A DNA stretch of 48,123 bases from Acidobacteriota bacterium (GTDB lineage: Bacteria > Acidobacteriota > Terriglobia > Terriglobales > SCQP01), in the NCBI GenBank assembly GCA_027451805.1, contig DAIDIF010000053.1, positions 1-48,123 on the forward strand, in the 5' to 3' direction. This document shows, one piece after another, positions 1-48,123 of the stretch; the stretch's first letter is position 1; every line of letters begins with the position of its first letter. The position numbers and the translations under genes were made by a program. The notes beneath the pieces were generated by a model. It searched no databases. It had not been told where the DNA came from and saw nothing but the letters and a program-made list of their open reading frames with translations.

Positions 1-408
1 CGCCTGGCGCGCCAGCGCCGCGCCCTCGATCAGATCGCTGCCGATGTCCTGGCCCGCCGCCTGTTTGCGCTCGGTGTCCCGCCGCCAACTGGCGAACGTC
101 TCCACCCAGGCCGCGAACGTGAACTCCCACTCCCCCAGCGACACCAACTCGATCGCGCCCTGCCAGCGGTCGTTGTCCGGCGCCTCCAGCTCCGCCTCCC
201 GCCACGCCGCCGCGGGCGACTGCCCCGCCGGCCGCCATCGCACCGCCGCCGCCAATACTTCATGTCCGTGCTGGTATATATCCGCCGCCACCCGGAGCGG
301 CTCGCCCAGTTCGCACTTGGCCGCGAACGCGCCCGCGTCCACGGCGGGCGCAGCGCATTCAAAAACGATGCTGCCGGCTGGCGTGCTGCGGCGGCCGCGT
401 CGTATCAT
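1..408 (-). CDS. glgE: GlgE maltosyltransferase, N-terminal part (cut by window edge)
   Basis: This reading frame stays open from an ATG at 408 to the left edge, giving the first 136 residues. The fragment matches the N-terminal (DUF3416-type) beta-sandwich domain of GlgE, the alpha-1,4-glucan:maltose-1-phosphate maltosyltransferase. Recognisable blocks are PAVDAGAFAAKCELGEP near residue 22, ADIYQHGHEVLAAAVRWRPAG near residues 41-61, and SWRRDTERKQAAGQDI near residues 108-123. GlgE extends alpha-glucan from maltose 1-phosphate, which is made from trehalose by TreS and maltokinase. The catalytic GH13 domain lies outside the window. It is divergent from otsA, with only 17 bp between the start codons, which fits a shared trehalose/glucan locus. 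The family assignment rests on N-terminal sequence alone. Confidence 0.85.
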   Translation of the reverse strand, partial: MIRRGRRSTPAGSIVFECAAPAVDAGAFAAKCELGEPLRVAADIYQHGHEVLAAAVRWRPAGQSPAAAWREAELEAPDNDRWQGAIELVSLGEWEFTFAAWVETFASWRRDTERKQAAGQDIGSDLIEGAALARQA

Positions 409-425
409 GAAACTTGGCTACCGGA

Positions 426-1985
426 ATGGATGGTCTTCTCCAGGAAATCACCTCGCTCGAAGGCCGCCGCTTTGTGGTCGTCTCCAACCGCCAGCCGTAC
501 GCTCATGTGCGCCATGGCGGCCAGGTGCGGGCGGAGAAGCCGCCCAGCGGGCTGACTCTCGCTCTCGAGCCTATTGTACAGGCCACCCGCGGCACCTGGA
601 TCGCTGCCTCCAGCGGCGATGCCGACGCGGAGACGGTGGACCGCGCCGGCCGGGTGATGGCGCCGCCCCCGGGCGTCGAGTACACGCTGCGCCGCATCTT
701 CCTGCCCCCCCGGTTGCAGCAGGACTTTTACACGGGCTTCGCCAACTCCACCCTCTGGCCGCTGTGCCACATCGCCTACCACCAGCCGCGTTTCGAGGAG
801 CGCTGGTGGAAGGCGTATCTGCAGGCCAACCAGGCCTTCGCCGACGCCGTCGCCGACGAGATCGGCGGCGATCCGGCGGTCGTCTTCGTCCAGGATTTCC
901 ATCTCGCCGTGCTGCCGCAACTGTTGCGCGAGCGCTGCCCCCAGGCCATCATCGCCCAGTTCTGGCATATCCCCTGGCCCAACCCCGAGGCCTTCCGCAT
1001 CTGCCCCTGGCGCAAGGAAATCCTGCGCGGCATGCTCGGCAACGACCTGCTCGGTTTCCATCTCCCCTATCACTGCATGAACTTCCTGGAGACCGTGGAT
1101 CGCGAGCTGCAGGTGCGCGTGGACCGCGAATCCAGCGCCGTCGTCCTGGGCCGCAGCCGCACCAGCGTGGCCGCGTTCCCGATGAGCGTGGATTATCACC
1201 ATATCCAAACCGCCTCCGGTTTGCCCCAGGCGCGCGCCGAGGCGGCGCGGCTGCGGGCCGAGCATAGCGGCGGCGGTCAGCGCCAGCTGGTGATCAGCGT
1301 CGAGCGGCTGGATTACTCCAAGGGGATTCGCGAGCGCCTGGAAGCCATCCAGCGCCTGTTCGAGCGCCATCCGCAGTGGAAGAACAAGGTGGTGTTCGTG
1401 CACATCGCCACCCCCAGCCGCACCACCGTGCGCGCCTACCGCGACTACGCCCAGACGGTGGACCGCACCGTGGCGCGCGTGAATGCGCTCTACACCCACT
1501 CCGGTTGGATCCCGATCCGTGCGTTGCACATCTACGTCGAGCCCGAAAAAGTCTGGAACTGGTACCAGGCCGCCGACGCCCTCATCGTCTCGTCTCTGCA
1601 CGACGGCATGAACCTGGTCGCCAAGGAGTTCGTCGCCGCCGGCCGCGATGACGCGGTGATGCTGCTCAGCGAGTTCACCGGCGCCGCGCGCGCGCTCAAG
1701 GAAGCCGTGCCGATCAACCCCTACGCCACCGACGCTTTCGCCGACGCCATCGCCCACGCCCTGGCGATGTCCGGCGACGAGCGCCGCGACCGCATGCGCC
1801 GCCTGCGCTGGCGCGTCGAGCATTATGATATCGGGGTGTGGGCGCGCGAGATCCTGCGCGCCATCCGGCAGCGCGAATTCGATGTTCAGGACATTGCCCT
1901 TCCTGTCGCCGGCGTCCACGCCGGCAGCCAGCCCCGCCTGGCTGCCGCGGCTGCGCCGCGCCCGGCGCGTGCTCGTCGCCACTGA
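426..1985 (+). CDS. otsA: Trehalose-6-phosphate synthase (GT20)
   Basis: A 519-residue GT20 glycosyltransferase that makes trehalose 6-phosphate from UDP-glucose and glucose 6-phosphate in the cytosol. Family landmarks are VVVSNRQPY near the N-terminus, FVQDFHLAVLPQLLR, FWHIPWPNPEAFRICPW, VERLDYSKGI and SSLHDGMNLVAKEFVAA. An in-frame TTG exists 12 bp upstream at 414, but ATG 426 places the SNRQP block at the usual distance from the start. No good ribosome-binding site is visible. The protein is longer than Escherichia coli OtsA because of a roughly 45-residue low-complexity tail that overlaps otsB in another frame. The TATCAT hexamer at 403-408 might act as a -10 box, but this is weak. Confidence 0.96.
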   Translation: MDGLLQEITSLEGRRFVVVSNRQPYAHVRHGGQVRAEKPPSGLTLALEPIVQATRGTWIAASSGDADAETVDRAGRVMAPPPGVEYTLRRIFLPPRLQQDFYTGFANSTLWPLCHIAYHQPRFEERWWKAYLQANQAFADAVADEIGGDPAVVFVQDFHLAVLPQLLRERCPQAIIAQFWHIPWPNPEAFRICPWRKEILRGMLGNDLLGFHLPYHCMNFLETVDRELQVRVDRESSAVVLGRSRTSVAAFPMSVDYHHIQTASGLPQARAEAARLRAEHSGGGQRQLVISVERLDYSKGIRERLEAIQRLFERHPQWKNKVVFVHIATPSRTTVRAYRDYAQTVDRTVARVNALYTHSGWIPIRALHIYVEPEKVWNWYQAADALIVSSLHDGMNLVAKEFVAAGRDDAVMLLSEFTGAARALKEAVPINPYATDAFADAIAHALAMSGDERRDRMRRLRWRVEHYDIGVWAREILRAIRQREFDVQDIALPVAGVHAGSQPRLAAAAAPRPARARRH

Positions 1986-2754
1986 TTTCGACGGCACCCT
2001 GGCGCCCATCGTCTCCCGTCCCGAGGCGGCGGTACCCCTGCCCGAGGCGTTGGCGGCGCTCGCCGCCCTCGCCTGCCGCCGCGACCTGCGCGTCGCGGTG
2101 GTCAGCGGCCGCGCCCTCAGCGACCTGCGCGCGCGCTGCCCGGTGCCGGGCGTCTGGTACCTGGGCGGGCACGGCAACGAGGCCAGCCCGGCGCTGCCCC
2201 AGCTGCCCGCCGCCGAAGCCGCCCAGGCGGATGGCGCGCGCAGCCATGCCGCGATGTGGCGCGCCCTCGCCGCAGCCGCCGAGCGCCTGCGCGCCCGCCT
2301 GCCCGAATGGCCCGGCGCGCGCCTCGAGGCCAAGCCCTTTTCACTGGCGTTGCACTTTCGCCAGGCGCCGCAGTGGGCCGAGCCCATCCACGAGGCCGTC
2401 TCCGAGCTCGCCGCTGCGAGCGATCTGCGGGTGCTGTTTGGCCGTCAGATCGCCGAACTGCTGCCCCAAGACGCCTTGAACAAAGGCCAAGCCCTGCAAC
2501 AGTTACGCCGCCGCCTGGGGTGCGATCTGGCCTTCTACTTTGGCGACGATACCACCGACGAAGACGTCTTTCGCCTCGGCGGCGAGCACCTCGTCGGCGT
2601 CCGCGTGCTCCACGCCGAATCCGCTGATAACGCTACCGCCGCCGACTATTCCGTCGCCTCTCCCCGCGAGGTGGCGCGGGCCTTGGAGGCCATTGCCGCC
2701 GCCCGCCCCGCTGCGGAAAAGAAAACCCTCCCATTTTCCACGGTTCGGACTTAG
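1882..2754 (+). CDS. otsB: Trehalose-6-phosphate phosphatase (HAD)
   Basis: A 290-residue HAD-superfamily phosphatase that dephosphorylates trehalose 6-phosphate. HAD motif I is VLVATDFDGTLAPI, motif II lies around VAVVSGRAL, and the acidic motif is FYFGDDTTDEDVF. The frame is open further upstream, but the ATG at 1882 is the nearest reasonable start and gives a short, Pro/Ala-rich leader before the first HAD strand. It overlaps the end of otsA by 104 bp in a different frame. It is therefore probably translationally coupled to otsA and co-transcribed with it. Confidence 0.94.
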   Translation: MFRTLPFLSPASTPAASPAWLPRLRRARRVLVATDFDGTLAPIVSRPEAAVPLPEALAALAALACRRDLRVAVVSGRALSDLRARCPVPGVWYLGGHGNEASPALPQLPAAEAAQADGARSHAAMWRALAAAAERLRARLPEWPGARLEAKPFSLALHFRQAPQWAEPIHEAVSELAAASDLRVLFGRQIAELLPQDALNKGQALQQLRRRLGCDLAFYFGDDTTDEDVFRLGGEHLVGVRVLHAESADNATAADYSVASPREVARALEAIAAARPAAEKKTLPFSTVRT

Positions 2755-2797
2755 GCTAATGATGCACGGACGGAATCGGGCTGGGGGAGCCTAACGT

Positions 2798-4429
2798 ATG
2801 CGTGTCCTGCTTATTTATCCCAAACGCGACCCCGAATCCAAGGTCCGCACCCAGTTCAGCATGGAGCGGGTGCACGAGCTCGCCTTTTGGCCGCTCCGCG
2901 GCCGCAGCTATGGCCTCCAGTTCAACGGACTCGAGGCGCTGGCGGCGCTGACCCCTTCCTGGGTCGAGCTCGATGTGGTCAACGAGAACCTGCGCGATCT
3001 CGACCTCGACGCCGACGTGGACCTGGTGGCGATCACCGTCATGGTCACCAACGCCACCCGCGCCTATCAGATCGCCGACCACTTCCGCCGCCGCCATATC
3101 AAGGTCGTGATGGGTGGTTACCACCCCTTCATGATCCCGCAGAATAGCTTGGCGCACGCCGACGCCATCTGCACCACCGAGGCCGAGTACGTCTGGGAGG
3201 AGATGCTCAGCGACGCCCGCCGCGGTCAGCTCAAGCCCATTTACGAGCAACAGCAGAAAACCGACATGTCTAAGGCGTTGCACCTGCCCCGCGTCCGGCG
3301 CTGGGAATGGCTGCACACCGTCTCCCTCACCCTCCAGGCCAGCCGCGGCTGTCCCTTCAGTTGCGACTTCTGCAGCATCGTGCAGATGCTCGGGCACGAC
3401 ATGCGCTACAAGTCGCCCGAGAATCTCTGTCGCGAGCTCGAGGTCATCTTCAAGCACGACTGGATGGGGCGCCTGTTCTACCGCCCCATCTTCTTCGTGG
3501 ACGACAACATCTTCGGCCACCCGCGCACCATGAAGGAGCTGCTGCGGGCGATCATCAAGCTGCGCGCCAAATACCCCAAGTTCAAGCCCGTCTTCGGCTC
3601 GCAGATGACGATCAACGTCTATAAGGACAAAGAGGCCCTGGCGCTGCTGGAAGAGGCCGGTTTCTACAACATCTTCATGGGGTTGGAGAGCCAGGACCCG
3701 GAAACCCTGCGCAGCTACAACAAGTTGCACAACATCGCCCACAACTACGATGACGCGATCCAGACCATGCGCGAGCACGGCATGGAAGTGATCGCCAGCT
3801 TCATCTTCGGCACCGACGGCGATACCTCGGCCTGCTTCGACGCCGCCTTCGACTTCTTCGACCGCAACAACGTCCTCTACCCCTACTTCAACATCCTCAC
3901 CCCCACCGCCAACCAGTGGAAGCGCTTCCTCGCCGAAGGCCGCATCCTCACCGTCAAGGCCAAGCTCTACGACGCCCATCACACCGTCTTCGTGCCCATG
4001 AAGATGACCCCGCGCGAGTTGCAGGAGGGGTTCATCAAGCTGGTATCGCGCACCTTCGACTACGGCAACCTCGCCAAGCGCATGCGCGCCATCTATGTGG
4101 ACCGGCCGCAGCGCGAGGTGAAGCTGGCGCTGCCGCTGCCGATGGAAAAGCTGATGTACCGCAAGCTGCACTTCACGCTCGGCATGAAGGGCGATCTCGA
4201 GGGCCAGAGCTTCATGGAAGAGTTGCGGCCGCACATCTTTAGCGGCAAAATCCCCATTGCCTCGGTGCTGCTGCAGATTGACCAGCACGACTGGGCCGTG
4301 CGCAACACCTCCACCATGCGCGAGCACCGCTACAGCCTGGACGTGCCCGCCTGGCAGGACCGCGTGCCCGAGGCTGCGCTGGCGGCCGGCGAGGGCCTGG
4401 CGCACGACATCGCCGCGCACGTGCGCTAG
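2798..4429 (+). CDS. Cobalamin-binding-type radical SAM protein, unknown substrate
   Basis: A 543-residue protein starting at ATG 2798, with a good ribosome-binding site GGGGGAG at 2783-2789. Residues 1 to about 140 resemble the Rossmann-like B12-binding domain (VDLVAITVMVTNATRAYQIA, KVVMGGYHPF). The radical SAM [4Fe-4S] motif CPFSCDFC supplies C185, C189 and C192. FVDDNIFG and FMGLESQDPETL are typical of the TIM-barrel core. The C-terminal region after about residue 400 looks like the DUF4070-type extension found on HpnP/HpnJ-like and methyltransferase-like enzymes. Such enzymes methylate, or form or rearrange C-C bonds on, lipids and natural products. The substrate cannot be told from sequence. 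A thioredoxin-like gene follows 11 bp downstream and may be co-transcribed. Confidence 0.85.
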   Translation: MRVLLIYPKRDPESKVRTQFSMERVHELAFWPLRGRSYGLQFNGLEALAALTPSWVELDVVNENLRDLDLDADVDLVAITVMVTNATRAYQIADHFRRRHIKVVMGGYHPFMIPQNSLAHADAICTTEAEYVWEEMLSDARRGQLKPIYEQQQKTDMSKALHLPRVRRWEWLHTVSLTLQASRGCPFSCDFCSIVQMLGHDMRYKSPENLCRELEVIFKHDWMGRLFYRPIFFVDDNIFGHPRTMKELLRAIIKLRAKYPKFKPVFGSQMTINVYKDKEALALLEEAGFYNIFMGLESQDPETLRSYNKLHNIAHNYDDAIQTMREHGMEVIASFIFGTDGDTSACFDAAFDFFDRNNVLYPYFNILTPTANQWKRFLAEGRILTVKAKLYDAHHTVFVPMKMTPRELQEGFIKLVSRTFDYGNLAKRMRAIYVDRPQREVKLALPLPMEKLMYRKLHFTLGMKGDLEGQSFMEELRPHIFSGKIPIASVLLQIDQHDWAVRNTSTMREHRYSLDVPAWQDRVPEAALAAGEGLAHDIAAHVR

Positions 4430-4440
4430 CCGCAACCCGC

Positions 4441-4992
4441 ATGGCCGCGGTCGAATCCAAAATGCTGCCGCTGGGCACGCCGGCGCCCGATTTCGCGTTG
4501 CCCGACGTCGCGGGCGGCGGCCTCATCCGGATGTCCGAGATCGCCCCCGGCCAGCCCCTGCTGGTGATGTTTCTGTGCCGCCACTGTCCCTACGTGGTGC
4601 ACGTGCAGCAGGAACTGGCGCGCCTGGGCCGCGACTATCAGGGCCGCGCCGGCATCGTCGCCATCAGCTCCAACGACGCCGCCGCCTATCCGCTGGATTC
4701 TCCGCCCAGCCTGCGCGCGATGGCGGTCGAGCAGGGCTTCGTCTTCCCCGTCTGCTACGACGAGACGCAAGCCGTTGCCCGCGCCTACGCTGCCGCCTGC
4801 ACCCCCGATTTCTTCCTCTTCGACGCCGCCCGCAAACTCGCCTACCGCGGCCAGCTCGACGCCAGCCGCCCCGGCAACGGCATTCCCGTGGACGGCCGCG
4901 ACCTGCGCGCCGCCCTCGACGCCCTGCTCACCGGCCGTCCCGTGAACCCCGTTCAGCGCCCCAGCCTGGGCTGCAGCCTCAAATGGAAGTAG
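4441..4992 (+). CDS. Thioredoxin-like / peroxiredoxin-like protein
   Basis: A 183-residue thioredoxin-fold protein. The N-terminal half has the AhpC/TSA-like entry GTPAPDFALPDV and the redox motif C46-R-H-C49 in FLCRHCPYVVHVQQELA, which matches the cytosolic PRX-like-1 family. VAISSNDAAAYPLDSP and TPDFFLFDAARKLAYRGQLD fit the same family. There is no signal peptide, so it probably works in the cytoplasm as a thiol oxidoreductase; its partner is unknown. The start is 11 bp after the radical SAM gene. The last 14 bp overlap the 3' end of the convergent hydrolase gene. Confidence 0.85.
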   Translation: MAAVESKMLPLGTPAPDFALPDVAGGGLIRMSEIAPGQPLLVMFLCRHCPYVVHVQQELARLGRDYQGRAGIVAISSNDAAAYPLDSPPSLRAMAVEQGFVFPVCYDETQAVARAYAAACTPDFFLFDAARKLAYRGQLDASRPGNGIPVDGRDLRAALDALLTGRPVNPVQRPSLGCSLKWK

Positions 4993-5836
4993 CCGCTTCG
5001 GCGGCGGCGTCGGCCCCCGCCGGCAGGCTCTCCGTCCATTGCAGAATGCCGTCCGCCACCTCTTCCCAGCCCGGCTCCAGCATCAGCATGTGGCCGCGAT
5101 CGTGCAACTGCAGCGGACAGCCGTAAAACCGCGCCAGCCGCCGCTGCTCCGAGACTGGGATCAGGCGGTCGTCCAGCCCCCCCACCACCAGGCAGGGCGA
5201 CGTCACCCGCTGCGCGTCCACGCTGACCAGGCCCACCACCATCTGCATCGAAGCCCGCCCCGAGTCCGGCACGTCGCGTAAGGCGATCTCGGCCCGCACC
5301 TCCGGCGGCAGCCGGTTGTTGACCAGCGATTCCTGCATCCGGCTGTCCAGCACCAGCGTCCGCCCGGTCAGCGGCGCCAGCACCTCCCGCCAGGGATGGC
5401 GCAGCAGGTGCCCCCACATGCTGGCGTAGGCCCGGCGGAACATGTGCCACGGGGGCGCGCTGGCCAGGAAGACATAGCCTTCCTGATGCTGTGACTCGGC
5501 CAGCTTCTGTGCCACCAACCCGCCCATGCTGTGCCCGATCACCACCGCCGGCCCGATCTCCGCCAGCGCCGCCGAGACCCACAGCGCGTAGGTCTCCACG
5601 CTGTACTGGCCCATCTTTTCCGCCGTCACCGGATCGCATTGCTCGCCGTGCCCGGGCAGCTCCAGCCCGAAGCTGCGCCAGCCACGCTCGGCGAAGTGGC
5701 GCTGAAAGTTGTCCCAGCCCCACACCCCTCCGCCCAGCCCATGCACCAGCACCAGCGGCGGCCCTGCCGCCGCCCGCCCTCCGGGATCGGCGATCCGGCA
5801 TTGCAGTTTGCCCAACTGCGCGGTTTCGATGCGCAT
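4979..5836 (-). CDS. Alpha/beta hydrolase
   Basis: A 285-residue alpha/beta-hydrolase-fold protein. The oxyanion region is LVLVHGLGGG (residues 28-37). The nucleophile elbow GHSMGG places Ser103. The acid is probably D222 or D223 in GGLDDRLIP, and the base is H249 in DRGHML. The triad is therefore complete. No signal peptide is present. The substrate is unknown; the family includes esterases, C-C hydrolases and haloperoxidases. The 3' end overlaps the convergent thioredoxin-like gene by 14 bp. Confidence 0.88.
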   Translation of the reverse strand: MRIETAQLGKLQCRIADPGGRAAAGPPLVLVHGLGGGVWGWDNFQRHFAERGWRSFGLELPGHGEQCDPVTAEKMGQYSVETYALWVSAALAEIGPAVVIGHSMGGLVAQKLAESQHQEGYVFLASAPPWHMFRRAYASMWGHLLRHPWREVLAPLTGRTLVLDSRMQESLVNNRLPPEVRAEIALRDVPDSGRASMQMVVGLVSVDAQRVTSPCLVVGGLDDRLIPVSEQRRLARFYGCPLQLHDRGHMLMLEPGWEEVADGILQWTESLPAGADAAAEAATSI

Positions 5837-5876
5837 CGCGGCTTCCGGCCGGCAAGTGGTCTAACAGCCTGAGACG

Positions 5877-5882
5877 ATCATA
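5877..5882 (-). promoter_or_regulatory. Candidate extended -10 of the hydrolase gene
   Basis: On the minus strand this reads TATGAT preceded by TGC, an extended -10 arrangement about 40 bp before the hydrolase ATG. No convincing -35 is visible, so the call is tentative. Confidence 0.35.
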
Positions 5883-5911
5883 GCAATGAAGAGGGACAGA
5901 GACGAAGGCGG

Positions 5912-5917
5912 TAAAAT
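5912..5917 (+). promoter_or_regulatory. Candidate -10 of cyclophilin gene (leaderless)
   Basis: TAAAAT lies 6 nt before the ATG at 5924, and no Shine-Dalgarno sits between them. A transcript started from this box would begin at or within a few bases of the start codon. The same arrangement recurs at several other genes in the window. Confidence 0.4.
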
Positions 5918-5923
5918 GACAGC

Positions 5924-6544
5924 ATGCGCAAAACGTTGCTGGGTTTCGCCCTGGCGGTGCTGGCAATGGGGCTCGCCGCCTGCCATGGCGGCGCGGTTCC
6001 CGGCCCGCGCCCGGCGCCGCCCGGCGCCTACACCGCCGCCATCCGGACCGATCTGGGGACGATCACGGTACGACTCTTCCCGCGCCGCGCCCCGCTGGCG
6101 GTGGGCAACTTCATCGGCCTGGCCGAAGGCACTCAGCCCTGGCGCAACCCCCGCACCGGCAAGATCGAGACCCACACCCCCTTCTACAACGGCCTCACCT
6201 TCCACCGCGTTATCCCCAACTTCATGATTCAGGGCGGCGACTACCTGGGCAACGGCACCGGCGACGCCGGCTACATGTTCCCCAACGAGATCGCCCCCTT
6301 GCTCAACTTCGACGGCCCCGGCCGCCTGGCCATGGCCAACGCCGGCCCCAACACCAACGGCACTCAGTTCTTCATCACCGTCGCCCCCTACCCCTCGCTC
6401 AACGGCAACTACACCATCTTCGGCCAGGTCACGGCGGGACAGAACGTGGCCGACGCCATCAGCCGCGTCCCCACCGATCCCAGCAACAACCGGCCGCTGA
6501 CGCCGGTGCACATCGTCTCGATTACTATCCATAGAGGAAGTTGA
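5924..6544 (+). CDS. Cyclophilin-type peptidyl-prolyl isomerase, lipoprotein
   Basis: A 206-residue cyclophilin. The N-terminus MRKTLLGFALAVLAMGLAAC is a lipoprotein signal peptide with lipobox LAAC, so the enzyme should be acylated at Cys20 and act in the periplasm as a folding catalyst. Cyclophilin core motifs are FHRVIPNFMIQGGD, GRLAMANAGPNTNGTQFFIT and YTIFGQV. The insert between NFIGLAEGT and FYNGLTFHRV is somewhat longer than in the E. coli enzymes. The next gene starts 7 bp downstream, which suggests co-transcription. Confidence 0.93.
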   Translation: MRKTLLGFALAVLAMGLAACHGGAVPGPRPAPPGAYTAAIRTDLGTITVRLFPRRAPLAVGNFIGLAEGTQPWRNPRTGKIETHTPFYNGLTFHRVIPNFMIQGGDYLGNGTGDAGYMFPNEIAPLLNFDGPGRLAMANAGPNTNGTQFFITVAPYPSLNGNYTIFGQVTAGQNVADAISRVPTDPSNNRPLTPVHIVSITIHRGS

Positions 6545-6551
6545 TCGCTCC

Positions 6552-7985
6552 ATGCGCCGGCGGTACATTGCGGTTTGCGTGGCTCTGCTGGCGGAGCTGG
6601 CGGTGGCGCAATTCCGCGGCGGCTGGCGCGGGCGCCGCGCCCCCCTCACCGGTGCCCGCCTGGCTCGCGCCACGCAGCTTCTGCAGGCCGCGCGCGCCGA
6701 CGCCGAAGCCGCCCCCGCTTGGGCCGCGCCCCAACTGCTGATCGCGGTCGCGCGCGCCGAACTGCCGCAATTCCGCGCCCAGGCGCTGGCCGACGACACC
6801 GCTGCCTTCCAACTGGCGCTCGCCCTCCCCGCCCCCGCCGATCTCTCCACCCCCGCTGGCCAGGCCCGCGAGCAGATCAAGGAAAACGCCGAGCTCGAGG
6901 CGGTGAGCGAGCTGGCGCGCAACTCCGGCGAGCCGGCCGCCCTCGCCCTGGTGCGCCTGGCCGATGTCCCGCAAGCCCCGCTCTACGACCAGCTCCTGCT
7001 CGCCGCCCGCCTCTCGCCCGCCGCGGCCATGAACCTGGTGCAGGAGTGCGAGCTTCAGGGTGCGTTCCCCTTCCGCGGTGCCGCCGCGCTGGTCGAGCGC
7101 CGCCGGCTCCAGGGCTTCGACCTCACCGCCCTGCTGACCGACGGCTACCTCCGCGCCGGCGACGAAACCGATCCGCGTCAGATCAGCGCCGCGGTGTTCT
7201 TCCTCCAGGCCGGCCGCGGTGCCGAGCCCGCGCTCAACCGCACCCTCGAAACCGCCGCGCTCGAACTCCTCCGCCGTCTCGCCGGCGATGCGCTCACCGC
7301 CGCGCCCGCCTCCGACAGCGGCTTCGAGCGCAGCGCCGCCGTCCGCCTCCTCGCCCTGCTGCGCGCCGTGGATCCGTCCCGCGCCGCGCAATGGGCCGCT
7401 GACCACCCCGGTTTCTCCCTTGGCAGCTCTCCGTTCAGCTATTTCCCGGTGCGGGGGAACGGTCGCTTCGCCTTCACCTTCCGTCCGCAATTCGGCGTTG
7501 CCGACGGCTCATCGGCTGCGGCCGCGCCGGTGGCGCAATTCTACGCGCGCCTGAATCAGGCGGTGCGCCAGCAGCGCAGCAACCCCGACGCCTCCCTCGC
7601 CGCCGCCGACCGCGCCGCCGACCTGCTCAGCCGGGGCCTCCTGGCCACCCAGGCGCCGGCCGCCGCCCGCCTGGCGTTGGTCTACGCCCATCTCGGCGAC
7701 ACCGCCGACGCCGGCGCGCTAATGGCGAGATGCCTCGACGCCGCCGGCCGCCTCGCCCGCCAGGCCGACGACGACTACAACAACGGCGACGACGCCGCCC
7801 GCGCCCAACAGGCGCTGCATCTGCAAGCCGCCAGTTGGCAGGTCGCCCAAATCTACGCCCTCGCCGCCCAATTCGATCTCCCCACCGCCATCGCCCGCGC
7901 CGAAAGCGCCAACTTCACCCTCGACAAACCCCTCGTCCTCGCCCGCCTCGCCTTAACCGCCCAGCTCGCCCGCCCCCGGCGCTAA
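6552..7985 (+). CDS. Exported alpha-helical protein of unknown function
   Basis: A 477-residue protein that I do not recognise. The start is ATG 6552, preceded by AGAGGAAG at about 6533-6540. MRRRYIAVCVALLAELAVA looks like a cleavable signal peptide. The mature part is Ala/Leu-rich and mostly helical, reminiscent of TPR/HEAT-like scaffolds, with a middle section (around residues 290-330) richer in Phe and Gly. No catalytic motif is visible. It is probably co-transcribed with the cyclophilin and may be an envelope protein. The stop overlaps that of the convergent BNR-TonB gene by 4 bp. Confidence 0.7.
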   Translation: MRRRYIAVCVALLAELAVAQFRGGWRGRRAPLTGARLARATQLLQAARADAEAAPAWAAPQLLIAVARAELPQFRAQALADDTAAFQLALALPAPADLSTPAGQAREQIKENAELEAVSELARNSGEPAALALVRLADVPQAPLYDQLLLAARLSPAAAMNLVQECELQGAFPFRGAAALVERRRLQGFDLTALLTDGYLRAGDETDPRQISAAVFFLQAGRGAEPALNRTLETAALELLRRLAGDALTAAPASDSGFERSAAVRLLALLRAVDPSRAAQWAADHPGFSLGSSPFSYFPVRGNGRFAFTFRPQFGVADGSSAAAAPVAQFYARLNQAVRQQRSNPDASLAAADRAADLLSRGLLATQAPAAARLALVYAHLGDTADAGALMARCLDAAGRLARQADDDYNNGDDAARAQQALHLQAASWQVAQIYALAAQFDLPTAIARAESANFTLDKPLVLARLALTAQLARPRR

Positions 7986-9259
7986 GGGCCGAGCGTGAAG
8001 CTTACCGTAATCTGCGTGCTCACCGCCAGCGTCTTGCCGCCGATCACCAGCGGATGATACCGCCACGTCTTCAACGCCTCCAGTGTGGCGGCGGCTAAGA
8101 CCTCCGCCGGTGCGGCGCTCACCACCGGGTCGTGGATTCGGCCATCCTTGCCGACCTCCGCCTTGATGGTGACGCTGCCCTGAAGGAGCGCCGCGCGCGC
8201 CGCCGGCGGGTACTTCGGAGGCCCGCAGCGCTCACACCGCGCCGCTTGCGCCCCGGCGAGGCTGGGCGGTGGCGCCGCAGGACCCGCGTGCCACAGCGCG
8301 CTTCCGGTGCGGCAGCGCAGCGTGGCGCTGACCCGGCAGAACGTCGCTCCGTCCGCCGCCCACGCGCCGGTCGTAGGGTGGTCTGCGTCGTCGGGCACCG
8401 CTTTCAGCGTTTGCAGCGACGGCGCCGCCGCCCACGCGGCGCCCTCATCGGCCAGGCATCCCTGCGCGGTGCAGTCGCTGAACCGCGCCGCCGGCGCCGG
8501 GCCGCGAAGCCAGGTCGTGCCGTCGGACGAGGTCGCCGCGTCCCGAACGTGGCGTTTCCCCTGCAGCATCGTGCCATACGCCGCGTAGCCCGACGGCCGC
8601 GCCAGCATCCCGCTCCACTCCTGCCCGGCTGCGAAGTCCAGCCTGCGCCAGTGCCTGCCGCCGTCGTTGGTCAGCAGGATCGTATCCGCTTTCGCCTTCT
8701 CCGGGCTGACCACAACCGCCATGCGCCGCGCGTCCAGCACCGCCATCGGGCCCGCGGGCGCGGCTTTGAGGGAGCGAAACGTCCAGTATTCGCCCCCGTC
8801 CCCGGTCACGGCGAACTGGCTGGCGTTCAGGCCGTAGCCGTGCTTCGCATCCGCAAAAACCACTTCGCTCAGGCCGTTGCGCGGCAAATACGCCCGCCGC
8901 TTCCACGTTTCGCCGCCGTCGGTGGACCTGTACCAGAGCCCCGCCGACCCGAACACCGCCATCCTCCTCTTGCCGAAAAAGGCGAAGGAAAACAGCAGCT
9001 CGCCGTTCTCCGCCTTCAGGTTGCGCACCGTCCAGTCGCGCCCGCCATCGGCGCTCTCGGCGATCATCTCGTCCCAGCCGCACACCCAGATCGTGCCGTC
9101 GTGCACCGCGATCCCCAGCGGCGCCGCCGGCAGCCCGACCGTCGCCCACGCCCCCGTCAGCGCCACCGGGGCCACCGCCGGCAAAATCGACGCCGGCCGC
9201 GGCGCGCGCGCGGGCAGGGCCGTGAGAATCGCCGCCAGGGCCGCGAGCGCGGGAACCAT
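7982..9259 (-). CDS. BNR/YCF48-like beta-propeller fused to a TonB C-terminal domain
   Basis: A 425-residue exported protein. The open frame extends upstream, but ATG 9259 begins a signal-peptide-like stretch, MVPALAALAAILTALPA, so I chose it. Five Asp-box-like motifs, SADGGRDW, STDGGETW, VTGDGGEYW, LTNDGGRHW and SSDGTTW, mark a BNR or YCF48/sialidase-type propeller. The last 80 or so residues, from PPKYPPAARAALLQGSVTIK, match the TonB C-terminal fold, including LKTWRYHP and a closing VSFTL strand. There is no N-terminal TonB transmembrane anchor or proline-rich arm typical of true TonB. It probably sits in the periplasm and contacts envelope partners; its function is unknown. Confidence 0.8.
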   Translation of the reverse strand: MVPALAALAAILTALPARAPRPASILPAVAPVALTGAWATVGLPAAPLGIAVHDGTIWVCGWDEMIAESADGGRDWTVRNLKAENGELLFSFAFFGKRRMAVFGSAGLWYRSTDGGETWKRRAYLPRNGLSEVVFADAKHGYGLNASQFAVTGDGGEYWTFRSLKAAPAGPMAVLDARRMAVVVSPEKAKADTILLTNDGGRHWRRLDFAAGQEWSGMLARPSGYAAYGTMLQGKRHVRDAATSSDGTTWLRGPAPAARFSDCTAQGCLADEGAAWAAAPSLQTLKAVPDDADHPTTGAWAADGATFCRVSATLRCRTGSALWHAGPAAPPPSLAGAQAARCERCGPPKYPPAARAALLQGSVTIKAEVGKDGRIHDPVVSAAPAEVLAAATLEALKTWRYHPLVIGGKTLAVSTQITVSFTLGP

Positions 9260-9306
9260 GCCCCAAGGCTGACTCGCCCGGCTGGTGATGTCAACCACCG
9301 CAACGT

Positions 9307-10107
9307 CTACGTCGTCAGAAACTGCTTGAGGTACGCGTCCCCGCTCCCGCGCAGCGCCTGCAGCGGCCCGTCGAACAGCACCCGGCGCTGGTGCAGCACC
9401 AGAAACGAGGTGGCGTGATCCTCCGCCGCCGCCGCGCGCAGCGCGTTGGCCTCCGGATCCCAGCAATGCGTCGCCATCAGGAACCCGTCCTGCAGCCGGT
9501 GCGTCACCAGCAGCGCCGTCACCCGGTTCACGTCCCGCAGCCGGATGATCTGCTCCATGATGTTGGTCGCCGTGATCGGATCCAGCCCGCCGGTGGGCGA
9601 GTCGTAGAGCAGAATTTCGGGTTCGGTGGAGAGCGCGCGCGCGATCGACACCCGCCGCTGCATGCCGCCCGAGAGCTCGGCCGGCATCTTGTCGATCGCC
9701 TCCTCCAGCTCCACCGCCGCCAGGCAGGCCCGCACCCGAGCTTCGATCTCGTCTTCGCTCAGCCGCCGCTCCTCCTCCAGCCGGTAGGCCACGTTCTCGC
9801 GCACCGTGAGCGAGTCGAACAGCGCGCTCTCCTGAAACACGATGCCGATCCGCCGCCGCAGCGCGTACAGCTCCCGCTCCGGCAGCCGGCTCACTGCCTC
9901 CCCCAGCACCTCCACCCGCCCCGCGTCCGGGCGCAGCAGCCAGATCGCCAGCTTCAGCACCACCGACTTGCCCGCCCCGGTCTCGCCCAGCAACACTTTG
10001 GTCTCGCTGCGCCGCACCGCGAAGCTCACGTCCTCCAGCACCGGCTGTGCGTCGAACCCCAGGCTGACGCGGTCGAATTCGATCAGCGTGGGCCGGGGCA
10101 ACGCCAT
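9307..10107 (-). CDS. mlaF: MlaF-type ABC transporter ATPase
   Basis: A 266-residue ABC ATPase of the lipid-trafficking Mla/Ttg2A type. It energises lipid movement between inner and outer membrane together with MlaE. Walker A is GETGAGKS (41-48), the signature is LSGGMQRR (145-152), and the H-loop is VTHR (H203). Walker B reads ILLYDSPTGGLD, with Ser170 where the catalytic Glu is normally found (codon 9598-9600). The gene starts 10 bp after the mlaE stop and is clearly in the same operon. No mlaD-like substrate-binding gene is next to it in this window. Confidence 0.9.
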   Translation of the reverse strand: MALPRPTLIEFDRVSLGFDAQPVLEDVSFAVRRSETKVLLGETGAGKSVVLKLAIWLLRPDAGRVEVLGEAVSRLPERELYALRRRIGIVFQESALFDSLTVRENVAYRLEEERRLSEDEIEARVRACLAAVELEEAIDKMPAELSGGMQRRVSIARALSTEPEILLYDSPTGGLDPITATNIMEQIIRLRDVNRVTALLVTHRLQDGFLMATHCWDPEANALRAAAAEDHATSFLVLHQRRVLFDGPLQALRGSGDAYLKQFLTT

Positions 10108-10117
10108 GGCGCGCGCC

Positions 10118-10930
10118 TCAGGCGCCGAAGATGCCGATCAGCACCCGGCTGATGAGGAAGTCGCTGAGAATGATCAGCACCGACGCCGCCACCACCGAGG
10201 TCGTGGTGGCCTTGCCGACGCCCCGCGTCCCTCCCCGCGCCGACATGCCGTAGTAGCAGCCCACCGCCGCCACGATCGTGCCGAACACCACCGGCTTGAT
10301 CAACCCCTGGCTGATGTCGGTGGCCGCCAGCGACTGCATCGCCGTATACCAGTACTGGCGCGGATCCAGGCCCAGCGAGAAGACCGCGTAGAGGAACCCC
10401 CCGATCAGCCCGCACAGATCGGCGACGATCGCCAGGAAGAACATCATCACGATCGTGCCCAGCAGCCGCGGTGTCACCAGCTTCTTCACCGGATCGGTGC
10501 CCAGCGCCCGCATCGCGTCCACCTGCTCGGTCACCACCATCGAGCCCAGCTCGCTCGCCATGCCGGCCGAGTTGCGCCCCGCCACCATCAGTCCGGTCAG
10601 CACCGGCCCCAACTCGCGCACCAGCGACAGCGCCACCAGTTGCCCGGTGCGCTCGATCTGGCCGTACTGGTTGAGCGTCGCCGCCAGCTGCAGCGCCATC
10701 ACCGCCCCGGTGAAGAAGCCGGTCAGCACCACGATCGGCAGTGAGCCCACCCCGATGGCGTCCATCTGCAACAGCAGGTCGCCGCCATAAAACGGGCGCG
10801 CGAACATGTTGCGGAAGGCGGTGCCGGTGAAGCTGGAGAAGGCGCCCAGGCCCTCGAGCTGCCGCCGCCCCCAGACGGCCAGCGGCCAGGCACCCGATTC
10901 TTCGCCTTGCGGCGGCGCGATGGCGGCCAA
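10118..10930 (-). CDS. mlaE: MlaE-type ABC transporter permease
   Basis: A 270-residue permease with several membrane segments and the MlaE family pattern: ELGPVLTGLMVAGRNSAGMASELG, a hallmark stretch of the family, followed by EQVDAMRALGTDP and PRLLGTIVMMFFLAIVADL. It forms the inner-membrane channel of the retrograde or anterograde lipid transporter with MlaF. The start is TTG at 10928-10930; the complement carries AGGAGG about 8 nt ahead of it and no in-frame ATG fits, which decides the start. It is divergent from aroC. Confidence 0.92.
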   Translation of the reverse strand: MAAIAPPQGEESGAWPLAVWGRRQLEGLGAFSSFTGTAFRNMFARPFYGGDLLLQMDAIGVGSLPIVVLTGFFTGAVMALQLAATLNQYGQIERTGQLVALSLVRELGPVLTGLMVAGRNSAGMASELGSMVVTEQVDAMRALGTDPVKKLVTPRLLGTIVMMFFLAIVADLCGLIGGFLYAVFSLGLDPRQYWYTAMQSLAATDISQGLIKPVVFGTIVAAVGCYYGMSARGGTRGVGKATTTSVVAASVLIILSDFLISRVLIGIFGA

Positions 10931-10935
10931 TTTAG

Positions 10936-10959
10936 CTCCTCCTGCCCGAATCTAGCATA
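10936..10959 (-). promoter_or_regulatory. mlaE ribosome-binding site and candidate -10
   Basis: On the minus strand a TATGCT hexamer (10954-10959) is followed by a strong AGGAGG ribosome-binding site upstream of the TTG start of mlaE. The ribosome-binding site supports the non-ATG start. No clear -35 is present; the bases ahead of the hexamer are almost pure G/C. Confidence 0.5.
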
Positions 10960-11016
10960 CCCGCGCGGGGGCCGCGCCGCGCCGGGCGCCCCCAAGGTAA
11001 ACTGAAACCCCGCACC

Positions 11017-12189
11017 ATGCTCGCCCTCTCCACCGCCGGCGAATCCCACGGCCAGGCCGTGCTGGCGCTGCTCTCCGGCCTGCCCGCCGGGGTGCCGCTC
11101 GACGCTGCCTTCGTGGCGCGCGAGCTCTGGCGCCGGCAGCAGGGCTACGGCCGCGGCGGCCGCATGAAGCTCGAGCGCGACACTCCCGAGTTCCTCGCCG
11201 GCGTGCGCAACGGTTGCACCATCGGGTCGCCGGTGGCGATCCAGGTCGCCAATCGCGACTGGGAGAACTGGAAGCAGACCCTGGCGGTGGAATCGCCCGC
11301 GGGCGACGCTGCCCGCCCCGTCGCCAGCCCCCGCCCCGGCCACGCCGACCTCGCCGGCGCGCTCAAGTACAACTTCCCCGAGGCCCGCTACGTGCTCGAG
11401 CGCGCCAGCCCGCGCGAGACCACCGCCCGCGTCGCCGCCGGCGCCATGGCCAAGCTCCTGCTGCGCCAGCTCGGCATCGAAGTCCTCAGCCACGTCACCG
11501 CCGTCGGCGCCGCCTCCCTGCCGCCCGGCGCCGAAGTCACCCGCGACCGGCTGCGCGCGCTGGCGGCGCGCGAGCAGGTGCTGCTGCACTGCCTGGACGC
11601 CGAGGCCGAAGCCGCTATGAAGGCGGAAGTAGATCACGCCCTGCGCACCGGCGACACCGCCGGCGGCGTATTCGAGGTGCGCGCCTACGGCCTTCCCCCC
11701 GGCCTGGGCACTTGCGCCAACTGGGACGAGCGCCTCGATGGCCGGCTGGCGCAGGCGCTGATGTCCATCCCGGCGGTCAAGGCCGTCGAGATCGGTGATG
11801 GCGTCACCGTCGCCGCCGCCCCCGGCTCGGCCGCCCAGGACCCCATCGGCTACGACCGTGAGCAGTCGCGCTTTACCCGCAGCGGCAACCACGCCGGCGG
11901 CCTCGAAGGCGGCATGACCAACGGTGAGGAACTCGTCCTCCGCGGCTACCTCAAGCCCATCTCCACCCTCCGCCGCCCCTTGGCCAGCGTGGCCTTCGCC
12001 ACCCGCGAGCCGGTCCAGGCCGCCTACGAACGCTCCGACGTTTGTGTCGTGCCCGCCGCCGCCGTGGTGGCCGAGGCCATGGTCGCCTTTGTCCTCGCCC
12101 AGGCCGCGCTCGAGAAGTTCGGCGGCGACTCTGTGCTCGAGCTGCTCCGCAATTACAATCAATATGGCGAGCAGGTGCGTGCCTACTGA
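11017..12189 (+). CDS. aroC: Chorismate synthase
   Basis: A 390-residue chorismate synthase, the last step of the shikimate pathway, which uses reduced FMN to convert EPSP to chorismate. The signatures are LSTAGESHGQ at the N-terminus, QQGYGRGGRM, RPGHADLAGALKYN, ERASPRETTARVAAGA and SGNHAGGLEGGMTNGE. The length is normal for the family. A TAAACT hexamer at 10998-11003 could be its -10. def follows after 15 bp, so the two probably share a transcript. Confidence 0.97.
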   Translation: MLALSTAGESHGQAVLALLSGLPAGVPLDAAFVARELWRRQQGYGRGGRMKLERDTPEFLAGVRNGCTIGSPVAIQVANRDWENWKQTLAVESPAGDAARPVASPRPGHADLAGALKYNFPEARYVLERASPRETTARVAAGAMAKLLLRQLGIEVLSHVTAVGAASLPPGAEVTRDRLRALAAREQVLLHCLDAEAEAAMKAEVDHALRTGDTAGGVFEVRAYGLPPGLGTCANWDERLDGRLAQALMSIPAVKAVEIGDGVTVAAAPGSAAQDPIGYDREQSRFTRSGNHAGGLEGGMTNGEELVLRGYLKPISTLRRPLASVAFATREPVQAAYERSDVCVVPAAAVVAEAMVAFVLAQAALEKFGGDSVLELLRNYNQYGEQVRAY

Positions 12190-12204
12190 GCCTCCGCCCA
12201 ACGC

Positions 12205-12723
12205 ATGCCCAAGCTTTATCCCATCGTCAAGTTTCCCGATCCCATCCTCACCACCCCCGCCGCGCCGGTGGCCGAGTTCGACACCCCCGGGCTGCACGCC
12301 TTGATTGACGATATGTTTGCCTCCATGTACGCCGCCGCCGGCGTCGGCCTGGCGGCGCCGCAGATCGGCTTGGGGCAGCGCCTGACGGTGATTGACTGCA
12401 GCACCGGCGAAGATCCGGCGCAGAAGTTGGTGCTCATCAACCCCGTGGTCACCCGCCGCCAGGGCAAGCAGACCGGCGAGGAGGGCTGCCTCAGCGTGCC
12501 CGGCTTTCGCGCCGACGTCACCCGCGCCATGGCGGTCACCGTGCGCGCCCAGAATGCCCGCGGCGAATGGTTTGAGGCCGCCGGCGAGGAACTGCTGGCG
12601 CGCGCCATCCAGCACGAGGTGGATCACCTCAACGGCATTCTTTTCCTCTCCCACCTGAGCACGCTGAAGCGCGACCTGATCAAGCGCAAAATCCGCAAGC
12701 TGCAGCAGGACGGCGAGTGGTAG
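12205..12723 (+). CDS. def: Peptide deformylase
   Basis: A 172-residue metalloenzyme that removes the N-formyl group from nascent proteins. All three motifs are present: GVGLAAPQIG (47-56), EEGCLSVPG with metal ligand C95, and QHEVDHLNG with H137, H141 and catalytic E138. The C-terminal helix KRDLIKRKIRKLQ is typical. The start ATG 12205 lies 15 bp after aroC. Confidence 0.97.
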   Translation: MPKLYPIVKFPDPILTTPAAPVAEFDTPGLHALIDDMFASMYAAAGVGLAAPQIGLGQRLTVIDCSTGEDPAQKLVLINPVVTRRQGKQTGEEGCLSVPGFRADVTRAMAVTVRAQNARGEWFEAAGEELLARAIQHEVDHLNGILFLSHLSTLKRDLIKRKIRKLQQDGEW

Positions 12724-12733
12724 CCCCGTTCCC

Positions 12734-12892
12734 TTACCGGTGCAGCAGCAGGATCTCGATCGCCGCCACGGCCGGATAGCGCTGGCCTAAGGCGCGGTTG
12801 GCGACGGCCACGCCGGCGCGCAATGGCCCGGCTGCCACCACCGCGAGGAGGAGCAGCAGCAGCAGATTCCGAATGGAAGCGCGCCGGGCCAT
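12734..12892 (-). CDS. Possible small exported or membrane peptide
   Basis: A 52-residue open frame beginning MARRASIRNLLLLLLLAVVA, which looks like a signal peptide or single membrane span. It is followed by a short tail with no cysteines. A purine-rich GAGGGCGAC precedes the ATG. It fills most of the 299-bp gap between def and the LmbE-type gene, which otherwise shows nothing I recognise. The coding evidence is weak: a GC-rich background makes such frames common, though the Arg-rich start followed by a long Leu run is better than random. I cannot assign a function. Confidence 0.3.
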   Translation of the reverse strand: MARRASIRNLLLLLLLAVVAAGPLRAGVAVANRALGQRYPAVAAIEILLLHR

Positions 12893-13011
12893 GTCGCCCT
12901 CTACCGCTGCAGCCCGTCGGCCATTCCGCAACCCGCTGATAAAAAGCAACTTGCCCCTTCCCTCGTGAGCCCGCGGTGTCCGCTTTCGCACGCTTCGGGA
13001 GCGGAAGCGGA

Positions 13012-13017
13012 CATAAT
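13012..13017 (+). promoter_or_regulatory. Candidate -10 of LmbE-type gene (leaderless)
   Basis: CATAAT is 5 nt before the ATG at 13023 and there is no Shine-Dalgarno in between. This is one of several genes in the window where a -10-like hexamer sits directly ahead of the start codon. Confidence 0.35.
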
Positions 13018-13022
13018 CGAAC

Positions 13023-13757
13023 ATGCGCCGCATCCTCTGCATCTCCGCCCACCCCGACGATGAGGCGGCGGCCTTCGGCGGGAGCGTCTCGCTCTACTCA
13101 GCCCATGGTGTTCACTGCCGCTTGGTCTGCCTCACCGCCGGCGAGGCCGCGCGCAACCGCGGCGGCGCCGCCGACAACGCTGCTCTGCAGGCCTTGCGCC
13201 GCGCCGAGCTGGCCCACTCCTGCAAGCTGCTCGGCTTCGCCCGGCATGAGGTCTGGGACCTGCCCGACGCGCACCTGGCCGAAGCCGATTTCTACACCAC
13301 GGTGGGCCGGCTGGTCGCCGTAATCCGCGACTACCGCCCCAACCTGATGCTCAGTTTTGGTCCGGAAGGCTCCGTCACCGGCCACCCCGACCACGCCATG
13401 GCCGGCACCTTCGCCACCGCCGCGTTCCACTATGCGGCACAACAGCGTCCGTTTCCCGGAACCGAAGACCTGCCGGCGTTCCAGGTATCCCGCCTGTTGT
13501 ATTCGACCGCCGCCTTCCAACCGCCCGATTTCCCCAAACTGTTTCTGCCTCCGCCCGACGTTGCCGTGCCGGTCGCTGCCTGGGTCGAGCGCAAGATCCA
13601 GGCTTTTCGCTGCCATGCCACCCAGGCCCCGCTCTTCGAGCGGGTGGAGACGTTTCTGCGCTTGGCCGGCGGGCGCGAGCTGTTTCACCTCGCCGCCGGT
13701 GTCCCCTTGCCCTCCACCGGCGCCGTGGACGACCTCTGGGCGGGCTTGGACGAATAG
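13023..13757 (+). CDS. LmbE/PIG-L family de-N-acetylase
   Basis: A 244-residue member of the PIG-L/LmbE metal-dependent deacetylase family. The zinc-site motif AHPDDE (residues 9-14) and the second motif GHPDH are both present. Family members deacetylate GlcNAc-linked substrates, including GlcNAc-malate in bacillithiol synthesis (BshB) and mycothiol-type or lipid substrates. The substrate here is not evident, and no bshA or bshC is in the window. The gene stands alone between def and prfA. Confidence 0.88.
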   Translation: MRRILCISAHPDDEAAAFGGSVSLYSAHGVHCRLVCLTAGEAARNRGGAADNAALQALRRAELAHSCKLLGFARHEVWDLPDAHLAEADFYTTVGRLVAVIRDYRPNLMLSFGPEGSVTGHPDHAMAGTFATAAFHYAAQQRPFPGTEDLPAFQVSRLLYSTAAFQPPDFPKLFLPPPDVAVPVAAWVERKIQAFRCHATQAPLFERVETFLRLAGGRELFHLAAGVPLPSTGAVDDLWAGLDE

Positions 13758-13759
13758 GC

Positions 13760-13765
13760 TATAAT
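13760..13765 (+). promoter_or_regulatory. Perfect TATAAT -10 ahead of prfA
   Basis: A consensus TATAAT lies 3 bp after the upstream stop codon and 32 nt before the prfA ATG. The -35 position, at 17-18 bp spacing, is poor (TGGGCG). The hexamer stands out in this GC-rich sequence and probably drives prfA-selA. Confidence 0.55.
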
Positions 13766-13797
13766 GGTTCTATCTCACTGATTCCGCGAACGTTACA

Positions 13798-14868
13798 ATG
13801 TTCGACAAGCTGCAACAACTGGAGTCGCAGTACGACGCGCTGACCGCCCAGCTCGCCTCGCCCGAGGTGATCGGCGACAGCGCCCGCTACCAGAAGGCCG
13901 CCCGCGCCCACGCCGAGTTGCAGCCCACGGTGGACGAGTTCCGCCGCTTCCGCCACCTGCAGCAGCAGGCGGCCGACGCCCGCCAGATGCTCCACGACGA
14001 CGATCCCGAGCTGCGCAAACTGGCCGGCGAAGAACTCCAGCACCTCGATCCCGCGGCGGTGGAAAGTGAACAGCGGCTGCGCGAGCTGCTCTTGCCCAAG
14101 GATCCCAACGACGAGAAGAACGTGGTTTTGGAGATTCGCGCCGGCACCGGCGGCGACGAAGCCACGCTCTTCGCCGCCGAGATGTTCCGCATGTACTGCC
14201 GTTTCGCCGAGCAGCAGAAATGGCGCGTCGAGGTGCTCTCCACCAGCGAGAGCGGCGTGCACGGCCTCAAGGAGGTGGTGGCCATCGTCGAAGGCCGCGG
14301 CGCCTACAGTCAGCTCAAGCACGAAAGCGGCGTGCATCGCGTGCAGCGCGTGCCCGCCACCGAGCAGCAGGGCCGCGTCCACACCTCGGCGGTGACGGTC
14401 GCGGTGCTGCCCGAGGCGGAGGAAGTGGACGTCAGGATCGACCCCAAGGACATCCGCATTGACACCTTCTGTTCCTCCGGCCCCGGCGGGCAGTCGGTCA
14501 ACACCACCTACTCGGCGGTGCGCATCACCCACCTCCCCACCGGCCTGATCGTCTCCTGCCAGGACGAGAAATCGCAGATCAAGAACCGCGCCAAGGCGGA
14601 GCGCGTGCTGCGCTCGCGCCTGCTGGAGCTGGAACAGGAAAAGCAGCACCAGGCGATCGCCGCCGAGCGCAAGCAGCAGGTGGGCAGCGGCGACCGCAGC
14701 GAGAAGATCCGCACCTACAACTTTCCTCAGAACCGCGTCACCGACCATCGCGCCGGCGTCAGCCTGCACCAGCTTGCCGACGTCATGGACGGCAAGCTGC
14801 AGCCCCTGCTGCAGGCGGTGAGCGCTTACTTCCAGGCCGAGCGCCTGAAGCAGCAGTCCGCCGCCTGA
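13798..14868 (+). CDS. prfA: Peptide chain release factor 1
   Basis: A 356-residue class I release factor. The codon-recognition tripeptide is PAT (186-188 in [10 protein letters not shown]), which marks RF1 (UAA/UAG) rather than RF2. The peptidyl-tRNA hydrolysis motif GGQ is at 230-232. The length and the C-terminal QNRVTDHR block are normal. There is no good Shine-Dalgarno before ATG 13798. RF1 does not read UGA, so it does not compete with the selenocysteine decoding implied by the adjacent selA. Confidence 0.97.
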
Positions 14869-14895
14869 GGGCGGCGGCGGCGCGGCCCCAATGGC

Positions 14896-16251
14896 ATGAG
14901 CGCGGCGGGCGAGTGGCGGCGGCGGATTCCCGGCGTGGATGAGCTGTTGCGCCGGCCCGCGCTCGCGCCGCTGTGGGCGGAGCTGGGCCCGGCGCGGGCC
15001 CGGGCCGTGATTCAGCAGGTGCTGGCCGCGCTGCGCGCGGCGCCGGCGGAAGACGGCTTGGCCCAACTCGACGCCGCCCTGCACGCTGCGGCGCGGCCGC
15101 GCCTGGCGCCGTCGCAGCGCCCGGTGATCAACGCCACCGGCGTCATCCTGCACACCAACCTGGGCCGCGCCCCGCTGGCCCCGGCCGCGGTCGCGCGTCT
15201 GGCCGAGGTCGCGGCCAACTACACCAACCTCGAGTTCGATCTTGCCACCGGCCGGCGCGCCCGGCGCGACCGCCACCTCGACGGCTTGCTGGCCGAGCTC
15301 ACCGGCGCCGAGGCCGGCTTGGTGGTCAACAACAACGCCGCCGCTGTCATGCTGGCGCTGAACACGCTCGCCCGCGATCTCGCCGGCGAAATCCTGATCT
15401 CACGCGGCGAGCTGGTGGAGATCGGCGAGAGCTTCCGCATTGCCGACATCGTCGCCCGCGGCGGCGCCCGGCTGGTGGAGGTGGGCGCGACCAACCGCAC
15501 CCGGCTCGACGATTACGCCCACGCGATCACGCCCCACACCCGCGTCATTCTGCGTGTGCACCGCTCCAACTTCGTCCAGCGCGGCTACGTCGGCCAGCCC
15601 CCGCTGGCCGAGCTGGCGAAGTTGGCGCGCGCGCGCCGCCTGCCGTTGGTGGCCGACCTGGGCAGCGGCTGCCTCGCGCCCTTGCCCGGCCTGCCCCAGG
15701 AGCCGGGGGTGCGCGCCAGCCTCGAGGCCGGTGCCGATCTCGTTACCTACAGCGGCGACAAGCTGCTCGGCGGCCCGCAGGCCGGCCTGATCAGCGGCCG
15801 CGCCGCCCTCATCGCGCGGCTGCGGGCCAACCCCATGTTCCGCGCCCTGCGCCTGGACAAGCTGCGCCTCGCCGCGCTGGAGGCGACCCTCGCCCTGCAC
15901 GCGCGCCAGGCGTGGGAGGCGCTGCCGGTCACCGCCATGGCCCGGGGCGAAGGCTTGGAAGCGCGCACCCGCGCCCTGGCGGCGCGCCTGCCGCCCTCTC
16001 TCGGCGCTGAAATCCAGCCCGCCGCCTCGCTGCTCGGCGGCGGCTCGGCCCCCGACGCCGCCCTCCCCGGCGTCGTGATCGCCCTACCGTCGGCGCTGGC
16101 GCCCCGGCTCAGCCGCCAGACCCCGGCGGTGGTGGCGCGCCTCGAGGATGGCCGCTGCCTGCTCGACTTGCGCACCGTGCTGCCGGCGCAGGAGGACAGC
16201 CTGCTGCAGGCGGTGGCGTCCGCCGCCAGGGACTGGAAAGCGGTAAAATGA
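14896..16251 (+). CDS. selA: L-seryl-tRNA(Sec) selenium transferase
   Basis: A 451-residue PLP enzyme that converts seryl-tRNA(Sec) to selenocysteinyl-tRNA(Sec). Family blocks are INATGVILHTNLGRAPL, YTNLEFDLATG, VVNNNAAAVMLAL and VADLGSG. The PLP lysine is K289 in SGDKLLGGPQAG. The length is typical of SelA. The start ATG 14896 is 27 bp after prfA. Neither selB, selD nor tRNA-Sec is in the window, and none of the genes here has an in-frame TGA that I could read as Sec. Confidence 0.95.
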   Translation: MSAAGEWRRRIPGVDELLRRPALAPLWAELGPARARAVIQQVLAALRAAPAEDGLAQLDAALHAAARPRLAPSQRPVINATGVILHTNLGRAPLAPAAVARLAEVAANYTNLEFDLATGRRARRDRHLDGLLAELTGAEAGLVVNNNAAAVMLALNTLARDLAGEILISRGELVEIGESFRIADIVARGGARLVEVGATNRTRLDDYAHAITPHTRVILRVHRSNFVQRGYVGQPPLAELAKLARARRLPLVADLGSGCLAPLPGLPQEPGVRASLEAGADLVTYSGDKLLGGPQAGLISGRAALIARLRANPMFRALRLDKLRLAALEATLALHARQAWEALPVTAMARGEGLEARTRALAARLPPSLGAEIQPAASLLGGGSAPDAALPGVVIALPSALAPRLSRQTPAVVARLEDGRCLLDLRTVLPAQEDSLLQAVASAARDWKAVK

Positions 16252-16325
16252 AAGACCTTGCGGCCGAGGTGCAACCTCGCTTGGCGCGATGTCGTATTTG
16301 CAATAGCACACTGGAGACCCCTGCC

Positions 16326-16994
16326 ATGGCATCTCGCGCCATCTCTGTCGCCGCCCGCCTCGCGCTGGCCGCCGCCTTCTGCGCCCCCTGGGCCGCGGCC
16401 CAGGCCACGCCGCCCCAATTGCCCGGCGGCGCCACCACCGCCACTCCTGCGATGCCCTTGCCGGCCGAGGGCACCACGGCGCTTACCGGCGCCATCATGC
16501 AGCGCCTCTCCAACGATCCGGTGCTGGGTTCGCAGACCATCACGGCCAATGTCGGCAAGGCCGGCTTGGTCACCCTCAACGGCGTCGTTCCTCAGGAAGC
16601 CTATGCCACCCGCGCGGTCGCGTTGGTGAAGTCCATCCCCGGCGTCTCCGGGGTCAATGACCAGATCTTGGTGAATCAGGACTCGTTCGCTCCCCCGCCG
16701 CCGCAGGAAAGCACCGCCCTCCCCCTCACCACCGCCTTGCCGCCCCCGCCCGCCGCCACCGACCCCCAGGCCCGCATCGCCGATGCCCTGGCCAAGGTGC
16801 CGGCGCTCGCGCGCGTCTCCGCTCAAATCTACGACCAAAAGGTGGTGCTCTTCGGCACCGTCGCCAGCGATCAGGCGAAACAGCAAGCCGAGCGCATCGT
16901 GCGCTCCATCGTGCCCCGGATGCCGCTGGTGAACATCATCTGGAAGGACTCCCACCCCCTCGCCCCGCCCCCGCTGGTCCCGCAGAACGGCTAA
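16326..16994 (+). CDS. Secreted protein with two BON modules
   Basis: A 222-residue exported protein. The frame is open upstream to 16248, but ATG 16326 begins a convincing signal peptide, MASRAISVAARLALAAAFCA, with GGAG ahead of it. Two BON-like alpha/beta modules are visible: residues 50-110 (ITANVGKAGLVTLNGVVPQ) and residues 140-195 (VSAQIYDQKVVLFGTVASD). They are joined by a Pro-rich linker. BON proteins such as OsmY bind membranes or phospholipids in the periplasm. A second two-BON protein is encoded at 31372-31947. The function is inferred from family only. Confidence 0.8.
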   Translation: MASRAISVAARLALAAAFCAPWAAAQATPPQLPGGATTATPAMPLPAEGTTALTGAIMQRLSNDPVLGSQTITANVGKAGLVTLNGVVPQEAYATRAVALVKSIPGVSGVNDQILVNQDSFAPPPPQESTALPLTTALPPPPAATDPQARIADALAKVPALARVSAQIYDQKVVLFGTVASDQAKQQAERIVRSIVPRMPLVNIIWKDSHPLAPPPLVPQNG

Positions 16995-16999
16995 GCCGG

Positions 17000-18370
17000 C
17001 TATTCCTCCGCCCCGAACCCCGCCGCCAGGTTCTCAAACCGCGTGTAGTCGTGCAGGAAGGCCAGCTTGAGCGCGTCAATCGGGCCGTTGCGCTGCTTGG
17101 CGATGATCACCTTGGCCTTGCCCTTTTCCTCCGCATCGTCGGGATGGTAGACCTCGTGCCGGTAGATGAACATCACCAGGTCGGCGTCCTGCTCGATCGC
17201 GCCTGACTCGCGCAGATCGCTCAGAATGGGCTCGTGATTGCCCGGCCGCTGCTCCGGCGCGCGGCTCAACTGCGACAGCACCACCACCGGCGTGTTCAGC
17301 TCCTTGGCCAGCAGCTTCAGCCCGCGCGACATCGCGCTCACCTCCAGGTTGCGGTTCTCCGCCTTGCCCGCCGAGCCCATGAGCTGCAGGTAATCCACCA
17401 CCACCAGGTCGAGCGTGCGCGCCGGCTGCTGCGTCGCCAACTCGGCCGCCAGCCGCCGGCACTTGGCCCGGATGGCGGTCAGGTCGGTGCCCGAGGAGTC
17501 GTCGATATAGATGCCCGACTGCGCCAGCCGCCCGGCGGCGGCGGTGAGCTTGCTGATGTCTTCCCGCCCCAGAAAGCCGCTGCGCAGCTTGTGGGCGTTG
17601 ACCCGCGCGGTCGAACACAGCATGCGCAGCACCAGTTGCACCTTCGACATCTCCAGGCTGAACACCGCGGCGATCTTGCCCTCGGCCAGCGCCGCATGCT
17701 CGACGATGTTCATCGCGAACGAGGTCTTGCCCATCGACGGCCGCCCGGCGACGATGATCAGATCGGCCGCCTGCAGCCCGGCGGTGAGCTGGTCCAGCTC
17801 CTTGAACCCGGTTGCCAGCCCGCTGATCTCGGCTCCACGCAGCTTGTCCAGCTTCTCCAGCACCGCCCCCGTCATGGCGCCGATGCTGGTCAACCCCTGC
17901 TGCTCGCGGCTGGCGGCGATGGCAAAAAAGCGCTGCTGCGCCAGCTCCAGCACCGCCGGTCCGCCCTCGCCCGCCAGCACCGCCTGCGTCACCTCGTTCG
18001 CCGCCGCCAGGCACTGGCGCTCGATCGCCCGCTCCTTGACGATCTGGGCGTAGTGTAGGGCGTTGACCCCGCGCGGCAAACCGTCGGTGAGCGTGGTCAG
18101 GTAGACGTGCCCGCCCACCGCCTCCAGGTCGTGGCTGCGGCTCAGCGCCTCGCCCAGGGTGATGAAGTCCACCGCGATGTTGGCCTGCGCCAGCTCGCGG
18201 ATGGCGCGGTAGATCTTGCGGTGGCTCTCCAGGTGGAAGTCGTCCGGGTCGAGCAGCTCCGCCGTCTCGTAATAGTGAAAACCGTCGAGCAGGATGGCCC
18301 CCAGCAGCGAACGCTCCGCCAGCAGATTCGCCGGCAGCCCCTGCATCGAGAGTTGGTCGCTGATTGCCAT
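17000..18370 (-). CDS. dnaB: Replicative DNA helicase
   Basis: A 456-residue hexameric 5'-3' replicative helicase. The N-terminal domain is in residues 1-150 and starts PANLLAERSLLGAILLD. The RecA-type motor has Walker A GRPSMGKTSFAM (G209-T216), Walker B LDLVVVDYLQLM, and the C-terminal LSQLSRAPEQRPG and SGAIEQDADLVMFIYR. There is no intein. It ends 5 bp from the convergent BON gene stop. A TACAAT -10-like box lies 9 nt ahead of the ATG. Confidence 0.97.
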   Translation of the reverse strand: MAISDQLSMQGLPANLLAERSLLGAILLDGFHYYETAELLDPDDFHLESHRKIYRAIRELAQANIAVDFITLGEALSRSHDLEAVGGHVYLTTLTDGLPRGVNALHYAQIVKERAIERQCLAAANEVTQAVLAGEGGPAVLELAQQRFFAIAASREQQGLTSIGAMTGAVLEKLDKLRGAEISGLATGFKELDQLTAGLQAADLIIVAGRPSMGKTSFAMNIVEHAALAEGKIAAVFSLEMSKVQLVLRMLCSTARVNAHKLRSGFLGREDISKLTAAAGRLAQSGIYIDDSSGTDLTAIRAKCRRLAAELATQQPARTLDLVVVDYLQLMGSAGKAENRNLEVSAMSRGLKLLAKELNTPVVVLSQLSRAPEQRPGNHEPILSDLRESGAIEQDADLVMFIYRHEVYHPDDAEEKGKAKVIIAKQRNGPIDALKLAFLHDYTRFENLAAGFGAEE

Positions 18371-18379
18371 GGATGCGCA

Positions 18380-18385
18380 ATTGTA
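18380..18385 (-). promoter_or_regulatory. Candidate -10 of dnaB
   Basis: On the minus strand this is TACAAT, 9 nt before the dnaB ATG and with no Shine-Dalgarno between. The dnaB mRNA would have almost no leader if it is used. Confidence 0.4.
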
Positions 18386-18432
18386 GAACCGCGCCCGCCC
18401 GCCTCTTCAGCTTTAGTTTTGCACGCGATTCC

Positions 18433-18446
18433 CACACCCGGGTGTG
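18433..18446. promoter_or_regulatory. Perfect 14-bp palindrome, candidate operator
   Basis: CACACCCGGGTGTG is a perfect palindrome in the dnaB-tauE intergenic region. It ends 15 bp before the tauE ATG and directly ahead of TAAAAC at 18447-18452, a poor -10 candidate. It resembles a dimeric regulator operator in size and symmetry. It has no T-tract after it and is too short for a good terminator. Confidence 0.45.
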
Positions 18447-18461
18447 TAAAACTGATGCGGC

Positions 18462-19358
18462 ATGCCCTACAACCTGCGCTTCGTGAGCGTGCTGTTCGCC
18501 AGCGCGCTGGTCGCCGGTTTCTTCGGCGCCCTGCTCGGCGTGGGCGGTGGCATCTTCATCGTCCCCGCGTTGGTCCTGATGTTCAAACTGCCGGTGAAGC
18601 TGGCGGTCGCCGCCAGCCTGGTCTCGGTCATCGCCACCAGCAACGCCGGCGGTTCCAGCTACGTCGAGCAGCGCATCACCAACCTCAAACTCGGGATGTT
18701 CCTCGAAGTGGCGACCACCATCGGCGCCCTGTCGGGCAGCGTGCTGGCGCTCTACCTGCGCGAGTGGATCATGCTGCTGCTGTTCGCCGCGCTCCTGCTC
18801 TACATGTCCTACACCGCCTTCGTCACCCGCAAGCTCGACGACCGCCAGATCGCCGCCGGCGGCTTCACCGGCGCCCGGCCGGACGCGGTCTCGCGCTGGC
18901 TCGCGCTCGACGGCACGTACGAGGACCACGCCCTTCACAAGCGCGTGGACTACGTCGTCAAGGGGACCGGCGTCGGCCTGGGCGTCTCCTGGCTCGCCGG
19001 CATGGCCAGCGGCCTGCTCGGCGTCGGCGGCGGCGTGCTCAAGGTCAGCGCCATGAACCGCTACATGAATGTGCCCATGAAGGCCGCGGTCGGCACCAGC
19101 AAGATGATGATCGGCGTCACCGCCGCGGTGGGCTCCATTCTGTTCTATCTCGCCGGCTTGATCCAGTTCTTCGTGGTCGCGCCGGTGGCGCTGGGCACCA
19201 CCGTGGGCGCCGAGATCGGCACCCGCGTCATGAACAAACTGCGCTCGGCGGTGCTCAAGGCGGTCTTCGCCGTGCTCATGCTCTACCTCGCCTACGGCAT
19301 GCTCGCCAAGGCGCTGGCGCTGCGCTTCCACGTCATGCTGCCGAACCTGGGGAGCTAG
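18462..19358 (+). CDS. TauE/SafE-family membrane permease
   Basis: A 298-residue integral membrane protein with 7-8 predicted spans. The paired family motifs GALLGVGGGIFIVPALVL (near residue 24) and SGLLGVGGGVLKVSAMN (near residue 186) show the internal duplication typical of TauE/SafE (DUF81). The family exports or takes up sulfite, sulfoacetate or other organosulfur anions; the substrate here is unknown. The next gene, a DUF1634 protein, starts 10 bp downstream, a partnership commonly seen for this family. Confidence 0.9.
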   Translation: MPYNLRFVSVLFASALVAGFFGALLGVGGGIFIVPALVLMFKLPVKLAVAASLVSVIATSNAGGSSYVEQRITNLKLGMFLEVATTIGALSGSVLALYLREWIMLLLFAALLLYMSYTAFVTRKLDDRQIAAGGFTGARPDAVSRWLALDGTYEDHALHKRVDYVVKGTGVGLGVSWLAGMASGLLGVGGGVLKVSAMNRYMNVPMKAAVGTSKMMIGVTAAVGSILFYLAGLIQFFVVAPVALGTTVGAEIGTRVMNKLRSAVLKAVFAVLMLYLAYGMLAKALALRFHVMLPNLGS

Positions 19359-19368
19359 GGAGACGACG

Positions 19369-19743
19369 ATGCCACATGAAATGAAGGAAGCGGCCGCAAA
19401 CGTCTACGCCGTCGTCTTCCGCACCCTGTTCTGGGGCATGGTGTTCAGTACCGCGCTCTACGCCGCGGGCGTGGTAATGGCGCTCATCCATCCCACCACC
19501 ATCGCCTACACCGCGCCCACCATCCTGGGCTGGAGCGCTGTCTGGCGCGGCCTGCTGCATCTCGATCCTTCCGCCCTGATGCAAGCCGCCACCGTGGTCC
19601 TCATCCTCACCCCGGTGGCCCGCGTCATCCTCTCCTGCATCGCCTTCTTCGTCGACCACGACTACAAATTCGTCGGCGTCACCGCTATCGTCCTCGGCGT
19701 CATCCTCCTCACCGTCATCCTCGGCCGCCTCGGCCTCCACTAA
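19369..19743 (+). CDS. DUF1634-type small membrane protein
   Basis: A 124-residue protein with three predicted membrane helices (residues 15-41, 62-85 and 97-120). Features such as VFSTALYAAGVVMALIHP and ILTPVARVILSCIAF match DUF1634, a family usually encoded beside TauE/SafE permeases. It is probably a partner or accessory subunit of the upstream permease. The start ATG 19369 follows GGGAGACGACG. Confidence 0.85.
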   Translation: MPHEMKEAAANVYAVVFRTLFWGMVFSTALYAAGVVMALIHPTTIAYTAPTILGWSAVWRGLLHLDPSALMQAATVVLILTPVARVILSCIAFFVDHDYKFVGVTAIVLGVILLTVILGRLGLH

Positions 19744-19780
19744 AACCGGTCTGCCGTCGAGCCACCCCGCCCGGGGCGCG

Positions 19781-20110
19781 TCAATACCGCGGCACCGTCG
19801 GGTCGATCTCCACCGCCCACTGCTCGATCCCGCCCGCCAGCGAGCGCGCCCCGGCCACGCCCGCCCGCCGCAGCCATTGCGCCGCCATCAGGCTGCGCCG
19901 CCCGGTGTGGCAATAGCAGATGATCTCGGCGTCGGCGGCCAGCGTCTCGCGGTGCATCGGCACCTGCGCCATCGGAATGTGATCGGCGCCTTCCAGATGC
20001 GCCTGCTCGAACTCCCATAGCTCGCGCACGTCCAGCAGGCGCACCGCCTCGCCCGACTTGCGCCGCTCGGCCAGCTCCACCACGGTAATCTCGATCGGCA
20101 GTTCGCTCAT
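19781..20110 (-). CDS. Rhodanese-domain protein
   Basis: A 109-residue single-domain rhodanese. The catalytic loop CHTGRRS gives the active-site Cys and the C-x4-RS pattern. VRLLDVRELWEFEQAHLEGADHIP is the usual entry motif. It probably carries a persulfide; the acceptor is unknown. Its ATG (20108-20110) overlaps the upstream TPR stop as ATGA, so the two are translationally coupled. It converges on the DUF1634 gene. Confidence 0.93.
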   Translation of the reverse strand: MSELPIEITVVELAERRKSGEAVRLLDVRELWEFEQAHLEGADHIPMAQVPMHRETLAADAEIICYCHTGRRSLMAAQWLRRAGVAGARSLAGGIEQWAVEIDPTVPRY

Positions 20111-21324
20111 TCGCCTCGCTCCAGTCCTAAATTTCCGCCGGCGGGATTCAGCGTCAAGCTGGGCTCCAGCTCCGTCGCCCGCGCCCACGCCTCCAGCGCC
20201 GCCTCGCGTTCGCCCGCCGCCAGCGCCAGCTCGCCCAGCAGCACCTGCAGCCGCGCGTCCTGGGGATGCAGCGCCGCCGCCCGCCGGGCGGCCGCGAGCG
20301 CCGTCGCCGTTTCGCCCAGCAGGTGCCGCGCGAAGGCTAAATTGGCGTGCAGCTCGGCGTCCTCGGGCGTCGCCGCCAGCCCCCGCTCGATCAATGGCAG
20401 CGCTTGCCGCGGCTCGCGCGCCAGCAGCCAGTTGGCGCCGGCGTTCTTCAACAGCGCCGCGTCGTCGGGCGCCAGCCGCAGGGCAAACCCATAGTAGAAG
20501 CCGCCCTGCGCGTGGTCCCCGCGCGCGCGATGCACGTCCGCCAGCGCCGCCCAGGAGCGGTGGTCGTCGCCGGCGAGCTGGGTCGCCTGCGAGGCCAGTA
20601 GCAGCGCCTCCTCGCGCGCCGCGTTGCCCTCCTCGCCCGGCGGCGCGTGCTCCGCCACCAGCGCCGCCAGCGCCGCCAGTACCATCGGATCCGGCGGCTG
20701 CGCCCGTGCCGCCGCCGGCAGCAGCTCCAGCGCCAGATCGGGATGCCCCGCCGCCCACAATCCCAATCCCAGCTCGGCGGCGCGCCCCGGATCCTGAATC
20801 CCCGCGCCCCGCGCCAGCGCCGCCGCCGCATCGGCTTGGCCCGCGGCCAACAGCATCTGGGCCAGGCCGGCGCGCGCCGCCGGCATCGCCGGATCCAGCT
20901 CGAAGGCGCGCTGCCACAGCCGCCGCCGCTCGCTGCCCTCCGCGCCCAGCCCCGCGAGGTAGTGCAGCAGCGCCCCCGGCGCGGCCGTCTCGAGATCCGC
21001 GAAGGCTCCCAGCGCGCTTTCCGGCAGCGCCCCGCCGCTCAGCTTGGCCACATATTCCGCCAGCCGCGCCAGCAGATGATGCCCGCGCGCGAACTCGGCC
21101 TCTTCCGCGTGGCGCTGATCGCCCAGCGTCACCTCGACTTGCCAGCGGTCGCCGATCCACAACCGTCCGCTCAGTGCCGGCAACTCGCTGCCGGGAATCT
21201 GCCCCAGCGCGGTCTCGAGCAGGCGGGACATGCCGATGCCCACGCCCGCCGGCAGCGGCGGGCCCGCGTCGTCGCGCCGGACGGCTACCTCAAAGGGCGG
21301 AATCGCAATCGGCGGAACAGCCAT
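20107..21324 (-). CDS. TPR-repeat protein
   Basis: A 405-residue soluble protein. From about residue 110 it is a run of degenerate 34-residue TPR units, e.g. FELDPAMPAARAGLAQMLLA, GFALRLAPDDAALLKNAGAN, LAATPEDAELHANLAFARHLL and AALHPQDARLQVLLGELAL. The first 100 residues form a separate region without repeats (IPPFEVAV, SGRLWIGDRWQVEVTLGDQR). No signal peptide is evident. It lies between waaA (4 bp gap) and the rhodanese (4-bp overlap), forming a three-gene operon. It is probably a protein-interaction scaffold; its partner is unknown. Confidence 0.82.
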   Translation of the reverse strand: MAVPPIAIPPFEVAVRRDDAGPPLPAGVGIGMSRLLETALGQIPGSELPALSGRLWIGDRWQVEVTLGDQRHAEEAEFARGHHLLARLAEYVAKLSGGALPESALGAFADLETAAPGALLHYLAGLGAEGSERRRLWQRAFELDPAMPAARAGLAQMLLAAGQADAAAALARGAGIQDPGRAAELGLGLWAAGHPDLALELLPAAARAQPPDPMVLAALAALVAEHAPPGEEGNAAREEALLLASQATQLAGDDHRSWAALADVHRARGDHAQGGFYYGFALRLAPDDAALLKNAGANWLLAREPRQALPLIERGLAATPEDAELHANLAFARHLLGETATALAAARRAAALHPQDARLQVLLGELALAAGEREAALEAWARATELEPSLTLNPAGGNLGLERGE

Positions 21325-21328
21325 CTCG

Positions 21329-22687
21329 TTAGCTTACAGGTTCGGCTGCCGCCGTCGCGGCGCTGGGGGGCGCGGCCCCCGCCGGCAGCGCCGCCGCGAT
21401 CGCCTCCAGCGCCCGCCCGGTGGCGCCGCGCTGCGACTCCAGCAGCGCCCGCGCCGCCCCGCCCACCCGCTCGCGCAGCCCGGCGTCGGTGAGCAGCGCC
21501 GCCCACACCTGGCCCAGTTCATACCCGCTCGCCGCCTGCATCGCCGCGCCGGCGGCGACGAACTGTTCCGCGATGGCGGCGAAGTTCTCCATGTGCGGGC
21601 CGAACACCGTGGGCACGCCCCAGTACGCCGGCTCCAGAAAGTTGTGTCCCCCCGCCGGCGCCAGGCTGCCGCCGATGAAGGCGCAAGTAGCGAGCTGATA
21701 GGCCGAGGCCAACTCGCCCAGCGAGTCCAGCAGCAGCACCCCGCCCATCGGCAGTCGCTCACCGCCCGGCGCCGCCCCGCTCCCGCCCGCGCCCGGGGTG
21801 TCCTCGAGTTCGCTCCGCCGCACCCAGGCCAGCCCGCTGGCCTGCAGGATCGCGCCCACGGGGCCGAAGCGCGGCGGATGTCGCGGTGCCAGGATCAGCA
21901 GTGTGGCCGACTTCGCCGCCGCCGCCGCCCGCCGGTAGGCCTCCAGCACCGCCCGCTCCTCCCCCTCCATCGTGCTCCCCGCCACCAGCACCTGCGTGAT
22001 GCCCGCTTCCGTCAACCGGGCCCGCAGCATCCGCAAAAACGCCGGCTGCTCGGGCGGTATCAGGTCGAATTTCAAATTGCCCGCCACCTGCACCCGCGCC
22101 GGATCGGCGCCCAGCTCAAGCACCCGCTGCGCGTCGGTTTCGGTCTGCATGAGAAACCCCGCGACGTTCTTCAAAATCGGCCGCAGCAGGCGCCGGATCA
22201 GCCGGTAGCGCGCGTAGCTGCGCCCCGAAATGCGCCCGTTGAGGAACATCACCGGCACCCCCTGCTCCGCCGCCGCCAGCAGGAAGTTGGGCCAGATCTC
22301 GGTCTCGGCGATCACCACCAGCGCCGGCTCCAGCCGCCGCAGCGCCCGCCGCGCCGCGAAGCGGAAATCCAGCGGGAAATAGAAGATCCGGTCCGCCGCG
22401 ATCCGCCGCGTGGCCACGCTCCGTCCGGTGGCCGTGGTGACCGACAGCACCACCGGCCGCTGCGGAAACTGCTGCTGCAGTTGCGCGATCAGCCGCTCCA
22501 TCGCCAGCGCCTCGCCCACCGACACCGCATGCACCCAGATCGCCCCGCGCCCCGCCACCGCGCCCACCGCCCCGAACCGCTCCCCCAGAAAGCGCGTGTA
22601 GCGCCCGTCCGGCGGGTTGCGCAGCAGAAACAGCGGCGTCAGCGCCAGCAGGCCCAGTCCCAGCACGATGGAGTAGGCAAGGAGCAT
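21329..22687 (-). CDS. waaA: 3-deoxy-D-manno-octulosonic acid (Kdo) transferase
   Basis: A 452-residue membrane-anchored glycosyltransferase that adds Kdo to lipid A precursor, so the host makes LPS. The N-terminal anchor is LLAYSIVLGLGLLALTPLFLL. Family motifs include IWVHAVSVGEALA, SVTTATGRSVA, ETEIWPNFL, FLNGRISGRSYARY and GGSLAPAGGHNFLEPAYWG. I chose ATG 22687; an alternative TTG lies at 22696. The TPR gene follows after 4 bp. The start is divergent from the helicase gene with only 24 bp between. Confidence 0.95.
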   Translation of the reverse strand: MLLAYSIVLGLGLLALTPLFLLRNPPDGRYTRFLGERFGAVGAVAGRGAIWVHAVSVGEALAMERLIAQLQQQFPQRPVVLSVTTATGRSVATRRIAADRIFYFPLDFRFAARRALRRLEPALVVIAETEIWPNFLLAAAEQGVPVMFLNGRISGRSYARYRLIRRLLRPILKNVAGFLMQTETDAQRVLELGADPARVQVAGNLKFDLIPPEQPAFLRMLRARLTEAGITQVLVAGSTMEGEERAVLEAYRRAAAAAKSATLLILAPRHPPRFGPVGAILQASGLAWVRRSELEDTPGAGGSGAAPGGERLPMGGVLLLDSLGELASAYQLATCAFIGGSLAPAGGHNFLEPAYWGVPTVFGPHMENFAAIAEQFVAAGAAMQAASGYELGQVWAALLTDAGLRERVGGAARALLESQRGATGRALEAIAAALPAGAAPPSAATAAAEPVS

Positions 22688-22700
22688 CGCCGTCAACTGC

Positions 22701-22706
22701 TAAAAT
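22701..22706 (+). promoter_or_regulatory. Candidate -10 of pcrA (leaderless)
   Basis: TAAAAT preceded by TGC forms an extended -10 that ends 5 nt before the GTG start codon. The only purine-rich run, GAGG, is too close to serve as a Shine-Dalgarno. Confidence 0.42.
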
Positions 22707-22711
22707 GAGGT

Positions 22712-25006
22712 GTGTCCCTGCTCGCCGACTTGAACCCTCAGCAGCGCGCCGCGGTCGAGCATCGGGGCGGGCCGCTGCTGATTCTGGCCGGCGCGGGCAG
22801 CGGCAAAACCCGGGTCATCACGCATCGCATCGCGCATCTCATCGCCCATTATCGCACCCCGCCTGGCGCCATCCTGGCGATGACGTTCACCAACAAGGCG
22901 GCGCAGGAAATGCAGGCGCGGGTGGCGGCGCTGCTGCCCTACGCCAGCTACGACCGCCCCTGGATCTCCACCTTCCATAGCTTCTGCGTCCGCGCTCTGC
23001 GGCGCGACTACCCCGACATCGGTGGCACCCGCGACTTCGTCATCTATGCCGACGACGAGCAGTTGCGGCTCATGAAGTCGGCGCTCTCCGCTCTCGGCCT
23101 CGACGACAAGGCTTTTGCCCCCCGCGCCGTCCTGGCGCGCATCTCCGCCGCCAAGAACAAGGGCTGGTCGCCCCAGGATTGGCGCGAACGCGCCGGCGAT
23201 CCCAAGAGCGAACGCCTGGCGGTGGCCTTCGAGCGCTACCAGGCTGGCCTGCGCCAGGCCAACGCGCTCGACTTCGATGACCTCCTGCTCGAGACCGAGC
23301 GCCTGCTGCGCCAGTCCGCCGCCGCCGCCGCGCGCTATCGCGCGCAGTACCGCCACCTGCTGATTGACGAATACCAGGACACCAACCGCCCGCAGTACGA
23401 CCTGCTGCGCTTGCTCACCTCCGAGGCCGAGAGCGTGTGCGTGGTGGGTGACGAGGACCAGAGCATCTACTCCTGGCGCGGCGCCGACATCCGCAACATC
23501 CTCGACTTCGAGCGCGACTTCCCCGGCGCCGCCGTGATCCGGCTGGAGCAGAACTACCGCTCCAGCAAGAACATCCTCGCCGCCGCCGGCTCGGTGGTGG
23601 CCAATAACCGCGAGCGCAAAGGCAAGGTGCTGTGGACCCAGGCCGGCGCCGGCGACGCTCTGGGCTACTGCCTGGCTGGCGACGCCGAGCTGGAAGCCGC
23701 CTTCGTCGCCGAGCGCATCCGCCAGCTCCCCGCCGCCGCCGGTTCGGTGGCGATCCTCTATCGCACCAACGCCCAGTCGCGGCTGTTCGAAGAAGCCCTG
23801 CGCAAGCTCAATCTGCCCTATCGCGTGATCGGCGGCATGAGTTTCTACGAGCGTGCCGAGGTCAAAGACCTCCTCGCCTATGTGCGCTTCGCCGCCAACC
23901 CCGCCGACTCCATCGCCCTGCTGCGCATCATCAACACGCCCACCCGCGGCATCGGCAAGGTGACCCTCGAAGCCTTGGAGCGGCTGGCCCTGGAGCACAA
24001 CCTCACCGCGCTGCAAGCCATCGAGCGCGCCCTCGAGGGCGCCGCCGGTTTGCCGCGGCGCGCGCTCGATCCCCTGGCCTCGTTTTACAAGTTCCTGGCC
24101 GAACTCCGTGCCGGCGCCGCGCAGGCCATGCCGGTGGACGAGCTGCTGCGCCTGGTCATCGAGCGCACCGGCTACGCCCGCCTGCTCCAGGCCGAGGCCA
24201 CCCCCGAGGCCGAATCGCGCCTGGAGAATATCGGCGAGCTGCAGAACGCCGCCGCCGATGCCGCCGGCCGCGGCGAATCCATCGCCGATTTCCTCGACCA
24301 CGCCGCCCTGGTCAGTGACCAGGACGAGTACGATCCCGCCGCCCGCGTCCAGCTCATGAGTCTGCACGCCGCCAAGGGCCTCGAGTTCGACGTGGTTTTC
24401 CTCGCCGGCCTGGAGGAGGGCCTGTTCCCCCATTCCCGCACCGCCAACAACCCCGCCGAGTTGGAAGAGGAACGCCGCCTCTGCTACGTCGGCATCACCC
24501 GCGCCCGCGCCCGCCTCTTCCTCACCCACGCCGCGCGCCGCCGCCGCTTCGGCGGCCAGCTCTGGGAGCCCACCCAGCCTTCCCGTTTTTTGGCCGAAGT
24601 GCCCCAGGAACTGCTCGAGGACCTCTCCCCCCAGCGCCCAGGCGGCTGGCGCGGCGACGCCGCGCCCGGCCCCGCCCTCCTGCACGCCCCCGCCGGCCCC
24701 CGCTATGTGCGCGAGGGGTATAGCCAGGAGGTGAAACCCGAGCGTCCCGGCTTCCGTCATACCTACAACTCGGTGGAGAGCATCCACCAGTTTCTGCAAC
24801 GGCCGGGCGCCGGCCAGGCGGCGGTGAAAACCGCCGCCTCGCCCGGCGGCTTGCGCTCCGGCGCCCGCGTGCGCCACGCCCGCTTCGGTGTGGGCACCGT
24901 GCTGCGCGTCGAGGGCGAAGGCGAGCACACCAAGCTGACCATCTCCTTTCCCGGTTTCGGCCTGAAAAAGCTGCAGGAGAACATCGCCGCGCTGACGCCC
25001 CTCTAG
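22712..25006 (+). CDS. pcrA: UvrD/PcrA-type superfamily 1 DNA helicase
   Basis: A 764-residue helicase for repair and transcription-coupled processes. Motif Ia-type and other SF1 motifs are in order: QRAAVEH, AGAGSGKT (26-33), MTFTNKAAQEM, DEYQDTNRPQY, VGDEDQSIYSWRGAD, QNYRS, LMSLHAAKGLEFD and LCYVGITRAR. The C-terminal module GARVRHARFGVGTVLRVEGE is the Tudor-like domain of PcrA/UvrD that binds RNA polymerase. The start is GTG 22712; the nearby ATG at 22705 is out of frame. Confidence 0.96.
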   Translation: MSLLADLNPQQRAAVEHRGGPLLILAGAGSGKTRVITHRIAHLIAHYRTPPGAILAMTFTNKAAQEMQARVAALLPYASYDRPWISTFHSFCVRALRRDYPDIGGTRDFVIYADDEQLRLMKSALSALGLDDKAFAPRAVLARISAAKNKGWSPQDWRERAGDPKSERLAVAFERYQAGLRQANALDFDDLLLETERLLRQSAAAAARYRAQYRHLLIDEYQDTNRPQYDLLRLLTSEAESVCVVGDEDQSIYSWRGADIRNILDFERDFPGAAVIRLEQNYRSSKNILAAAGSVVANNRERKGKVLWTQAGAGDALGYCLAGDAELEAAFVAERIRQLPAAAGSVAILYRTNAQSRLFEEALRKLNLPYRVIGGMSFYERAEVKDLLAYVRFAANPADSIALLRIINTPTRGIGKVTLEALERLALEHNLTALQAIERALEGAAGLPRRALDPLASFYKFLAELRAGAAQAMPVDELLRLVIERTGYARLLQAEATPEAESRLENIGELQNAAADAAGRGESIADFLDHAALVSDQDEYDPAARVQLMSLHAAKGLEFDVVFLAGLEEGLFPHSRTANNPAELEEERRLCYVGITRARARLFLTHAARRRRFGGQLWEPTQPSRFLAEVPQELLEDLSPQRPGGWRGDAAPGPALLHAPAGPRYVREGYSQEVKPERPGFRHTYNSVESIHQFLQRPGAGQAAVKTAASPGGLRSGARVRHARFGVGTVLRVEGEGEHTKLTISFPGFGLKKLQENIAALTPL

Positions 25007-25025
25007 TGGCGCCCGGAGGTTTCGC

Positions 25026-25796
25026 ATGCCCGTTCGTCTTCCCTGGCTGTTGCTCGCGCTCCTGCTCGGCGCACCGCCTCCCGCCGCCCCCCAGGCACCC
25101 CAGACCCCGACCGCCGACAAGGGCCGCCAGCTGGTCGCCGAGTGCATCCAGGCCATGGGTGGCCAGCTCTATCTTCAGATCAACCAGCGCAGCGGCGAAG
25201 GCCGCCTCTACACCTTCGATTCCAACGGCAACATGGCCAACGCCGGAACCCACTTCTGGCTCTACTACCGCTTTCCCACCGACGAGCGCCTGGAACTGAC
25301 CAAGAAGCGCAACGTGATCTTCATCTACAGCGGCGGCAAGGGCTGGCAGATCACCTTCAAGGGGGTGGAGGCGCTCTCCGCCCACCAGTTGCGCAGCCAC
25401 GCCGACGCCAGTGCGCACTCCCTCGACGTCATCCTCAAGCAATGGGCGCAGGCCCCCGACACCCTCATCTTCGATCAGGGCCTTACCCAGTTCCAGCAGG
25501 AACCCGTGGAGGCGGTGCAGTTCACCACCGCCCAGGGCCAAACCGCGACCGTGGATTTTTCCCACTTCTCCCACCTGCCCGTGCGGGTGGTCTGGCGCCA
25601 GACCGATCCCCAAACCGGCGGCATCCTCGAACAGTCGGTGGTCTATGGCGATTGGAGCAGCATCGGCGGCATCGAAACCCCCTTCACCATCCAGCGCTAC
25701 GAGGGTCCGATGGAAGTGCAGCAGGAAAACTTCCTCAACGTCAGCTTCGCCCCCTTCCCCGACTCCGTCTTCACCCCCACCACCCGCCGCCATTAG
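25026..25796 (+). CDS. Exported LolA-like/outer-membrane lipoprotein carrier-like protein
   Basis: A 256-residue protein beginning with a clear signal peptide, MPVRLPWLLLALLLGAPPPA, and preceded by GGAGG at about 25015-25019. The body is beta-rich with alternating aromatic positions (THFWLYYRFPTDERLELTKK, VIFIYSGGKGWQITFKG, QTATVDFSHFSHLPVRVVW). This recalls the half-barrel of LolA/LolB or DUF4292-like proteins. The assignment is by fold-like pattern only. It starts 19 bp after pcrA, so it may share that transcript. Confidence 0.6.
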   Translation: MPVRLPWLLLALLLGAPPPAAPQAPQTPTADKGRQLVAECIQAMGGQLYLQINQRSGEGRLYTFDSNGNMANAGTHFWLYYRFPTDERLELTKKRNVIFIYSGGKGWQITFKGVEALSAHQLRSHADASAHSLDVILKQWAQAPDTLIFDQGLTQFQQEPVEAVQFTTAQGQTATVDFSHFSHLPVRVVWRQTDPQTGGILEQSVVYGDWSSIGGIETPFTIQRYEGPMEVQQENFLNVSFAPFPDSVFTPTTRRH

Positions 25797-25830
25797 CACC
25801 GGCGGTCGCCGGCCGCGCGCGCCACCGGGA

Positions 25831-25870
25831 CGCGCGGCGCAGCCGCGCTGGGGCCCGCGCCAATCAATGT
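25831..25870 (+). repeat. Intergenic hairpin repeat, copy A
   Basis: The first 31 bp (25831-25861) are identical to copy B at 36714-36744, then after two variable bases both carry TCAATGT. A perfect 7-bp hairpin, GCGCGGC-GCA-GCCGCGC, lies at 25832-25848. The copy sits 35 bp after the stop of the LolA-like gene and ahead of the EF-G-like gene. Confidence 0.75.
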
Positions 25871-25872
25871 GC

Positions 25873-25878
25873 TAGCAT
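25873..25878 (+). promoter_or_regulatory. Candidate extended -10 of EF-G-like gene
   Basis: TAGCAT preceded by TGC directly follows repeat copy A. It would start transcription about 27 nt before the EF-G-like ATG, leaving room for the AGGGG ribosome-binding site. There is no -35. Confidence 0.35.
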
Positions 25879-25911
25879 GGCGTTTTCGGAGCAGCAGCAG
25901 GGGTTTGCGGC

Positions 25912-28023
25912 ATGAAGGTGTACGCCAGCTCGCAGATTCGCAACTTGGCCGTCGCCGGCCACGGCGGCTGTGGCAAAACTACCCTGGTCGCGGCGGCGCT
26001 CTACACCGCCGGCGCCACCCCGCAGCAGGGCCGGGTCGAGACCGGCACCACGGTCACCGACTTCGACGAGCAGGAGATCCAGCGCCGCATCAGCATCTCC
26101 ACCGGCATGGCGCTGGCCGAGTGGACCGACCCTGAGAAGGCCGGCGTCAAGTTCAACTTCGCCGACACGCCCGGCCAGAACCTGTTCGTGCATGAAGCCG
26201 CCGCCGCGCTGGCGGTGGTGGAGAGTGTCCTGCTGGTGGTGGACGCCGCCGCCGGCGTGCAGGTGCAGACCGCCAAGCTGTGGGAGCTGGCCGAGCAGCG
26301 GCAACTGCCGGTGATCTTCGTCATCACCCGCGCCGATCACGACCACGCCGCCGTCGAGGGCGCCGTCGCCGCCCTGCGTGAGCGCTTCGGCCGCGGCGTC
26401 TGCCCGGTGCAGCTCGGCTTGGGCGAACAGCGCGCCTTTACCGGCGTCGCCGACTTGATCGCACTGCAGGCCCGGCAGTACACCCCCAACGGCAACGGGC
26501 GCGGCTGCGCCGGCGCGTTGGAGGGCGAAGCGGAAGCCGCCGCGCGCGCCGGCCACGAGGCGCTGGTCGAGCTCATCGCCGAAGGCGACGACAAGCTGAT
26601 GGAGGAGTTCTTCGAGCAGGGCACCATCCCGCTCGAGCACCTCGTCTCCGGGTTGCGTGCCGCCGTCCGCGCCCGCCGTCTCTTTCCCGTGCTCATCGCC
26701 AGCGGCGGCCTCAACATCGGCCTCGACGCTCTGCTCGACTTTCTCGCCGTCTACGCCCCCAGCCCCGCCGCCGCCGCCGCCGAGGGTGCGACCCCGGACC
26801 AGCAGCCCGCCCGCCGCGCGGTCAGCGACGATGCCCCGCTCTCGCTGCAGGTGTTCAAGACCATCGCCGATCCCTTCGCCGGGCGCCTCAGCGTCTTCAA
26901 GGTGCGCAGCGGCAAGATCAGCAACGACGATAGCGTGCTCAATTTCGCCCGCCCCTCCACCGAGCGCCTGGCCCACTTGAGCCTGCTCCAGGGCAAGCAG
27001 TTGCTGCCAATCCCCGAGCTCCACGCCGGCGACATCGGCGTGGTGGCCAAGCTCAAGGACACCCTCACCGGCGACACCTTGGGCGACAAGGCCGCGCCCA
27101 TCCTCTACCCGCCCGCGCCATGGCCCGAGGCCGCCATCCACTTCGCGCTCGAGGCCAAAAGCCGCGGCGACGAGGACAAGGTCTCGCTGGCGCTGCACAA
27201 GATGCTCGAGGAGGATCTGGCGCTGCACTTCGAGCGCGACCCGCAGACGCAGGAGTTCCTGCTCGGCGGCACCGGCCAGCAGCACGTCGAGATCGCGGTG
27301 GCCAAGCTCAAGCAGCGCTACAACGTCGAGGTCAAGCTGCGCGCCCCCCGCGTCGCCTACCGCGAGACCATCCTGGGCAAGGCCGACGTTCAGGGCCGCC
27401 ATAAGAAGCAGACCGGCGGCCATGGCCAGTTCGGCGATTGCCGCATCCGCATGGAGCCGCTGCCGCGCGGCGCCGGCTTCGAGTTCAAGAACGAGATTTT
27501 CGGCGGCGCCATCCCGCGCAACTTCATCCCCGCGGTCGAGAAGGGCATCCAGGAGAGCGCCCAGCGCGGCTACCTCGCCGGCTATCCCGTGGTGGATTTC
27601 CGCGTCGAGCTCTACGACGGCTCCTACCACGATGTGGACTCCAGCGAGATGGCGTTCAAGGTCGCCGGCTCGCTCGCCTTCAAAAAGGCGATGGAGCTGG
27701 CCCGGCCGGTGCTGCTGGAGCCGGTCATGGAGGTCGAGGTGGAGTCGCCGGAGGAGTTCGCCGGCGATCTGATCGGCGACCTCAACGCCCGCCGCGGCCG
27801 CATCGAGGGCATGATGCCGCGCAACGGCGGCGAGTTCATCCGCGCTCAGGTGCCGCTGGCGGAGATGCTCACCTACCAGTCCGATCTCACCTCCAAGACC
27901 CAGGGCCGCGGCAGCTTCCACATGCATTTTTCCCACTACGACCTGGTGCCGGCGCAGCAGGCCGACAAGATTATCGCCAAGGCGCGCGCCGAGCGCGGCC
28001 ACGCCGTCGAGGACGAGGAGTAA
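25912..28023 (+). CDS. EF-G-like translational GTPase (FusA2-type paralogue)
   Basis: A 703-residue EF-G paralogue with the full five-domain length. G1 is AGHGGCGKTTL (A15-L25), G3 is DTPGQN (D85-N90) and G4 is TRAD (139-142). Canonical EF-G has GHIDAGKT, DTPGHVD and NKMD. The His that activates GTP-hydrolysis water is replaced by Gln89. GTTVTDFDEQEIQRR and HKKQTGGHGQFGDC (domain IV) match the EF-G-like class that includes mycobacterial FusA2, in which that His is also not conserved. A normal fusA would be expected elsewhere. The role is unknown: ribosome recycling, stress or a non-canonical factor. The AhpD-like gene follows after 4 bp. Confidence 0.88.
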   Translation: MKVYASSQIRNLAVAGHGGCGKTTLVAAALYTAGATPQQGRVETGTTVTDFDEQEIQRRISISTGMALAEWTDPEKAGVKFNFADTPGQNLFVHEAAAALAVVESVLLVVDAAAGVQVQTAKLWELAEQRQLPVIFVITRADHDHAAVEGAVAALRERFGRGVCPVQLGLGEQRAFTGVADLIALQARQYTPNGNGRGCAGALEGEAEAAARAGHEALVELIAEGDDKLMEEFFEQGTIPLEHLVSGLRAAVRARRLFPVLIASGGLNIGLDALLDFLAVYAPSPAAAAAEGATPDQQPARRAVSDDAPLSLQVFKTIADPFAGRLSVFKVRSGKISNDDSVLNFARPSTERLAHLSLLQGKQLLPIPELHAGDIGVVAKLKDTLTGDTLGDKAAPILYPPAPWPEAAIHFALEAKSRGDEDKVSLALHKMLEEDLALHFERDPQTQEFLLGGTGQQHVEIAVAKLKQRYNVEVKLRAPRVAYRETILGKADVQGRHKKQTGGHGQFGDCRIRMEPLPRGAGFEFKNEIFGGAIPRNFIPAVEKGIQESAQRGYLAGYPVVDFRVELYDGSYHDVDSSEMAFKVAGSLAFKKAMELARPVLLEPVMEVEVESPEEFAGDLIGDLNARRGRIEGMMPRNGGEFIRAQVPLAEMLTYQSDLTSKTQGRGSFHMHFSHYDLVPAQQADKIIAKARAERGHAVEDEE

Positions 28024-28027
28024 CGCT

Positions 28028-28525
28028 GTGAGCACTTCGGTTGATGAGTTCCCGCCCGAGCAGCGCCTCGATTATGCCGCCGCCGCCCCCGCCGGCGTGA
28101 AGGCGCTCGAGGGCTTGCAGCATTACGTCGAGCACTGCGGCCTCGACCCCAACCTGCTCGAACTGGTCAAGCTGCGCTGCTCGCAAATCAACGGCTGCGC
28201 CTACTGCGTCGACCTGCACGCGCGCCGCCTGCGCCAGGCGGGCGAGTCCCACCAGCGCGTGGATGCGGTCGCGGTGTGGCGCGAGTCGCCCGTCTTCACC
28301 CACCCGGAGCGCGCCGCGCTCGCCTGGGCCGAGGCGGTGACCCTGATCGGCGAGGATCACGTGCCCTACGACGTCTACCGCTGGGTGGACCGGTATTTCA
28401 CCGGCAAAACGCTCGCCGATCTCACCCTCGCGGTGATCGCCATCAACGCCTGGAACCGCCTCGCGGTCACCTTCCGCAAGCCCACCCCCATCGAACCCGC
28501 CAATCCGCCCCGGAAGGTGGAATGA
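28028..28525 (+). CDS. AhpD-like / carboxymuconolactone decarboxylase-family protein
   Basis: A 165-residue AhpD-like helical protein. C57 and C60 in INGCAYCVDLHARRL, followed by H64, reproduce the AhpD active site CxxCxxxH. Members use the vicinal thiols for peroxidase or peroxidase-reductant chemistry. The start is GTG 28028, only 4 bp after the EF-G-like stop, so it is probably translated as part of that operon. A conserved C-terminal NAWNRLAVTFR is typical of the family. Confidence 0.88.
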   Translation: MSTSVDEFPPEQRLDYAAAAPAGVKALEGLQHYVEHCGLDPNLLELVKLRCSQINGCAYCVDLHARRLRQAGESHQRVDAVAVWRESPVFTHPERAALAWAEAVTLIGEDHVPYDVYRWVDRYFTGKTLADLTLAVIAINAWNRLAVTFRKPTPIEPANPPRKVE

Positions 28526-28528
28526 GAC

Positions 28529-28557
28529 GCCGCGCTGGGACGCGCGCCCGTCAATGT
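28529..28557 (+). repeat. Intergenic repeat, copy C
   Basis: Aligned without gaps to copies A and B from GCCGCGCT to TCAATGT (29 bp), it differs at two positions plus the variable dinucleotide. The left hairpin arm is missing. It lies between the convergent AhpD-like and ThyX-like genes. Confidence 0.65.
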
Positions 28558-28558
28558 T

Positions 28559-29956
28559 TTAGCGGATCAGCGGATCGGAGGGAAGGTTGGGGTCGGTCAC
28601 CCGCAGGCCGCGCGCCAGTTCCGGATGGCGTGCGCGCAGCGCCTCGAACATCGCCCACGCTGCCCGGCGGTAGGCGATGTGCCCGCCCGGCGCGGTGCGC
28701 AGCTCGGCGATGTAGATCAGCTGCGCCAGGTCCATCTTGAACAGGCTGCGCTTGCGATATCCCAGCGGCAGCGCGTAGGCCGCCGCCGCCGGCCGCGCCG
28801 CCGCCCAGGCGCCCGCCGCCTCCATCGCCGCGCGGTAGGCGTCGTGCGCCGCGCTTGCCTCCACCGCCGGCGCGGTGTCGTAGCCGTGTGCCGGCGTGTA
28901 GCCCTGGTGCAGTTGCACGCAGCGGCGGTGCCGGTGCAGGTCGCGGAACCCGCCGATGTCCATCAGGATGTCGAACTGAAACGCGTAGCCCGCCTGCCAG
29001 GGCCGGGCCACGTCGTCGTGCGCGCCCCGTAGCCCGCGCTCGAGCGCGAGAATCTCCGCCCGCCGCGCCGCCGGCAGCGCCCCCACCGCCGCCAGCATCT
29101 GGCCATAGCTGTGGTGGGTGTGGGGATAGAGCAGCGCGGCCGCGACTTCGATTTCGAGCGTCGCCGGGCTCTCCAGATGCACCCCCGGCGCGGTCGCGGG
29201 CGCCACCCCCTGCAGCAGTTCCGCCGCCGCCTGCGCCAGCGCGGCGCGCGCCTGCTGTTGGTAAGGGTTGGGGTCGGTGTACCGCACCAGCGTCGGCACC
29301 GCCCCCGGCGCGCCCGCCGCCTGCTTCAGCGCCGCCCCCACCTCGCGGCACTCGCTCCACGGCGACGACAGCAGGCGCACGATCTGCTGCTCCAGCGTGC
29401 GCGCGCTGACGATCTGCCCCAGGCTGGTCGCCGTCCCCAGTGGTAAAAGGTAGCGGCTGGCGTCGAAGGCGCGGGCGCGCAGCGTGCGCCGGTAAGTCTC
29501 CGGCTTCATCGCCTCCGGCCGTGGATGCTCCGCCTCCAGCTCGGCCTCCACCTGCGCGCTCACCGCCTCGTAGGCGGCGAACAGCGCCGCCATCGCCGGC
29601 GCATAGCCGGGGTCGCTCTCCAACTCCGCCGGCGTGATGTGGCCCGAGGTCCGGAACTGCTGGTACCGGGTGGAGCGCTCCTGGCCGTCCCACCGCGATT
29701 CGTCGGCGACCTCGATCGCCGCCAGAATGGACAGCCGTTCGACCGCGAAGCTCAAGTGCGCCAGGTCCGCGATCGAGCGGTGGCCGTACTCGAAGTAAAA
29801 GGTGTTGAGAAACTTCTCCGCCTTCTGTTCGTCCAGCTCCTTCAGGCTCTCGCGCAGCGACAGCGCCGAGCGGCTGTAGCGTGCCATGGCGTAGGCCGCG
29901 ATCTCCGGCTCCACGCCGCTCACCAGGTAAACCTCATGCCCGTTGCGGGTAGGCAT
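28559..29956 (-). CDS. Long ThyX-like protein with two ThyX-related halves
   Basis: A 465-residue protein, about twice the usual ThyX length. The N-terminal half has YGHRSIADLAHLSFAVERLS and GQERSTRYQ, matching the ThyX order but with the RHR-x7-S motif degenerate. The C-terminal half has FDILMDIGGFRDLHRHR, in which RHR is kept. ThyX makes dTMP from dUMP with FAD and methylene-tetrahydrofolate. I assign the family with fair confidence, but whether it is an active thymidylate synthase is open. ATG 29956 was preferred over the upstream ATG at 30004, which would overlap the divergent rsmB start. Confidence 0.75.
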   Translation of the reverse strand: MPTRNGHEVYLVSGVEPEIAAYAMARYSRSALSLRESLKELDEQKAEKFLNTFYFEYGHRSIADLAHLSFAVERLSILAAIEVADESRWDGQERSTRYQQFRTSGHITPAELESDPGYAPAMAALFAAYEAVSAQVEAELEAEHPRPEAMKPETYRRTLRARAFDASRYLLPLGTATSLGQIVSARTLEQQIVRLLSSPWSECREVGAALKQAAGAPGAVPTLVRYTDPNPYQQQARAALAQAAAELLQGVAPATAPGVHLESPATLEIEVAAALLYPHTHHSYGQMLAAVGALPAARRAEILALERGLRGAHDDVARPWQAGYAFQFDILMDIGGFRDLHRHRRCVQLHQGYTPAHGYDTAPAVEASAAHDAYRAAMEAAGAWAAARPAAAAYALPLGYRKRSLFKMDLAQLIYIAELRTAPGGHIAYRRAAWAMFEALRARHPELARGLRVTDPNLPSDPLIR

Positions 29957-29990
29957 GCCGCCTATTGTCCCACGGGGCGGCCGACGTGCC

Positions 29991-31349
29991 ATGCTGGAAG
30001 GCATGCCGGTTGCGCCCGCCCGTGCGTTCGCCCGCGATGTGCTGCTTGCCGTCGAGCAGCGCGCCGCCTACGCCGCTGACATGCTGCACGGCCGCCCCGC
30101 GCGCGAGCTCAGCCCCGAGGACCTGCGCCTGGCCACCGAACTGGTGATGGGCGTGCTGCGCTGGCGCGGCCAGCTCGACTACGTCCTGGAGCGCGCCGCC
30201 CGGCGCAAGGTCGAGGCCATGGCCCCGCTGGCCCGCGTGGCGCTGCGGCTGGGCGCCTACCAGCTGCGCTTCCTCACCCGGGTGCCGGCGCAGGCGGCCG
30301 TGCACCAGAGTGTCGAGATCGCCAAGGCCGAAGGGCCGCATCTCGGCGGCTTTGTCAACGCCGTGCTGCGCCATTTGCCGCGCGAGCCGCTGGCCGCGCT
30401 GCTCGGCGCCGAGGCCGATCTCGGCCGCCGCCGCGAGGCCGAGTTCTCCCATCCCGCCTGGCTGCTCGAGCGCTGGAGCCGCAACTTCTCCCCGCAGGCC
30501 GCTGACGCCGTCGCCGAGTACGATAACCAGCCCCCGCCCGTGGCCATCCGCCGCGCCGCCGCCGCCGTCGGCACCGAAGGCGCCGCCGCGCTGGGGCCCG
30601 CGCCCGTCGAGGGCGTCGAGCTGGCGCCCGGCCGCATCCTGCGCAGCGCGCAGCGCGTCGTCGCCGGCGATGTCACCAAAACCGCGGCCTACCGCCGCCG
30701 CGCGCTCTGGGTGCAGGACGAAGCCTCGCAGCTCATCCCCTGGCTGCTCGAACCCCTGCCCGGCGAGCGTATCCTCGACGCCTGCGCCGCCCCGGGCGGC
30801 AAGGCCGCCTGGCTGCGCGCGGCCGCCCCCGGCGGCTTGCTGGTCGCGCTCGAGCGCCATGAGTACCGCGCCCGGTTGCTGCGCCGCCGCGTCCCGGGTG
30901 CCGCCGTTGTGGTGGGCGACGCCGGCCGCCTGCCGCTGGCGGGTGGTTTCGACGCCATCCTGCTCGATGCGCCCTGCACCGGTACCGGGACCCTGGCGCG
31001 CAACCCGGAAATCCGCTGGCGGCTGCGGCCCGAGGACCCGGCGCGGCTGGCGCAGTTGCAACTCGCCCTGCTGCGGTCAACGGCGGCGGCGCTGCGCCCC
31101 CGCGGCCGCTTGCTCTACAGCGTCTGTTCGATCGAGCCCGAAGAGGGCGAAGACGTGGTTGCCGCCGCGCTCGCCGCCGACCCCCGCCTCGAGCGCCTGC
31201 CGGCGGCGACGGTGCTGGCCCGGCTCGCCCATGCCGGCGCCCTGACGGTGGCGGCAACCGCCCTCACCGCCGGCGACGATCTCCGCCTCCTGCCCGGCGC
31301 GCTCGGCACCGACGGCTTCTTTGCCGCCTTGCTCCGCCGCCGGGCTTAG
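29991..31349 (+). CDS. rsmB: 16S rRNA (cytosine-967-C5)-methyltransferase
   Basis: A 452-residue RsmB/Sun-type methyltransferase. The N-terminal NusB-like RNA-binding domain covers about residues 5-135. The SAM domain follows, with motif I ILDACAAPGGKA (261-272), motif IV DAPC (C329) and the catalytic motif VI YSVCS (C379). It methylates C967 of 16S rRNA with two cysteines. A 20-bp core of the intergenic repeat is found in frame at 30585-30604, in the linker between domains. The start could be ATG 29991 or 30003. Confidence 0.93.
   Translation: MLEGMPVAPARAFARDVLLAVEQRAAYAADMLHGRPARELSPEDLRLATELVMGVLRWRGQLDYVLERAARRKVEAMAPLARVALRLGAYQLRFLTRVPAQAAVHQSVEIAKAEGPHLGGFVNAVLRHLPREPLAALLGAEADLGRRREAEFSHPAWLLERWSRNFSPQAADAVAEYDNQPPPVAIRRAAAAVGTEGAAALGPAPVEGVELAPGRILRSAQRVVAGDVTKTAAYRRRALWVQDEASQLIPWLLEPLPGERILDACAAPGGKAAWLRAAAPGGLLVALERHEYRARLLRRRVPGAAVVVGDAGRLPLAGGFDAILLDAPCTGTGTLARNPEIRWRLRPEDPARLAQLQLALLRSTAAALRPRGRLLYSVCSIEPEEGEDVVAAALAADPRLERLPAATVLARLAHAGALTVAATALTAGDDLRLLPGALGTDGFFAALLRRRA
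30585..30604 (+). repeat. Repeat core embedded in rsmB
   Basis: This 20-bp stretch is identical to the core of the intergenic repeat (25842-25861 and the same part of copy B). It encodes part of AALGPAPVE at residues 199-207, in a variable linker ahead of the catalytic domain. The following bases, CGTCGA, also start like the repeat tail of copy C. Confidence 0.5.
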
Positions 31350-31357
31350 CGCCTCGC

Positions 31358-31377
31358 GGGGGCCGCGCCAGTCAATG
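31358..31377 (+). repeat. Intergenic repeat, copy D (partial)
   Basis: Only the right half is kept: GGGGGCCGCGCC, two variable bases, then TCAATG. It lies 3' of rsmB and its last bases are the stop region of the convergent BON gene. It is less certain than copies A-C. Confidence 0.45.
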
Positions 31378-31947
31378 CCGCTCCCGCCGCGGCACGCGGA
31401 TGTCGTTCTCTAGCTTGCGCCCGTCGGCGTTGGCGCGCGCAATCTCGCCGGCTTCGTCTTTGGCGTGCGGCGAGTCCGCGCGCCCGCCCAGCGTGACCTG
31501 CGCCTGGCGGACGGTGACGGTCACTTGCCCCATCCCCGGTTTCGCCGCCAGTGCGTTGAGGATCGCCGCCTGCACATCGGCGCTGCTGGCCGCGGTCGCG
31601 GGCTCGGCGCTCCGGGCGGGCGCGGCGGCGGCGCCCGCCAGCGGCAGGGCGGCGGCGTTGACGGCGATCCGGTTCTCCACCTCATGCACGCCGGCCACCC
31701 GCTGGACGACGTGGCTGGCGCGGTCCTTGTCCCGCTTCGTGGGCAAGGCGCCATGGAGCACGACGCGGCCGTCGGCGCCCACGCTGGCGTCGAGCGGGTA
31801 CCGGCCCAGTTTCGGGTCCGCGATCAGCGCTTGCAGCACCGCGGTGCGCACCCCTGCCACCGTCTCCCGCGTTTGTGCCACCCCCGCCGCTCCCCCCACC
31901 CGCGCTGCCAGCGCCGCCGCCAACCAGCACGCCCATAACCACTGCAT
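31372..31947 (-). CDS. Second secreted protein with two BON modules
   Basis: A 191-residue exported protein starting MQWLWACWLAAALAARVGGA, a signal peptide. Two BON-type modules are recognisable: residues 30-95 (DASVGADGRVVLHGALPTKRD, VAGVHEVENRI) and residues 125-185 (VTVTVRQAQVTLGGRADSP). It is a paralogue in architecture of the protein at 16326-16994. Periplasmic membrane-associated roles are usual for BON proteins. The 3' end is 22 bp from the rsmB stop. Confidence 0.82.
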   Translation of the reverse strand: MQWLWACWLAAALAARVGGAAGVAQTRETVAGVRTAVLQALIADPKLGRYPLDASVGADGRVVLHGALPTKRDKDRASHVVQRVAGVHEVENRIAVNAAALPLAGAAAAPARSAEPATAASSADVQAAILNALAAKPGMGQVTVTVRQAQVTLGGRADSPHAKDEAGEIARANADGRKLENDIRVPRRERH

Positions 31948-32019
31948 AATCTTTTGCCCTGCCCCGCCGATACACCTATGGAAGGAGTAGGTTGGCCACA
32001 GGTTGTCCCGGGTCTCCTT

Positions 32020-32049
32020 TTGACCGGTGCCGGCTGCCTCGCATATAGT
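32020..32049 (+). promoter_or_regulatory. Sigma-70-type promoter of the diguanylate cyclase gene
   Basis: TTGACC (32020-32025) and TATAGT (32044-32049) are separated by 18 bp. This is the best full promoter in the window. The leader would be about 30 nt and includes a small GACTC/GAGTC hairpin at 32056-32071. Confidence 0.6.
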
Positions 32050-32087
32050 TACGGGGACTCTGGCCCGAGTCAGAGGCCGCCTCCGCT

Positions 32088-34256
32088 ATGGAATTGCAAT
32101 ACGCCAGCGTGGCTTTGTGCGCTATGGCCCTGCCGCTCTTTGCCTATGTGCAACTGAGCCGGCGCGACGCGCGGCTGCAGGGCTGGGTGGGCTTTTGGAC
32201 GGCGTTGCTGGCGCAGTCGGCGCTGCTGGCGGCGGATCCGGCGCCGGGTTCGTGGCTGCTGCGCATCGCCGGCGTGTGCGGCGTGGCCGCGGCGGCGATG
32301 CTGCTGTTCAGCGCCCGGCGCCTGCTCACCGAAGCCCGGCCGCTGGCGCTCGACCGTCGCTGGCGCTATGTCTTCTGGAGCCTGACGGCGCTGGCCCTGG
32401 GGCTGACGCTGGCGCCCGCGCCTTGGTCGGCCGGGGCGGCGTGGGCGCTGGGCGCACTGCTGGCGGCGGCGGTGGCGCTGTTCTGGATGCTGGGCCCCTG
32501 GCCCCACCGCCTGCTGGCGCTCGCCACCGCGCTCTGGGGCGCGGCGTTGCTGCCGCACTATCCCCTGCCGCTGCCGGCCGTGGTGCTGGCGCCGCTGTGC
32601 TTCTCCTGGGCCATGCTCTGGCTCATCTGCCACCGCGCCGCCGCGCCTTCCCTCACCGCGCCCGCGCCCGAGCAGTTGCAGCTCTTCCGCCAGTCTGTGC
32701 GCCGTAGCCGCGAGTTCGAGATTCTGACCCATATCGGCACCGCGCTCAGCGCCTCCCTCGACGCCGACGGCTTGCTGCAGACCATCCACACCCAACTGCA
32801 GAAGTTGATGGACGTGCGCAGCTTCTACGTCGCCTTCCAGGATTTGGAGCAGGATGAGATCCGGTTCGCCTTCGAGGTCGAGGACGGCGTTCGCGTGCCG
32901 CCGCGGAGCCGTGCCCGCACCAACGCCCTCACCGAACACATCATCGCCACCGGCCGGCCGCTGCTGATCTCGCGCGACGTCACCGGCTATGTCGTGCAGC
33001 ATGGCCTGGCGCTGAGCGGCAAACCCGCCCGCAATTGGATGGGCGTGCCGGTGATGCTGCAGGGCCAGCCTTGCGGCGTGATCGCGGTGCAGAGCAGCGA
33101 CCGCGACGACGCCTACGACACCGAGCATCTGCATGTGCTCGAGATCCTCGCCAGCCAGGCGGGCGTGGCGCTCGATAACGCCCGGCTGTTCGCCGAAGTG
33201 CAGCGCGACGCCGGCCAGAAGACCTTCCTCAACCACATCGCCCGCCTCACCATCTCCACCCTCTCGCCTCCGGAGATGCTGGCCAATGTGGTGGCCGAAA
33301 GTGCGCGCGCCTTCCATTACGACCACATCGCGGTGGTGCTCCTGCGCCCGGCCTCGGACCACGATGATCACCCCGAACTCGAGGTGGCCGCGGCCGCCGG
33401 CGCCCACCCCGGCGTGTTGGTGGCGCGCCGCCGCCTGCCGCTGGGCGAAGGGCTGGCCGGGCGCGCCGCCGAAACCGGCGAGCTGCAGCAGGCGGCGACT
33501 CCCGGCAATCGCGAGTGGGCCGCCTGCGCCGAGGCGCGCTCCGGGTTGGCGCTGCCCATCCGTTACGCCGGCCAGACGCTGGGCGTGCTGCACTTGGAGA
33601 GCCACGCCCCGAACGGCTTCCCCGCCGACCAGGTGCTGGTGCTGCAGACCCTCACCGACCAGATCGCGGTGGCGCTCAACCACGCCAACCTGTTCCAGCA
33701 GCTCCAGCATCAGGCCATCACCGATAGCCTCACCAGCCTGAAGACCCGCCGCTTCTTCATGGAGGCGCTGCAGGCGGAGTGGCGCCGGGCGCGCGCCGCC
33801 AGCCTGGAGGGCGGCGAGTCGGGCTTTGCCATCGTGCTGGTGGATCTCAACGATTTCAAGCCCCTCAACGACCGCTACGGCCACCTCGAGGGCGACCGCA
33901 TCCTGGTGCGCGTCGCCCGCCTGCTCGAACAGAAGAGCCGCGCCAGCAGCGTGGTGGCGCGCTACGGCGGCGACGAGTTCATCATCCTCGTGCCCGCTTG
34001 CCAGCCCGAGATTGCGCGCCTCCTGCCGCAGCGGATGCAGGCGGCGCTGGATGAGGATCCGGTGCTGGTGCAGCGCGGCGTGCGCGGCAGCTTCGGGCTG
34101 GCGGTGTACCCCGACGCCGGCGCCTCGCCGGAAGATCTGCTGCACGCCGCCGACGCCGCTATGTACCGCGCCAAGCAGGCCGACCAGCGCCGCCAGGCGG
34201 CCGACGAGTCTCCCGACTACGGCCGCGCGCCGGAGCGGGCGGTATTGCCGCAGTAA
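32088..34256 (+). CDS. Membrane-anchored GAF-GAF-GGDEF diguanylate cyclase
   Basis: A 722-residue protein. Residues 1-185 hold about 6-7 membrane spans. Two GAF-like sensory domains follow (about 210-370 and 385-550), then a GGDEF domain from about 555 to 700. The active-site motif is GGDEF (627-631), preceded by the expected DLNDFKPLNDRYGHLEGD. It should make cyclic di-GMP. The usual I-site RxxD ahead of GGDEF reads RASS, so product inhibition may be lost. No EAL or HD-GYP domain follows. An orphan histidine kinase is the next gene, 119 bp downstream. Confidence 0.93.
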   Translation: MELQYASVALCAMALPLFAYVQLSRRDARLQGWVGFWTALLAQSALLAADPAPGSWLLRIAGVCGVAAAAMLLFSARRLLTEARPLALDRRWRYVFWSLTALALGLTLAPAPWSAGAAWALGALLAAAVALFWMLGPWPHRLLALATALWGAALLPHYPLPLPAVVLAPLCFSWAMLWLICHRAAAPSLTAPAPEQLQLFRQSVRRSREFEILTHIGTALSASLDADGLLQTIHTQLQKLMDVRSFYVAFQDLEQDEIRFAFEVEDGVRVPPRSRARTNALTEHIIATGRPLLISRDVTGYVVQHGLALSGKPARNWMGVPVMLQGQPCGVIAVQSSDRDDAYDTEHLHVLEILASQAGVALDNARLFAEVQRDAGQKTFLNHIARLTISTLSPPEMLANVVAESARAFHYDHIAVVLLRPASDHDDHPELEVAAAAGAHPGVLVARRRLPLGEGLAGRAAETGELQQAATPGNREWAACAEARSGLALPIRYAGQTLGVLHLESHAPNGFPADQVLVLQTLTDQIAVALNHANLFQQLQHQAITDSLTSLKTRRFFMEALQAEWRRARAASLEGGESGFAIVLVDLNDFKPLNDRYGHLEGDRILVRVARLLEQKSRASSVVARYGGDEFIILVPACQPEIARLLPQRMQAALDEDPVLVQRGVRGSFGLAVYPDAGASPEDLLHAADAAMYRAKQADQRRQAADESPDYGRAPERAVLPQ

Positions 34257-34277
34257 ACCGATTCGGACGCGGCGATC

Positions 34278-34306
34278 TTGCGTCGCCTCCCGTCTGGTTG
34301 TATGGT
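34278..34306 (+). promoter_or_regulatory. Candidate promoter of the histidine kinase gene
   Basis: TTGCGT (34278-34283) and TATGGT (34301-34306) are 17 bp apart. They precede a roughly 60-nt leader that ends in an AAGGAA ribosome-binding site before ATG 34376. Confidence 0.4.
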
Positions 34307-34375
34307 CAGTAGGCTTTGGGTAGCACCCCGCTTGCCCCCGCAGTGTAGTAGCAGTGCAGCGCAAGGAAGCGTGCC

Positions 34376-36700
34376 ATGGCGCCGGTGTACCCCGGGCAGT
34401 ATGCGGAGGCAAGAGAGCGGATTTGGCGGCGATGCGCGCGCATCGCCGCCGCTGCTACCGGTGTGGCCGCGCTCGGCGCGCTGGCGCACGGCGCCGCGCC
34501 CGCCAATGCCGACCCCGTGGTGGCGGCCGCCGCCGCCATTCTGCTGCTCGCTCCCGCTCGCGGCGCCCGCCGGCGCTGGGCGCGGGGGTTGGGCTGGGCC
34601 GCCGCCGCCGCCCTGGCCGCCGCCGCGCTCACCTTCTGGGTGCCGGCGTTGGCTCATGCCAGCCTGCGCCCGCCGGTCGCTTCCGCCGCCGTCTGCTTCC
34701 TGCTGCTCGGCGTCTCCTTGCTGCTGAAACCGCGCTGGCCCGCCTGGGCCGCCAGTGCCGACATCCTGGTCGCCTTTGTCGGCCTGGTCACGATGCTGCT
34801 CTATGCCTTTAGTCCCTACGCGGTGCGGCAGCGGCTCACCGTGACGCCCATGATGCCGCTGCCGCTGGCCGCCGCCGTCTTCGTCCTGGCCGGCGCCTGG
34901 ATGGCCTCCCAGCCCCGCCTGCGCCCGGTGAGTTTCTTCCTCGAAACCGGCTCCGCCGGCGCGGTCATGCGCCGCCTGCTGCCGCTCACGCTCCTGGGCC
35001 CGGTGCTGCTCGCCGCGCTCGCGGCGCTGCGCTTTCACGACTACGACTTCGCCGCCCGGGTGGCGCAGATGGCGGTCGTCGCCGGCACCGTGTTTTTCGG
35101 CGCCGCCCTGTTCTGGTACATCGCCCGCCTGCTCGATCGCCGCGATGCGCTCGCGCGCGCCGCCGATGTCGAGCTGCGCGCTTCCGAAGAACGCTACCGC
35201 CTGCTGTTCGAGAACAACCCGCAGCCGATGTGGATCTTCGACAGCGCCACGCTCCGCTTCCTGGCGGTCAATGCCAGCGCGCTGGCGAAGTTCGGCTATG
35301 CCCGCGCCGAGTTCCTGCGCATGACCATCCTCGATGTCCGCCCGCCGGAGGAGGCCGAGGCCGTCCGCCGCGTGGTGGCGGCCGGCGCCGACGGCTGCGG
35401 CCGCATCTGGCCCTACTCCACCAAGGACGGTCGCTTGCTGCTGGCCAAGGTGTTCGTCCACCCCACCGAATGGCGCGGCCACGCCGCACGGCTGACCATG
35501 ATGGAGGACGTCACCGAGCACCTCGCGGCGGAAACCCGGGTGCAGACCCTGCTGGAGTCCACCACCGAGGGCATCCTGGCCACCGATGGCCAGGGCCGCT
35601 GCATCTGGTGCAACCCCGCCGCCGTGCAGTTGCTCGGTCTCCCCTCCGTCGAGGAGTTGCTGGGCAGGAACACCCATGCGCTGGCGCATCACACCCGCGC
35701 CGACGGCAGCCCATACCCGGAAGCCGAGTGCGAGATGGTGCTCGCCACCCGCGCCGGCCGCACCGGCAGCGGCGACGAGGACCTGCTTTGGCGCGCCGAC
35801 GGCACCAGCTTCTACGCCGACTGGCGCAGCGCGCCGCTGCGCGGCCACTCCAGTGCGGGCGCGGCGGTGATTACCTTCCGCGATGTCACCGAGCGCCGCA
35901 ATCTGCGGCGGCAGTTCCAGCAGGCGCAGAAGATGGAGGCGGTGGGACGCCTGGCCGCCGGCATCGCGCACGACTTCAACAACTTGCTCACCGTCATCAA
36001 CGGCTACACCGAGCTGCTGCTCTCGCGCCCGGAGGGGGCGGGCGGGGAGGAGGCGCGGGCGCGCGTGGCCGGCATCCGCAAGGCGGGCGAGCGCGCCGCT
36101 GGACTGACCCGGCAGTTGCTGGCGTTCAGCCGCCAGCAGGCGATGGAGCCGAGGGTGCTCGATCTCAACGCCGTGGTGGCGGAGTTGGAGCCGCTGCTCC
36201 GCCGCATGGTGGGCGAGGACGTGGAGATCGCCGCCACCCTCGCCCGCGACCTGGGCGCAGTCCGTGCCGATCCCGGCCAGCTCGGCCAGGTGCTGATGAA
36301 CTTGGCGGTCAACGCCCGCGACGCCATGCCCAACGGCGGCACGCTGACCATCGCCACCGCCAACGTTGCGCTCGATGCCCGCGCCGTCGCCGACCTTCCC
36401 GGCCTCGCGCCCGGCGACTACGTCGCCCTGGCGGTCACCGACACCGGCGCCGGCATGGATGCCGCCACGCTCAGCCACATCTTCGAGCCCTTCTTCACCA
36501 CCAAACCGGTGGGGCAGGGCACCGGGTTGGGCTTGGCCACCGTGTTCGGCATCGCCCAGCAGAGCGGGGGCGCGGTCGCGGTGCAGAGCGAGCTCGGCCG
36601 CGGCACCACCATGCAGGTCTTCCTGCCCCGGCTGGCCCCGCCCGTCGCGATCGCGGACGGCTGCCCGGACACTCCGCGCGGCAACCGGACGACGCCCTGA
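34376..36700 (+). CDS. Membrane sensor histidine kinase with two PAS domains
   Basis: A 774-residue protein. Residues 20-260 are a multi-span membrane region. Two PAS domains follow: about 262-385 (YRLLFENNPQPMWIFDSATL) and about 388-510 (LESTTEGILATDGQGRCIW). The HisKA box GIAHDFNNLL gives phospho-acceptor H532. The HATPase has the N box NLAVNARDAMPNGGTL, DTGAGM and GTGLGLATVFG. There is no receiver domain and no response regulator gene in the window, so it is an orphan. A good ribosome-binding site precedes ATG 34376. Confidence 0.93.
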   Translation: MAPVYPGQYAEARERIWRRCARIAAAATGVAALGALAHGAAPANADPVVAAAAAILLLAPARGARRRWARGLGWAAAAALAAAALTFWVPALAHASLRPPVASAAVCFLLLGVSLLLKPRWPAWAASADILVAFVGLVTMLLYAFSPYAVRQRLTVTPMMPLPLAAAVFVLAGAWMASQPRLRPVSFFLETGSAGAVMRRLLPLTLLGPVLLAALAALRFHDYDFAARVAQMAVVAGTVFFGAALFWYIARLLDRRDALARAADVELRASEERYRLLFENNPQPMWIFDSATLRFLAVNASALAKFGYARAEFLRMTILDVRPPEEAEAVRRVVAAGADGCGRIWPYSTKDGRLLLAKVFVHPTEWRGHAARLTMMEDVTEHLAAETRVQTLLESTTEGILATDGQGRCIWCNPAAVQLLGLPSVEELLGRNTHALAHHTRADGSPYPEAECEMVLATRAGRTGSGDEDLLWRADGTSFYADWRSAPLRGHSSAGAAVITFRDVTERRNLRRQFQQAQKMEAVGRLAAGIAHDFNNLLTVINGYTELLLSRPEGAGGEEARARVAGIRKAGERAAGLTRQLLAFSRQQAMEPRVLDLNAVVAELEPLLRRMVGEDVEIAATLARDLGAVRADPGQLGQVLMNLAVNARDAMPNGGTLTIATANVALDARAVADLPGLAPGDYVALAVTDTGAGMDAATLSHIFEPFFTTKPVGQGTGLGLATVFGIAQQSGGAVAVQSELGRGTTMQVFLPRLAPPVAIADGCPDTPRGNRTTP

Positions 36701-36713
36701 GCGCCGGCCTGCC

Positions 36714-36753
36714 CGCGCGGCGCAGCCGCGCTGGGGCCCGCGCCTGTCAATGT
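36714..36753 (+). repeat. Intergenic hairpin repeat, copy B
   Basis: A 31-bp segment identical to copy A, followed by two variable bases and TCAATGT. The hairpin GCGCGGC-GCA-GCCGCGC is intact. It begins 14 bp after the histidine kinase stop and precedes hemH. Confidence 0.75.
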
Positions 36754-36782
36754 CGCCCAGGTGCGCGCTGCGCCTAAGCACG

Positions 36783-36788
36783 TACAAT
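36783..36788 (+). promoter_or_regulatory. Candidate -10 of hemH (leaderless)
   Basis: TACAAT ends 6 nt before ATG 36795, with no Shine-Dalgarno. This fits the leaderless pattern. Confidence 0.4.
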
Positions 36789-36794
36789 TTCAGT

Positions 36795-37790
36795 ATGGAC
36801 TTTGATGCCGTGCTGCTGGTGTCGTTCGGCGGGCCCGAGCGGCGCGAGGACGTGCTGCCCTTCCTCGACCAGGTGCTGCGCGGCAAGCATGTCCCGGAGG
36901 CCCGCAAGCTGGAGGTGGCCGAGCATTATTACCGCTGCGGCGGCCGCAGCCCCATCGCCCCCGCCACCCGCGCCATGGTGGCCGCGCTCGAGCGCGCGCT
37001 GGCCGCCGCCGGCCCCGGCCTGCCCGTCTACCAGGGCAATCGCAACTGGCATCCGCTCCTGCCCGAGGCGCTCGAGCGCATGCGCCGCGACGGCCGCCGG
37101 CGCGCGCTGGCGCTGGTCACGTCGGCCTTCGGCTCTTATTCCGGATGCCGTCAGTACCAGGAAGACATTGACCGCGCCCGTGCCGAAGTGGGCCCCGGCG
37201 CCCCCGAGGTGGAGAAACTTCCGCCCTTCGGCCTGCGGCCCGAGTTCGCCGCCATCTGGACGGAGCGGGTCCGCGCGGCGCTGGCGGAGGTGGAAAACCC
37301 GCGCCTGATCTTCACCGCTCACAGCATCCCGGTGAGCATGGCCCAAACCAGTCCCTACCAGCGCCAACTCCAGGCCGTCTGCGCGCGCGTGGCCGAGGCG
37401 GCGGGGGCGGCCAGCTTCCGGCTGGCCTACCAGAGCCGCAGCGGCCCCCCCGCGCAGCCCTGGCTCGAGCCCGGCCTGGAAGCCGTGCTGGCCGAGGAGG
37501 CCCGCGCCGGCGCGCGCAGCGTCGTGGTCGCGCCCATCGGCTTTCTGTCCGACCACATGGAAGTGGTGTACGACCTCGATCAGGAGGCGCGGGCGCAGGC
37601 GCAGGCGCTCGGCTTGGGTTGGGCGCGCGTCGCCACCCCCGGCGATCATCCCCGCTTTGCCGCGCTCTTGCGCGCGCTGGTGGCCGAGCGCGCCGCCGGC
37701 CCGCCGCCGCCCACCGCGCTCGCCTGCGCCGCCGGCTGCTGCCTCGCCGCCGCCGGCTCCCCTTCCCAGCGCGCCTCGCGCCGAGCCTGA
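36795..37790 (+). CDS. hemH: Ferrochelatase (protoporphyrin or coproporphyrin type)
   Basis: A 331-residue ferrochelatase that inserts Fe2+ into a porphyrin at the end of haem synthesis. The catalytic His is H176 in TAHSIP and the conserved acidic residue is E256 in GFLSDHMEVVYDLD. VLLVSFGGPE and YQGNRNWHP are N-terminal family motifs. The frame is open far upstream, but ATG 36795 fits the family start. The C-terminus has clustered cysteines (C311, C315, C316), as in bacterial ferrochelatases with an iron-sulfur cluster. Whether it acts on proto- or coproporphyrin is not decided by what I can see. Confidence 0.93.
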   Translation: MDFDAVLLVSFGGPERREDVLPFLDQVLRGKHVPEARKLEVAEHYYRCGGRSPIAPATRAMVAALERALAAAGPGLPVYQGNRNWHPLLPEALERMRRDGRRRALALVTSAFGSYSGCRQYQEDIDRARAEVGPGAPEVEKLPPFGLRPEFAAIWTERVRAALAEVENPRLIFTAHSIPVSMAQTSPYQRQLQAVCARVAEAAGAASFRLAYQSRSGPPAQPWLEPGLEAVLAEEARAGARSVVVAPIGFLSDHMEVVYDLDQEARAQAQALGLGWARVATPGDHPRFAALLRALVAERAAGPPPPTALACAAGCCLAAAGSPSQRASRRA

Positions 37791-37816
37791 TCCTCCCGGC
37801 TCCGCACGCCCAATGC

Positions 37817-37822
37817 TATCCT
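37817..37822 (+). promoter_or_regulatory. Candidate extended -10 of thrC (leaderless)
   Basis: TATCCT preceded by TGC ends 7 nt before the GTG start of thrC, again without a Shine-Dalgarno. Confidence 0.38.
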
Positions 37823-37829
37823 GCCCAAC

Positions 37830-38996
37830 GTGACCTACGTGACCGATCTGCAGTGCAGCCTTTGCGCGGAGCGTGTGCCCGCCGATCGGCCGCAAACCGT
37901 CTGTCCCCAGTGCAGCGGATCGCTGGTCGTGCGCTACGACCTGGCGGCGGTGGGCCGGGCGCTGAACCCCCGCATCCTGGGCGCGCGCACCGAGCCCGAG
38001 CGCTCCATGTGGAAGTACCGCGAGTTGTTGCCCTCCGATGCGCCCGTCACCTTGGGCGAAGGCCAGACGCCGTTGTTGCCCGCACGGCGGCTGGGCGCGG
38101 CCCTGGGCGGCGAGCGCCTCTACGTCAAGGACGAGGGCCTGAACCCTACCGGCAGCTTCAAGGCGCGCGGCTTGGGCTGCGCCGTCACCATGCTCAAGCA
38201 GTTCGGCGTGCGCAAGGTTGCCATCCCCACCGCCGGCAACGCCGGTAGCGCGCTCGCCGCCTACGCCGCCGAGGCGAACATGGAGGCGCACATCTTCGCT
38301 CCCCGTGATGTGCCTCGCGGCAACCTCGCCGAGTACAACTTCTACGGCGCACGCGTGACCCTGGTGGACGGCCTGATCGGCGATTGCGCCAAGCTGGTCC
38401 AGGCGGGGCGCGAGCGCGAGGGCTGGTTCGACGTCAGCACCTTGAAGGAGCCCTACCGCGTCGAAGGCAAAAAGACCATGGGCCTCGAGGTGGTGGAGCA
38501 GCTCGGTTGGCGCGTGCCCGACGTGATCTTTTATCCCACCGGCGGCGGCGTCGGCTTGATCGGCATGTGGAAGGCGTTCGAGGAAATGGAGCAACTCGGC
38601 TGGATCGGCTCCGCCCGCCCGCGCATGGTGGCGGTCCAGGCCGAGGGTTGCGCCCCCGTGGCGCGCGCCTTCGCCGCCCACGCCCAGACCATGGAGCCGT
38701 TCCCCAACGCCGCCACCATGGCCGCCGGCCTGCGTGTCCCCAAGCCCTACGCCGATCGCGTCATCCTGCAGATTCTGTACGCCAGCCGCGGCACCGCGGT
38801 GACCGTGAGCGACCTCGAGATCCAGGCCGCCGTCCGCGACTTGGCCAGCCTGCAAGGCATCTTCGCCGCGCCCGAGGGCGCCGCGGCGGTGGCGGCGGCG
38901 CGCAAGCTCTACGCCAACGGCTGGCTTCGCCCCGAGGAAACCGTCGTGCTGTACAACACCGGCGGTGGCCTCAAATATCTCGACGTCCTCGGCTAA
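37830..38996 (+). CDS. thrC: Threonine synthase
   Basis: A 388-residue fold-type II PLP enzyme converting O-phosphohomoserine to threonine. An N-terminal zinc-ribbon-like module has C9, C12, C25 and C28. The PLP lysine is K111 in NPTGSFKARG. PTAGNAGSALAAYAA and YPTGGGVGLIGMW are the other family motifs. The start is GTG 37830. A strong hairpin terminator lies 14 bp after the stop. Confidence 0.95.
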   Translation: MTYVTDLQCSLCAERVPADRPQTVCPQCSGSLVVRYDLAAVGRALNPRILGARTEPERSMWKYRELLPSDAPVTLGEGQTPLLPARRLGAALGGERLYVKDEGLNPTGSFKARGLGCAVTMLKQFGVRKVAIPTAGNAGSALAAYAAEANMEAHIFAPRDVPRGNLAEYNFYGARVTLVDGLIGDCAKLVQAGREREGWFDVSTLKEPYRVEGKKTMGLEVVEQLGWRVPDVIFYPTGGGVGLIGMWKAFEEMEQLGWIGSARPRMVAVQAEGCAPVARAFAAHAQTMEPFPNAATMAAGLRVPKPYADRVILQILYASRGTAVTVSDLEIQAAVRDLASLQGIFAAPEGAAAVAAARKLYANGWLRPEETVVLYNTGGGLKYLDVLG

Positions 38997-39010
38997 GCCA
39001 CGCGCTCAAC

Positions 39011-39046
39011 GGCAAAAGGGCGGGCCTTGCCGGCCCGCCCTTTGCC
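39011..39046. terminator. Bidirectional intrinsic terminator
   Basis: The left arm 39011-39026 pairs with the right arm 39032-39046 over 15 bp with one bulged A and a 5-nt loop TTGCC. GGGCGGGCC and GGCCCGCCC form the core, with A- and T-rich outer ends (CAAAA, TTTG). It lies between the convergent thrC and RRM genes and would serve both. Confidence 0.88.
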
Positions 39047-39064
39047 ACTTGCCGATGCGGTTGC

Positions 39065-39415
39065 TTACCAGCGCTGTTCGCGCCCGCCGCGTCCGCCGCC
39101 CCCGCCGTAACCGCCGCGACCGCCGCCGCCCCCGCCACCCGGGCCGCGTCCGCCGCCGCCCACCCGTTCGGGCCGGGGCCGCGCCACATTGACGTTCAAC
39201 GTGCGCCCGTCAATCTCGCTGCCGTTGAGCGCCGCGATGGCGTTATCGCCTTCCTGGTCGTTGTTCATCTCGACAAAGCCGAAGCCGCGCGAACGTCCCG
39301 TGTCACGATCGGTCATGACGCTGACCCGGCTGACGGTTCCATACGCCTCAAAGGCCGAGCGCAGATCCCCTTCTGTCGTCTGGAACGACAGGTTGCCAAC
39401 AAAAATATTTTTCAA
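39065..39415 (-). CDS. RRM-type RNA-binding protein with Gly-rich tail
   Basis: A 116-residue RNA-binding protein. RNP2 is IFVGNLSF (residues 4-11) and RNP1 is RGFGFVEM (43-50). The tail from about residue 85 is Gly/Arg-rich. It resembles cyanobacterial Rbp and other bacterial cold-inducible RRM proteins. The start is TTG 39413-39415, preceded on its strand by AAGGA; this gives the usual LKNIFVGNL beginning. The frame stays open upstream but that part looks non-coding. It is likely an RNA chaperone. Confidence 0.92.
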   Translation of the reverse strand: MKNIFVGNLSFQTTEGDLRSAFEAYGTVSRVSVMTDRDTGRSRGFGFVEMNNDQEGDNAIAALNGSEIDGRTLNVNVARPRPERVGGGGRGPGGGGGGGRGGYGGGGGRGGREQRW

Positions 39416-39501
39416 GGGAGCAAATCCTTCTGAACAGAGAGCTATTTGCCTTGGCTGTCTTTGGCGAATAGGCGGGTCGGGACAGGTTTGTACCGCACGG
39501 T

Positions 39502-39538
39502 CTACAGGCATCGAGCAGACGAGCAAACGCACCTGTAG
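39502..39538 (-). promoter_or_regulatory. Inverted repeat overlapping the RRM-gene promoter
   Basis: CTACAGG (39502-39508) and CCTGTAG (39532-39538) form a perfect 7-bp inverted repeat with a 23-bp spacer. One arm overlaps the -10. Between the arms a short direct repeat, GAGCAGAC/GAGCAAAC, is visible. It could be an operator or a DNA-looping site. Confidence 0.45.
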
Positions 39539-39565
39539 CATAGCACAAAAATGACCCTATGTCGC
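39537..39565 (-). promoter_or_regulatory. Promoter of the RRM gene
   Basis: On the minus strand GCGACA (39560-39565) and TATGCT (39537-39542) are 17 bp apart, and TGC precedes the -10. Predicted transcription starts near 39530, leaving a leader of about 115 nt before the TTG start. A long leader is common for cold-induced RNA-binding proteins. Confidence 0.55.
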
Positions 39566-39576
39566 CGCCGTCAGCT

Positions 39577-39876
39577 CTATCCGGCGGAGGTCGCTGCTGA
39601 GGGTGGATTTAGCGCATCTTTCAGATCCGGACTGAGCACAAAGTGCACCGAATTGCGGGGGGCAATATGGATGCGCCCCCCCGTGCGTGGGTCCCGACCG
39701 GTGCGTGCCCGGCGCGCCACCGGCCGAAAGGTTCCAAATCCAGCAAGAGTTACGCGCCGGCCGTTTGCCAACTCGCCCGCGATGGCAGCCAACCCGGCGC
39801 TTAAGGCACGCTCGGCCGCCACTCGCGGTACTCCGCTGGCGGCGGCCATTGCTTGAGCAACGTCACTCCGATTCAT
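39577..39876 (-). CDS. HU-family DNA-binding protein
   Basis: A 99-residue HU/IHF-type nucleoid protein. MNRSDVAQAMAAASGVPR is the N-terminal dimerisation helix region, ANGRRVTLAGFGTF is the family core, and GRDPRTGGRIHI is the DNA-binding arm. The frame is open upstream, but ATG 39876 with GGAGGG 10 nt ahead is the best start. It is the only nucleoid-type gene here. Which member (HU or IHF-like) cannot be said. Confidence 0.92.
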   Translation of the reverse strand: MNRSDVAQAMAAASGVPRVAAERALSAGLAAIAGELANGRRVTLAGFGTFRPVARRARTGRDPRTGGRIHIAPRNSVHFVLSPDLKDALNPPSAATSAG

Positions 39877-39912
39877 CGTTCTATTGCCCTCCACAGGGGT
39901 AAATCTGAGCGG

Positions 39913-39941
39913 TTTATAGCAAAATATGAAGCAGCATGCAA
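39913..39941 (-). promoter_or_regulatory. Promoter of the HU gene
   Basis: On the minus strand TTGCAT (39936-39941) and TATAAA (39913-39918) are 17 bp apart, and TGC precedes the -10 (extended). The leader is about 30 nt and contains the ribosome-binding site. The -35 lies at the start of a divergent upstream reading frame. Confidence 0.55.
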
Positions 39942-39998
39942 TTGCCTGACCCAGCCGAGGCACTCCTGCCTGCGGAGCCTGGCCCACGGGAGGGCGGC

Positions 39999-40220
39999 AT
40001 GCCGCAGCGGCTGTGGCTGCGTGCCCTGGTCCTGGTCGCCGGCATCGAAGTCGGACTGTTGCTGCTGACTCTGCCGTGGACGCAGTTTTGGGATCGCGGC
40101 ACCATCTGGCTGCCCTGGATCTCCTTCTGGCGCAGCCCCTACGTTCGCGGGGCGGTCAGCGGCTTGGGAATAGTCAACTTGTGGGCGGCGGCAAGCGAAA
40201 TCACGCGCTTTCGGTTCTAG
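39999..40220 (+). CDS. Small membrane protein of unknown function
   Basis: A 73-residue protein. An in-frame ATG at 39936 also exists, but ATG 39999 has a strong GGGAGGG ribosome-binding site and gives a clean start. MPQRLWLRALVLVAGIEVGLLLLTL is a membrane span; a second hydrophobic stretch, GAVSGLGIVNLWAAASEI, is near the C-terminus. I do not recognise it. The last 40 bp overlap the thiE start. Confidence 0.6.
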   Translation: MPQRLWLRALVLVAGIEVGLLLLTLPWTQFWDRGTIWLPWISFWRSPYVRGAVSGLGIVNLWAAASEITRFRF

Positions 40221-40813
40221 CCCGCCGGCCGCTGCTCTACGCCATCAGCCCCGGCGTCGGCGCCGCCGGGCTGGCGGCGCTGGAGCGGGCGGCACGGGAG
40301 GGCGTCGCCGTGGTGCAGGTGCGCGAAAAAGCGCTCTCCGCACCGGCGTTGCTCGATGCCTGCCGGCGCCTGCGCGCGGCGCTGGCGGGCAGCGGGACGC
40401 TGATTCTGGTCAATGAGCGCTGGGACGTGGCGCTGGCGGCGGGGCTGGACGGGGTGCATCTGCCCGCCGCCGCCGCCCCCGCCGCGCGCGTGCGGGCGCT
40501 GGCGCCCGGGCTGATCTTGGGCCGTAGCTGCCACAGCGCCGCTGCCGCCGCTGCCGCCGCCGCCGAGGGGTGCGACTACTGCCTCCTGGGTCCGGTGTAC
40601 GCCACGCCCTCCAAGGCCGGCTTCGGACCGCCGCTGGGGCTGGACGAACTCGCGCGCGCCGCGCGCGCCCCCATCCCGGTGCTGGCCTTGGGCGGCATCA
40701 ACGCCGCCAACGCCGCAGCCTGCCTGGAGCGCGGCGCCGCCGGCCTGGCCGGCATCCGCCTGTTCGACCCCGGGCGGGGGGAACCAGGCGCCCCTGATCC
40801 CCGTAGACTGTAG
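40181..40813 (+). CDS. thiE: Thiamine-phosphate synthase
   Basis: A 210-residue TIM-barrel enzyme joining HMP-PP and thiazole phosphate to form thiamine phosphate. Family motifs are VVQVREKALS, LVNERWDVALAAGLDGVHLP, LLGPVYATPSKAGFGPPLG and VLALGGINAANAA. The start is GTG 40181 with GGGA about 10 nt ahead; it overlaps the small membrane protein by 40 bp. No other thi gene is in the window. Confidence 0.88.
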   Translation: MGGGKRNHALSVLARRPLLYAISPGVGAAGLAALERAAREGVAVVQVREKALSAPALLDACRRLRAALAGSGTLILVNERWDVALAAGLDGVHLPAAAAPAARVRALAPGLILGRSCHSAAAAAAAAAEGCDYCLLGPVYATPSKAGFGPPLGLDELARAARAPIPVLALGGINAANAAACLERGAAGLAGIRLFDPGRGEPGAPDPRRL

Positions 40814-40827
40814 ACGGGAGGGCGGTT

Positions 40828-41526
40828 ATGTCTACACCCAATACGCCTTTGCCGCCGCCGCCGCGCACCAATAGCACGGTGGTCGCGGTCGTGGTCGGCA
40901 TCGTCGCCGTGTTTGCCATCATCATCGGCAGCGGCGTGTTCGTGGTCGGCACGGTGCTGCATGGCACCCGCATCGTTCAGCTCGGCCACGGGGACAGCCG
41001 CCGCGTCCAGATCCACTCGCCGCTGGGCGACATCAACGTCCACGGCCAGGGCAATACCGCCAAGGTGGATATCGAGTCGCCCTTCGGCAGCCTCCATGTC
41101 AATCCGCACCCCGACGTCACCCGGCTTGACATGCCGGTGTATCCCGGCGCCACGCTGGTCACCTCCACCGCCCAATCGCCGTTTCATCATGACGGCAGCA
41201 TGCCCGGCATGCGCGACATGCAGGGCCTGCGCCTGCGCGACGGCGATACCCCCGGGGCCGAAGTGGAGTTGCAGGGCCCGAGCGGCCGCATGACGATCAC
41301 TGTGGCCGAGTTCGTCACTCCGGCCACGCCCGCGCAAGTGGACCAGTACTACCGCCGGCAATTGGCGTCGTACGGCGAGGTGACCAGCCGGTTCGACAAC
41401 GGCGCCCAGCGCCTCGAGGTCAAATTGTCCGATACCGACCGCCGCGTGGCCGCCATCAAGCCCGGCGGCGACGGCACCCACTTCGTGCTGGTGCGCGTCT
41501 CCGGCGGCGCGGCGGCGGCGAAGTAG
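40828..41526 (+). CDS. Single-pass membrane-anchored protein of unknown function
   Basis: A 232-residue protein that I do not recognise. The cytoplasmic N-terminus is Pro-rich (residues 1-17), a span covers residues 18-45 (VVAVVVGIVAVFAIIIGSGV), and the rest is extracytoplasmic and beta-rich with a His/Met-rich segment (SPFHHDGSMPGMRDMQ). A clear GGGAGGG lies ahead of ATG 40828, 14 bp after thiE, so it is probably co-transcribed with thiE. The stop is adjacent to the convergent purB stop. Confidence 0.72.
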   Translation: MSTPNTPLPPPPRTNSTVVAVVVGIVAVFAIIIGSGVFVVGTVLHGTRIVQLGHGDSRRVQIHSPLGDINVHGQGNTAKVDIESPFGSLHVNPHPDVTRLDMPVYPGATLVTSTAQSPFHHDGSMPGMRDMQGLRLRDGDTPGAEVELQGPSGRMTITVAEFVTPATPAQVDQYYRRQLASYGEVTSRFDNGAQRLEVKLSDTDRRVAAIKPGGDGTHFVLVRVSGGAAAAK

Positions 41527-41527
41527 C

Positions 41528-42823
41528 TTACGCCTCCAGCGCCCGGTCCAGGATCGCGTCCGCGTGGCGCAGGTGGCGGCTGAGGTCGAACGCCTGGGCG
41601 ATCACCTCCGGCCGCACCGCGGCGCGGATCTCGGCGTCGGCCTCGATCAGCGCGCGGAAGTCGCCGCCGGTCTGCCACGCCTCCATGGCGTTGCGCTGCA
41701 CCCAGCGGTAGGCCTGCTCGCGCGCGACGCCGGCATCCACCAGATCGAGCAGGAGTTGGCCGCTGAACACCAGCCCGCGGGTGAGCTCCAGGTTGCGCCG
41801 CATCTGGTCCGGGTAGACCAGCAGTTGGTCCACCAGGCCGGTGATCTTGTCGAGCATGTAGTCCAGCAGGATGCAGGAATCGGGTAGCACCACCCGCTCC
41901 ACCGAGCTGTGGCTGATGTCGCGCTCGTGCCAGAGCGCGACATTTTCCAGCCCCGCCTGGGCGTTGCCGCGCAGCAGGCGCGCCAGGCCCGAGATCTGCT
42001 CGCTCACCACCGGGTTGCGCTTGTGCGGCATCGCGCTCGAGCCCTTCTGCCCGGCGGAGAAGTACTCCTCCGCTTCGCGCACCTCGGTGCGTTGCAGGTG
42101 CCGGATCTCGATCGCCATCATCTCCAGCGAGGCGCCGGCCACCGCCAGCGCGCACAAAAAGGCGGCGTGGCGGTCGCGCTGCAGCACCTGGGTGGAGATG
42201 GGCGCGGGCGCCAGCCCCAGGCGCGCGCAGATGCGCGCCTCCACCTCCGGGCCGAGGTGGGCGAAGGTGCCCACCGCCCCGCTGATCTTGCCCACCCGCA
42301 TGTCCTCGGCCGCGGCTTCCAGCCGGCGTTGGTTGCGCCGGTTCGCGGCGAACCAGTTGGCGAACTTCAGCCCGAACGCGATCGGCTCGGCGTGTACGCC
42401 ATGGGTGCGGCCGATCTGCGGGGTGTGGGCGAATTCCCGCGCCCGCCGGCGCAGCACCTGCCCCAGCCGCTCCATGTCCTCCCGCAGCAGCGCCGCCGCC
42501 TGCTGCACCTGCAGCGCCTGGGCGGTGTCGATCACGTCGTTGGAGGTCAGCCCGTAATGCAGGTAGCGCGCCTCCGCGCCCACGTGCTCGGCCACGTTGG
42601 TGGTGAAGGCGATCAGGTCGTGCTTCAGCTCCGCCTCCAGCGTGGCGATGCGTGCCGGGTCGCAGCCGCCGCGCTCGCGGATGGCGCGCGCCGCCGCCGC
42701 CGGGATGATGCCCAGTTCCGCCTGCGCTTCCGCCGCCGCCTTCTCCACTTCCAGCCACTGCGCGAAGCGGTTCTCCTCCGACCAGATCGCCCCCATCCCG
42801 GACCGGGTGTAACGCGGAATCAT
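41528..42823 (-). CDS. purB: Adenylosuccinate lyase
   Basis: A 431-residue fumarase-superfamily lyase that acts twice in purine synthesis (SAICAR to AICAR, and adenylosuccinate to AMP). The superfamily signature SSAMPHKRNP is intact. Other blocks are LHYGLTSNDVIDTAQAL, IGRTHGVHAEPIAFG and WHERDISHSSVERV. The length is standard. It is divergent from pyrR, with 23 bp between start codons. Confidence 0.97.
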   Translation of the reverse strand: MIPRYTRSGMGAIWSEENRFAQWLEVEKAAAEAQAELGIIPAAAARAIRERGGCDPARIATLEAELKHDLIAFTTNVAEHVGAEARYLHYGLTSNDVIDTAQALQVQQAAALLREDMERLGQVLRRRAREFAHTPQIGRTHGVHAEPIAFGLKFANWFAANRRNQRRLEAAAEDMRVGKISGAVGTFAHLGPEVEARICARLGLAPAPISTQVLQRDRHAAFLCALAVAGASLEMMAIEIRHLQRTEVREAEEYFSAGQKGSSAMPHKRNPVVSEQISGLARLLRGNAQAGLENVALWHERDISHSSVERVVLPDSCILLDYMLDKITGLVDQLLVYPDQMRRNLELTRGLVFSGQLLLDLVDAGVAREQAYRWVQRNAMEAWQTGGDFRALIEADAEIRAAVRPEVIAQAFDLSRHLRHADAILDRALEA

Positions 42824-42831
42824 GTCTCTGC

Positions 42832-42838
42832 TAGAATA
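42832..42838. promoter_or_regulatory. Overlapping divergent -10 boxes of purB and pyrR
   Basis: The plus strand reads TAGAAT at 42832-42837 (toward pyrR). The minus strand reads TATTCT at 42833-42838 (toward purB). Five of six positions are shared, and each box ends 9 nt before its own start codon. RNA polymerase could not occupy both at once. Confidence 0.45.
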
Positions 42839-42846
42839 ACCTCGCT

Positions 42847-43410
42847 ATGCCGGATGCCGCGTCCTTGCTGCGCGAAAAAGCCCAGCTCATGTCGGGCAGC
42901 GAGATCGAGCGTACCCTGGTCCGCCTGGCGCACGAGATCGTGGAGAAGAACAACGGCGCCGAGGACTTGGCGCTGATCGGCATTAAGCGCCGCGGCGAGC
43001 CCCTCGCCCGCCGCCTGGCCGCGCTCGCCGCCCGCATCGAGAGCCGCCCGGTGCCGGTGGGCACGCTCGACATTACCCTCTACCGCGACGACCTCTCCCC
43101 CCTCGACGTCAAGCCGGTGGTGCGCCCGGCCCAGATCGATTTCGACATCCAGGGGCGCAGCGTGGTGCTGGTGGACGACGTGCTCTACACCGGGCGCACC
43201 ATCCGCGCCGCCCTGGACGCGCTCTTCGACCACGGCCGCCCCCGCCGGGTGCAGCTCTGCGTCCTGGTCGATCGCGGCCACCGCGAGCTCCCCATCGAGG
43301 CCTCCTTCGTGGGCAAGTACGTGCAGACCGCGGCGCGCGAGATGGTCGAGGTGCGGCTCAAGGAAACCGACGGCAGCGAACGCGTGCTGCTGGTGGAACC
43401 CGCCGGATGA
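42847..43410 (+). CDS. pyrR: Pyrimidine regulatory protein / uracil phosphoribosyltransferase
   Basis: A 187-residue PRTase-fold protein. The PRPP-binding motif is VVLVDDVLYTGRTIRAALDAL. LALIGIKRRGEPLA and VPVGTLDITLYRDDLS are typical of PyrR. PyrR senses UMP/UTP and binds pyr mRNA, and also has uracil phosphoribosyltransferase activity. It heads the pyrR-pyrB-pyrC operon. With the -10 only 9 nt from the ATG, there is no room for a PyrR attenuator leader ahead of the gene. Confidence 0.95.
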   Translation: MPDAASLLREKAQLMSGSEIERTLVRLAHEIVEKNNGAEDLALIGIKRRGEPLARRLAALAARIESRPVPVGTLDITLYRDDLSPLDVKPVVRPAQIDFDIQGRSVVLVDDVLYTGRTIRAALDALFDHGRPRRVQLCVLVDRGHRELPIEASFVGKYVQTAAREMVEVRLKETDGSERVLLVEPAG

Positions 43411-44318
43411 GCCCGCCGCCGCATCTGCTCGGGATCGAGGGGCTGAGCGCGGCGCGGATCGAGCGGTTGTTGTCCTTGGCGCAGCGCTTCCACGCCGCCG
43501 CCCCGCCGCGCAGCCTCGCCGGCAAACGCCTGCTGGTGCTCTTCTACGAGGCCTCCACCCGCACCCGCACCTCCTTTGAGGTGGCCGCCCGCCGCCTGGG
43601 CGCGGAAACGGTCTCGGTCACCGCCCAGTCCAGCAGCATCGAAAAGGGCGAGTCGCTGCTCGACACCGTCTATACCCTGAGCGCCATGGTGATCGATGGC
43701 ATCGTCGTGCGCCACGCCTCCAGCGGCGCTCCCCGCCTGGTGGCCGAGCACGTGGACGTGCCCGTGATCAACGCCGGCGACGGCATGCACGAGCACCCCA
43801 CCCAGGCCCTGCTCGACGGCTTCACCATCCTCCGCCACCGCCCCGCCATCGCCGGCCTCAAGGTCGCCATCATCGGCGATCTGCTGCACAGCCGCGTGGC
43901 CCGCTCCAACCTGCTGCTCCTCTCCCGCCTGGGCGCCGAGGTCTGGCTGTGCGGCCCCCGCACCCTGCTGCCGCCGGAGTTCGCCGCCTACGGCCCCGGC
44001 GTCCGCTTGACCCACGAGTTGGAGGAGGCGCTGGCCGGCGCCGACGTGGTCATGGTGCTGCGCATCCAGATGGAACGCATGCGCGAGAGCTTCTTCCCCA
44101 GCGAGGCCGAGTACGTCGCCCGCTACTCGGTCACCCGCGAGCGCCTGCGCACCGCCAAGCCCGACGCCCTGGTCATGCATCCCGGACCCATGATCCGCGG
44201 GGTGGAAATCAGCGCCGAAGTGGCGGATTCGCCCCAGTCGGTGATTCGCGAACAGGTCGAAAACGGCGTGCTCATCCGCATGGCGGTGCTGCACGACGCG
44301 CTGCAGGGCGCCGCGTGA
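43407..44318 (+). CDS. pyrB: Aspartate carbamoyltransferase, catalytic chain
   Basis: A 303-residue ATCase subunit that forms carbamoyl aspartate. The carbamoyl-phosphate site is STRTRTSFE (S50-E58) and the second conserved motif is HPTQALLDG. SSSIEKGESLLDT contains the mobile-loop lysine. The length is normal. There is a 4-bp ATGA overlap with pyrR and a 4-bp GTGA overlap with pyrC, so translation is probably coupled through the operon. No pyrI is present. Confidence 0.97.
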   Translation: MSPPPHLLGIEGLSAARIERLLSLAQRFHAAAPPRSLAGKRLLVLFYEASTRTRTSFEVAARRLGAETVSVTAQSSSIEKGESLLDTVYTLSAMVIDGIVVRHASSGAPRLVAEHVDVPVINAGDGMHEHPTQALLDGFTILRHRPAIAGLKVAIIGDLLHSRVARSNLLLLSRLGAEVWLCGPRTLLPPEFAAYGPGVRLTHELEEALAGADVVMVLRIQMERMRESFFPSEAEYVARYSVTRERLRTAKPDALVMHPGPMIRGVEISAEVADSPQSVIREQVENGVLIRMAVLHDALQGAA

Positions 44319-45607
44319 GCTTGATCCTGCGCAACGGACGCCTGCTCGATCCCGGCCGCGGCCTCGACCAGGTGGGCGATCTGGTGCTCGAGGGCGACCG
44401 CATCCGCGCCCTCGGCCCCGGCATCGCCGCCGCCTCCCCCGGCTCGCTCGACTGCACCGGCCTGGTGGTCGCTCCCGGCTTCATCGATCTGCACGTGCAC
44501 CTGCGCGAGCCCGGCTTCGAGTACAAGGAGACCATCGAGAGCGGCACCCGCGCCGCCGCCGCCGGCGGCTTCACCGCCGTCTGCGCCATGCCCAACACCA
44601 GCCCGGTCAACGACAACGCCGGCGCCACCGCCTACCTCATCCAGCGCGCGCGCGAGTTCGGCCACGCCCGCGTCTATCCCATCGGCGCCATCACCGCCGG
44701 CAGCCAGGGCGAGCGCCTGGCGGCGCTGGGGGCGATGCGCGAGGCCGGCGCGGTGGGCTACTCCGACGACGGTCGCCCGGTGAGGAACGCCCAGATCATG
44801 CGCCGCGCCCTCGAGTACGCCTCCATGCTCGGCTTGCCCGTCGTTCAGCATGCCGAAGACCTCGACCTCTCCGCCGGCGGCAGCATGCACGCCGGCGCGG
44901 TGGCGCTGCGGCTGGGGCTGCGCGGCATCAGCTCCGCCAGCGAGGCCACCGTGGTCGCGCGCGACCTGCTGCTGGCGGAAGAGACCGGCGCCCGGCTGCA
45001 CATCGCCCACGTTTCCACCGCCGCCTCCGCCCGCCTGCTGCGCGAGGCCAAGTCCCGCGGCGTGCGCGTCACCGCCGAGGTCACCCCCCATCACCTCTCC
45101 CTCTGCGACGAGGACCTGGTTCCCTACGACGCCAACTTCAAGATGAACCCGCCGTTGCGCTCCCGCGCCGACCGCGATGCCCTCATCGCCGCCCTCGCCG
45201 ACGGCACCCTCGATGCCATCGCCACCGACCACGCCCCTCACGCCGCCCACGAAAAACAGCAGGAGTTCGACCGCGCCCCCTTCGGCATCCTCGGCCTCGA
45301 GACCGCCCTGCCGCTGGGCCTGCGCCTGGTCGCCGCCGGCGCCATCCCGCTCTCCCGCTTGCTGGACGCCCTCAGCGGCGCCCCCGCCCGCGCCTTCGGC
45401 TTGCCCGGCGGCGCGCTCGTCCCCGGCGGCCTCGCCGACGTCACCGTCTTCGATCCCGCCGCCGCCTGGACCTATGATCCCGCCCAGGGCTGCTCCAAGA
45501 GCCGCAACTCCCCCTTCGCCGGCTGGACGTTGCAAGGCCGCGCCGTCTACACCATCGTCGGCGGCCGGGTGACGTTTGCCTCACGCGGCAACTTGGACAC
45601 GCCCTGA
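44315..45607 (+). CDS. pyrC: Dihydroorotase
   Basis: A 430-residue amidohydrolase forming dihydroorotate. The metal ligands are in DLHVHLREPG (H61, H63), and the later motif is ATDHAPHAAHEK. GFTAVCAMPNTSPVND and NPPLRSRADRDAL are class I dihydroorotase blocks. The GTG start overlaps the pyrB stop (44315-44318). A frame open upstream inside pyrB is a shadow. Some ATCases need an associated dihydroorotase; active-site residues here look intact. Confidence 0.96.
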   Translation: MSLILRNGRLLDPGRGLDQVGDLVLEGDRIRALGPGIAAASPGSLDCTGLVVAPGFIDLHVHLREPGFEYKETIESGTRAAAAGGFTAVCAMPNTSPVNDNAGATAYLIQRAREFGHARVYPIGAITAGSQGERLAALGAMREAGAVGYSDDGRPVRNAQIMRRALEYASMLGLPVVQHAEDLDLSAGGSMHAGAVALRLGLRGISSASEATVVARDLLLAEETGARLHIAHVSTAASARLLREAKSRGVRVTAEVTPHHLSLCDEDLVPYDANFKMNPPLRSRADRDALIAALADGTLDAIATDHAPHAAHEKQQEFDRAPFGILGLETALPLGLRLVAAGAIPLSRLLDALSGAPARAFGLPGGALVPGGLADVTVFDPAAAWTYDPAQGCSKSRNSPFAGWTLQGRAVYTIVGGRVTFASRGNLDTP

Positions 45608-45695
45608 GCGCCAGCGGGCGTCCGTTGCCGGGGATCGAAGCACGGCCACAGCCCGACCAGCGGGAGGGCGGCATGAGCAAAAGGTGGCCGAGCCG
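45608..45695. other. Intergenic gap after pyrC
   Basis: No gene that I can support. A strong GGGAGGG ribosome-binding-like site precedes an 8-codon frame (45673-45699, ending at a TAG inside the convergent gene's stop). No hairpin with a T-tract is evident. Confidence 0.4.
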
Positions 45696-46067
45696 CTAGG
45701 CCACCGGAATCTGCAGATTGAGCCGCAGGTCCCGGGTGAACTCGTACTCCGAGTCGGTGCGCACTTTGCTCCGGCGCCCCTTCCAGGCGGCGTACACCTG
45801 GTAGCTGGTGTTGGCCTGCAACTGGTGGAAGCTGTAGCCGCCCGAGCTGCCGGTGATCATGCTGCGTATGTTCTTGGTGCGCAGGTTTTTCAGGTACACC
45901 ACCGCGCGCGGCAGTGGCCGCCCCAGCGCATCCTGCACCACGCCGTATACGCTGCGCCCCAGTTTGGGGGTCTGTTGCGCGCCTGCCGCCAGTGCCGCCC
46001 CCAGTAGCGCCAGCGTCAGGGTGCGGCCGAGCCACCCTCCGGAGACGGTGCTCGTCACCGCGCGCAT
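45696..46067 (-). CDS. Exported CarboxypepD_reg-like domain protein
   Basis: A 123-residue protein with a signal peptide (LGRTLTLALLGAALAAGAQ). The rest is a single CarboxypepD_reg-type beta-sandwich: VYGVVQDALGRPLPRAVVYLKN, ITGSSGGYSFHQLQANTSYQVYA. Such domains are common in acidobacterial secreted and TonB-dependent proteins. Here it stands alone with no barrel. The ATG overlaps the 3' end of the LysW-like gene by 13 bp, which suggests they are co-transcribed. Confidence 0.82.
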   Translation of the reverse strand: MRAVTSTVSGGWLGRTLTLALLGAALAAGAQQTPKLGRSVYGVVQDALGRPLPRAVVYLKNLRTKNIRSMITGSSGGYSFHQLQANTSYQVYAAWKGRRSKVRTDSEYEFTRDLRLNLQIPVA

Positions 46068-46381
46068 GCTTCCAATTGGCGGTTCACGATGCCCCCGAAC
46101 GCCCCCTCTTCCTCCTCGTCCAAGTCCTCGTCTTCGTCCTCGTCCTCGTCCTCGTCTCCGTCCTCCTCCTCGTCCTCGTCCTCGTCGTCGAAGTCGTCGT
46201 CGAACTCGTCGTCCTCCTCGTCTTCGTCATCTTCGTCGTCGGTGACGCGCTCGAGTTCGAGCGGGTGCGGGCTGACAATCTCGAACTGGGCGCCACATCC
46301 GCCGCAACTCACCACGCCGCCCTCCTGTAGTTGTTCTTCGTCCAAGTCCATGTCGGCTTCGCACGCGGGACAGTACACCAT
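46055..46381 (-). CDS. LysW-like zinc-ribbon protein with long acidic tail
   Basis: A 108-residue protein. The first 45 residues form a zinc ribbon with C4, C7, C26 and C29. MVYCPACEADMDLDEEQ and CGAQFEIVSPHPLELE resemble LysW, the amino-group carrier of lysine/arginine synthesis (EVVSLDPLRLE-type end of the ribbon). Residues 47-93 are almost all Asp and Glu. The C-terminus is VNRQLEACAR, not the EDWGE of true LysW. GGAGGAG precedes the ATG. No lysX, lysZ or argW-type neighbour is present, so a role as carrier is unproven; a DNA-mimic or metal-binding role is also possible. Confidence 0.75.
   Translation of the reverse strand: MVYCPACEADMDLDEEQLQEGGVVSCGGCGAQFEIVSPHPLELERVTDDEDDEDEEDDEFDDDFDDEDEDEEEDGDEDEDEDEDEDLDEEEEGAFGGIVNRQLEACAR
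46107..46240. repeat. Trinucleotide-like simple repeat coding the acidic tail
   Basis: On the plus strand this is a run of TCC/TCG/TCT triplets. On the minus strand it is GAC/GAG/GAT codons, encoding the Asp/Glu tail of the LysW-like protein. The unit is imperfect. Slippage could vary tail length between strains. Confidence 0.8.
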
Positions 46382-46453
46382 GTCTCCTCCGGAGTTGCCA
46401 CAACGCCTTCCTAAGATTAAGATACACAGGTTCGCGGCAGGGCGGGAGGCGGC

Positions 46454-48049
46454 ATGGCAAAAATCCGGATTGCAGCAGGCGCAGCGGCATTGGCATTGGG
46501 TTTGGCGGTGGCAGGCGCGGCGCAAATCGCGCCCCAGGCGCCGGTGATCCGCGTCGAGGAGCTGCACGCGCGCCCCCGGCCGCAGAGCCCCCGGGTGACG
46601 GCGCGCGCCGCCGCCATCGTCGCCGCCATCCGTCCGGCGCAGATCGAGCAGATGGATCACCGCCTGGTGGCCTTCGGCTCCCGCTCCACCCTCTCCGATT
46701 ACCATCCCGGCCCCAAGGGCACGCCCGGTTCGACCACCGTCAGCACCGCCACCCGCGGCATCGTGCCCGCCCGCGCCTGGATCGTGCGCCAGTTTCAGGC
46801 CATCTCCCGCGCGACCGGCGGCCGCCTGCAGGTGCGCGTCGATACCTTCGACCTGCCCAAGGGCCCGCGCATCCCCGCGCCCCAGTCCATCGGCGACGTG
46901 ATCGCCACCCTGCCCGGCACCAACCCCAACGACAAGCGCATTTTCCTCGTCAGCGGCCATTACGATTCCATCCCGGCGGACTTCAAGCTCGACTCGCCCG
47001 GCGCCAACGATGACGCCAGCGGCACCATCGTCTCGCTCGAGTCCGCCCGCGCCTTGGCGTCGCATCACTTCCCCGCCACCATCGAGTTCATCACCGTCGA
47101 GGGCGAGGAGGAGGGTCTCTACGGCAGCCACTACGAGGCGCAAAAGGATAAGCAGGCGGGCCTCGACATCGCCGGCATGCTCAACGATGACATCGTCGGC
47201 GGCGATCAGACCCCCGGCCATCGCAACACCGACGTGCTGCGCGTCTTCAGCCAGGCCATCAGCCCCGCCGTCAGCCGCGAGCAGCTGCGCCAGATCATCT
47301 TCAATTCCTGGGAGGACGATTCCCCGGCGCGCGAGCTGGCGCGTTTCGCCAGCGAGGTGGCCGGCCTGTACCTGCCCGGCTTCCACGTCCTGCTCGAGTA
47401 CCGCCCCGACCGCTTCGAGCGCGGCGGCGACAGCGCTTCCTTCCAGGCCGCTGGCTATCCCGCCGTGCGCTTTACCGAGTACCACGAGAACGCCAACCAC
47501 CAGCACCTGCCGGTCAGCGTCACCCCGCAGGGCGTGCTCCTCGGCGACCGCGCGCGCTGGGTCAGCCCCACCTACCTCGCCAACGCCGCCCGTGTCAACG
47601 CGCTCACCCTGGCTGCGCTCGCCTCCTCCCCGCTGCCGCCCGCCCACGTCTACTTCCGCGGCGGCCAGGCGATCGGCACCCCCATCCGCTGGACTCCGGT
47701 CCCGGGCGCGGTCGCCTACCGCGTGCTGCTCCGCCCCACCGCGTCGCCGCAGTGGACCATCCGCATCCCCGCCCCGCCCAAGTTCGCCCCGCCCATCCGC
47801 CTCCCCTTCCTGCGCGGCCCCGCTCCCGCCGGCCCGCCCATGTACGGCATCACCATCCCGCAGTCGCCCGACAACTACATCATCGCCGTCGTCTCCGTCG
47901 ATAAGGACGGCAACGAGAGCCTGCCGACCCTCGCCACCACGCCCCCCTTCCGCCGCCCCGGCGGCCGCGGTCGCGGCGGCCGCGGACGCGGCGGACGCGG
48001 CTCGGCGCACGCCCTATGCCACGCCCTCGAGAGCTGGCACCAGCGTTAG
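46454..48049 (+). CDS. Secreted M28-family metallopeptidase
   Basis: A 531-residue exported peptidase. The signal peptide is MAKIRIAAGAAALALGLAVA, preceded by GGGAGG. Zinc-site motifs of M28 are in order: VSGHYDS, GANDDASG, VEGEEEGLYGS, LNDDIVGG and FTEYHEN. After about residue 395 a fibronectin-like beta region follows. The C-terminus has an RG-rich stretch, GGRGRGGRGRGGRG, and then a short unrelated tail. M28 enzymes are aminopeptidases or carboxypeptidases; substrate specificity is unknown. Confidence 0.9.
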   Translation: MAKIRIAAGAAALALGLAVAGAAQIAPQAPVIRVEELHARPRPQSPRVTARAAAIVAAIRPAQIEQMDHRLVAFGSRSTLSDYHPGPKGTPGSTTVSTATRGIVPARAWIVRQFQAISRATGGRLQVRVDTFDLPKGPRIPAPQSIGDVIATLPGTNPNDKRIFLVSGHYDSIPADFKLDSPGANDDASGTIVSLESARALASHHFPATIEFITVEGEEEGLYGSHYEAQKDKQAGLDIAGMLNDDIVGGDQTPGHRNTDVLRVFSQAISPAVSREQLRQIIFNSWEDDSPARELARFASEVAGLYLPGFHVLLEYRPDRFERGGDSASFQAAGYPAVRFTEYHENANHQHLPVSVTPQGVLLGDRARWVSPTYLANAARVNALTLAALASSPLPPAHVYFRGGQAIGTPIRWTPVPGAVAYRVLLRPTASPQWTIRIPAPPKFAPPIRLPFLRGPAPAGPPMYGITIPQSPDNYIIAVVSVDKDGNESLPTLATTPPFRRPGGRGRGGRGRGGRGSAHALCHALESWHQR

Positions 48050-48123
48050 CCGAGCCGGAGTTGCGCTGAAGCCGAACGCCGGCGGCGTACCGGAGCCGTA
48101 GGCTGGGCGAGCGCGGCCAAGTC
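48050..48123. other. Right-edge sequence, nothing assigned
   Basis: Seventy-four bases after the M28 stop. No start codon with a ribosome-binding site and no terminator with a T-tract is seen. The region may be an intergenic repeat or the 3' part of a minus-strand gene beyond the edge; neither can be decided. Confidence 0.3.

Follow-up and report, generated by a model that had tools for sequence, protein, structure and literature searches.

At the purB-pyrR locus of an Acidobacteriota bacterium, two divergent genes stand so close together that one may ask whether a single promoter element serves both of them, and whether such sharing would tie purine to pyrimidine synthesis. The original prediction, made on the window (the whole stretch of DNA analysed here, 48,123 nucleotides long), answered yes on both counts. 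The genes concerned are the following:

41528..42823, minus strand: purB, adenylosuccinate lyase, 431 aa (TIGR00928, 504.9 bits), with the N-terminus MIPRYTR, as at the starts of relatives
42847..43410, plus strand: pyrR, 187 aa (NF003549, 237.3 bits)
43407..44318, plus strand: pyrB, aspartate carbamoyltransferase (NF002032, 387.2 bits), overlapping the pyrR stop
44315..45607, plus strand, left end approximate (open frame 43949-45607): pyrC-like dihydroorotase (Amidohydro_1 and DHOase matches)

The predicted gene identities hold, for purB, pyrR and pyrB by profile scores above the curated cut-offs, and at the pyrC position as an amidohydrolase/DHOase-like protein. Further along the window, at about 46080-46400 on the minus strand, a small frame begins with a CxxC zinc-ribbon-like motif and continues into a long Asp/Glu run.

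The spacer between the directly read start codons of purB (ATG at 42823, minus strand) and pyrR (ATG at 42847, plus strand) is gtctctgcTAGAATAacctcgct, with a GC content of 48%. It contains these features:

42824..42846, no strand: purB-pyrR spacer with both -10 boxes inside, 23 bp, read directly
42829..42837, plus strand: extended -10 for pyrR, TGc TAGAAT, 9 nt to the ATG, from direct reading and family comparison
42833..42838, minus strand: -10-like TATTCT for purB, 9 nt to the ATG, read directly
42844, plus strand: predicted transcription start of pyrR, 7 nt past the box with a 3-nt leader, from geometry
42826, minus strand: predicted transcription start of purB, 18 bp from that of pyrR, from geometry

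TAGAAT on the plus strand (42832-42837) and TATTCT on the minus strand (42838-42833) overlap by 5 bp within TAGAATA at 42832-42838. Near-identical -10 boxes on opposite strands had been predicted, and direct reading bears out the boxes, their coordinates and the 9-nt distance to each start codon. The added statement that they share five of six positions is correct for the overlapping base pairs (42833-42837), but as hexamers read in the same direction they agree at 3/6 letters. The extended -10 TGc stands 5' of the pyrR box, which matches TATAAT at 5/6 positions, whereas direct reading of the spacer finds no TG before the purB box, which matches at 4/6. Within TAGAATA, positions -7 and -11 are reciprocally paired across the strands, a pairing known from bidirectional promoters, while at -18 both predicted starts have C instead of T. 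Both genes also carry the two marks of leaderless genes, namely a TANNNT a few nucleotides 5' of the start codon (9 nt) and no Shine-Dalgarno sequence, with none of the cores GGAG, GAGG or AGGA within 16 nt of either start.

We propose, with a probability of roughly 0.62, that the spacer is a bidirectional sigma-A-type promoter with a symmetric -10, giving two nearly leaderless mRNAs with no coupling between the genes. RNA polymerase would melt the single symmetric -10 (TAGAATA) in either orientation, one polymerase at a time, and the two mRNAs would have leaders of about 3 nt and starts 18 bp apart. A short leader must be assumed because both boxes lie 9 nt from their ATG, compared to a mode of 6 in the genus. 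That one overlapping -10 serves both genes, as originally predicted, is probable by anatomy, and for steric reasons two polymerases would not fit on it at once. The pyrR direction is expected to be the stronger because of its TG and its better match to TATAAT. Both genes would be at basal expression, neither setting the other, although an activator site could lie within the ends of the coding regions.

This arrangement has counterparts in two known systems. The first is the class of bidirectional promoters that arise from -10 symmetry (Warman, Grainger and colleagues; PMC12825309, PMC10268837). In this class, divergent starts are 7-25 bp apart, usually 18; the 18-bp geometry is the commonest form, spacings of 10 and 23 bp are also common, and a T at -18 is usual but not obligatory. 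Overlapping -10s, reciprocal -7/-11 positions and a predicted 18-bp start spacing are likewise found at purB-pyrR. Here, however, the start codons are almost at the predicted starts, so that next to no leaders are expected, and there is no -18T. The second system is the leaderless TANNNT genes (Zheng 2011, PMC3160421), which are put at a mean of 13.3% of genes in Acidobacteria (3/3 genomes). As in those genes, TANNNT is found just 5' of the ATG without a Shine-Dalgarno sequence in a high-GC acidobacterial genome, but at 9 nt instead of the usual 6, and with one box common to two genes. Searches of open-licence PMC text found no paper describing a promoter shared by purB and pyrR, or a single -10 serving two leaderless genes; in a paper on leaderless genes of Deinococcus-Thermus (PMC12340547), the words divergent, bidirectional and opposite are absent.

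To place the locus among its relatives, pyrR and purB queries were each searched against 60 genomes, including the window's own (G000). At E 0.001, pyrR had matches in 59/60 genomes and purB in 60/60; the pyrR match was full in 58 genomes, with weak paralogues only in G001 and nothing in G013. Within the window's genus, the purB-pyrR spacer measured 23 bp (G000), 57 bp (G004), 78 bp (G003) and 707 bp (G002). The fifth congener, G001, was left out of this comparison, as its purB runs off the end of a contig (the part present is 92% identical) and no pyrR gene was found. Outside the genus, the two genes were side by side in 0/54 genomes with both genes (of 55 outside); they were found on separate contigs or at least tens of kilobases from each other. 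Separate contigs are no proof of distance in fragmented assemblies, but near-closed assemblies agree. The 23-bp spacer is therefore not conserved, a result that the original prediction had itself named as speaking against it. A conserved purB-pyrR regulatory spacer is rejected on the variable lengths together with an adjacency seen only inside the genus.

In G002 (contig C157, 321-912 of the locus), pyrR and purB are separated by a gene for a PemK/MazF-like toxin and a small companion frame of 72 aa. In G004, the longer spacer is made up mostly of a short sequence repeated in tandem (cctggcccctgtcc, about 1455-1487 of the locus), and this may be a route by which the length of the purB leader drifts.

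On the pyrR side, TGNTAGAATA followed by 9 nt and ATG is kept in G000, G004 and G003, and TAGAATA is retained in G003 and G004. On the purB side, the distance from the reverse box to the start codon is 9 nt in G000, 43 nt in G004 and 64 nt in G003, where a GGAG is present at purB. Given these longer distances and the GGAG, use of the box by purB would not be tied to leaderless translation.

The pyrR box extends well beyond the genus. In all 12 readable pyrR genes of the family (G001 and G013 gave no pyrR gene and were left out), TANNNT stands 8-10 nt ahead of an in-frame ATG, and in 11/12 it comes with the extended -10 TG. The same table, which covers the 30 family and order genomes with loci out of the 58 where pyrR matched in full, shows a TANNNT box 5-10 nt before an ATG in 4/18 order-level pyrR genes. 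In the family, the box is kept regardless of the upstream gene, also where purB is elsewhere, and therefore belongs to pyrR; it is very probably a real promoter element. Since the box is family-wide and the adjacency was seen only in the genus, near-leaderless pyrR would be a family trait and shared use an addition in one lineage. Under the bidirectional promoter that we favour, the pyrR box, an extended -10 before a pyrR that is near-leaderless throughout the family, would be an old and selected element, and the purB box its reverse reading, with the purB start codon near enough here to use it. Sharing would then come from promoter symmetry plus the loss (or absence) of a purB leader.

How much of the double box could be chance? 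In 200,000 shuffles of the 23-bp spacer, TANNNT appeared 5-10 nt from both ends in 2.9%, and 24% of the shuffles with a pyrR-side box also carried a purB-side box. Such boxes are not rare in a spacer of this GC content. The reverse box in particular is cheap by chance (12-24%), because a TANNNT needs just one added A, and in the sampled genome 11.6% of TANNNT occurrences are followed by one. The double box thus appears to exceed chance modestly, which is suggestive and no more, and the purB box seems weaker-supported than the pyrR box. In the window as a whole, TANNNTA is found at 14 places compared to 6.4 expected from shuffles, and 0/100 shuffles reach 14; uneven AT-rich spacers are perhaps part of the cause.

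The ease with which a reverse box arises would also fit a one-way pyrR promoter. TANNNT symmetry would then produce the reverse reading as a side effect, and purB transcription would begin elsewhere (inside pyrR) or start only very weakly in the spacer. That the pyrR box is conserved without purB nearby agrees with this, as do the missing TG and -18T on the purB side. We nevertheless consider it unlikely, although worth keeping in mind. The reverse box is the only minus-strand TANNNT in the 80 nt nearest purB, as the next one lies at 84 nt, inside pyrR, and the lack of a Shine-Dalgarno sequence at purB fits a start right at the spacer. Moreover, the extra A after the pyrR box is present in 3/3 congeners with purB at most 78 bp away but in 2/9 other family genomes (one-sided p 0.045, kinship ignored).

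The pyrR gene stands at the head of a pyrB-pyrC cluster, as in PyrR-controlled pyr operons of the Bacillus type, but here without their leader, and no PyrR-binding RNA element was found. The PyrR leader RNA (RF00515) was absent from the window and from 41/41 genomes, with the reservation that filtering becomes stricter in searches of more than 40 genomes, so that weak matches may be missed; 3/14 control genomes did match (B. subtilis, Lactococcus and Thermus). The idea of a PyrR-binding leader ahead of pyrR is therefore rejected. Classical upp exceeded the cut-off in 0/14 family genomes, compared to 11/14 controls. With both the leader and upp missing, PyrR may be mainly a uracil phosphoribosyltransferase here, and pyrimidine control and uracil salvage in the family would rest on something else, perhaps on PyrR as an enzyme. 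Start-site choice at the pyrR initiator could sense nucleotide pools in place of PyrR attenuation, which would suit the absence of RF00515 where controls match and the G found 7 nt past the box in 11/12 family pyrR sequences. We find this improbable, since these discriminator letters, compared here among pyrR genes, may be a plain compositional or translational preference.

Leaderless starts are not limited to this locus. In gene calls from samples of G004 and G000, TANNNT is concentrated 5-9 nt ahead of the called starts, most often at 6 nt. Among genes that are first in their unit, it occurs at a distance of 5-10 nt in 37/175 (G004) and 20/145 (G000), compared to 9/175 and 7/145 at 25-30 nt, counts that are indicative, as start calls are rough: the purB start, for instance, was called 27 nt inside the gene (gap of 50 instead of 23). 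A scan for divergent genes, also indicative although it tried all nearby starts, covered 1.6 Mb from eight genomes with 197 divergent pairs called, of which 35 loci had a start pair 13-45 bp apart. Boxes (TANNNT 5-10 nt before the start) on both strands were found at 5/35 loci, compared to a shuffle mean of 0.57 and a maximum of 4 (300 shuffles), and all five are in G000 and G004, the source of half the sample.

Two of the five double-box loci, purB/pyrR and fmt/yggX, have the TANNNTA form. In the other three only TA is common to both boxes, which is the geometry of starts 23 bp apart; these pairs are a PCYCGC protein with a lipid A acyltransferase, a phosphopantetheinyl transferase with a multicopper oxidase-like protein, and DUF1572 with purM. 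The names come mostly from profile matches, with the multicopper oxidase and purM identified by sequence reading. Judged by these annotations, the partner genes appear to have unrelated functions and no common pathway logic.

The fmt (Formyl_trans) and yggX (Iron_traffic) genes are divergent in 5/5 genus genomes, with TATNATA in all five, and their spacers are as follows:

G000, contig C242: 18 bp
G001, contig C202: 18 bp
G002, contig C96: 16 bp
G003, contig C126: 34 bp
G004, contig C16: 17 bp

Therefore, in four of the five genomes (16-18 bp) these are apparently two leaderless genes on one -10, and as a shared-box case fmt/yggX seems better conserved than purB/pyrR. Of the eight other family genomes inspected by eye, 6/8 have TANNNT 6 nt before the yggX ATG, the two exceptions being G007 and G009, and fmt was seen beside yggX in none of the eight. 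This suggests that for yggX, as for pyrR, the box belongs to the gene while the partner changes.

A scan for the exact pattern CAT-N5-TANNNTA-N5-ATG (17-bp gap) found 6 places in 14 family genomes compared to 1 for the reversed control, and 7 compared to 23 in 27 other genomes; the pattern is blind to GTG starts and other gap lengths, and so misses both fmt/yggX and purB/pyrR. At most two of the six family places have two plausible open frames. Given these frames and the counts outside the family, the scan did not establish a class of such genes.

The chances seem even that divergent genes of this genus can collapse onto one symmetric -10, leaderless on both sides, within 16-23 bp of intergenic DNA. 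The start codons would coincide with the 18-bp-spaced transcription starts, translation would be by leaderless initiation only, and fmt/yggX (TATNATA) would be the conserved case and purB/pyrR a lineage-specific one. If this is true, any change in the box would affect both divergent genes.

That polymerases excluding each other at the shared box balance purB against pyrR-pyrB-pyrC expression, as originally proposed, is highly improbable: the 5-bp overlap would rule out simultaneous binding, but the spacer drifts from 23 to 707 bp among four congeners, the adjacency is unseen outside the genus, pyrR has a box of this kind even without purB next to it, comparable short shared-box pairs of the genus join unrelated functions, and in E. 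coli, according to PMC12825309, basal transcription at bidirectional promoters was too low for polymerase competition (5/5), which appeared only on strong activation of one direction. The tight purB-pyrR arrangement instead seems to be what promoter symmetry ordinarily produces, and no balancing device.

For the pathway question the locus has little weight, as purB and pyrR are linked only locally, in a single genus, and with a spacer that drifts. More promising is the side observation that pyr operons in the family apparently have no PyrR leader at all. For promoter biology, the purB/pyrR spacer would be a clean test system for how polymerase chooses its orientation, with no leaders interfering, and it would show how little DNA divergent genes need where leaderless translation is allowed.
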